From assembly GCA_903939515.1 (NCBI GenBank), contig CAJAHH010000145.1:1-37574 (forward strand): 37,574 nt of DNA, given 5' to 3'. Shown piece by piece: positions 1-37,574 of this stretch. The position numbers and the translations under genes are program-made. Source of the stretch: an uncultured Verrucomicrobiota bacterium (GTDB lineage: Bacteria; Verrucomicrobiota; Verrucomicrobiia; Limisphaerales; UBA9464). Numbering within the stretch: the first letter of the stretch is position 1; each line of letters opens with the position of its first letter. The notes beneath the pieces are model-generated. The model worked only from the letters and a program-made list of their open reading frames with translations. It searched no databases and was not told where the DNA came from.

Positions 1-184
1 AGTGATTGGCCATCATGCAGTAGGTAATTACCTCCAACCCGCAGAACGCCGACAGCGACATCAGAATCTCAGACATCTTCTCCCGACACGCCTCATTCAA
101 GAGCTTCTCCCCACCCACAGTCCTCGAAATGCAGTGGTATACAGCACTCCTCCCCTCCTGCCCCTTAATCCGCGCCAACCTCAT
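1..184 (-). CDS. REP-associated tyrosine transposase (RAYT, Y1_Tnp), N-terminal part
   Basis: Reading the minus strand from ATG at 184 gives 61 residues before the window edge. They contain AVYHCISRTVGGE, LLNEACREKM, FCGLEVITYC and MMANH, the conserved N-terminal half of the IS200-like RAYT family. The reading stops inside the HUH motif (expected MxNHFH), so the second catalytic histidine and the catalytic tyrosine lie outside the window. An in-frame TAG six bases before the ATG fixes the start. These single-strand transposases are known to act on REP/REPIN palindromes rather than moving themselves. A REPIN-like element occurs in this window at 32869-33044. Whether the gene is intact cannot be told here. 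Confidence 0.85.
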   Translation of the reverse strand, partial: MRLARIKGQEGRSAVYHCISRTVGGEKLLNEACREKMSEILMSLSAFCGLEVITYCMMANH

Positions 185-234
185 CCCCTAAAACTAACCA
201 CATCCTCTTCCACGTCAATAACTTTGAACCTGTC

Positions 235-255
235 ACTTTATACTTTATACTTTAT
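235..255. repeat. Three perfect tandem copies of heptamer ACTTTAT
   Basis: ACTTTAT is repeated at 235-241, 242-248 and 249-255 in an AT-rich island within GC-rich DNA. It lies 51 bases upstream of the RAYT start on the minus strand, where it reads ATAAAGT three times and could supply -10-like elements. Copy number could vary by slippage, but that is inference. Confidence 0.8.
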
Positions 256-320
256 TTAGATTTTTGGTTCTTTGTTTTGATGAGTTGGGGGTTGCCGGGG
301 ACGGGGCTACGGGGTAAGTG

Positions 321-334
321 ATACGTCTACGTAT
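321..334. promoter_or_regulatory. Inverted repeat ATACGT-CT-ACGTAT at the MFS start
   Basis: Perfect 6-base arms with a 2-base spacer overlap the first two bases of the ATG at 333. It may be an operator or an RNA hairpin masking the start. No recognised regulator binding site is implied. Confidence 0.3.
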
Positions 335-2048
335 GAAAAATGGATCAGGTGGTGCGGGCGACTGGAATCTTACAACGATTCTGGTGCTAGTGGTCGCGGC
401 TATCGGATTTTTGTTCGATACTTATGAGCTCCTCCTTTTGCCGCTGATCGCTGCTCCAGCCATCTCGGAAATTCTTCAACTTCCAACCAATCACCCCGAT
501 GTGACGACTTGGGTGGGACGTTTGCTCTGGATTGCAGCGTTATGCGGTGGAGTCTTCGGATTGCTTGGCGGATGGCTGACCGACCGTTGGGGGCGCAAGA
601 CGGTTCTTGCCTTGAGTATCGCTGTGTATTCGCTGTCCCCCGTTGCTGCTGCTTTCAGTACGACGCTGGGATGGTTCATTTTCTTTCGGTGCGCGACTTT
701 CGTGGGTGTGTGTGTGGAGTTTGTGGCGGCCATCACTTGGTTGGCAGAACTCTTTCCAGATAAAGGACGCAAGGAGAAGGTGCTGGGATGGACTCAAGCG
801 TTTGCTTCAGTCGGCGGTCTGTTCGTGACTTTGGTGAATGGCTGGATTCTCAAAAACGCAGCGTTTTTTCCCGCGCTCCCGGTGGCGGAGCCATTTAATT
901 CCCACGCGGATTGGCGTTATACGCTGATCACGGGTCTGATGCCGGCCATTCCCATCGCGCTGCTCCTCCCTTTTGTTCCGGAGTCAAAGGTCTGGCGCGA
1001 GCGTAAGGCTGCGGGAACGTTGAAACGTGCTAGCTTTTCAGAACTCTTCTCGCCGTCTCTCCGCCGAGTTACATTGGTCACTGCCGCGCTTTCAGCCTGT
1101 GCCTATGGCGTGGCATTCGGAGCGCTGCAACTGACTCCGACCCGTATCGTTCCGGGGCTTCCCAGCTTGGCTCCTCAACAACAAGTTCTTCGTCCGCTTC
1201 AGACGGAGGCTTCAGAGCTGAATCTACAACTCGACGCGGTCCGTCCAGCGTTTGAGCAGGCCGCTACCAATGTGCCTGGTCTGCGGGAGTTGGCGGGGCA
1301 GCGGGCGAAACTTCGAGTGGCCATGCGCGCCACGGCCAAACCCCTCAGCGATACGAATACGGCTCTAACCACCCGGACGGCGATTGTCGCCAAGTTGTCT
1401 ACCTTGACCAATCAGTTCGCGGAACTGGACGCAAAATTGGCAGCTCTCACCAGCGACATGCCCACTGCTAGGAAGGCGGTGATCGATCGAGAAAAGGTCC
1501 TGGCACAACTCGGTGCTAATCGATCGAAACAGGAGGTGGCTGACACCGTGGTGAAGACTCGGGGCAAGGATATCCAGTTCTGGCAAGAACTCGGTGGGCT
1601 GGGAGGTCGTATCGCTCTGGCTCTGATGTTGGCCGTCGCTATTAGCCGAGGGGCGCTCCTCCGGCTTTTCCAAATGCCCGGACTTATCGTTCTGCCGCTG
1701 ACTTACCTGTGGCTCTTCGACCAAAAGCCTGAGCTCTTTCAATGGGGCATCTTCTTGGCCGGATTTTTGACGGTGGCACAGTTTAGCTACATGGGCGAAT
1801 ACCTGCCGAAGGTGTTCCCGGTCCACCTGCGCGCCACGGGCGGGAGCTTCGCGACAAATGTAGGCGGTCGGATGATCGGTACTTCCATGGCTTTCCTAAC
1901 AACCAATCTGCTGGCCCCAGCTCTCGGTGGAACCGGCCCTATGTTCATTGCCAAGGCCGCGGCTATCGTCGGTGGAGTCATGTTCGCTCTCGGTTTGGGA
2001 CTGAGTTTTCTACTGCCGGAACCTCCGTCTGAGGACGTCCAACATTAG
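333..2048 (+). CDS. MFS transporter with a long coiled-coil insert between TM7 and TM8
   Basis: A 571-residue integral membrane protein. The major facilitator loop 2-3 signature GWLTDRWGRKT lies at about residues 80-90, and a second conserved segment near the end (YLPKVFPVHLRATGGSFATN) resembles the sugar/organic acid symporter branch. It is much longer than the usual 400-450 residues. Residues about 279-412 form a hydrophilic Leu/Ala/Gln/Glu-rich stretch, predicted coiled coil, inserted after the seventh membrane span. In MFS topology that loop faces the periplasm. ATG at 333 is preferred; an in-frame GTG at 318 would add five residues, and neither start has a clear ribosome site. Substrate unknown. 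The following gene lies 53 bases downstream on the same strand. Confidence 0.85.
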   Translation: MKNGSGGAGDWNLTTILVLVVAAIGFLFDTYELLLLPLIAAPAISEILQLPTNHPDVTTWVGRLLWIAALCGGVFGLLGGWLTDRWGRKTVLALSIAVYSLSPVAAAFSTTLGWFIFFRCATFVGVCVEFVAAITWLAELFPDKGRKEKVLGWTQAFASVGGLFVTLVNGWILKNAAFFPALPVAEPFNSHADWRYTLITGLMPAIPIALLLPFVPESKVWRERKAAGTLKRASFSELFSPSLRRVTLVTAALSACAYGVAFGALQLTPTRIVPGLPSLAPQQQVLRPLQTEASELNLQLDAVRPAFEQAATNVPGLRELAGQRAKLRVAMRATAKPLSDTNTALTTRTAIVAKLSTLTNQFAELDAKLAALTSDMPTARKAVIDREKVLAQLGANRSKQEVADTVVKTRGKDIQFWQELGGLGGRIALALMLAVAISRGALLRLFQMPGLIVLPLTYLWLFDQKPELFQWGIFLAGFLTVAQFSYMGEYLPKVFPVHLRATGGSFATNVGGRMIGTSMAFLTTNLLAPALGGTGPMFIAKAAAIVGGVMFALGLGLSFLLPEPPSEDVQH

Positions 2049-2101
2049 CCCAGCGAATTAACCCATTGATCGTCTTCCTCGACTCTTATTTCCTCAACTG
2101 T

Positions 2102-3124
2102 ATGCGATTCCCCATCTTCCCGGCAGCCCTAGCGGCTCTCCTGACCGCACTCCACGTTTACGCATCGCCCGAAACGGAGATGACGGATGCGGCGAAAAAC
2201 TTCCTTTCTGCTCTGAATGATGAGCAGAAGACCGTCGCGACCTTCGAGTTCAAATCCGACGAGCGGGAGAATTGGCACTTCATCCCCAAGGATCGCAAGG
2301 GCATCACCCTCGGAACACTCAAGCCCGCCCAACGACATCTGGCCTTGGCGCTGCTCCAGAGCGGACTGAGCAATCGAGGCCTTTCCAAGGCCATCACCAT
2401 TATGAGCCTTGAGCAAATTCTTCAGGAACTCGAGGGGCCTAGCCGACGTTTTCCCCGTGATCCAGAACTCTACCACGTCAGCATCTTCGGATCGCCCGAC
2501 GCCCAAGGCACCTGGGGCTGGCGCTTCGAAGGCCATCACCTTTCACTCAACTTCACTCTCGCGAAGGGCAAGTTTGCCAGCGGAACCCCCTCATTCATGG
2601 GCACCAACCCCGCTGAAGTCCGCAAGGGTCCGCGGACGGGACTCCGGGTCTTGGCTGCTGAGGAAGACTTGGCTCGCGAACTGATGACCTCCCTGAACGC
2701 CGGCCAGCAAAAGCATGCGCTCATTCAAACCAACGCTCCCGATGACATCCTGACCGTGGCCAATCGAACGGCCGATGTGGGCAAGGCCCAAGGTCTGGCT
2801 TTCACCGAGATGAACGCCGCTCAAAAGAAACTCCTAGGGCGCATTATCGAAGAATATGTCGGCCGACTTCGCGGTGACCTCGCAGTCGCCGACCTCTCCA
2901 AAATAGACGCCGCGGGTCGCAGTAAGATCCGCTTTGCTTGGGCAGGCTCCACTCAACGCGGTCAACGCCATTACTACAGGGTCCATGGACCGACGTTCTT
3001 GCTCGAGTATGACAACACGCAGAACGATGCAAACCATGTCCACGCCGTCTGGCGAGACTTCGACAACGACTTTGGACGTGACCTGCTGAAGGAGCATTTG
3101 GAGCACTCCCACAAGTCCAAGTGA
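2102..3124 (+). CDS. Secreted DUF3500 family protein
   Basis: 340 residues. The N-terminus (MRFPIFPAALAALLTALHVYA) is a Sec signal peptide with a likely cut after residue 21. The mature part carries the DUF3500 pattern: an early FLSALNDEQ segment, a NWHFIPKDRKGI segment, then YHVSIFGSP with WGWRFEGHHLSLNFT, and an EYDNTQNDANHVHAVWRD block near the C-terminus. The conserved His/Asp/Asn residues of that last block suggest a metal or catalytic site, but the family has no established activity. ATG at 2102 is chosen because it opens directly on the signal peptide; an in-frame TTG at 2066 would add 12 residues that spoil it. Probably extracytoplasmic. Confidence 0.85.
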   Translation: MRFPIFPAALAALLTALHVYASPETEMTDAAKNFLSALNDEQKTVATFEFKSDERENWHFIPKDRKGITLGTLKPAQRHLALALLQSGLSNRGLSKAITIMSLEQILQELEGPSRRFPRDPELYHVSIFGSPDAQGTWGWRFEGHHLSLNFTLAKGKFASGTPSFMGTNPAEVRKGPRTGLRVLAAEEDLARELMTSLNAGQQKHALIQTNAPDDILTVANRTADVGKAQGLAFTEMNAAQKKLLGRIIEEYVGRLRGDLAVADLSKIDAAGRSKIRFAWAGSTQRGQRHYYRVHGPTFLLEYDNTQNDANHVHAVWRDFDNDFGRDLLKEHLEHSHKSK

Positions 3125-3149
3125 TCGTTCACCACAGCTAGATCTTCGC

Positions 3150-3950
3150 ATGACTCCGTTCGTCTCACCCGCCGCGGCCGCACTTTGGGAGCGGATTCCT
3201 GCGGATTCGAACTGGGTCTTTGGCCCGTTGGCGCTATCCAAGCATCTCGCCGGCATCGATCTCCGTCACAGGGACGATGCTGGCTTGGATGCTTCACGCC
3301 TGCGACGCATCGCTCTGACCGATTTGCATGCCCTGAGTCAGGTCGATGCTTTGGGACGATTCCGACCCAACAAGGCCTCGCCCAATCTGGTCCGCAGTTG
3401 GTTTCACCTCACACCAGACGCCCCGGCTCTGGAGGCTGCACTCGATGCGCTGCTTCCTGGCGGCTTGGCCGATTGGTACGCGGTCCATTCCGCTTCAACC
3501 GCACCCATCTCGTGGCAGCACTATGCCGACCGACAAACCGGGATGTACCGGAATGTCGCCGCGCTCAACGAACCCGAAGCTGAGGATGTTGCACGAGCCG
3601 GATGCCATCCCCACTGCTGTACTCGGCAACGCCTCTGGACGGTGGGCGAGCGCACCCCGGAAACCTCAATTGAAAAGTCTGTAGTTCCATGTCTGGAGCC
3701 CTGTGCCCTGCTGCTCGAATTGGCTCGGCGTGAACAGAAAAGCCAAGCAACTGAGGATCGGAGCACTCTCATTCTGACCCAGAGCGAACTGTCCACTCTG
3801 GACAATCTTTTCAAGTGCGCTCTCGAACATCCAGAGGCGTCCTTGCGCGAAGGGGACCTCTCCTCACCGGGCAATCCACGCCGCATCCTGCTCTTACGCG
3901 AGAAATTGCTCCCTTGGCTTCCAGCCAAGGCCTTGGGTCGTGCCCACTGA
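3150..3950 (+). CDS. Putative DR2241-like [4Fe-4S] domain protein
   Basis: 266 residues, 25 bases after the DUF3500 gene. The N-terminal half (WERIPADSNWVFGPLALS, then DLHALSQVDALGRFRPNKASPNL) looks like the stabilising domain of the Deinococcus DR2241-type protein. The C-terminal half has two cysteine clusters, CHPHCC at residues 152-157 and CLEPC at 181-185, spaced as expected for a four-cysteine iron-sulfur site, followed by LLLELARREQ. In DR2241 such a domain is joined to a CbiX-type chelatase; here it stands alone. The match is from memory of the family pattern. The coding call is firm, the function is not. The gene precedes pyrF by 70 bases without obvious functional link. Confidence 0.7.
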   Translation: MTPFVSPAAAALWERIPADSNWVFGPLALSKHLAGIDLRHRDDAGLDASRLRRIALTDLHALSQVDALGRFRPNKASPNLVRSWFHLTPDAPALEAALDALLPGGLADWYAVHSASTAPISWQHYADRQTGMYRNVAALNEPEAEDVARAGCHPHCCTRQRLWTVGERTPETSIEKSVVPCLEPCALLLELARREQKSQATEDRSTLILTQSELSTLDNLFKCALEHPEASLREGDLSSPGNPRRILLLREKLLPWLPAKALGRAH

Positions 3951-4020
3951 GGGTCTCCGCCTCCGGCCCTTCCCCAAGTAGACAGTTTTCGCGTGGCCAC
4001 TGGCGCACTCCCGCGCTTCA

Positions 4021-4743
4021 ATGAGCCCCGTGAGTTCGCCGATCATCGTTGCCCTCGACCTGCCCTCCGCCGCAGCCGCCCTAGACCTCGCTCGCCGCGT
4101 CGCCCCCTACGTCGGTGCCTTCAAGGTCGGTAAAGAACTCTTCGTGTCTGAAGGACCAGATCTGGTTCGGCAACTCCGTCAGACCGGGGCCTCCGTATTC
4201 TTGGATCTGAAATTTCACGACATCCCCAACACCGTAGCCAAAGCCGTCGCTGCCGCGGTTCGTTTGGATGTCCAGATGCTGACGGTGCATTGCTCTGGCG
4301 GATCGGCCATGATGAAAGCGGCCGAGACCGCAGCCCAAGAAACCGCCGCCAGCCTCGGACGCACCGCGCCGCTGGTGCTCGGTGTCACCGTTTTAACAAG
4401 CATGGACCTCACGGCATTGGCTGAACTCGGTGGCGAAACCGACATCACCCGCCAAGTCGAACGCTTAGCCCGACTCGCGGCCGCGAGCGGCTTGAGAGGC
4501 TTAGTTTGCTCTCCCTTAGAACTCACCCCGCTCCGCGCAATTCTCCCTGCTTCCATGCAATTGGTGACACCGGGAATCCGCACTGGCGCTGAAAAATCCG
4601 ACGATCAGAAGCGCACTCTCGGTCCGGCGGAGGCCATTTTTGCAGGTGCGAACTGGCTGGTCGTAGGTCGGCCCATTTATGCGGCCGCCGATCCGGTGGA
4701 GGCTGCTCGCAAGATCCACGAAGCCACCTGCATCCACCGTTAA
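4021..4743 (+). CDS. pyrF: Orotidine 5'-phosphate decarboxylase
   Basis: 240 residues, the usual length of the bacterial enzyme, which converts OMP to UMP in the last step of pyrimidine synthesis. The N-terminus VALDLPSAAAALDLARRV is the substrate-binding start of the TIM barrel. The catalytic D-x-K-x-x-D array is present as DLKFHD (D62, K64, D67). The C-terminus has the phosphate-binding TPGIR and LVVGRPIYAAADPVEAA segments. ATG at 4021 begins immediately before the conserved SPIIVALD strand, so little room exists for another start. No other pyrimidine gene is adjacent. Cytosolic housekeeping enzyme. Confidence 0.97.
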   Translation: MSPVSSPIIVALDLPSAAAALDLARRVAPYVGAFKVGKELFVSEGPDLVRQLRQTGASVFLDLKFHDIPNTVAKAVAAAVRLDVQMLTVHCSGGSAMMKAAETAAQETAASLGRTAPLVLGVTVLTSMDLTALAELGGETDITRQVERLARLAAASGLRGLVCSPLELTPLRAILPASMQLVTPGIRTGAEKSDDQKRTLGPAEAIFAGANWLVVGRPIYAAADPVEAARKIHEATCIHR

Positions 4744-4744
4744 G

Positions 4745-4781
4745 CATTGACCCTCCGAAAGCCTATCCGGGATCGTCAATG
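4745..4781. other. Inverted repeat CATTGAC...GTCAATG after pyrF
   Basis: Perfect 7-base arms at 4745-4751 and 4775-4781 with a 23-base loop, starting one base after the pyrF stop codon. No T-run follows, so it is not a classical intrinsic terminator; it may be an RNA 3' end structure or an operator. Confidence 0.3.
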
Positions 4782-4858
4782 GGATATCAGAACCGATTCC
4801 TGCGGTCGAGGTGCTCACTCGGGATCCTTCGGCAAATCCCAAACTTTTCTTTCGCGTC

Positions 4859-4890
4859 GGCCGGCAACGGCCTAACTTGTTTTCCTTTCG
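4859..4890 (+). terminator. GGCCG-GCAA-CGGCC hairpin followed by a T-rich stretch
   Basis: A 5-pair GC stem at 4859-4872 closes a GCAA (GNRA) tetraloop and is followed by a T-rich sequence up to 4890. It is either the pyrF terminator or a leader hairpin directly before the moeB-like start at 4892. The T-run is interrupted, so strength is uncertain. Confidence 0.4.
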
Positions 4891-4891
4891 T

Positions 4892-6043
4892 ATGTTTGAG
4901 CTCACCAATGAGGAGATTCGCCGATACTCCCGCCATTTGATTCTTCCGGAAGTCGGCCTGGCCGGTCAGCGCAAGATTCGCAACACCTCCGTGCTGTGCA
5001 TCGGTGCGGGTGGTCTGGGTTCGCCCATCGCCATGTATCTGGCCGCCGCAGGCATCGGCCGACTTGGCATCGTGGACTTCGACACGGTCGATTATTCCAA
5101 CCTCCAACGGCAAATCCTCCATTCCGATGCCGACGTGGGGCATTCCAAGGCCGACTCGGCCAAGGTCGCCATTCAGGCGCTGAATCCCAATGTTCAGGTG
5201 GACCTCCACAAGGTCCGGATTACCGCCGACAATGCGTTCGATCTTATTCGCCCCTACGACATCGTTGTCGATGGCACTGACAATTTCCCGACCCGCTACC
5301 TAACCAACGACGCCTGCGTGCTGCTGAAGAAGCCGAACGTCTATGGTTCGATCTTCCGCTTCGAGGGTCAGGCCAGCGTTTTCGCCCCGCATCTCGGTGG
5401 GCCCTGCTACCGATGCCTTTATCCTGAGCCGCCGCCGCCCGGCATGGTTCCCAGCTGTGCCGAAGGTGGCGTTCTCGGCGTCCTGCCGGGCATTATCGGC
5501 TGCATCCAGGCTACCGAGATTCTCAAGCTCGCTCTGGGCAAGGGGACTTCCCTCATCGGGCGCCTAATGCTCTTCAATGCTCTGGATATGAAGTTCCGGG
5601 AACTCAAGCTCCGGAAAGATCCCAAGTGCCCGCTTTGCGGACCGAATCCCTCGGTTACCGAACTCATCGACTATGAGATGTTCTGCGGCATCCAACCCGA
5701 GCCGGTGAACCCGGGTTCAAACCCCGACGAGGTGAGCCTACAGGAAATGAAAAAGGCTCTAGATACCCCGTCGCTGGGAATCAAAGTCATCGACGTTCGG
5801 GAGGCCGATGAACAGCAAATCGCTCGAATCGCTGGAGTGCCGCTGGTGCCCTTGAGCACGCTGCCCCAACGGTTCATGGATCTGGATCCAAACGTTCAGT
5901 ACTACATCCACTGCAAGAGCGGGGTCCGCTCCATGAAGGCTCTGAGATTCCTCCGAGAGCAGGGCTTCAAGTACGTCAAGAGCGTGAAGGGTGGGATCAA
6001 TGGATGGGCCGACGAAATCGACCCGTCGGTTCCCAAGTACTAA
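4892..6043 (+). CDS. moeB: MoeB/ThiF-type sulfur-carrier adenylyltransferase fused to rhodanese domain
   Basis: 383 residues. The E1-like domain shows RYSRHLILPEVG, the nucleotide loop GAGGLGSP (38-45), DYSNLQRQ and DGTDNFPTRY. Zinc cysteines are the pairs C172/C175 and C246/C249, and C189 sits in the flexible PSC segment. The C-terminal rhodanese domain (about 290-383) ends with the active loop HCKSGVRS, catalytic C341. This is the architecture of MoeZ/MOCS3, which adenylates and then sulfurates the C-terminal glycine of MoaD/ThiS-like carriers for molybdopterin, thiamine or thiolation chemistry. No carrier gene is nearby, so the partner is unknown. ATG at 4892 matches the family start MFELTNEE; upstream in-frame codons are not conserved-looking. 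Confidence 0.93.
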   Translation: MFELTNEEIRRYSRHLILPEVGLAGQRKIRNTSVLCIGAGGLGSPIAMYLAAAGIGRLGIVDFDTVDYSNLQRQILHSDADVGHSKADSAKVAIQALNPNVQVDLHKVRITADNAFDLIRPYDIVVDGTDNFPTRYLTNDACVLLKKPNVYGSIFRFEGQASVFAPHLGGPCYRCLYPEPPPPGMVPSCAEGGVLGVLPGIIGCIQATEILKLALGKGTSLIGRLMLFNALDMKFRELKLRKDPKCPLCGPNPSVTELIDYEMFCGIQPEPVNPGSNPDEVSLQEMKKALDTPSLGIKVIDVREADEQQIARIAGVPLVPLSTLPQRFMDLDPNVQYYIHCKSGVRSMKALRFLREQGFKYVKSVKGGINGWADEIDPSVPKY

Positions 6044-6067
6044 AGCACACATCCACCAAAGCGGACC

Positions 6068-6081
6068 CGCCCCATCGGGCG
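6068..6081. terminator. Weak hairpin CGCCC-CATC-GGGCG between convergent genes
   Basis: A 5-pair GC stem with a 4-base loop lies in the 61-base gap between the convergent moeB-like and CheA-like genes. No T-run follows on either strand, so a terminator role is only suggested by position. Confidence 0.3.
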
Positions 6082-6104
6082 CGCTGCAATGGGTCTCCCT
6101 AGCC

Positions 6105-7502
6105 TCAGTTCGACGCAAGCGGCACCTGAAGAATAAACCGGGTGCCGCGGCCTGATTCGGATTGGATCTCAATGGATCCTCCGATTTTCTGGAGATTGCT
6201 CCGGACCACATCCAACCCCACACCCCGACCAGAAAGGGCAGTAATCGAGTCGGCCGTGGAAAAACCGGGCCTGAAGAGGAGTTCGTGAATGGCTGCTTCA
6301 GCGAGCAACGTATCCTGGGCAACCAGTCCGCGCTGAACTGCCCTCTGCAAAACCTTCGTAGTTGATATCCCTACGCCATCATCTTGGACTTCGAAGCAAA
6401 GGAGTTTTTCGTGGGTCACCGCTTTCAGAACCACCTCACCAGTGATGGGTTTGCCTAGATTACAGCGGGTTGTCGGAGACTCTATTCCATGGTCGATCGC
6501 GTTTCGGATGAGGTGCATCAGGCATTCACCGAGCACCTTCTCACAACGTCGATCCAGCAGGGTCTCGCCACCCACGGTCATCAGGCGGACCGGCTTGCCG
6601 GCTTTCATCGCAGCGTCCCGCACCACGCGATGCATCCGCTGAAACAGTTGCTCTGCAGGCACCCAAAGCAACGTGCTCAGGAGTCCGTCGAGTTCCTCCA
6701 ATTGCACCGACAGTGAACTGAGCAGCGCATCTTTATCGGTAGGAACCGCAGCCAGGGTTTCCCGAATTCTGGAAATTGTCCCGAGTGCCTCGTCCAAGCG
6801 GGAGGCTGAAACCGGGATGCTATCGTGCAGGCGACTGCCAAGGGCGGAATTTGAAAAGGGTGTCGCCGTATCCGCCCTGTCAATTGCTGGGTCTGGAACC
6901 GCCTCGGAGTCCTGCGTGCCGGCAATGAGTTCAAGCATCGCCTCGTGCAGTGAACGGCCCGCGACGGTGATGGGGAGCCCAATGCCTATCCCGTTCAGCT
7001 GGGATTCTACTTGGGCCAGAAACGCGACCAACACATCGACGCAGGCAAGGATGAGATCGATGAGGGATGGATCGACCGAGCGCCGACCTGTTCGGAGAAC
7101 TTCCAACACCGACTCGAGGTCATGAGTCAGGCAGTGGATAGGGTCGAGCTTCAGGAAACCCGCTCCGCCCTTGAACGTATGGAAGGCCCGGAACAACACC
7201 TCGACCGGGGCTATGTTTTTTGGGTCCTGCTCCAGCGCCAGCACCGCGGCCTCAACCTCTTCGAGCAGCCCGCGGGATTCGCGGCAGAATTCGGCGAGAA
7301 GGTCTGCATCATCGATGAGATTCAGCAAGATCGGAACATCCAGCCAATGCAATGAGTCAACGGCCTCTGCCTGTGTGAACTCGGCGGGCAAGGTAAGAGA
7401 ATCGCTCAAAACGGCATCAAAGGCTTTAGGGGCGGATATACTCGACTGCGGTCTATCGGCAGAACGACGCGTGGACTGAACCACAAAGCATCGCCCACAC
7501 AC
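6105..7502 (-). CDS. CheA-like histidine kinase (Hpt + dimerisation + HATPase) lacking the CheW domain
   Basis: About 465 residues. An Hpt domain carries the phospho-acceptor site FRAFHTFKGGAGFL (His codon at 7179-7181). A CheA P3-like dimerisation region follows (SRLDEALGTISRIRETL, VPAEQLFQRMHRVVRD), then a HATPase with N-box LIRNAIDHGIES, G1 DDGVGI, F-box LFRPGFS and G2 SGRGVGLDVV. The protein ends right after the ATPase (FILQVPLASN), so the CheW-like P5 domain that docks CheA to receptors is absent, and no che genes are adjacent. It may phosphorylate an unlinked response regulator. The start is uncertain: GTG at 7502 is chosen because a GGGGTCGG stretch precedes it; GTG 7484, or GTG 7607 overlapping the upstream gene, are alternatives. 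Confidence 0.88.
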   Translation of the reverse strand: MCGRCFVVQSTRRSADRPQSSISAPKAFDAVLSDSLTLPAEFTQAEAVDSLHWLDVPILLNLIDDADLLAEFCRESRGLLEEVEAAVLALEQDPKNIAPVEVLFRAFHTFKGGAGFLKLDPIHCLTHDLESVLEVLRTGRRSVDPSLIDLILACVDVLVAFLAQVESQLNGIGIGLPITVAGRSLHEAMLELIAGTQDSEAVPDPAIDRADTATPFSNSALGSRLHDSIPVSASRLDEALGTISRIRETLAAVPTDKDALLSSLSVQLEELDGLLSTLLWVPAEQLFQRMHRVVRDAAMKAGKPVRLMTVGGETLLDRRCEKVLGECLMHLIRNAIDHGIESPTTRCNLGKPITGEVVLKAVTHEKLLCFEVQDDGVGISTTKVLQRAVQRGLVAQDTLLAEAAIHELLFRPGFSTADSITALSGRGVGLDVVRSNLQKIGGSIEIQSESGRGTRFILQVPLASN

Positions 7503-7537
7503 CGACCCCAAGAATTTCGCCCACCGAATACCGGAAC

Positions 7538-8623
7538 CTAGGCCCGACCATCCGCCCGGCGAATCAGGTAAACACCCGCCCCCTGGAACAAGAGGTTCGG
7601 AATCCACAACAAGTACTGCGGATACCAGTTGGGCTTCGTGTCCAGAGACTGCGCGACAATGATGAACGAATAGTACAGCAGCAGGAGCAACAGGGCCATC
7701 GCGACGCCGATGTTGGTCTCTCGACGATGGGCCCGGATTCCCAAAGGAATTCCCACCAAGGTGAATCCCAAGCAGGCGAACGAAAAGGCCGCCTGACGGT
7801 GAATTTGCACCTCAATCGGGGTCACATCCTTCACGCCTTCAGCCCGACGCTTGGTTCGTTCGTCCAGCAACTGCCGCATGGACATCTCGCTGAGCTTGGG
7901 TGGATCCAACTTGGCCGAGCGAAAATTGGCGATTGGCTCAATTCGTTCTTCGGCGGAGATGCCCTGCCATCCACCGGACATTTGAACCAATCCTTGGAAG
8001 TTGCGCAGCGACAACGCCGTAGGAAATCGATTGCTGTCCCGGCGCAATTCGGCCTCGGGAGCAAAGAGGTCCAGATAGCAGACGCCGTTGGTGAACGCGA
8101 AGATGCGAACATCGCGCAACAAGTCCCCGTCCACCTTGCGGGCATACAACGTCACCGAACCCAATTCCAGATAACGCCCCTCTCCGAGCGAAAGGGTCGC
8201 CTGACTCCGGAGCACCGAATCGCGCAATTCCTTAAAGGCCACCCGGGAGCGCGGACCGACGTCTCCGATGAACCAAAAACACACACCACACAACACCAGC
8301 GAGAGAGCCACCACAGGCACGATGGCCGAGGCCAGGCTAATGCCTCCAGCTCGGATGGCCGTTAATTCTTGGTCGGCACTCAACCGGCCAAACGTCAGAA
8401 GCGACGCCGTTAGCATTCCAATCGGCAGTGCGAAGGACAGAACGAAGGGAATTAGCAGTCCCAACGCCTGAAATAATAGGCCAGCGGTCGTTTGCGGACT
8501 GGCCAGAAGATCGAGAACGTCTTTGAGGACATTGCCCAGCAGCAGGACAAATGCGAACACACTGACGGTGACCACCAACGTGGCCATCACCTGTCTGAGC
8601 AGATAGAGGTGCAATGTCTTCAT
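7538..8623 (-). CDS. LptF/LptG-family (YjgP/YjgQ) lipopolysaccharide export permease
   Basis: 361 residues. N-terminal MKTLHLYLLRQVMATLVVTVSVFAFVLLL is the first membrane span of the family, followed by IPFVLSFALPIGMLTASLLTFGRLSADQELTAIRAGG, the conserved cytoplasmic coupling region. A periplasmic beta-jellyroll-like part (about 130-250) leads to the C-terminal spans (AFSFACLGFTLVGIPLGI, VAMALLLLLLYYSFIIVAQ, YLLWIPNLLF). LptF and LptG form the membrane part of the LPS transporter with LptB2; I cannot decide which of the two this is. ATG at 8623 has a GGGAG ribosome site five bases upstream. The CheA-like gene follows on the same strand after about 35 bases. Confidence 0.92.
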   Translation of the reverse strand: MKTLHLYLLRQVMATLVVTVSVFAFVLLLGNVLKDVLDLLASPQTTAGLLFQALGLLIPFVLSFALPIGMLTASLLTFGRLSADQELTAIRAGGISLASAIVPVVALSLVLCGVCFWFIGDVGPRSRVAFKELRDSVLRSQATLSLGEGRYLELGSVTLYARKVDGDLLRDVRIFAFTNGVCYLDLFAPEAELRRDSNRFPTALSLRNFQGLVQMSGGWQGISAEERIEPIANFRSAKLDPPKLSEMSMRQLLDERTKRRAEGVKDVTPIEVQIHRQAAFSFACLGFTLVGIPLGIRAHRRETNIGVAMALLLLLLYYSFIIVAQSLDTKPNWYPQYLLWIPNLLFQGAGVYLIRRADGRA

Positions 8624-8800
8624 CGACTCCCGAACCCAGCGCCGCTTCGCGTGCCGCACTTGAAGGCGGACCCTGACCTGATCTACCCCTCGGGTGCAAT
8701 GCGGACCTGGGCTTCGGTGGCCGCTCCTTCGGCAATTCTTTCGTTCTCTCCCTCAACGCCCAGACTGGTCGAACCCCATCGCCGAAGGCAGGATTTCTCA

Positions 8801-9607
8801 ATGCCTGCAGTCCTGGCCGTCTTTGCCCATCCTGACGATATCGAATTCAGAGCCGCTGGAACCCTGTTGCTGCTGCGTGATCGAGGGTGGGATGTCCACT
8901 ACTGCAACCTCTCCAACGGAGACCTCGGAAGCGCGACCCTCTCCCGGACGGTCACCGCCAAAACCCGTGCCCTCGAGGCCCAGGCGTCCTGCCGGAGCAT
9001 GGGATTCCAGTGGCACCCGCCCATTGCGTCGGATCTCTGCATCTTCTACACCGAAGCCAACATCCGGCGCGTGGCAGCCTTGGTGCGGTCGGTCCAACCC
9101 ACCGTCGTCCTGACCCACCCGCCACTAGATTACATGGAGGACCACACCGAAACCTGCCGCATCGTTGTTACGGCGGCGTTCTCGCGCGGCATGCCGAATT
9201 ACCGAAGTATCCCTGCCCGAAAGACCACGCTCCAGCCACTGACCCTCTATCATTCGTTACCGCACGGTCTCCAGGGCCCCCTGCGGCAACCGGTCCGACC
9301 GGAGTTGTTTGTGAACACCGCGTCGGTGCATTCCCGCAAGCGGACCGCACTGGCCGCACACGCCAGCCAGAAAGAATGGCTCGACGTATCACAAGGCATG
9401 GAAAGCTACCTCATTGCGCTCGATGAGGGAGATGTCCAGGTGGGTCAATGGTCAGGCCATTTTGCTCAGGCTGAGGGTTGGACCCGGCATCTCCATCTGG
9501 GTTTTGGAGCTGAGTCGGACAATCCGCTGCAGGAGGTTCTGGGAACTTCACTCTGCCGCCCTGCCCCGCGCCCGAAAGCGACTCAACGCCGTCGAGCTTT
9601 AGGTTGA
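8801..9607 (+). CDS. PIG-L/LmbE family N-deacetylase
   Basis: 268 residues. The N-terminus MPAVLAVFAHPDDIEFRAAGTL contains the zinc motif AHPDD. A second zinc/catalytic site appears as HPPLDYMEDHTE, and NLSNGDLGS follows the second strand, all standard for zinc-dependent PIG-L deacetylases, which act on N-acetylglucosaminyl groups in lipids, mycothiol/bacillithiol precursors or antibiotics. The substrate is not evident. ATG at 8801 follows an AGGA ribosome site eight bases away and starts directly on the conserved strand. The reading frame stays open further upstream, but that part overlaps the start of the divergent permease gene and is not conserved-looking. It is divergent from the permease and convergent with the aminotransferase. 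Confidence 0.92.
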   Translation: MPAVLAVFAHPDDIEFRAAGTLLLLRDRGWDVHYCNLSNGDLGSATLSRTVTAKTRALEAQASCRSMGFQWHPPIASDLCIFYTEANIRRVAALVRSVQPTVVLTHPPLDYMEDHTETCRIVVTAAFSRGMPNYRSIPARKTTLQPLTLYHSLPHGLQGPLRQPVRPELFVNTASVHSRKRTALAAHASQKEWLDVSQGMESYLIALDEGDVQVGQWSGHFAQAEGWTRHLHLGFGAESDNPLQEVLGTSLCRPAPRPKATQRRRALG

Positions 9608-9638
9608 GCCCCAGACACCGTCGGGAGCGACACTGCGT

Positions 9639-10841
9639 TTACAACGAGAGTTTCCGGCGGCTCTCCATCAAGGCCTCCGGATTTCCTGCAAACTCGCGCA
9701 ACCGTAACAGCCGTTCTCCGGCCGCACGCAACGTCTCCTCCTTCTTGGCGAAGTGGAACCGGATGAACCGATGCTCGGGATCGCGGAAGAAACTCGACCC
9801 AGGGACTCCGGCTACTCCGATTTCACGGATCATCCATTCGGCCGCAGCAGAGTCGGTGGCAAAGCCCAGTCCTTCGATGTTCACCAACACGTAATACGCC
9901 CCTTGAGGCTCAGTGAACTCCAAACCTGTTTGCCGCAGGTAACCCAAGAACACATCCCGCTTGGCCGTGTAGGAGGCCAGTAGGTCGTCGTAATAACTCT
10001 CCGGCAATTCTAGGCCAGCGACGGCCGCCTCCTGCAATGGAGCCGCTGCACCGACCGTGAGAAAATCATGCACCTTGCGCGCCTGTGCGATCACCTCGGG
10101 CGCCGCATGCACATAGCCCAGCCGCCAGCCCGTGATGGAGTACGTCTTGGAGAGCGAGTTGCACGTGATGGTGCGCGCCATCGCGCCCGGCAAGGCCGCC
10201 GCGTAGACATGTTCGTGGGGCGGATAGACGATGTGCTCGTACGGCTCGTCCATGATGACGAACGCGTCGTGCTGTTCCGCCAGCGCCAGAATTTCCGTCA
10301 ACTCGACCCGGGTAAACACCTTGCCCGTGGGGTTCGACGGATTGCACACGATAATGGCCTTGGGCTTCTGGGCAAAAGCCCGGGCCAGTTCCGCCGGATC
10401 GTACCGAAAGTCGGGTGCCCGCAGCGGCACATAAATTGGCTCGGCCCCAGATAGGATCGCGTCAGCCGCGTAGTTCTCGTAGAACGGCGAGAACACGATG
10501 ACCCGATCGCCCGGATTGCAGGCCGTCATCATGGCCACCATCATGGCTTCGGTACTGCCGCAGGTGACGACGAGATGGCGTTCGGGATCCACCTCCAAAC
10601 CGGTTCGGCGAGAAATCTTCCGGGCCAATGCCTCCCGGAAACGCGGGGCTCCCCACGTGACGGCATACTGATGGAAGGGACCTCGAGTCGCCCGTTCCAG
10701 GGCGGCCAATAGCGGTTCCGGCGGATCAAAATCCGGAAATCCTTGGGCCAAATTGATAGCTCCGTGACGGGTGGCCAGGCGACTCATTCCCCGGATCACG
10801 GACTCGGTGAACACCTGAAGGCGGGAGGCTGTGGCAGGCAT
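9639..10841 (-). CDS. Class I/II PLP aminotransferase (KAT/YbdL-like)
   Basis: 400 residues, fold type I aminotransferase. The N-terminus has INLAQGFPDFDPP and FHQYAVTWGAPRFREA, typical of the kynurenine/methionine aminotransferase (YbdL, KAT) branch. Further landmarks are CGSTEAMMVA, NPSNPTGKVF, DEPYEHIVY, and the PLP lysine in SLSKTYSITGWRLGY (K232). The C-terminal arginine that binds the substrate carboxylate is in HRFIRFHFAK. Substrate specificity cannot be read; methionine/glutamine to 2-oxo acid is plausible. ATG at 10841 has AGGGC six bases upstream and starts at MPATASRL. It is not in an obvious pathway cluster; the CPA2 antiporter upstream on the same strand ends 94 bases earlier. 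Confidence 0.93.
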   Translation of the reverse strand: MPATASRLQVFTESVIRGMSRLATRHGAINLAQGFPDFDPPEPLLAALERATRGPFHQYAVTWGAPRFREALARKISRRTGLEVDPERHLVVTCGSTEAMMVAMMTACNPGDRVIVFSPFYENYAADAILSGAEPIYVPLRAPDFRYDPAELARAFAQKPKAIIVCNPSNPTGKVFTRVELTEILALAEQHDAFVIMDEPYEHIVYPPHEHVYAAALPGAMARTITCNSLSKTYSITGWRLGYVHAAPEVIAQARKVHDFLTVGAAAPLQEAAVAGLELPESYYDDLLASYTAKRDVFLGYLRQTGLEFTEPQGAYYVLVNIEGLGFATDSAAAEWMIREIGVAGVPGSSFFRDPEHRFIRFHFAKKEETLRAAGERLLRLREFAGNPEALMESRRKLSL

Positions 10842-10935
10842 GCGGTGCCCTAAGAGTGTCCAAAGCACCCTCCACCCGGCGAGGGGATTTAAAAGCCGAC
10901 GTGATTTGTCTCCACGATCGGACCGATTTTGACCG

Positions 10936-12195
10936 TCACTTCGTTGCGCCCAAGCGACCTTCTTGCCGGGCTTTTCGGCCGTAAACCCATTCGAAGAGCG
11001 GAGACGTCATCAAGGTGGTCACAATGGCCATGAGCACCATGACCGAGAACAAGCCCGATTCGATGAACCCGTTCTGGAGGCCGATATTGAGAATGATCAA
11101 CTCCATCAGGCCGCGCGAGTTCATCAACGTTCCTACCGCCAATGCCGTGGGTTGATCTTCACCATTGAGTCGGGCCGCAGCCCAACAGGCGACGCCTTTG
11201 CCCAAAACTGAGGCGGCCAAAACCACGAGGGCCACTCCTAACATTTCCCAGGAGTTGACGGTATCAAGTCGGGTGCGCAGGCCAGAGAATGTGAAGAACA
11301 TCGGCAACAAAAACACCACGGCGAACGGCTCCACCTGCCGCTGCAATTCCCGAGTCAAGGTTCCCCGGGGTAGCGCGGCCCCAAGAAGAAACCCTCCAAA
11401 GACAGCGTGAATGCCGATCGCATCCATGGCCCAGGCGGCGAGCGCAAACAACATCAACAAAATCGCCAAATGGGTCGGTGTGAGGGTACCCGATTTTTCC
11501 ACCGATCGCCCTAAAGGAGCGAGTAATCGGCGACCTAAGAACAACATGAACAACGCGTAGGTAATCCCTCCACCGATGGCCCAGTAGGCCAGATGAGCCC
11601 CCTTGCCGAAGCTCGCTAACACCACAGCCAAAACACACCACGCTGCCGCGTCATCAATGGCCCCAGCCGCCAACGCAAGCGTTCCCAACGGGGTGCCACT
11701 CAGCCCTCGCTCATAAATAATTCGGGCCAGCATCGGAAACGCGGTGATGGCCATGGCCGCACCCAAAAACAAGGTAGCCTCCCACTGGGTGGCCTTGGGT
11801 GAAAAGAGGCCCGGCATCTGCATCAGCCAGGGTGTCAGGGCCGCACCCAAGAGAAATGGCACTGCCATTCCGGCGATCGAAACGGAGGCAGCACTGCGCA
11901 ATCGCCCTTGAAATAAATCCACCCGAAACTCCGCTCCCACCAAGAACATGTAGAGGCCCACACCCATCTGCGCCCCCACGTAGAGGACTCGGAGCGACTC
12001 CGGGGGAAACAGTTGCGCTTGGAGACCCGGAGCCAACCACCCCAGGAGCGACGGACCCAGAAAAACACCAGCCACCATTTCACACACCACCTGCGGCTGC
12101 CCGAACCGCCGCCCGATCCAACCGGCGACGCGGCACAGAAACAAAATGATCGCCATCTGGAGGAAGAACGCGGCGGCTAGTTTCTCGAGTAGCAT
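10936..12195 (-). CDS. CPA2-family cation:proton antiporter (Kef/NapA-like)
   Basis: 419 residues with about 12 hydrophobic spans and no C-terminal TrkA domain. MLLEKLAAAFFLQMAIILFLCRVAGWIGRRFGQPQVVCEMVAGVFLGPSLLGW is the typical first two spans with the conserved QPxVVxEMxAGxxLGPS pattern. The ion-binding site appears as AAGAIDDAAAWCVLA, a double-aspartate motif usual in CPA2 exchangers. It ends with the conserved LMNSRGLMELIILNIGL segment. It probably exchanges Na+ or K+ for H+ in the inner membrane. ATG at 12195 is chosen by comparison with the family start; the frame is open upstream to 12279, and no ribosome site is visible, since palindromic GTACGCGTAC sits in that position. Confidence 0.9.
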   Translation of the reverse strand: MLLEKLAAAFFLQMAIILFLCRVAGWIGRRFGQPQVVCEMVAGVFLGPSLLGWLAPGLQAQLFPPESLRVLYVGAQMGVGLYMFLVGAEFRVDLFQGRLRSAASVSIAGMAVPFLLGAALTPWLMQMPGLFSPKATQWEATLFLGAAMAITAFPMLARIIYERGLSGTPLGTLALAAGAIDDAAAWCVLAVVLASFGKGAHLAYWAIGGGITYALFMLFLGRRLLAPLGRSVEKSGTLTPTHLAILLMLFALAAWAMDAIGIHAVFGGFLLGAALPRGTLTRELQRQVEPFAVVFLLPMFFTFSGLRTRLDTVNSWEMLGVALVVLAASVLGKGVACWAAARLNGEDQPTALAVGTLMNSRGLMELIILNIGLQNGFIESGLFSVMVLMAIVTTLMTSPLFEWVYGRKARQEGRLGATK

Positions 12196-12198
12196 TTT

Positions 12199-12212
12199 GT
12201 ACGCGTACGTAC
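12199..12212. promoter_or_regulatory. Overlapping palindromes GTACGCGTAC and GTACGTAC before the antiporter start
   Basis: A 10-base palindrome (12199-12208) overlaps an 8-base palindrome (12205-12212), 3-17 bases upstream of the antiporter ATG and in the divergent gap shared with the CBM9-like gene. It is a possible operator or start-masking hairpin; no known regulator is recognised. Confidence 0.3.
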
Positions 12213-12347
12213 TACTTGCGATCAACACTCCCGTCAACTGGCCACCCCAACCCATCCCTCTTTGCGCATACGGCGTCACTCAACGCCGTTTGCGGTATTG
12301 AACCACCGCTTGCGGTGAGAGAGCACCCGGCCGACCCTCGCCGTGTG

Positions 12348-13265
12348 ATGTCATTGGTTCATCTTCACCTCTCCCGTCTCGGCACCCTGCTCCTCCTGGG
12401 GAATGCCCTCGTTGTTTCGGCCGCCACCAACGCCGTGACTGAAGCCACCCAAAAGAGCCGTCTGCCCTGCGATCCTCAAATCGCCAAAACCGTCGTTGCT
12501 CGCAAAACCCGAGTGGCACCGACCATTGATGGGAAACTCGAAGAATCGGTTTGGTCCCACGCGACGGTTTCCCAGCGGTTCGTGGATCTCATTTCGGGTG
12601 ACGGTTCGTATTTGGACACGCGGGTCCGCCTTCTCTGGGATGACACCAATCTCTATGCGGCTTACACCATCGAGGAACCCAAGGTTCGCGCCCAACTAAC
12701 GCAGCACAACGACGCGATCTACACCGAGAACGATGTGGAACTCTTCATCGCCGGCGACAACGCCTACTACGAGTTCGAGATCAATGCCCGCAACACGGTC
12801 TACGAAGTCTTCTTCATTTGGGAATCGGCTTATCAGAGTTCCGGATTCGCGACCCAACCGGAGTTTGCCCGCAAGAATCTCCAACCGTTCAACGGTGTGG
12901 GCTACACCACCCATCCCCGGGGACCCCGCCTCGGGCATTTCAATTGGCGCTTTCCAGGAATGCGTACGGCCGTGCATGTGAATGGCACCTTGAACGACGA
13001 CAGCGATACGGACCGAGGATGGTCCGTCGAGATCGCTCTGCCCTGGTCTGGCATTCGAGCCCTATTCCCTGAAGGCAAGCGCACCATCCCTCCGAAAAAC
13101 GGCGACCTCTGGGCCATGGATTTCTCGCGTTTCAACACGGCCAAGGCCCCTGCCCCCGCCAAAGATTCGGGCGGTTGGGCCCTCAACCATCACGGCATCT
13201 GGGATTCACACGTGCCCGAGTGCTTTGCCCGCGTGGTTTTTGAAGGCAGCCAAGACAAGAAATAG
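12348..13265 (+). CDS. Secreted CBM9-like carbohydrate-binding (DOMON-like) protein
   Basis: 305 residues. A Sec signal (MSLVHLHLSRLGTLLLLGN then ALVVSAATN) is followed by one CBM9-like beta-sandwich: PTIDGKLEESVWSHA, DTRVRLLWDDTNLYAAYTIEEP, ENDVELFIAG, YYEFEINARNTVYE, WSVEIALPW, and WAMDFSRFN near the end. These are the landmarks of the family 9 carbohydrate-binding fold, seen in xylanases and in haem-binding DOMON domains. There is no catalytic domain, so it probably acts as an exported sugar- or cell-surface binder. ATG at 12348 is chosen because it opens directly on the signal peptide (GTG at 12345 is also possible). It is divergent from the antiporter and convergent with the pseudopilin. 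Confidence 0.88.
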   Translation: MSLVHLHLSRLGTLLLLGNALVVSAATNAVTEATQKSRLPCDPQIAKTVVARKTRVAPTIDGKLEESVWSHATVSQRFVDLISGDGSYLDTRVRLLWDDTNLYAAYTIEEPKVRAQLTQHNDAIYTENDVELFIAGDNAYYEFEINARNTVYEVFFIWESAYQSSGFATQPEFARKNLQPFNGVGYTTHPRGPRLGHFNWRFPGMRTAVHVNGTLNDDSDTDRGWSVEIALPWSGIRALFPEGKRTIPPKNGDLWAMDFSRFNTAKAPAPAKDSGGWALNHHGIWDSHVPECFARVVFEGSQDKK

Positions 13266-13280
13266 CGCATCCACAACGCC

Positions 13281-13302
13281 GTCTTGGCTGACCTCGCAAG
13301 AC
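13281..13302. terminator. Inverted repeat GTCTTG...CAAGAC between convergent genes
   Basis: Perfect 6-base arms (13281-13286 and 13297-13302) with a 10-base loop sit in the 46-base gap between the CBM9-like gene and the pseudopilin gene. No T-run follows, so a bidirectional terminator role is suggested by position only. Confidence 0.3.
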
Positions 13303-13311
13303 ACGGGGGCT

Positions 13312-14010
13312 TCAACGAGCAATGTCCCGCTTCATCCAGCCTGCATGGGAATCGAGATACAGTTGATTGCGTCCGCCTCGATGAGCTGACCATCCCAAGG
13401 CCGGAGGCTCACTCCCAGGAACACTCCAAGCCTCTTTGAAATTGGGCAACCAGGACCGCTCGAAGAACGGGCTCATCAACCATTCCTCGTCAGAAACACT
13501 GGAGCCCCGCAACTGCGCGATGCTTTCTGGGGTGCGGCCGCGTGCGTAGCGAGCCGCATTGACGTCCAATTCGGCCAGTTTGTCTGAAATGTAATTGGCA
13601 CTCCCTCGGGAGGGATCATTGGTGCCTGAGCGCCGCCACGAACTCACGAAATGCCGCCGCCAATCATTGGTAGCCGCTCGCGGGACGGGTGGACTCCACC
13701 AAAGGGTCGCATTGGGTTGATACGGTTCCAAGACCGGCATGAACGAGCCCATGGATACGTAGCGTTTGCCCTTCGAATCCACCGGTGGAGTCAATTGCAA
13801 CTCCTCATCCGGGACGAAGGGCAACCGATCTTGATAATCGCCGCCATACAGCGCAGCGGCCAAACCCAACTGATGGAGGTTGGACAAGCAGGCGGTCTGA
13901 GCGGCGCGTGCCTTGGCTTTGGACAACGCCGGCAGAAGCATGCCTGCCAAGATGGCAATGATGGCGATCACCACCAGCAGTTCAATGAGCGTGAAACCTT
14001 TGACTCGCAT
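13312..14010 (-). CDS. Type II secretion-like pseudopilin (prepilin with H-X9-D motif)
   Basis: 232 residues. The N-terminus [25 protein letters not shown] is a class III prepilin signal: cleavage after G5 by a prepilin peptidase, methylated Phe next, Glu at mature position 5, then a hydrophobic helix. It continues [26 protein letters not shown], characteristic of the very large pseudopilin families in Verrucomicrobia and Lentisphaerae. The C-terminus has [19 protein letters not shown], the H-X9-DG motif with Ser in place of Gly. The middle region is long and Trp/Arg-rich. These proteins sit in the inner membrane or in a pseudopilus; no secretion operon is adjacent. ATG at 14010 lacks a ribosome site and is preceded by CCTCCTCG. 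Confidence 0.92.
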
Positions 14011-14244
14011 CGAGGAGGCATCATTAACCGCTCCGCCCGCTTCAAGGCAACCACCGACCGTGTAACGTTCATCTGACAGGCCGTCTCTGTGGCGACGCAA
14101 CTCCTCCCCCAGAAGGGATCGAGCCAAGGCTTGCGGCGAAAGGTTCGCCTCGTACCTTTCGGTGCCGAATAACTGGAAATAGTCGGCTGCGTTTTGTCTC
14201 CACCGAAGGCGAAACCCGAGACAAGATCCCCTCCGAATTTGAAC

Positions 14245-17200
14245 ATGTCCTCTGAAACCGTCCGTCCCGCTCGTCGCTGGCCATTCATTGCCGGCGGTGC
14301 CGCCGCCTCATTGGTGGTCCTTTATTTCTTCCTCACCAGTTCGATGTTCTTGAAGAGCTTCGTGCTGCCGAAGGTCTCCGACGCGATCGGTGCCACCATC
14401 GCTGTCGACGAGTTGTCCCTTCAGCCCTTCTCGGGTTTGGAACTAACCAAACTCCGAGTCACCCCCACCGGAGCCGCTTCGCTGGCCACGATAGATCGCG
14501 TTCGTGTGCAATACAGCCTGACGGCCATCGTGGGCGGCACCATCGATGTGTCCGAGGTGCTTCTCGAAAACCCTGTCATCACCCTGGAACAACGAGCCGA
14601 TGGCTCCATGAATCTCCCGAAGCCCTCGGGCCAACCCACGGCTGCCGCGGCTCCTTCCACGACCCCTTCCAAACCGATCCTGCTGAAGGTACGTAATGTC
14701 GCCATCAAGGACGGGTCGTTTCGATTGACGACAATCGTACCGCAAGGAGGAAAGCAAACGATTGAAGTCACGGGTATCAACGTTTCCGCCGATCAGTTGG
14801 CCAATGGTTCCACCACCCAACTCGGCTTGGGCGCATCGCTGGCTGTTTTGTTGCCGGACGGAGCCTCGCTGAAGGGAAAAATCGGCGGCAAATACGACAT
14901 CGCGCTCAACCCTGAGTTGTTGCCCCAAACGGTGGCCGGTTCTCTCCGCGCCGACATCCTCTCTGCCTCCGGCTCACTCAAGGACGCCAGCGGATTTTCT
15001 GCCGCACTCACCGTGGACAGCTCTGCGAGCGAGCTGCGCCAACTCAAATTGGCGTTTGAGCAAGGCGGGCAATCCTTCGGTTCTGTGTCGCTGAGCGGTC
15101 CATTTGATCTGGCCAAACAAGAAGCCCAGATTCGCTACCAAATCGCCGGCATCGATCGCCGCGTCCTCAAGGTGGCCGCCCCGATGCTACCTTACGATCT
15201 CGGACGCACGGCCATCAGCGCTGACGGCCGTGTAGACTTGCTCCAGCACGGCAAGGTGGTGGCGTCCCAGGGCCGCATCACCATCGCCGACCTCAGCCTG
15301 ATGACACCCGCTGGCGACAAGACGCCGGAGCTCCAAATCGTCACCGAGTACCGCACCACCGTGAATCAGGCCGAACAGTCGGCCAAACTGGAAACGCTGG
15401 GGTTGACGGTCACCCAATCGGGGCGCGCCCTCATCAACGGCGGACTCGATCAACCGATGTCCCTGTCGTGGGCCAAGGCGGGTCAAGGAGTCCCGGATTC
15501 CACCTTCAAGCTATCGATCAACCGGTTGGAAACCACCGACTGGAAGGCGCTGGCTGGCACCAACCTCCCCTCGGCCACCGTGTCCGCGCAACTCACGGTT
15601 CGAGCCACTCGCGATGGCAAGGATCTCCAAGCCACACTGCAAACCGCACTCGATAATGTCGTTTTGGTCGTTGGCGCTAAAACCATCCGCGGGCTGCAAC
15701 TGAAGCTGGCCACCGATGCCACGCTGGCTGAATTCAAGGACCTCAACGTCAAGGCACTGGATTTGAACCTCCAGCACTCGGGCCGCGATCTCGTGACCCT
15801 CAAAGCATCGGCCGGCCACAATACGGATCAGAAGAATTCCCGCGCTGAGTTCAACGGCGAATTCCAAATCCCCGCGCTGCTGGAAACATTCCCTATCGAT
15901 ACCGCTTCATTCTCTGCAGGCACCCTGCGAATCAACGGCAAGATCGATGCAAAGCCCGGCGTCACCAATCTGGCCACTGATCTCGTTCTGGCTGGCTTGA
16001 CCGGCCACTTCGGCGAATTGCAGCTTCAAGACTATCAGTCGGCCATCAGCCTGTTGGCCGACCTTTCTGGCAACACCCTCAACCTCCAAAAACTCCAACT
16101 CACCGCACAGAGCGGCCCGGGCCTGGGAGGGATGCTTGAAGCCAGCGGCCGATACGACCTCGCTCAGAAGATCGGAGACTTCGCCTTCAAGACCATCGAC
16201 TTCAACGAACGCGCGATCGGTCCCTTTGTCGCGGCCGCACTGGCGCCGAAGAATCTCGTCTCGGTCTCGCTCGATGTGAACGGTAAGGTCAGCCTGCTCA
16301 AGGGCGGGGATATCTCCCTTCAAACCGACTTGGGAGTGAGCCGACTCGTGGTCAACGACCCCACCGGATCGGTTCCCAATACGCCCTTTGCAATTGGGGT
16401 CACTCTCGATGTGGCTCAACGAGGCTCGGCGATCGACCTCAAGAACCTTCGCCTCGACTTGGGTAAAACAGCTCTGGCTCCGAACCAACTGGTCCTCAAG
16501 GGAACTGTGGATCTCGCCACCAATGCTGCGCCCAGCTCCCTCTCTATCCAGAGCGACGGCCTAGACCTGACGTCGCTTTACAACCTGCTGGCCGGCCCCG
16601 ACAAAACCAATGCGACTCCGGCCCCGGCCGCCGCGGTTTCCAAACCGGCCGCCGCATCGGCGGAACCCGGTGAACCGGCCCCGATCACGCTGCCTCTGCG
16701 TCAACTGGCGGTGGACGTGAACATCGCGAAAGTCCTCCTCCGGGAAATCGAGATCACCGATTGGAAAACCCGCCTCAGCCTCAAGGACTCGGTCATCGCC
16801 ATCGACCCACTCTCCCTGAAGCTCAACGGAGCTCCGATCACAGCCAAGGTCACCGCCAATGTCGGCGTGCCGGGCTATCGCTACGACACCCAACTGCGGA
16901 TCGACCGACTTTCGCTCGAGCCGTTCATCAACAGCTTCACTCCGGAACGGAAGGGACAAATCCATGGCACCCTCTTGGTCAACGCCAACATCCGTGGTGC
17001 CGGTGTGACTGGAGCTTCCTTATCTTCGAACCTCAATGGCGGCTTCGCCGTCACGGCCACCAATCTAAATCTCAAATTGGGTGACGCCAAGACACCCCTC
17101 ATCCGGACCATCATCAATGTTGTGACGGCGCTGCCGAAACTCATCCAGAACCCGACCGCACAAGTCGGCGCCTGGCTTGGACAATTGACCGGAGGCACTC

Positions 17201-17916
17201 AGGCGAAGACCGGTTCATGGGTGGATGACCTAGAAGCCGAACCCCTCGATGTCATTGATCTCTCTACGGACATTGGCAACGGCGCCGTCTCCCTCAAAAC
17301 GGCACGCATTCAAAGCGCCGCCCTCCGCATCGACGCCCGCGGAGGCCTGCGCTTCGCCCCGGTACTGACCAACTCGCCGATAAACATTCCCGTCACGATC
17401 GCTCTGTCCCGGAAGATTTCTGAAAAGGCCATGCTGGTCGATGCCTCGACGCCGACCAATGCGGCTTACGCTCCGCTGCCGGAGTTCCTCATCGTGAAGG
17501 GCACTGTGGGCAACCCGTCTCCCTCTATCGACAAGCTGGCTCTGGCATCCATGGGGGCCAAGACCCTCGGACGTGCCGCGGCCGGATTGGGCGGCAACCT
17601 GGGTGGGAAAGTGGCTGGAGCCGCCGGAGTGCTGGGCAGTTTGCTCGGCACCCCTCCTGCGGCCTCTCCTGCGACCGCCACTGCGACTGCGACCAATGCG
17701 CCTGCTCCTGCTACGAAGAGTAGCCAATCACCCGCGACTGCAACCAATGCGCCTGTGCTGAAGGTTAACCCGCCACCAGTGGCTACAGCCAACGTGCCCG
17801 CGCCGAAGGTCAACCCTCTCCTGAACACCAACACCATCAACGCGTTGATCCCGACCAATTCTGCGGCCAAGGCCATCGAGGGTCTGCTCCGGGGATTCGG
17901 AAAACCCAAGAATTGA
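14245..17916 (+). CDS. Large AsmA-like (AsmA/DUF748-type) envelope protein
   Basis: 1223 residues. A short basic N-terminus ([12 protein letters not shown]) precedes one membrane span (about 13-33, [17 protein letters not shown]). The rest is periplasmic and built from repeated beta-rich modules, beginning with [32 protein letters not shown] and [26 protein letters not shown], the AsmA family opening. The AsmA C-terminal-like part is at about 880-1090 ([16 protein letters not shown]). Residues about 1140-1200 are Ala/Thr/Pro/Asn-rich linker with an imperfect direct repeat. AsmA-like proteins form bridge-like grooves for phospholipid transport between membranes; that role here is inferred. ATG at 14245 is preferred (TGTCCTCTGAA start); an in-frame codon at 14194 would add 17 residues. 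It is divergent from the pseudopilin. Confidence 0.88.
17684..17755 (+). repeat. 21-base imperfect direct repeat inside the AsmA-like C-terminal linker
   Basis: Two copies (17684-17704 and 17735-17755) differ at one base and lie 51 bases apart, which keeps frame. They encode a TATNAP-type segment in the low-complexity tail and could mark recent intragenic duplication. Confidence 0.6.
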
Positions 17917-17978
17917 TTTAGCCACCGGCCTTTTCCCCTATAAGGACTATCGACGGATCAACGAATTTCGCACCGAAC

Positions 17979-19352
17979 ATGAAGCCTGTTTTCCAGTACC
18001 TCGAGGAACACCAGACCCAGTTCATCGACTCCCTCTGCGACTATGTGCGCTTTCCAAGTGTTAGCGCCCAACCCAAGCACGCGCCGGATCTCCGCGCCGC
18101 GGCGCAGTGGATTGCCGACCGCGCCCGAAGCCTCACGCTGGAGACCACGGTCCATGAAACCGACGGCAACCCCATCGTCGTAGCCCGCACTCCCAAGTCG
18201 GATCCCAAGAAACCGACGTTTCTGGTGTACGGCCACTACGATGTCCAACCGCCCGAGCCGTTCGATTTGTGGAAGACCCCGCCGTTCGAACCCCGCATCG
18301 AAGGCCGGAATCTTTTTGCCCGTGGATCAGCCGACAACAAGGGGCAACATTTGGCCCACCTGAATGCCGTCGAGGCCTACGTCCGCAGTGGCACACCGTT
18401 GCCGTGCAACCTGATCTTTCTCATCGAGGGCGAAGAAGAAGTGGGTTCCACCGAGCTTTATAGCTTTTTACCTAAGCACCGGAAGGAACTGGCCTGCGAC
18501 GCGGTTGTGATTTCGGACAATGGCATTCCCTCGTTAGAATACCCTGCATTGACCTATGGCTTGCGGGGTATCGCCGCACTCGAAGTCCGCATCGACGGGC
18601 CATCGCGAGACCTTCATTCCGGCCTCTTCGGAGGCAGCCTAGAGAACCCAGCCTTTGCTCTGTGCCAGTTGCTGGCTCAACTGCGAGACAAGCGCGGTCG
18701 AATTACCGTGCCCGGATTCTACGACGAGGTGACTCCGCTCAGCGCCTACGAACGAAAGCAAATGGCTCGGATTCCGCAGGACGACAAGCGGTACGCCAAG
18801 TTCCTCGGAGTGCCTGAGTTGACCGGCGAAAAAGGGTTCACGGCCAATGAACGCCGCACCTGCCGCCCCACCTTCGAAATCAATGGCCTGACGAGCGGCT
18901 ACCAAGGCGAGGGCAGCAAGACCATCGTGCCTGCCTGGGCCAGCGCCAAGATTACCCTCCGACTGGTTCCCGACCAGACGCCCGCTAAGATTTTGGCGGC
19001 GGTCAAAAAGCACCTCCAATCGCTGTGCCCGCCGACCGTGCGCCTCACAGTGAAGCACGGTCACGGTGGCGAACCGTACCTTGTTTCACCGAAGGGTCCC
19101 CTCGCCCAGGCCGCCTTGCGCGCCATGTCTGCTGGCTTCAATCGCGAGGCGCTGCTCATGCGCGAAGGCGGCAGCATTCCCATCGTGGCCGCCTTCAAGA
19201 AGCACTTGCGAGCCGACACTCTTCTCCTCGGCATGTCCCTGCCCGACGACAATCCCCATTCGCCCAACGAGAAGTTTAGCCTCGATGCCTATGCCGCCGG
19301 CATGCGGATGGCCGTGCAGCTGTGGCCCGAATTGGCCGCTGCCTGCGCATGA
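17979..19352 (+). CDS. M20-family metallo-dipeptidase (CNDP-like)
   Basis: 457 residues. Two-zinc peptidase of the M20/M25/M40 superfamily, subgroup related to carnosine dipeptidase. Visible landmarks are GHYDVQPPEP (first zinc His, Asp), LFARGSADNKGQ (bridging Asp), IEGEEEVGS (catalytic Glu and zinc Glu), VISDNG (zinc Asp), GLRGIAALEV followed by DLHSGLFGG (dimerisation lid), and the last zinc His in DDNPHSPNEKF. It likely hydrolyses short cytosolic peptides. The ATG at 17979 gives the family-typical start MKPVFQYLEEHQTQF; its stop overlaps the next start in ATGA, pointing to co-translation with the CobW-like gene. The 62 bases upstream separate it from the AsmA-like gene. Confidence 0.95.
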   Translation: MKPVFQYLEEHQTQFIDSLCDYVRFPSVSAQPKHAPDLRAAAQWIADRARSLTLETTVHETDGNPIVVARTPKSDPKKPTFLVYGHYDVQPPEPFDLWKTPPFEPRIEGRNLFARGSADNKGQHLAHLNAVEAYVRSGTPLPCNLIFLIEGEEEVGSTELYSFLPKHRKELACDAVVISDNGIPSLEYPALTYGLRGIAALEVRIDGPSRDLHSGLFGGSLENPAFALCQLLAQLRDKRGRITVPGFYDEVTPLSAYERKQMARIPQDDKRYAKFLGVPELTGEKGFTANERRTCRPTFEINGLTSGYQGEGSKTIVPAWASAKITLRLVPDQTPAKILAAVKKHLQSLCPPTVRLTVKHGHGGEPYLVSPKGPLAQAALRAMSAGFNREALLMREGGSIPIVAAFKKHLRADTLLLGMSLPDDNPHSPNEKFSLDAYAAGMRMAVQLWPELAAACA

Positions 19353-20383
19353 ATCCCGGCAACGCCACGGAACAACCCCCGGCCGCAAAACACCGTTTGC
19401 CGGTAATTCTGGTCACCGGTTTTCTGGGATCGGGCAAGACCACGCTGCTGCTGCGATGGCTGCGGGAATCGCCGGCCACGGGCTTGCGCATGGGCGTGGT
19501 GATGAACGAGTTCGGGGCCGAGAGCGTCGATAGCCAGATTCTTGACCGCCCTGGTTTGCCGGTGGCCCAAGTGAGTGGCGGTTGTGTGTGCTGCGCGCCA
19601 GAGAACGAGCTGGACCGAGCCGTGACTCAATTGGCCAAGTCCGGTGACTGCGATTACATTATCGTGGAAACTAGCGGATTGGCAGACCCAGACAATGTCA
19701 TCGATGTCCTCACGGATACCGACTTGTTAGAACACGCCCAATTGCACGCCGTGGTCAGCGTCGTGGACGCCCCATGGTATGCCCAACCCGAGGGCGACAT
19801 CGGAGAGCGGGTCTTGGCCCGCAAGCAAATCGAGTTCGCCAACGTCCTGTGCCTCTCCAAATGCGATCGCCTCGACCCAGTCCAATTGGATTCGCTGGAA
19901 ACCATCATCGCCGAACAAAACCCCCGCGCTCAGCGCATCCGGCTCCCCTTCGGTCTGCCAGACATCGGCGACCTCCTTCGCAGGCCCCCCGCCGAGGTTA
20001 GCATCGATGCGGCGAGTGGTGCGGTGAACGATGAGGAGCCTCTGGCCACCCCTCATTTGCACACCGGCTATCGCAGCGTGACGTGGCGATTTCCGGTGCC
20101 TGTGGAGCGGAAGGCCTTTGAGACCTTTCTCAGCCGGCTCAATCCGCGCGAGGTCGTTCGGGCCAAGGGGTTTGTGCGCTTTACCCACGCTCCGGAGAAA
20201 CTCTTTCTGTTCCAACAAGTTTGGGGCCATCACTTCATTGAAGAGTTTCCGGCACTCCCGCACCCCGCAGCCATCGCCGTGCTCATTGGACCCAATCTAG
20301 ACCCAGTCCCCCATCAGGCCGCCTTGCGTTCCTTGTGCTTTGGCACCTCACGTCCTTCAGGATTATCTCTCAGCGCCGAGTGA
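19349..20383 (+). CDS. CobW/COG0523 family metal-chaperone GTPase
   Basis: 344 residues. G3E-family GTPase with Walker A GFLGSGKTT (about 24-32), the metal-binding GGCVCC motif (C79, C81, C82), ETSGLADP and base-recognition SKCD. The C-terminal CobW_C domain (about 230-340) includes RKAFETFLSRLNPREVVRAKGFVRF and the LFLFQQVWGHHF segment. COG0523 proteins insert or deliver metals (zinc, cobalt, iron-type nitrile hydratase) to client enzymes. Its ATG overlaps the stop of the zinc dipeptidase gene, so delivery of zinc to that peptidase is a reasonable guess. No cobalamin genes or Zur-like operator were recognised nearby. The stretch 20384-20552 that follows holds nothing recognisable. Confidence 0.93.
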   Translation: MNPGNATEQPPAAKHRLPVILVTGFLGSGKTTLLLRWLRESPATGLRMGVVMNEFGAESVDSQILDRPGLPVAQVSGGCVCCAPENELDRAVTQLAKSGDCDYIIVETSGLADPDNVIDVLTDTDLLEHAQLHAVVSVVDAPWYAQPEGDIGERVLARKQIEFANVLCLSKCDRLDPVQLDSLETIIAEQNPRAQRIRLPFGLPDIGDLLRRPPAEVSIDAASGAVNDEEPLATPHLHTGYRSVTWRFPVPVERKAFETFLSRLNPREVVRAKGFVRFTHAPEKLFLFQQVWGHHFIEEFPALPHPAAIAVLIGPNLDPVPHQAALRSLCFGTSRPSGLSLSAE

Positions 20384-20552
20384 CCCAGCCGGACGCCAAA
20401 ACCATTGTCGGACGACGTCATCGATCTCCACGTTGAACTCCGTCGGAATGATTGAGTTGGGAGAAAGGTGAGGACCAGTATCGAAAGACTCGACGTCGGT
20501 TGCAGGCGAGGCTTTGACAGTTCACCGCAAACTGCCCTAGATCTTGGGACCT

Positions 20553-20984
20553 ATGACATTTCCATTCCGTTCCCCACGCGAACTGGTGGGAGGTATCGCC
20601 GTCTTCGGACGCATACTCGACAAGATCCGTCACCAACACGAAAAGGGGCATCTACCTGACGGCTATCACCTGGGACCCATCGAAGGAGGTCGAACCTTTG
20701 ACGACCGAATCTGCCGTTTCCTAGATGTGAGCTTTGATGCCCTGACCCAACGTACCCTCGAAGGAGGTTCCGATGAGGAAGTGCTGGAATGGTGTTTCCT
20801 GAACGGGCACCGCCCGAATCCCGAACAAATTGAAATCTGGAACACCTTCATGGCGAAGCGCGGTTGGAGGGACTCGGCATCCTCGGGCCTAGAAAATCAA
20901 AAAGCAGACGCCGGATTGGCTCACCGGGACGACATCCAAGTGTTCTTCGATCTCATGGATGTCGAAGAAGGCCGGGCTCCCTGA
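20553..20984 (+). CDS. DUF5069 domain protein
   Basis: 143 residues with no signal peptide. It opens with RSPRELVGGIAVFGRILDKIR and continues with the family pattern DDRICRFLDVSFDALTQRTLEGGSDEEVLEWCF, then RGWRD. DUF5069 proteins are frequent in Verrucomicrobia and Planctomycetes and have no assigned function; they are small, probably cytosolic and helical. ATG at 20553 is preferred over a TTG at 20544; neither has a strong ribosome site (TTGGGACC lies just upstream). It is separated from the CobW-like gene by 169 bases and convergent with the Gfo/Idh/MocA gene. Confidence 0.85.
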   Translation: MTFPFRSPRELVGGIAVFGRILDKIRHQHEKGHLPDGYHLGPIEGGRTFDDRICRFLDVSFDALTQRTLEGGSDEEVLEWCFLNGHRPNPEQIEIWNTFMAKRGWRDSASSGLENQKADAGLAHRDDIQVFFDLMDVEEGRAP

Positions 20985-20993
20985 GTGAGGCAG

Positions 20994-21029
20994 CACGGAT
21001 GGGCGGCAGATCCACTCCTCCTATCCGTG
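20994..21029. terminator. Inverted repeat CACGGAT...ATCCGTG between convergent genes
   Basis: Perfect 7-base arms at 20994-21000 and 21023-21029 enclose a 22-base loop in the 118-base gap between the convergent DUF5069 and Gfo/Idh/MocA genes. Position suggests transcription termination in both directions, but no T-run is present. Confidence 0.35.
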
Positions 21030-21102
21030 ATCAACGCCGAGCGAGGACAAGCCTTCCACACCGGGCGATGACCCATGGTGGCTACTGATGCCGACAATGG
21101 GT

Positions 21103-22404
21103 TCAGGACATCGAGTAAGACCACGGGGCCCGCGGCTTGCGTGACACCAGTCGATTGGCTTCGGGGTCTTTGCGGAACTGCTCCTTCACCGGATCCCAAT
21201 GCAGTGGGCGGCGCAACTGGTAGCCGATGTTCGCCAAGTGGCAGACGGAGGCTGTTCGATGGCCCACTTCGGCCGGACAAATGGCCTGACGCCGGTCTCG
21301 CACGCAGTCCAACCAGTTCCTCATGTGTTGGTTAGAGGGGTAGACGCGTTGGTCGGTGGCTGACAAGGGAGCGCTCAGGATCTCCGGCCGACTGCTCTCC
21401 AGGACACCGCGGTCCACATAAAGGGTTCCATCGGTTCCCTCGAAGGTGCATCCGCTCTTCCCACCGTGGAAGAGTTCTACGCCGTTGGCATAGGTGAACT
21501 TGAGTCCGCTGACAGCGTCTCCCGCGGGCGGCGTAATTAACGTGGGGCCGCTGGCGTCCATGCCCATGGCCCATTGCGCGATGTCAAAGTGGTGCGCCCC
21601 CATATCGGCCAAGGAGCCTCCAGCAAACTCACGATAATTGCGGAAGAGCGGGTAGTGCCGGTGCATCCCCTTGGGACACAGGATCTCGTTGTAGCCACGC
21701 GACGGGGCCGGGCCCAGCCACAGTTCCCAATTCACATCGGCGGGTGTGGGTTGATCGGGTAAATCGCACGCCACCGGCGGAGCGCCCACGCCCACGTGAA
21801 TCGTCTTGAGGCGACCAATTCGGCCATTCCAGATAAACTCCACGGCCTTCCGGAACCGGTCGTTGAACTCGCTGCGCTGCTGGCTGCCGGTCTGGAAGAT
21901 GATGTGGTGTTTCTTCACTGCATCCACCAACAGGCGTCCCTCGTGGATGTTTTGAGTCAGGGGCTTCTCGCAATAAATGTCCTTCCCCGCCCGGGCCGCC
22001 GCCAAGGCGATGACCACATGCATGTGATCGGGTGTGGCCACAACAACCGCATCGATGTCCTTACGGGCAATCAAATCGCGAAAATCGATATAAGCATCGC
22101 AACCTTTGAACACCCCGTCTTTTTGGCGCGCCGCGTAGCGCTTCTCTACTTGAGCTTGCGCCGTTTCCCGACGGGTCTTCTCCACATCGCAAACGGCCAC
22201 CACTTGAACATCCTCAAATCCTAACAACCGATCGAGATGGGGACGTCCCATGGCACCAATGCCAATCATTCCGACGGTGATGCGCTCCGAGGCCGATCGC
22301 GAGCGGGCTGCCGGCATCGATAGTGGCATCAAGAGCATTCCGGCTCCGGCCACGGCAGTCCCGCGGAGGAATTGACGTCGGGATTGGGTGAATTGCGTTT
22401 TCAT
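21103..22404 (-). CDS. Tat-exported Gfo/Idh/MocA family oxidoreductase
   Basis: 433 residues. The N-terminus MKTQFTQSRRQFLRGTAVAGAG is a twin-arginine signal. The Rossmann domain follows with ITVGMIGIGAMGRPHLDRLLG, VATPDHMHVVIALAAARAGKDIYCEKPLTQN (the EKP motif) and the C-terminal alpha/beta domain with GGSLADMGAHHFDIAQWAMGM. Such exported enzymes carry a tightly bound NAD(P) and interconvert sugars, often on the cell surface of Planctomycetes/Verrucomicrobia; some act as glycosidases by redox cycling. Substrate unknown. ATG at 22404 is preceded by CCCTCC and no Shine-Dalgarno. Its gene follows the LamG/cytochrome/propeller gene by 92 bases on the same strand, so they are likely co-transcribed. 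Confidence 0.95.
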   Translation of the reverse strand: MKTQFTQSRRQFLRGTAVAGAGMLLMPLSMPAARSRSASERITVGMIGIGAMGRPHLDRLLGFEDVQVVAVCDVEKTRRETAQAQVEKRYAARQKDGVFKGCDAYIDFRDLIARKDIDAVVVATPDHMHVVIALAAARAGKDIYCEKPLTQNIHEGRLLVDAVKKHHIIFQTGSQQRSEFNDRFRKAVEFIWNGRIGRLKTIHVGVGAPPVACDLPDQPTPADVNWELWLGPAPSRGYNEILCPKGMHRHYPLFRNYREFAGGSLADMGAHHFDIAQWAMGMDASGPTLITPPAGDAVSGLKFTYANGVELFHGGKSGCTFEGTDGTLYVDRGVLESSRPEILSAPLSATDQRVYPSNQHMRNWLDCVRDRRQAICPAEVGHRTASVCHLANIGYQLRRPLHWDPVKEQFRKDPEANRLVSRKPRAPWSYSMS

Positions 22405-22495
22405 GGAGGGATTGGGTGTATTCAAAACACGCAATCCATCCGCGGTCCACTGTGGATCAGTGGCTTCTGCTATCACGCCCCCACTTCCAGATCGG

Positions 22496-25400
22496 TTAGG
22501 ACCTCGTGAGGTCGTTGACCGTGCCATGCAGCACCCGCTCCACCGTAGTCCCACCCGGAACAGCCAAACGCAGCTTCAACTCATAGCAATGGGTCGGAGC
22601 CAGGTCCGGGATGTCCAAAATCAGCGTTCGACGATCTCCCTCCAGGCGTACCCCTCGAATCGACAGCGCCCGTTCGTTGTGGTGATCCGAACCATAACCC
22701 GCCGTTCTTTTGAGTGACCAGACCTTGAAGGCAAACGCCTCAGGCCGGATCGCTTCGGGATCCACGGGATCGCTCAGGCGCACCGCCAAGGTCCCTTTGC
22801 TCGGCTCGATAGCCACCGGCAGATAAGCCGGCGTGTTCGCACGACGAATGCGGTGAAAACCTCCAGGGCCCGTTGCATTGCCTGCCCACGCGAACATCCC
22901 GCACGTGTATAACGCCCCGTCCGATCCAAATCGGCCGCGCATAATCCCCGTGGCAAAGGCCGGCATGGGTAACTCGCACACTGCTCCCTGTGACGGAGCG
23001 TTTCGCTGGGAATGCGGCACGATGAACACGCGGCCGGTGCCATAGCTGAGATTCAAGAGCGAACCGCCCAAAGAGCCCCAGGCTCCCTTCGGTACCCACA
23101 CCAATTCCGCCGGACTGCGATCCTTCTGGTTGGTGATCCAAACCATGGGCGGTTCCATGGCCGAGTCGGCCGTGTTGGTCACACTCGTGTAGCCGAACAT
23201 GTTTCCGTAAAAGCCCCCGACGTGCACCCGGTTGATCCGGTTCTTTGGAGTCCAAAAACCCTCCTGATCCGTCACGAAGAAAGTGCCATCAGGATTGAGA
23301 CACACTCCATTGGCTGCCCGGAAGCCGGTGGCCAAGATGTCCGTCTGAAGACCATCAGCCCGCACCCGCAACAAGGTGCCATGGTGAGGCACCACTGAGT
23401 CCAAGGCATGACGGCCGGACTTGGCATAATACAAGTTGCCCGACTCATCGGTTTGCAAACCCATGGCGAATTCGTGGAAGTGCTCGGTGACCTGGTGGTC
23501 GTTGTTGAAATTGCCGATGAAATCCACCTCTCCGTCGCCGTTGAGATCCTGGAGCCGCGCGATTTGATCGCGGCACGTGATGAAAAGATCCTGGCCTCGA
23601 TATTTGACCCCCAATGGTTGGAACAGACCGCTCACGATCCGTTTCCACCGCAGGGTCGCCGGGGCCGGATCCGTCAGGCCTTCCACCCGCCAGACATCGC
23701 CATTCCAAGTGCCCACCATGGCGGCACGACCGTCGGGCGTAAAATCAAACCCGCCCGGGCGCATCCAACTTTGCCACGGGTTCTCCACCGGCAGCGGAAA
23801 GTCGTCGGCAATAAATGGGCCATCGGTTTTTCCAGGCTGCGACCGAGTCTCGATTTCTTCATCCCAACGCTTCGGGCCACCATGGGTGAGCGGCTCCAAA
23901 TCCATCGAACCACGAATGGTCGGCATCAGCGCGGCGAGCGACGCGGGATCGGCCCGCGAAATGTAAATTCGGGTCTTGGCCGAAGGCGGCAATTCAGCGA
24001 CCCAAAAGCCGGACTGTTTTCTGAGAGACCCATCTCCCGACAGCGCCACCGAGACGGTCTCTGGGGCTACCCTCAGTTGGATGGGCTTGCCCAACTTCCC
24101 GAGATTTAGGGTGCGGGTAAAAACCGGTGTGGTGCCGTAATCAAGCCAACCCGGCGACTCGAGCACCCGCGTGCCGCCGACGGTGGCCGCGATCACCACC
24201 ATTTTGCCGTAAAGATAGAGCCCGTCATACCGTGCCCATTCCCGAGGCAAGGGGCCGTAGCGACGCCCGTCCTTCCCGAGCAGACGGTGGTCAGTCCAAT
24301 CACCCTCAGGAGAAGCGACTCCCGGGGCGACCGGATTCACGAAATGCCGTTGGCCAATCAAGCCCGTGTGGGTTCCGTGGCTGCCATCAAAGGCAATGCC
24401 CTTCCAATCCACGAACTCGCCGGTCGTCGCCGCGGCCACCCGCAGCGTGTCCTCATCGTAGACCATCCAAGCACGTCCCTTGCTGACGCCGCCGGGCCCT
24501 TCGTCGAGACGAATGGCGATGCCCTTCTGGGCGATATTTCCCGGTGCCACTTGGAAGGTCCAAAAGAGCGCCGGGCCGAAATCCATCCGCAGATACGGCG
24601 CAGGCGTCCGATCTTCCACTTCGACCGGAGCCCGCGTGAGCCCCTTAGGCAGTGCGTTCAACAGAGCGGGCGTCACGGCGACAAACTGACTGGGATTGTG
24701 CGGCCTTAGGAACGTCTCCCGGATGTACTGGATCACACTGTACTTCTGGGCGGTCGTGTACTGGTTCTGTGGCACCATCTGCCCATAACCATGGGTCAAG
24801 GTGTGGAACATCGAGTCTGGGTCTGAACCATTCTTGAACACGCCCTCCGCAAAGCGCAGCGCGGTCGGAAGCGATCCCGGTGTTTCTCGGGTTCCGTGAC
24901 AGGCCACGCACAGCGCGTCGTAGATGGTCTTTCCTTCGGCCAAGGTGCGATCATTCCAACCCGCCACCAACGCAGCATGGTCCGCTGTTTCCAATGGCTG
25001 CACCCAAGCGTGACGCACAGCCACTCCGTTGGCGGGTTCGATGACAGGACGATCGGAGGCATCGCCCGGTTGGTGAACAAAGTCGGCAGTCCCAACGGTC
25101 GGTCCGGCCGGATCCAGCAACGCACCGATTTCGGATTCCGAGAATCCCCGCCGCCACAGTCTCACGCTTTCCACCCGACCGCGGCTCAAGTTCCCAGCGA
25201 AGTCGGGAGTGGCCCTGCCCACCTTGAGAATTTGCCCGGCGGGATCTGGCTTCGAAAAATCCGCCCGGTCCGCAATCTTGCGGCCATCGAGCCAAATCCG
25301 TGTTCTCCCAGAGATCACGCTGAGAATAGCCACATGGGATTTCCCGTCATCCACCCGAGGGCCGCCGCTCAAGGCTCCCAACCAACCGATGTCATAAACC

Positions 25401-25921
25401 AAATGACCATCCCGTATGAACAGCGCCTTGGAACCGGGCTCCCAGTTTCCATGGGGAGAACACACGGCCAAGAGAGTGCCTGGCCCCTGGGCCTGAAACT
25501 GCACCCGAGCACTCACATCCTTACCGAAGGCAATGCCCGCCGATGGAAACTCGAAACCACTGCCGGTGCTCAGTGCCGGAACCTCTTCGGGACCTCGGAC
25601 CCGCGCGCCATCGCTCCAAACACGGAGAATCGGCGGCCCCTCTGCGGGGTACTCCACCGCGATGTCCTGAGCCACCGATCCACTGAGTGGAAGACTCCAG
25701 TCCTTACCCCATCGGACCACCCCACCGGCTTTGTCGGTGAACTCAACATGCAAGCGGTAGCTGCGAGGCCACTCCGGAGTGTCCAGAGAGAGGGCATGCC
25801 GCGGCGGAGCGGAGGCCAGAGCTTGGATCAACGAAAGCCCGGCCAATGCGGCCAATGCGGCCAATGCCGGCATCCAAACCCGCAGGGCAACTCCGTCCAG
25901 AAAACGTCTCTTCGCAGTCAT
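22496..25921 (-). CDS. Exported LamG / cytochrome c / DUF6797-like / beta-propeller protein
   Basis: 1141 residues. Signal peptide (MTAKRRFLDGVALRVW then an Ala/Leu core) to about residue 37. Residues about 120-270 resemble a LamG/concanavalin jellyroll (ILSVISGRTRIWLDGR, VESVRLWRRGFSESEI). A mono-haem cytochrome c follows with CVACH (C338, C341, H342) and axial Met candidates in GYGQMVPQN. Residues about 430-650 look like the DUF6797 type domain of this group. Residues about 690-1030 form a beta-propeller of the sugar dehydrogenase kind (GLFQPLGVKYRGQDLFITCRD, LNGDGEVDFIGNFNNDHQVTEHFHEFAMG, GFRAANGVCLNPDGTFFVTDQEG). A short C-terminal sandwich ends it. It probably oxidises or binds carbohydrate outside the cell and passes electrons to haem; this is inference. 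Confidence 0.85.
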   Translation of the reverse strand: MTAKRRFLDGVALRVWMPALAALAALAGLSLIQALASAPPRHALSLDTPEWPRSYRLHVEFTDKAGGVVRWGKDWSLPLSGSVAQDIAVEYPAEGPPILRVWSDGARVRGPEEVPALSTGSGFEFPSAGIAFGKDVSARVQFQAQGPGTLLAVCSPHGNWEPGSKALFIRDGHLVYDIGWLGALSGGPRVDDGKSHVAILSVISGRTRIWLDGRKIADRADFSKPDPAGQILKVGRATPDFAGNLSRGRVESVRLWRRGFSESEIGALLDPAGPTVGTADFVHQPGDASDRPVIEPANGVAVRHAWVQPLETADHAALVAGWNDRTLAEGKTIYDALCVACHGTRETPGSLPTALRFAEGVFKNGSDPDSMFHTLTHGYGQMVPQNQYTTAQKYSVIQYIRETFLRPHNPSQFVAVTPALLNALPKGLTRAPVEVEDRTPAPYLRMDFGPALFWTFQVAPGNIAQKGIAIRLDEGPGGVSKGRAWMVYDEDTLRVAAATTGEFVDWKGIAFDGSHGTHTGLIGQRHFVNPVAPGVASPEGDWTDHRLLGKDGRRYGPLPREWARYDGLYLYGKMVVIAATVGGTRVLESPGWLDYGTTPVFTRTLNLGKLGKPIQLRVAPETVSVALSGDGSLRKQSGFWVAELPPSAKTRIYISRADPASLAALMPTIRGSMDLEPLTHGGPKRWDEEIETRSQPGKTDGPFIADDFPLPVENPWQSWMRPGGFDFTPDGRAAMVGTWNGDVWRVEGLTDPAPATLRWKRIVSGLFQPLGVKYRGQDLFITCRDQIARLQDLNGDGEVDFIGNFNNDHQVTEHFHEFAMGLQTDESGNLYYAKSGRHALDSVVPHHGTLLRVRADGLQTDILATGFRAANGVCLNPDGTFFVTDQEGFWTPKNRINRVHVGGFYGNMFGYTSVTNTADSAMEPPMVWITNQKDRSPAELVWVPKGAWGSLGGSLLNLSYGTGRVFIVPHSQRNAPSQGAVCELPMPAFATGIMRGRFGSDGALYTCGMFAWAGNATGPGGFHRIRRANTPAYLPVAIEPSKGTLAVRLSDPVDPEAIRPEAFAFKVWSLKRTAGYGSDHHNERALSIRGVRLEGDRRTLILDIPDLAPTHCYELKLRLAVPGGTTVERVLHGTVNDLTRS
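25846..25872 (-). repeat. 9-base tandem repeat in a signal peptide
   Basis: The forward strand reads CCAATGCGG-type units about three times in succession, encoding the LAALAALAGL hydrophobic core of the signal peptide of the 1141-residue protein. Slippage here would change core length by three residues at a time. Confidence 0.6.
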
Positions 25922-25931
25922 GGTCTTGTGG

Positions 25932-25953
25932 GGAACTTCTGGACGAGAGTTCC
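25932..25953 (-). promoter_or_regulatory. Inverted repeat GGAACT...AGTTCC upstream of the 1141-residue gene
   Basis: Perfect 6-base arms (25932-25937, 25948-25953) with a 10-base spacer lie 10-32 bases upstream of the ATG at 25921. The symmetry and 16-base centre distance fit a dimeric regulator site, but no family is assigned and no clear -35/-10 pair was found. Confidence 0.35.
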
Positions 25954-26006
25954 TGTAATCGAAGAGCCGGTAAAGCGGTGCCTGATCAAAACCGCCTGAG
26001 AGCCAC

Positions 26007-26831
26007 TCACTTCGCCTGGGTCGCTGGCTTGGACAGTGAACCTGGCGAATCTAGAATCGGTCGATCACCCATGAGTTTGGCCAACGTGGGCTCGATGGCC
26101 TGAACCCAGGCTTCGGCACCGGCAGGACTGGGGTGGAGCAAGTCCCACATCAACTCGGTGTTAATCGTGCCGTTGGAGCGCAAGAAGACATGATTTACAT
26201 CGAGCCAGAACACGTGCTTTCCATCCGCCAGGCTGGCGGTGAGTTCCCCTGCACGACGGCATGTTTCGATGCACTTGGCGGAAGAATTAAACGTCGGAGG
26301 GCTGATACCTTTCTCGCTATCGCCACCCCGCGGAAACACTCGCAGCACCAATATCTTGGTACTGGGATGCCGCTGGCGAATGAGATCAACAATCGCCCGG
26401 GTGCCCGCAAAAATCTCTTCCGGTGAATGGGTGCGGGCGAAATGACGATCATCGGCATTATTCGTCCCGATCAAGAGCATCGCCACCTTGGGCGACTGTG
26501 TGAACTCCAGTTGGCCATTCTGGAGGTTCCACAAAATCTCCTCAGTACGCTGCCCATTCATCCCAAGATTGATGGCTCGGCGCGGCTCAAAGTGCCGCTG
26601 CCACACCGCTTGGTTGGGAGCGTATTTACCATCATTCATGTCTCCGACGGTGTGCGTGATGGAATCGCCGATGAGTGCGAGATCGTAGTGGCCGGCCTTA
26701 ACGGCCTTTACCTTTTCCACATGACGCGCATTGGCGTTCTTGGTCGGGTAATCAGAGTCCCCGGGCTTAGACTCAGCGAGGCTGAGTGACACCCAGGTCA
26801 TCCCGACTAGAATGATGGTTTTGAAGTTCAT
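26007..26831 (-). CDS. Secreted SGNH/GDSL hydrolase (acetylesterase-like)
   Basis: 274 residues. Sec signal MNFKTIILVGMTWVSLSLAES. Block I LALIGDSITH holds the catalytic Ser; block II INLGMNGQRTEEILWNL gives the oxyanion Gly; block III LIGTNNADD gives the oxyanion Asn; block V DLLHPSPAGAEAW gives the catalytic Asp/His pair. This is the set of SGNH hydrolases related to PAF acetylhydrolase and to carbohydrate acetylesterases. It probably removes acyl groups from sugars or glycans outside the cytoplasm. ATG at 26831 opens the signal peptide; no clear ribosome site is seen. It sits between the DUF1552 gene (51 bases upstream) and the LamG/cytochrome gene on the same strand. Confidence 0.93.
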   Translation of the reverse strand: MNFKTIILVGMTWVSLSLAESKPGDSDYPTKNANARHVEKVKAVKAGHYDLALIGDSITHTVGDMNDGKYAPNQAVWQRHFEPRRAINLGMNGQRTEEILWNLQNGQLEFTQSPKVAMLLIGTNNADDRHFARTHSPEEIFAGTRAIVDLIRQRHPSTKILVLRVFPRGGDSEKGISPPTFNSSAKCIETCRRAGELTASLADGKHVFWLDVNHVFLRSNGTINTELMWDLLHPSPAGAEAWVQAIEPTLAKLMGDRPILDSPGSLSKPATQAK

Positions 26832-26882
26832 TTCAGTGCGTGGCAGCCGATCGCTTCGAAGGCTCATTCCTCAGGATGGGCC

Positions 26883-28265
26883 TTAAAGAAAGGTCGTCAT
26901 TTCTCGAATTTGTTTTGTCGCAATCCCAACAGGTCGATCCAGTGGAATACCCACACACGCGAGCAGCGTGGTCAGAAGGTCTCCTTGGTTGCCCTTGACG
27001 CCTGTTAGGAAGCGGCCGGTGTTGAGGGATCCCCCGCCCTTTCCAGCGAGGATGAACGGCAGGTTTTCCCGGGCGTGCACGTTGCCGTCTTCCAGCCCGG
27101 AGCCCCACATCATGATGCAGTTGTCGAGCAGCGTGCCGTCCCCTTCCTTCAGTTGATGCATCTTCTGCACCATCCGGGCGAACTGGGCGATGTTGAAGGC
27201 GGTGATCGCCGCCACCTTGCCGAGTTTATCGGCCTCGTTGTTGTGGTGCGTCTGCGAATGGTGTTCGTCGTTGAACCCCAGTTCTGGATACGAAACCCCA
27301 TTCGGAGTGGAACCGATGTAAGTGCTCACGCGAGTCGTGTCGGTCTGGAACGCCAGCACGTTCAGATCACACATCACCTCCATGTATTCGCTGCGCTTTT
27401 CGCCCTCGGGAATTTTGATGTCGATGGGCGGCGAATCCGATGCCAACCGTTTGCTCACACTTACACCCGCTGCTTCCAAGGCGGCTTCCTTCTGGCGGTA
27501 CTCGATGGCAGCAATGCGACGTTCTACACTGCGAACGCTGTCGAGGTATTCATCGAGCTTGTGCTGATCATCCCGAGGCAACTTGCGGCGCAAGTCTTTG
27601 GCACCGCCAAGGACGAGATCGAGCATCTGACGATCCAAAGGATCGGCCTTGCCGGAGCTCCCAGTTTTCTTGGACTTCCCAAAGAGCCGATTGAGAACGT
27701 TCCGCGGATTGATTTCGGCTGGTACGGCCTGAGTGGCCGAACGAAAACTGCAGTGGGAATAGTACCCCTCGTTGAGGCCGTCTTGGTTCTCCTTGTGCGT
27801 CTGGGGCATCGTGGCCAACTCCAGAGACGGCAGCGCCGTGAAGCCTCCGATAAAATTCGCAGCGATCTGGTCAGCAGAAATTGCGATTTTAATCACATCC
27901 CGCTGATTTGCATCGGGCAGTGCCGCGGTGAGCCAGGTGGACAACTCGAGCGCATGGGGAGCCCCATTGAACGGGGCGATTGGAACCCCCGAAATCCCCT
28001 TCATCATGAGGCACTGGTTCAGCACAGGCCGCAGCGAAGCCAAGGCAGGCGGTGGAGAGGTTAGAAAACTCTCCGGACTCTTCGGCCAAAACTGCTCCAT
28101 GATGACCCCATGGGGCATGTACATGAACCCGAGTCGGACCGGCGGTTTGCCAGCCTTGCCCTTGCCGGCTTCGGCCCAAGCCATGGTGTCCAAAAATGGG
28201 AGGGCCAGCGATGCACCGATCCCTTTCAGGCACGTGCGACGATCCATCCGATGGTTACTTTTCAT
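26883..28265 (-). CDS. Tat-exported DUF1552 protein
   Basis: 460 residues. The N-terminus has [26 protein letters not shown], a Tat signal (RRxCLKG). The body matches the DUF1552 pattern: [41 protein letters not shown]-type segments, [21 protein letters not shown]-type block, [21 protein letters not shown] and [31 protein letters not shown]. It belongs to the alkaline phosphatase/sulfatase-like fold group that includes DUF1501, with conserved His/Asp residues suited to a metal site. Family function is not established. It overlaps the preceding DUF1592-type cytochrome gene by 11 bases, so the two are translated together, as is typical of this pair. ATG 28265 is used; ATG 28247 is an alternative without overlap. 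Confidence 0.93.
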
Positions 28266-30207
28266 GGAGAGTAGAAGCGATTGAGTCTTGGACCCGTCGG
28301 TGCGTAAACGGATAACTAGTGGCGATTTCCGTGATGAGTGTCTGCAGGCGATAGCCGTCTTTAGCGAGGGTTTCCACCAAGTGATCCACAACGACCTCGT
28401 CGTAGCCCTCTAACTGCCGGCAAAGGGCGTAGGCCAGGAACTTTTCCGTCAAATTCCGAGCCAAATCACCCGGACGAGCGGCGATGAGTGTTTTGAGATC
28501 TTTGGGCGCGCTGAAGCGTTTCCCTCCGGGGAGTTCCCCGGCCGCTTCAATGGCCCCGCCGGTGTCATCGCGATCGCGCCAACGGCCAATGGCATCGAAG
28601 TTCTCCAGACCAAAGCCGATGGGATCCAGAATCTTGTGGCAGTTGGCACACACGGCGTCGGTTCGGTGAAGCTCGGTCCGCTGCCGCAAGGTCAGTTGGG
28701 CGACGGTTTTTTGATCCTGCTTTTCCAATGCCGGAACATTCGGCGGTGGCGGCGGCACCTTCTCACCCAGCACCTGTTCCAACACCCACACGCCGCGTTT
28801 GACCGGACTGGTGCGGTTCGGAAACGAAGTCGTCGCCAGAACACCCGGCATTCCGAGGACACCGCCCCGATTGGGATCCGTCAGCTTAACCCGGCGCATT
28901 CGCGACCCGGTGACGGTGTTTTCCAGCCCATAAATCGGCGCGAGGGTTCCATTGAGGAACGTGTAATCCGAATCCACAAACCGCACGACACTCCGGTTTT
29001 CGCGCACGATGCTCTCAAAGAACAGGCGGGCCTCCTCGTACATCGCCCAGCGCATCCCGGCGTTCATTTGCGGAAACTTCGCGGCGTCGAACGTCTTACT
29101 TTCCAAACTCGCCAGTCCCAGCCACTGCGCGCCAAACCCGTCAAACAACGCCCGAGACCGCGGGTCTTTGAGCAAGCGCTTCACCTGAGACCTGAGGACT
29201 GCTGGATCATGGAGTTTTCCGCGATCCGCCAGAGCCGCCAATTCCGCGTCGGGCTGGGTGGCCCACAGCAAATAAGACAATCGGGAGGCGAGTTGATGAT
29301 CATCCAAGCGGACAATCCCACCGACGGGCTGCCCCTCACCCTGGGGGGTAATGAAAAGGAACTGTGGTGATACCAGCACTGCCTTGGCCATCAAACGCAG
29401 CGCCTCGTAGTAGGGCAGACCGTTCGTGCGCCCTAGGTCGAATACACCCAAGAGCACGTCCAGTTCTGCTTCGGCGGGAGGACGTCGATAAGCCTTCCGA
29501 GCCAGAGACCCCGCCACCGTTCTTGCTGCGACACGCAGGTCAGCACCGCTTCGAGGCACCGACCCCAACCAACGCCGTTGCGCGGAACTCGGAGTCGCTC
29601 CACCCCGGGGCAGGATTCGATCCAGCACCTCGTTGGCGATGCTCAGATACTGCTCCGATTGAAGGGGCGACAACGTGTTTAAGTATCCCTCCCCAATCAC
29701 CTCGTCCGGTAACTCACGGGCGATCGCCGGATCCACGCCGAAGAGATCGTGCAGCGTATTGCCATACTCGACCTTGGTGAGGCGACGAATCACGAACAGC
29801 CCGGGATCCTTCTGGCTCAGGAACTTGATCTGGGCGATCCCGTTTAGAAATGCCTGCCGCTCCGAATCCGTTGGCTGCTTTTTGGCATTGGCTGGCGGCA
29901 TGTCGTGAGTCTTGACGTTGGCGGCGGCCTGCTTCCACCGCTTAGCGATCGTCGCATCGCCCGCATTGCTCAGCGCCGGCTGAAAATTAATACCCCCCTT
30001 CTGCCGATCTTGGCCGTGGCAGCCGATACAGTAGGTCTTAACGAAGGGAGTGACGCCGTCTTGAAAAGACTTCTGGGCGTCGGCCTTCAGCGCGGCGAAA
30101 TCCCGATTAACCCGAGACTCCGCCAGACCAGTCCAAGTGAGGATCAACATGAATCCGCAGAGGGCCTTGGCCCGCTGAAGACCGCTCGGTAATTCGGAGA
30201 TTCGCAT
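28255..30207 (-). CDS. Planctomycete-type di-haem cytochrome (DUF1587-DUF1595-DUF1592-DUF1588-DUF1585)
   Basis: 650 residues. A signal peptide (residues 1-31, [16 protein letters not shown]) is followed by a cytochrome-like domain with CIGCHG (C60, C63, H64) and methionine in [10 protein letters not shown]. Then come [20 protein letters not shown] (DUF1587), [19 protein letters not shown] (DUF1595), the central DUF1592 ([34 protein letters not shown]), DUF1588 ([19 protein letters not shown] and the second haem site [20 protein letters not shown]520-H524) and DUF1585 at the C-terminus ([23 protein letters not shown]). The order and length are those of the family. It is presumably periplasmic or surface-attached; enzymatic role unknown. 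ATG at 30207 is preceded by CTCTCC rather than a ribosome site. Confidence 0.95.
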
Positions 30208-30357
30208 GGAGAGCGGCTCCAAGCATGAGCAGAACGTGCCGAATGACAACGGATAGGAATTGGCCCCGACCGCTCTGCCATTCCAACGCCGTGTTCAATC
30301 CGGAGTCCAAAGACCCTTCGTCCGTGGATTCCCGGAGTAGAGTCTGAGGTGCAGGGT

Positions 30358-31629
30358 TCAACCGCGTTGACCCAGCCAATCCACAACGGACCGAGCCGCG
30401 TGGGACCCCATCGCAAAACAACCCTGCATGAGGTATCCGCCGGTCGGCGCTTCCCAGTCCACCATCTCGCCCGCGACGAACAGGCCGGGAAACCGTCGAA
30501 CCATGAGTCGATCATCGATCTCCGACCAACTCACTCCGCCCGCCGAAGAAATGGCTTCAGCCAAAGGACGCGGCCTCTTGAGCGGGATGACGCACTGCTT
30601 CACGGCGCGCGCCAAAGAAATGGCGTCGGTCCAGGGCCGGTCCGACAACAAGGCGTGCGCCGCATCACCGATGCGCCACCGAGGGAGGGCCTCGTTAAGA
30701 AAATTACGTCGCGCCGACTCCATCTTAGAAACCAACTGCTCGACACTGAAGGTTGGCTTGAAGTCGATGGCGATGGCGGGTTCGTCCATGGCACGCAGTG
30801 CGGCCCCGAGTTGGTAAATCGCGCCGCCCTCGAGCCCATAGCGCGTGACAAGCAGCTCCCCGATGGCCAGCGCATCACCAGCGCGAACATGGATGTTCTT
30901 CAACGGCTTACCTTCGACACGCGCCAGAACCTTCGCAGGCCAATCGCATTCCCAACCACAGTTGGCCGGAGCCAGCGGATGAACCGTGAGACCGAGCGAC
31001 GCTAACAACCCGGCCCAAGCGCCGTCGGATCCCGTCTCGGGCCATGACCCACCACCCAAAGCAAGGATGAGTGCATCGGCCGTGGCTGTTGCTCCATTGG
31101 CAAAACCCAATTGGAAACCCCTCGCACTGGAATCCGATCCCTCGACGGTCTCGGGTTCGCCCCTTTGAACCGAGGTCCCCGCCAACGACTTCAAGGACAC
31201 GAGGCGGTGATTCACCTCAAAGGTCACACCCAGTCCGCGCAGGCGAGCCACCCAGCGGCGCAAAAGCGGTGCGGCCTTCATCTCGACGGGATAAACCCGA
31301 CCCGTGGTGGCTTGGAAGGTTTCCACGCCCAGTCCGGCGGCCCAATTCCGCAGTGCCCCAGGATCAAACTCGCTGAGCAATTTCGGCCAAAACTCAGTCG
31401 GTTGACCCGGTCCGGAGTACCGCGTCAAAAAGCGATCTAGAGCTTCTCCGTGGGTCATGTTGAGACCGCCCTTTCCAGCGACCAGGAACTTCCGGCCAAC
31501 GGAGGCTTTGGCTTCGTACAGGGTGACTTGCAAACCTGCCGAGGCCGCGACTTCCGCAGCACGCAAACCCGCCGGTCCGCCGCCGATGACGGCAACGGAA
31601 GAAATTGTAGGGGAAACGAAGGGATTCAT
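30358..31629 (-). CDS. HI0933/BaiN-type FAD-dependent flavoprotein (TIGR03862-like)
   Basis: About 423 residues. The N-terminal dinucleotide-binding fold VAVIGGGPAGLRAAEVAASAG is followed by VGRKFLVAGKGGLNMTHGE, diagnostic of the HI0933 flavoprotein family, and by GRVYPVEMKAAPLLRRWVARL. The central part has DALILALGGGSWPETGSDGAW and HPLAPANCGWECDW, and the C-terminus SAGGVSWSEIDDRLMVRRFPGLFVAGEMVDWEAPTGGYLMQGCFAMG. This set corresponds to the TIGR03862 subgroup. Family members are FAD enzymes with mostly unknown substrates. Cytosolic, no signal. The start is 31629 or the in-frame ATG at 31638. It lies 150 bases upstream of, and co-directional with, the DUF1592-type gene. Confidence 0.92.
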   Translation of the reverse strand: MNPFVSPTISSVAVIGGGPAGLRAAEVAASAGLQVTLYEAKASVGRKFLVAGKGGLNMTHGEALDRFLTRYSGPGQPTEFWPKLLSEFDPGALRNWAAGLGVETFQATTGRVYPVEMKAAPLLRRWVARLRGLGVTFEVNHRLVSLKSLAGTSVQRGEPETVEGSDSSARGFQLGFANGATATADALILALGGGSWPETGSDGAWAGLLASLGLTVHPLAPANCGWECDWPAKVLARVEGKPLKNIHVRAGDALAIGELLVTRYGLEGGAIYQLGAALRAMDEPAIAIDFKPTFSVEQLVSKMESARRNFLNEALPRWRIGDAAHALLSDRPWTDAISLARAVKQCVIPLKRPRPLAEAISSAGGVSWSEIDDRLMVRRFPGLFVAGEMVDWEAPTGGYLMQGCFAMGSHAARSVVDWLGQRG

Positions 31630-31638
31630 CAAAACCAT

Positions 31639-32155
31639 GGCCTGCAACTGGGGAGACCAAGAGCCAACAGCGTGCGCAGCGCCCTCAAATTCACCACCAC
31701 AATCGAAGCGCCAGTTCTCCTGATGGTCGTACAGATTCCACGGTCAAGGGGAAGATCTTCTGGTCCCGTCGTTCGATTCCAGAGCTGGCAACCCAAGGAA
31801 ACGGGGCCGATCGGGGCGAGGCCGTAGGACACTCGTAGGACAGTGGCCTGAAAAACTGAGAAACCAGCGCCGCGTTTGCCCCTCTGGCGTCACCGGGTCG
31901 ACGACTGGATGAGCTGCCAGCTTGCAGCGATGGCGAGAGAGGGGGCTCGCTCGAAGTGACGTCATTTATCAAGCAACTGGAATGGGTTTACCTACCTGGA
32001 TTGATCCGTGCTTAGAAAAGTAATTGCGATGTCTATGTGTCGTGATGTATATGTAGCTCATGAAGAAGCCGCTGAAGTATTCGAGCGCGTCAAAACCGCC
32101 GGATGTCTTGCGCGATCTCCCCGCGCTGTCCAGAGGACTCAACGAGTCCGTGGGT
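31639..32155. other. Gene-free divergent intergenic region of about 500 bases
   Basis: No convincing protein is encoded on either strand: the short open frames are compositionally Arg/Ser/Pro-rich shadows without family motifs. It holds a direct repeat GTAGGACA at about 31825-31845, the palindrome TGACGTCA near 31957, and an AT-richer stretch from about 31965 to 32060 suitable for the promoter of the toxin-antitoxin pair. I see no RNA gene. Confidence 0.5.
32024..32051 (+). promoter_or_regulatory. Possible sigma-70 promoter for the toxin-antitoxin pair
   Basis: TTGCGA (32024-32029) and TGTATA (32046-32051) are separated by 16 bases in the AT-richer part of the gap. If real, transcription would begin near 32058, which favours the antitoxin start at 32156 over 32060. 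Consensus match is moderate. Confidence 0.3.
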
Positions 32156-32452
32156 ATGGTTCGCACCCAAATTTATCTGACGCGCACCGAGCACGGTTTC
32201 ATTGAGGCTGAGGCGGCGCGCCGGGGTGAAACAATGGCGGCAGTGATCCGTGGCTGCATTGACGACAAGATGCGGGTGCCCGACACCGCGTGGGCAGCCA
32301 ACCCCATGCTGGAGCCCACGCCGTCGGATGCCGGTCTCGAATTGCCGGAGGATGCTGCCATCAACCACGACCACTACCTCTACGGAACGGCCAAAAAACA
32401 TCTAAAGAAACGGGGTAAATGGGTGCTGGCCGAATCGGAGGCGAGACACTGA
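32156..32452 (+). CDS. Ribbon-helix-helix-like antitoxin (VapB-like)
   Basis: 98 residues from ATG 32156. The N-terminus MVRTQIYLTRTEHGFIEAEA then ARRGETMAAVIRGCIDDKM is a strand-helix-helix DNA-binding unit of the CopG/Arc type. The acidic, proline-containing middle (MLEPTPSDAGLELPED) and the C-terminus HDHYLYGTAKKHLKKRGKW form the likely toxin-binding tail. The stop overlaps the toxin ATG by one base (TGATG), the usual coupling in toxin-antitoxin pairs. RHH antitoxins normally repress their own operon. An in-frame ATG at 32060 would add 32 residues (KKPLKYSSASKPPDVLRD), so the start is uncertain. No ribosome site distinguishes them. Confidence 0.75.
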   Translation: MVRTQIYLTRTEHGFIEAEAARRGETMAAVIRGCIDDKMRVPDTAWAANPMLEPTPSDAGLELPEDAAINHDHYLYGTAKKHLKKRGKWVLAESEARH

Positions 32453-32862
32453 TGCACAGCCACCGAGTCTTCCTCGATTCGTCGTTCTGGATCGCCTTCC
32501 GAGATGCGCGCCAGACCCATCATGCCCGGGCGCGCGAGTGTCTGGCCGCACTGTTTCAAGAGCGGACCCACTTCGTGAGCACGCCCTTAGTGTTCGCGGA
32601 AACCCATGCAACCTTCGCTCGTTCACTGGCGGTGCGCGAAAAGATCATCGCCGACTTCTGGGAAAATCCGCTGCTTCATTTCGCGGAGGTCACCGACGCC
32701 GACCACCGCGCGGCCATCCAGTTTCTGAGGCAGCACGCGGACAAGTCGTATCCCTTCTGCGATGCGATTTCGTTCGTCGTGATGCGGCGACTGGGAGTGA
32801 AACGGGTCGCCGCCTTTAATGACCACTTTCGGCAAGTCGGTGGGTTTGAGGTAATTGGGTGA
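32452..32862 (+). CDS. PIN-domain toxin (VapC-like ribonuclease)
   Basis: 136 residues, the normal size of a VapC toxin. The acidic active site is complete: D in FLDSSFWIA, E in LVFAETHATF, D in YPFCDAISFVVM and D in AAFNDHFRQVG. VapC-type PIN toxins cleave tRNA or rRNA with Mg2+, and are inhibited by the paired antitoxin. The ATG overlaps the antitoxin stop by one base. The pair sits beside a REPIN-like repeat and between two unrelated operons, which fits a mobile accessory module. The exact antitoxin family for this toxin is not the classical VapB, so the label VapBC-like is deliberate. Confidence 0.9.
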   Translation: MHSHRVFLDSSFWIAFRDARQTHHARARECLAALFQERTHFVSTPLVFAETHATFARSLAVREKIIADFWENPLLHFAEVTDADHRAAIQFLRQHADKSYPFCDAISFVVMRRLGVKRVAAFNDHFRQVGGFEVIG

Positions 32863-32868
32863 CCCGGA

Positions 32869-33044
32869 GAAACGGGGTGGAACGGGGTCAGGGAACGATT
32901 TCCGAATTTGACTCACTCGGGTGTCAGCTACGGCCGCTCAATTCCTAGGCAATAGCCCGTTCAGGTTGCAGTGCCCTTGACCGAGTTCTGGGCAAAGTGA
33001 ACTGGCGCATCCAAAATCGGAAACCGTTTCTTCACCCCGTTTCA
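32869..33044. repeat. REPIN/MITE-like element with imperfect inverted termini
   Basis: The left terminus begins GAAACGGGGTG at 32869 and the right terminus is its reverse complement, ending at 33043. Inside, GGAACGATTTCCGAATTTG (left) matches GAAACGGTTTCCGATTTTG (right, read on the minus strand, from about 33012) at 16 of 19 positions; the left arm has an extra 10-base unit GAACGGGGTC. About 100 bases lie between the arms. It is 7 bases downstream of the toxin gene. The GGGGTCAGG-type motif is reminiscent of REP sequences found with RAYT transposases, one of which starts at the left edge of the window. Function as a RAYT target is inference. Confidence 0.65.
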
Positions 33045-33080
33045 GAATAGCTGAGGGACCCCGATCCCTCACCTCGCCCC

Positions 33081-34484
33081 CTAACCCGAGGCGATGACCT
33101 CGCGGACCACGTTGCCGAAGACGTCGGTCAGCCTGAAATCGCGGCCAGCATGACGGAAGGTGAGGCGTTCATGGTCGAAGCCCAAGAGCTTCAGCATGGT
33201 CGCATGCAAGTCGTGAACTGAGACCGGATTCTCGACGGCCCGAAAGCCGAAGTCGTCGGTCGCTCCATGAATGGTTCCACCCTTGATGCCGCCTCCTGCC
33301 ATCCAGAGGGAAAACCCCCAATGATTGTGGTCCCTGCCCTGTGCGGCTCCCGATCCGTTTTGACCCATCTCCACCGACGGCGTTCTCCCGAACTCTCCGC
33401 TGCACAAGATGAGGGTGCTCTCCAACATACCCCGTTGCTTCAAATCCATGATTAATGCCCCGAGGCCTTGATCGCACTCGTTGGCCACCTTGCGATGTTC
33501 TTCACGAATGTTCGAATGACTGTCCCAGGGCTGCATGTTTCCGTGCCACGTCTGCACGAATCGCACCCCGCGTTCGACGAGGCGGCGGGCGATGAGTAAC
33601 TGCCGATTCTGCGGTCCTTCGCCGTAAGCCTTCCGGATGTGCGCGGGTTCCTGATCCACATCAAAGGCATCGGTCGCCTCCATTTGCATACGGTAGGCCA
33701 GCTCGAAGGATCGAATCCGCGACTCAAGGGCCGCCTCACCGGGCCGAGATGCCAAGTGATCGGCATTGAGTTCTCGCAACAAGTCGAACTGCCGCTGTTG
33801 ATCTTGAGGTCCGAGGCGCGCGTTGCGGATGTGGTCGATCAACTTCCGCGGATCGGCTTGCGAGGTGTCGACGTGCGTTCCCTGATAGGAACCCGGCAAG
33901 AACGCCGAGCGCCAATTGGCGGCTCCTCCCACCGGCATCCCGCCGGGGCATAAAGCGACAAAGGCCGGTAAATTCTGGTTCTCGGATCCCATGCCCCACG
34001 TCAACCACGAGCCAAAACTCGGACGCACCAGCCGCTGATCTCCGGTATTCATCAGCATGAGCGACAGCTCGTGGCTGGGCAGCTCGACATTCATCGACCG
34101 GATGACCGCCAATTCGTCTGCACATTGAGAAAGGTGAGGAAAGAGATCGCTGATTGGGATCCCGCTCTGACCGTGTTGCCGGAAGGTGAAGGGTGATGGA
34201 AGGGCAACTCCCGTCTTGCGCTCCGTCTGGAGGTTTTCATAGGGCAGCATCTGGCCCGCCCGACGCGTGAGCTCCGGCTTGGGATCAAATGTGTCCACCT
34301 GCGACATGCCGCCATTGAGAAAGACATGAATGACCCGTTTCGCGGTGGGAGCAAAGTGCGGGACCAGGGGCATGTCTCCGGCCAAGGCTGGCTGGCAGAC
34401 CAAATCTGCGAGGGCCAGAGAGCCGAAGCCCATGCCGCAACGCTTCAGGAAGTTGCGCCGTGATTGAGGAAGCAAGGGGTTCAT
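33081..34484 (-). CDS. Tat-exported DUF1501 protein
   Basis: 467 residues. N-terminus MNPLLPQSRRNFLKRCGMGFGSLALADLV is a twin-arginine signal (SRRNFLKR). The DUF1501 pattern follows: KRVIHVFLNGGMSQVDTFDPKPEL (metal-binding-like Asp), HLSQCADELAVIRSMNVELPSHE, PSFGSWLTWGMGSENQNLPAFVAL, RRLVERGVRFVQTWHGNMQPWDSHSNI, and TLILCSGEFGRTPSVEMGQNGSGAAQGRDHNHWGFSLWMAGGG. The fold belongs to the sulfatase/alkaline phosphatase superfamily. Function unknown, but DUF1501 genes nearly always follow DUF1549/DUF1553 cytochrome genes, as here (10 bases apart). ATG at 34484 is preceded by AACCCC without a ribosome site. Confidence 0.95.
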   Translation of the reverse strand: MNPLLPQSRRNFLKRCGMGFGSLALADLVCQPALAGDMPLVPHFAPTAKRVIHVFLNGGMSQVDTFDPKPELTRRAGQMLPYENLQTERKTGVALPSPFTFRQHGQSGIPISDLFPHLSQCADELAVIRSMNVELPSHELSLMLMNTGDQRLVRPSFGSWLTWGMGSENQNLPAFVALCPGGMPVGGAANWRSAFLPGSYQGTHVDTSQADPRKLIDHIRNARLGPQDQQRQFDLLRELNADHLASRPGEAALESRIRSFELAYRMQMEATDAFDVDQEPAHIRKAYGEGPQNRQLLIARRLVERGVRFVQTWHGNMQPWDSHSNIREEHRKVANECDQGLGALIMDLKQRGMLESTLILCSGEFGRTPSVEMGQNGSGAAQGRDHNHWGFSLWMAGGGIKGGTIHGATDDFGFRAVENPVSVHDLHATMLKLLGFDHERLTFRHAGRDFRLTDVFGNVVREVIASG

Positions 34485-34494
34485 GGGGTTCAGT

Positions 34495-37026
34495 TCAGTC
34501 CACGAATGAAAACTCATTGGAGGCGAGCAACGAATGCGCCGCCTGCTGCCACGCCGCGGCCTGAGCCGTTTCGTCGCCAGTCCGCACAAAACGCACGATA
34601 CGATCGAGCTCTGCAGGTCGGGGTTCGCGAGCAAACACGCGGCGGTAAAGCTCCCGGGCGTGCAGGACGGTGTCCTTGCCCGCAACCTTACCGGTCAGCG
34701 CAGCCAGCGCCTTGGCTCGATCTTGGACAAACTCCGAATTCAGTGCGAACAAGGCCTGCTGGGGAACCGTGGTGTCCGGTCGACGGGCCGTGCATGCGCT
34801 GGGGTTGGCCGCGTCGAAGGTGCTCGACAAGTTCGACAAAATGTCTCGGTTCACAAAGGCGTAAACACTGCGACGCAGCACTCCGGCTTGAGCCTGCCGA
34901 TCGAAGGGCTTCCCGCCCATGGTCAGGTCAAGTTCACCCGATGCCCACAGCATGGAGTCCAGCATCGCCTCCATCTCCAGTCGGTGAGTCGGCATGCGCC
35001 ACCAGAGCTGGTTGTCCGGATCGATATTCCTGGCCTTCTCGTTCTCCAGAGATCCTTGCGCATACACGGCCGAGAGCATGATGCGGCGGTGCAATCGCTT
35101 GATGGATCCCCCATCTGAGGCGAAGGCCGATGCCAGATGATCGAGCAATTCCGGATGCGTCGGACGGTTGCCCCGCGTGCCCCAGTCGTCGGGCGTTCGG
35201 ACCAAACCTTGGCCGAAATGATGCTGCCAAACCCAGTTCACCAAGACCCGGCGTGTGAGGGGGTTTTCCGGAGAAACAACCGCGCGGGCCATACCGAGCC
35301 GGCGGGAACCCTCAGGAAAGGGTTCCGCACCCGATCGGCTCAGCACGGACAAAAATTGCGGCTTAACCACGTCGCCTCGGGTCAATGGGTTGCCCCGCTT
35401 CAGCACATGGAATGCGGCGGGGGCCGGAGACTCGCTCAGAACCATGGCGCGGGCCGGAGATCCTGCCGCGGTCAGGTGCAACTCGTGAATGCTCCCTCGA
35501 CGTCCTCCCAAAGTGTCATTGACGGTGCGATTGAGAAGTTTCAATGCGACCGCCTCCGTCACCGCGGTCGGAGTGCTTCCACCGTAAAGATGACGACGCA
35601 ATTGCCGCTGGACCGGGCTGTTGATTTCGAGTTGCCGAGGGTCTTCGTCCGGAATGAGTTCTGCCCCGCTTGCTGCTTCGGCAGACGCCGTCATGAGCGC
35701 CTTCAACCACGCTTGATGCACGCCAGCGAAAACCTCCCCGTAAGCATCCGCGACCTCGGCGAGGGACTTGCGAGGCTTCCGCCCCATCGCTTCCAGAACC
35801 CGAGGGTTCCATCGCGGGCCTTCAGCGGGGAGTTTGTGCAAGTCCTTGATGGCGGCGGGGTCCCCGTTCTCCTTGTGGAGCGTGTTCACCAAATTCGTGC
35901 ACGCCGCCTCAAATCCGTCCGCCGGCAATCGTGCCAGACGCACCCAGGGCCCGAACACAGGATCGGTGTCGGGCATCCCAGCGAGGTAATCGCGCCAACG
36001 ATTGAAGATCAACGGACGGATGTCATCGGTGCGATAGGACAGGAACTCCGTGGAGACATCCTGCTCCGGAACCCCCTTGGCGATCTCGCGCAAGTAGAGG
36101 CCCACCTGCATTCGCAGGCGGCCGCGCATCACCTCATTGTGCTCCGCGGCCATGTCATCGTGACGGGTCTGGAGGCGAACCAACTCCAGCTGATAGTCAC
36201 GGTGCGCGTCGTTGGTTTTGCCAGACTCAATCACCGGCAGAGAATCGGGCACGCCGCTGGCAGCCAATGTCGCGTAGAGGGAATAGTAGTCTCGGGTGGA
36301 AATGGCATCGAACTTGTGATCATGGCATCGGGCACAGGCCACGGTGAGGCCCATCAAGCCCCGTGAAACGACATCAATCTGATCATCGATCACGTCGTGC
36401 CGGTTGCGGTATTGCATGCCGACCGTAAGAAACCCCAATCCCGCGAGGGCCGGATCATTCTCCTTCAGACCCAGTTGATCGGCGGCGATTTGCTCGGTCA
36501 CAAACCGCTCGTAAGGCACGTCGGCGTTGAAGGATCGGATGACGTAATCCCGGTAGGTATAGGAGAACGGAAACCGCGTGAAACCAATGGCGCTCCCACC
36601 GTGAGTGTCGGCGTAGCGGGCGAGATCGAGCCAGTGGCGGCCCCATCGCTCACCGTAGCGTGGTGAATTGAGCAGCCGGTCCAACACCTTCTCGCGGGCA
36701 TCGGGCGACGCATCCGACAAGAAACCCTGAACCTCATCCCAAGACGGAGGCAGCCCAGTGAGGTCAACGGTGGCGCGCCGAATCCAGTCCAACCGAGAGG
36801 CCGGTGGCGATAGGGACAAACTGCGAGACTGAAGTGCAGAAACGATAAACCGATCGATTTCGGTGTGAGAGGGATCCACACGCGGGGGAGGCACTGGGTT
36901 CCCCACCGGCTGATAAGCCCAGTGGTTTGTGCCGCTCCCAGCGAGCGGTGCAGCTCCCCGCAGCCCGAAGGCAAAGCACCCAACCACTATCCAAGCGGCA
37001 AGGAGTTGCTGGAAACCCATCCGCAT
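34495..37026 (-). CDS. Planctomycete-type cytochrome DUF1549/DUF1553 protein
   Basis: 843 residues. Signal peptide MRMGFQQLLAAWIVVGCFAFGLRGA. DUF1549 (about 50-260) begins NHWAYQPVGNPVPP and EIDRFIVSAL, with DLTGLPPSWDEV, YGERWGRHWLDLARYADTHGG and the haem site CARCH (C231, C234, H235) in VACARCHDHKFDAIS. DUF1553 (about 560-840) has NPLTRRVLVNWVWQHHFGQGLVRTPDDWG, HPELLDHLA, YRLEMEAMLDSML-like text and a CTARRPDTTVPQQALFALNS block. Unlike longer relatives there is no separate N-terminal cytochrome domain. Start at ATG 37026 is chosen because it opens the signal peptide; 37020 or 37056 are possible. It forms a tight pair with the DUF1501 gene. Confidence 0.95.
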   Translation of the reverse strand: MRMGFQQLLAAWIVVGCFAFGLRGAAPLAGSGTNHWAYQPVGNPVPPPRVDPSHTEIDRFIVSALQSRSLSLSPPASRLDWIRRATVDLTGLPPSWDEVQGFLSDASPDAREKVLDRLLNSPRYGERWGRHWLDLARYADTHGGSAIGFTRFPFSYTYRDYVIRSFNADVPYERFVTEQIAADQLGLKENDPALAGLGFLTVGMQYRNRHDVIDDQIDVVSRGLMGLTVACARCHDHKFDAISTRDYYSLYATLAASGVPDSLPVIESGKTNDAHRDYQLELVRLQTRHDDMAAEHNEVMRGRLRMQVGLYLREIAKGVPEQDVSTEFLSYRTDDIRPLIFNRWRDYLAGMPDTDPVFGPWVRLARLPADGFEAACTNLVNTLHKENGDPAAIKDLHKLPAEGPRWNPRVLEAMGRKPRKSLAEVADAYGEVFAGVHQAWLKALMTASAEAASGAELIPDEDPRQLEINSPVQRQLRRHLYGGSTPTAVTEAVALKLLNRTVNDTLGGRRGSIHELHLTAAGSPARAMVLSESPAPAAFHVLKRGNPLTRGDVVKPQFLSVLSRSGAEPFPEGSRRLGMARAVVSPENPLTRRVLVNWVWQHHFGQGLVRTPDDWGTRGNRPTHPELLDHLASAFASDGGSIKRLHRRIMLSAVYAQGSLENEKARNIDPDNQLWWRMPTHRLEMEAMLDSMLWASGELDLTMGGKPFDRQAQAGVLRRSVYAFVNRDILSNLSSTFDAANPSACTARRPDTTVPQQALFALNSEFVQDRAKALAALTGKVAGKDTVLHARELYRRVFAREPRPAELDRIVRFVRTGDETAQAAAWQQAAHSLLASNEFSFVD

Positions 37027-37193
37027 ACCCAGGCCATGCCATCGACAACGATCCATGGGAGGGTGACTGCTGCAGGGGCTCATAAGTGAAAACGTGTGCG
37101 GAAACACCGCGCTCATCAAGCCTCACCATGGAAGCGCTATAGACGGTCTAAATTCTAACTCCCACTCGTCGCAGCATAAATGCGGACCCCGAA

Positions 37194-37574
37194 TCATCGC
37201 AGTTCGGTTCCGGTGGGACCTCCGGAGCCATCCAGAACGCAAATCTGATTCACTGTTTTGAACCGCGCGTGATCGGTAAATTCCCAGACGACCTGTTTCT
37301 CTCTCGTGACTTCAAAGGCTTGGGGTTGTTTGCCCAGAAATGGACCCGGCAAATAATTGCTGATGATGGTGTTCCCATTGCTCAGCCGCTGGCAGCCGGC
37401 GGGCAGTCGCAACGGATTTCCCGGCAGGTCGTTTTTGTCGATTTGCCAAACCACGTTCAGTTTCTTGCCCAGTTCCACGACTTTCATCGTGGGTCCGAGA
37501 GTGACTAAGAGGTGTTGGTTGGGAAGTCGTAGGGCCGCATGCGGATAACCCTCCGTGGGGATCTCGCGGAGCAG
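37194..37574 (-). CDS. C-terminal part of a beta-propeller (PQQ-like) protein
   Basis: The minus-strand frame is open from the window edge to a stop at 37194-37196, giving 126 residues and no start. Segments HAALRLPNQHLLVTLG, VVELGKKLNVVWQID, GCQRLSNGNTIISNYL, AFEVTREKQVVWEF and NQICVLD are repeated blades of the form xLxNGNTxxxx...VxEVxxxxxVVWxF found in exported propeller proteins of Verrucomicrobia and Planctomycetes. No haem motif is visible in this part. The 167 bases that follow, up to the DUF1549 start, hold no gene. It may be exported, but the N-terminus is outside the window. Confidence 0.8.
   Translation of the reverse strand: MLREIPTEGYPHAALRLPNQHLLVTLGPTMKVVELGKKLNVVWQIDKNDLPGNPLRLPAGCQRLSNGNTIISNYLPGPFLGKQPQAFEVTREKQVVWEFTDHARFKTVNQICVLDGSGGPTGTELR

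Follow-up and report, generated by a model that had tools for sequence, protein, structure and literature searches.

The gene described here lies in a window of 37,574 nucleotides, which is the whole stretch of DNA that we analyzed, from an uncultured Verrucomicrobiota bacterium (assembly GCA_903939515.1, contig CAJAHH010000145.1). It is an uninterrupted ORF of 1141 codons plus a stop on the minus strand (Table 1); the plus strand of the same interval contains several stops in frame 1. This bears out the single 1141-residue chain of the initial annotation, which gave no strand. A chance or artefactual ORF was rejected, since conservation and synteny are both clear. The Gfo/Idh/MocA oxidoreductase gene lies directly downstream in all six near-identical loci, and only one of these (L001) has a GDSL/SGNH hydrolase gene. 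Outside these six loci, the gene neighborhoods of relatives have little in common with the window. The N-terminal sequence suggests that the protein is exported, although the helix modeled there (residues 23-35) is of low confidence.

Table 1. Features of the haem-propeller gene and of its neighbors in the window.
Feature	Residues	Coordinates	Strand	Basis
Complete haem-propeller ORF (1141 aa; multidomain, exported-looking product)	1-1141	22496..25921	-	48 full-length relatives aligned
Signal peptide or N-terminal anchor	1-37	25811..25921	-	By eye: KRR, hydrophobic stretch, ASA cleavage-like site
Small N-terminal beta domain	41-118	25568..25801	-	Model; retained in LamG-less relatives
LamG/pentraxin-like jellyroll	120-287	25061..25564	-	Sub-cut-off PF13385 and fold match
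Class-I cytochrome c domain	315-408	24698..24979	-	PF13442 above cut-off; ligands in 49/49 rows
DUF6797 domain, beta-supersandwich-like	440-690	23852..24604	-	PF20601; separate model
Sugar-dehydrogenase-like propeller	700-1030	22832..23824	-	Fold, profile, conserved residues
DxNxDGExD loop inside propeller	792-800	23522..23548	-	D792, N794, D796, E798, D800 invariant, 49 rows
C-terminal beta-sandwich, Ig-like by appearance	1031-1138	22508..22831	-	Strands in model
Tat-signal-bearing Gfo/Idh/MocA oxidoreductase, 88 bp downstream		21103..22407	-	Pfam; synteny
GDSL/SGNH hydrolase, 85 bp upstream		26007..26867	-	Pfam; synteny
DUF1552 (HXXSHH) protein		26883..28391	-	Pfam
Planctomycete-type cytochrome protein: PSCyt1, PSD5, PSD3, PSD4, PSCyt3, PSD2		28255..30249	-	Pfam

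The initial reading of the chain as a jellyroll, a mono-haem CVACH domain, a middle domain and a sugar-dehydrogenase-like propeller proved correct by Pfam, fold and profile comparisons. The predicted structure of the whole chain (mean pLDDT 83.4) is consistent with these four parts, but not with a count of four, since the small beta domain (~41-118) and the C-terminal beta-sandwich (~1031-1138) had been missed. For the latter, a Pfam scan of the protein gave no family match. In the jellyroll, Laminin_G_3 (PF13385) matches residues 183-265 with 18.7 bits, under the cut-off of 27.6, and the model superposes on the pentraxin PTX3 (7zl1) over 160 residues at 2.8 Å (VIA-align Z 16.5). Cytochrome_CBB3 (PF13442) matches residues 327-400 with 33.2 bits (cut-off 27). 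The haem motif C338-V-A-C341-H342 is followed by Met382, the likely sixth ligand by sequence, and C338, C341, H342 and M382 are found in 49 of 49 aligned rows, query included. With a CxxCH motif, a downstream Met and a small helical domain (modeled helices 324-342, 368-377 and 390-408), this part has the features of a class-I cytochrome c with a putatively attached haem. DUF6797 (PF20601) matches residues 486-588 with 88 bits (cut-off 24.9). Its separate model (residues 436-694, pLDDT 89.6) has weak fold matches, with a best Z of 9.0 for the YidC periplasmic domain and 6.8-7.6 for mutarotases, and no Foldseek match at E <= 0.001. Many chains in this list are of the supersandwich type, and the DUF6797 model weakly matches a mutarotase-like supersandwich.

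We aligned the query with 48 of 59 selected full-length relatives, which are 47-96% identical to it. Across these 49 rows, 111 of 331 positions are invariant in the propeller, 20 of 94 in the haem domain and 5 of 168 in the LamG domain, and mean conservation decreases from propeller to cytochrome to DUF6797 to LamG. This ranking fits a catalytic core with accessory modules.

By both profile and fold comparisons, the propeller, which we read as six-bladed from the strand list of the model, is distantly homologous to PQQ sugar dehydrogenases. When it was submitted to Foldseek, ranks 1 to 12 were all prokaryotic PQQ or putative sugar dehydrogenases (E 1.3e-10 to 4.4e-9), and it superposes on glucose dehydrogenase 7cgz over 280 residues at 2.7 Å (VIA-align Z 19.1). 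Competing folds score nearly as high, designed and NHL propellers reaching Z 18.8 and lactonase propellers Z 17.0. The matches listed from a viral structure library are proteins with LamG domains or propellers, including pithovirus proteins with glucose/sorbosone-dehydrogenase domains. Sequence searches of the PDB returned cytochromes, designed propellers, LamG-type chains and one S-layer chain, with no sugar dehydrogenase among them, and a Pfam scan at E up to 1 gave no match of the protein to GSDH (PF07995). By hhalign, the propeller aligns colinearly with a dehydrogenase profile built from Escherichia coli Asd and eight GSDH-family sequences of the same genome (98.7%, E 3.5e-16, 278 of 340 columns). 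Since single-sequence hhalign controls were uneven (0.4-96.6% for nine GSDH-type sequences, 57.1% for the SGL sequence L108), the homology claim is based on profile comparisons and folds.

The fold scores bear on whether the propeller might instead be an SMP-30/gluconolactonase-type hydrolase or lactonase acting on sugar lactones, the haem being a mere add-on. Lactonase propellers fit with Z 15.8-17.0, and Pfam SGL (PF08450) matches residues 824-885 with 16.2 bits, under the cut-off of 26.3, a match seen again in the relative L063; an NHL match within the propeller is likewise under its cut-off. However, the match to an SGL profile from the same genome is local, out of register and limited to 120 columns (E 1.6e-7), weaker than that to the dehydrogenase profile, and no SMP-30/SGL-type lactonase is among the 50 Foldseek matches listed. 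The local, out-of-register match led us to reject a lactonase as first choice, and we consider this function very unlikely.

We then asked which residues of the sugar dehydrogenases are retained. Strongly conserved in the propeller are His814/His816, Glu817, Arg868, Gly888, Trp890, Ser936, Gln978 and Trp1012. A wider set has 47 rows, of which two represent a single paralogue in overlapping pieces. There, 46 rows have His816, Arg868 and Gln978, with a gap in the remaining one; Glu/Asp817, Gly888 and Trp890 are likewise present in 46 rows each. Equivalents of the catalytic base His144 and of Arg228, which polarizes O5, are thus present in the sequence as His814/His816 and Arg868. The register of the base is uncertain, the profiles aligning His814 and the wider family retaining His816. 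A propeller devoid of catalytic residues, which would have spoken against the initial annotation, is not what the sequence presents, the His/Glu pair and the Arg being strictly kept. The DxNxDGExD loop is probably calcium-binding.

The canonical PQQ ligands, which had been singled out for checking, are a different matter. Asn229 (or Asp) lies at the PQQ ketone, and Lys377, Arg406 and Arg408 anchor the carboxylates. In the profile alignment, these four residues correspond to Ala869, Gly961, Gly992 and Met994, so that the Arg228 equivalent is the only one retained of the PQQ contacts that we looked for. Position 869 is Ala in all 34 family propellers (the propeller alignment comprising 34 of the 49 rows), and in the wide set it is Ala in 41 rows, Ser in three, Asn in two (the two pieces of one paralogue) and a gap in one. 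Moreover, pqqC was found in none of the 37 genomes with this protein or its core (completeness is not stated for 36 of them), although across the phylum the same search does detect it above cut-off (6 of 288 genomes). A plain PQQ sugar dehydrogenase was rejected on these residue tests and pqqC searches, and canonical PQQ binding by the propeller is unlikely, judging from the alignment. The protein might still be a true PQQ-dependent sugar dehydrogenase that scavenges PQQ from neighbors and holds the PQQ carboxylates by other anchors than sGDH, as AA12 enzymes do. Besides the homology to Asd, the genome itself is suggestive in this respect, with 16 GSDH-family matches (two within one gene) yet no pqqC match. 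Of its GSDH-family sequences, the eight that were aligned have the His144 and Arg228 equivalents in 8 of 8 cases, Lys377 and Arg408 in 0 of 8 and Arg406 in 3 of 8, and since they too mostly lack these anchors, the Lys377/Arg406/Arg408 test is weak. AA12 binds PQQ without a Lys377 equivalent (PMC6881789); however, at position 229 CcPDH has Asn and TrAA12 has Asp, not Ala as here. We consider PQQ dependence unlikely overall.

The family is modular, common in the order and uncharacterized. A match (E <= 1e-60) is present in 123 of 196 genomes of the order, and a close match in 41. Among 80 relatives that we fetched, 61 have both LamG and haem, 7 haem without LamG and 8 neither; the other 4 are truncated or disrupted and, being uninformative for architecture, were set apart (L046, split over two frames; L051, L064 and L065, at contig ends). 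Forms fused to a HEFAH domain also occur. In a quick, midpoint-rooted tree, the haem-free group has a support of 91, below the program's 95. Since eight relatives keep the core without the haem, the family as a whole does not depend on electron transfer via this haem. Such modular use, with haem-free, LamG-free and HEFAH-fused forms, would also suit a noncatalytic binding or scaffold protein, in which propeller and jellyroll, modules that often bind, would attach to glycans or partner proteins and the haem would have a sensing or structural role; designed propellers, which fit almost equally well, point the same way. This again seems unlikely to us, because the invariant propeller positions at 47-96% identity include His, Glu, Arg, Gln and Trp, and their share exceeds that of every other domain.

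Sulfatase genes lie near some of the relatives. Single linkage grouped 51 ORFs in 30 of the 80 loci, of which 43, in 26 loci, match a profile built from 32 members of the group itself, a check that is partly circular; one member of the group was confirmed by Pfam. Genome-wide counts were made for 36 of the loci. Here 3.5 to 8.4 sulfatase ORFs would be expected, and 29 were observed, distributed over 13 loci; the expectation is based on 46 scored per genome (counts being at least these values), with first-look candidates as the upper bound. Since sulfatases cluster, Poisson values for this excess are only indicative. No sulfatase was found near the gene within the window or in the six closest loci, the single weak match to the sulfatase profile there being a DUF1501 gene.

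How does the protein compare with known systems? The best NCBIfam match of the propeller is TIGR02604, 'PVC-type heme-binding CxxCH protein' (Piru_Ver_Nterm), with 26.1 bits, below the cut-off of 122.2; this model matches all six relatives and paralogues scanned, as top match in five. The two have in common the bacterial group and a propeller and c-type haem on one chain. The haem domain here is N-terminal to DUF6797 and the propeller, whereas the GSDH-type protein L101 of the same genome has CxxCH motifs after the propeller stretch. With the soluble PQQ sugar dehydrogenases (sGDH, Asd/YliI; GSDH PF07995), the protein shares the fold, colinear profile homology, the His base and the Arg228 equivalent, but it differs in the PF07995 match and the four other PQQ contacts. 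CcPDH from Coprinopsis cinerea (AA8-AA12-CBM1) likewise joins a cytochrome, a six-bladed sugar-dehydrogenase propeller and a CBM on one chain (PMC6881789). However, where the protein here has haem c, LamG and DUF6797, CcPDH has CBM1 and a beta-sandwich domain that carries haem b, and the PQQ residues differ; the two proteins were probably assembled independently. Freshwater Verrucomicrobia are reported to have haem/CBM proteins, as well as haem proteins encoded next to sulfatases, among them PSCyt/PSD proteins, some with LamG-type CBMs and often near sulfatase genes (PMC5615132). One PSCyt/PSD protein is encoded in the same gene row (28255-30249), but a Pfam scan at E up to 1 found no PSCyt or PSD domain in the protein studied here. 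PSCyt proteins are predicted there to be periplasmic or cytoplasmic, not extracellular, which counts against the reading that we favor below. In the part of the literature searched, we found no publication on DUF6797, Piru_Ver_Nterm or this domain combination. Haem/CBM fusions are thus already known, and the verrucomicrobial family described here is uncharacterized.

Together, these findings lead us to favor, tentatively and at somewhat less than an even chance, a modular redox enzyme that is exported and acts in carbohydrate breakdown, and whose sugar-dehydrogenase-like propeller would pass electrons to the haem on its own chain. A glycan would be held by the LamG jellyroll, and probably also by the supersandwich-like DUF6797. 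A sugar or polyol would be oxidized in the propeller, with His816 (or His814) as base, aided by Arg868 and a metal. The electrons would reach the c-type haem (His342/Met382) of this polypeptide and, from there, the respiratory chain. As cofactor, the propeller may use another quinone or scavenged PQQ in a different binding mode, or it may have none. The analysis establishes the domains, the homology, the extreme conservation of propeller motifs and the modular occurrence of LamG and haem, whereas we infer export, catalysis, substrate, cofactor and electron path; an electron-passing sugar dehydrogenase is plausible. So is the initial suggestion that substrate binding, oxidation and electron transfer could sit on one polypeptide, for which CcPDH is a precedent, but the four-part form is one variant only. 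It seems unlikely to us that the whole family switched its cofactor (to another quinone or none) while keeping the base, Arg and calcium-loop surroundings of PQQ enzymes, and that, in bacteria lacking PQQ synthesis, it oxidizes (desulfated) glycans outside the cytoplasm and passes the electrons to haem c on the chain.

Verrucomicrobia and their relatives encode many haem and propeller proteins without known reaction. The family described here is a good entry point to these, being common, with sharply defined invariant residues, natural haem-free and LamG-free versions, and sulfatases near some relatives. If it oxidizes sugars without canonical PQQ, this would help explain such propellers in bacteria without PQQ synthesis. 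If not, the 'sugar dehydrogenase' label on many such genes would need correcting.

The gene is a single continuous reading frame (see table), and its N-terminus, read by eye, is signal-like, with KRR, a hydrophobic run and ASA. DUF6797 (residues 486-588) and Cytochrome_CBB3 (327-400) score over the Pfam cut-off, Laminin_G_3, Cytochrom_C, SGL and NHL fall below it, and the top NCBIfam match, TIGR02604, lies far under its own (26.1 vs. 122.2). An AlphaFold2 model produced from a 49-row alignment has a mean pLDDT of 83.4 and a pTM of 0.71. The initial annotation is right on the chain of LamG, cytochrome c, DUF6797-like and propeller parts; it missed two further parts seen in the model: a small N-terminal β domain (residues ~41-118) and a C-terminal β-sandwich (~1031-1138).

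Coordinates of the gene, of two variant relatives and of other features
Feature	Location	Strand	Remark
ORF of the haem-propeller protein, 1141 aa	window 22496-25921	-	continuous reading frame
DUF6797-propeller with HEFAH-motif N-terminal domain	L067:2582-5728		haem-free
DUF6797-propeller with HEFAH-motif N-terminal domain	L072:7383-10385		haem-free
Near-identical gene divided between two frames, one contig	L046:60-3603		sequencing error or broken gene
Possible toxin-antitoxin pair	window 32060-32862	+	PIN domain protein and small partner without Pfam match
DUF1501 gene adjoining PSCyt2/PSD1 (DUF1549/DUF1553) gene	window 33081-37119	-	

As for the propeller, the top 12 Foldseek matches are PQQ or putative sugar dehydrogenases, and VIA-align gives Z scores of 19.1 to 7cgz and 18.0-18.8 to 2ism, 3a9g and 2g8s. 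Since a designed propeller and Cj1041c (both Z 18.8) and lactonases (up to 17.0) score similarly, fold alone is not decisive. When propeller profiles were compared with a GSDH-type profile (E. coli Asd plus eight own-genome GSDH-family sequences), the narrow set matched at 97.0% (E 8.6e-11) and the wide set at 98.7% (E 3.5e-16, 278/340 columns). Own-genome SGL proteins gave a local match only (120 columns, 93.9%, E 1.6e-7).

We mapped the residues of sGDH onto the protein via Asd by profile alignment, assuming the positions of all site residues on Asd and taking Arg406 to be one of them. According to PMC6881810 and PMC6881789, His144 is the base of sGDH, and its other site residues are Arg228 and Asn229 (PQQ ketones), Gly247/Pro248 (calcium), Lys377 (C-7 carboxyl group) and Arg408; AA12 is without Lys377. 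The histidine and Arg228 have equivalents here: His144 maps to His814 (kept in 39/47 wide-set rows; neighboring His816 in 46/47) and Arg228 to Arg868 (46/47). Gly247 maps to Glu887, adjoining Gly888, which is kept in 46/47. The remaining equivalents are lost, Asn229 being replaced by Ala869, Lys377 by Gly961, Arg406 by Gly992 and Arg408 by Met994. The eight own-genome GSDH-family controls keep His and Arg in 8/8 and Asn in 7/8, and Lys377, Arg406 and Arg408 in 0/8, 3/8 and 0/8. Loss of the carboxylate anchors is thus common among the GSDH-like proteins of this genome, and loss of Asn229 is the more specific sign.

We then considered PQQ supply. A search for pqqC (TIGR02111) found no match in 37 genomes (the own genome and 36 reached via family loci, three of which, those of L066, L068 and L070, hold the haem-free core only), its controls also being without match and completeness being known for the own genome only (95.9%). 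The query does work in the phylum, since 6/288 genomes exceed the cut-off. The own genome has 16 GSDH-family matches, two within one gene, despite having no pqqC match, and scavenged PQQ may therefore be the cofactor source. Three of its GSDH-family genes (L101, L102 and L103/L104) bear two or three CxxCH motifs. The initial interpretation, an exported chain that could join substrate binding, oxidation and electron transfer, holds in outline, the function being putative; given the Asn229 and anchor losses and the pqqC result, canonical PQQ use is doubtful.

The DUF6797 domain folded alone (residues 436-694) reaches a pLDDT of 89.6 and a pTM of 0.88. Foldseek returned nothing for this model at E <= 0.001, and the best VIA-align Z was 9.0. 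Most chains in the latter list bear supersandwiches (YidC periplasmic domain, glycoside hydrolases, lyases, galactose mutarotases), a weak sign that DUF6797 is a carbohydrate-binding-like domain.

Relatives were gathered by contig scan, and the best 80 of at least 586 stretches are nearly all labelled as the Verrucomicrobia group. MAGs titled Klebsiella pneumoniae and Proteobacteria hold close homologues (69% and 66% identity), and their position in the tree suggests mislabelled verrucomicrobial bins or contigs. Of 59 chosen full-length relatives, 48 align with the protein (47-96% identity). Across these 49 sequences, invariant positions number 111/331 in the propeller, 20/94 in the cytochrome domain, 35/251 in DUF6797, 5/168 in LamG, 1/78 in the N-terminal domain and 8/108 in the C-terminal sandwich. 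Of the 196 genomes in the order, 123 contain matches at E <= 1e-60, a good number of which are more distant paralogues (35-45% identity). Close matches (E <= 6e-261, identity >= 49%, counted from the listing) occur in 41/196, among them the own genome. Eight of the 42 close matches in these 41 genomes extend to residue 135 or earlier, and one, close to the end of its contig, begins at 199; a further 23 begin at 284-313, aligning the haem stretch and not LamG, and ten begin at 396 or later. DUF6797 occurs in 4/145 genomes sampled across the phylum and five times in the own genome; one own-genome stretch (L084/L088, C61) combines a DUF6797 match (33.3 bits) and propeller with a long, apparently unrelated N-terminal region.

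Architectures vary among the best 80 loci. LamG and haem occur together in 61, haem without LamG in seven (L047, L053-L056, L060, L061), DUF6797 and propeller alone in six (L063, L066, L068, L069, L070, L079) and another N-terminal domain with a HEFAH motif, which we take to be zinc-peptidase-like, in two (L067, L072); four are cut or broken (L046, L051, L064, L065). In L067, DUF6797 is the sole Pfam match, the HEFAH-bearing domain giving none. CxxCH is absent from the chain in all eight haem-free forms, and among same-strand ORFs >120 aa ending <=4 kb upstream it occurs in one, near L072 and chance-looking (L063, L067 and L079 have <4 kb of upstream contig, L063 almost none). In a quick, midpoint-rooted tree these eight form one group (support 91) within the haem-bearing rows. 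Together, architectures, haem-free forms and tree show that haem and LamG are detachable modules and that the family core is the DUF6797-propeller unit.

The gene lies in a one-strand row with short gaps: PSCyt/PSD protein, DUF1552, GDSL hydrolase, the gene itself and a Gfo/Idh/MocA oxidoreductase bearing a Tat signal. Among six near-identical loci (L001-L004, L017, L046), Gfo is present in all, DUF1552 and PSCyt in five (L046 begins at a contig end) and GDSL in one; beyond them these neighbors are mostly missing. The possible toxin-antitoxin pair sits between two planctomycete-type cytochrome gene groups, and L001, L002 and L004 have a related PIN-like ORF. In other relatives the most frequent neighbor is a sulfatase (51 ORFs in 30/80 loci, of which profile matching retained 43 in 26; one representative confirmed by Pfam). 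The profile finds none in the window or the near-identical loci, its single weak match being the DUF1501 gene. For the 36 loci with counted genomes, 29 sulfatase ORFs in 13 loci compare with 3.5 to 8.4 expected; sulfatase counts near relatives thus exceed expectation, also after profile correction. According to PMC5615132, PSCyt genes of freshwater Verrucomicrobia, some with CBMs, are often near sulfatases, and a carbohydrate-metabolism role is proposed. The protein is best read as a modular, probably exported redox enzyme with a putative function on glycans.
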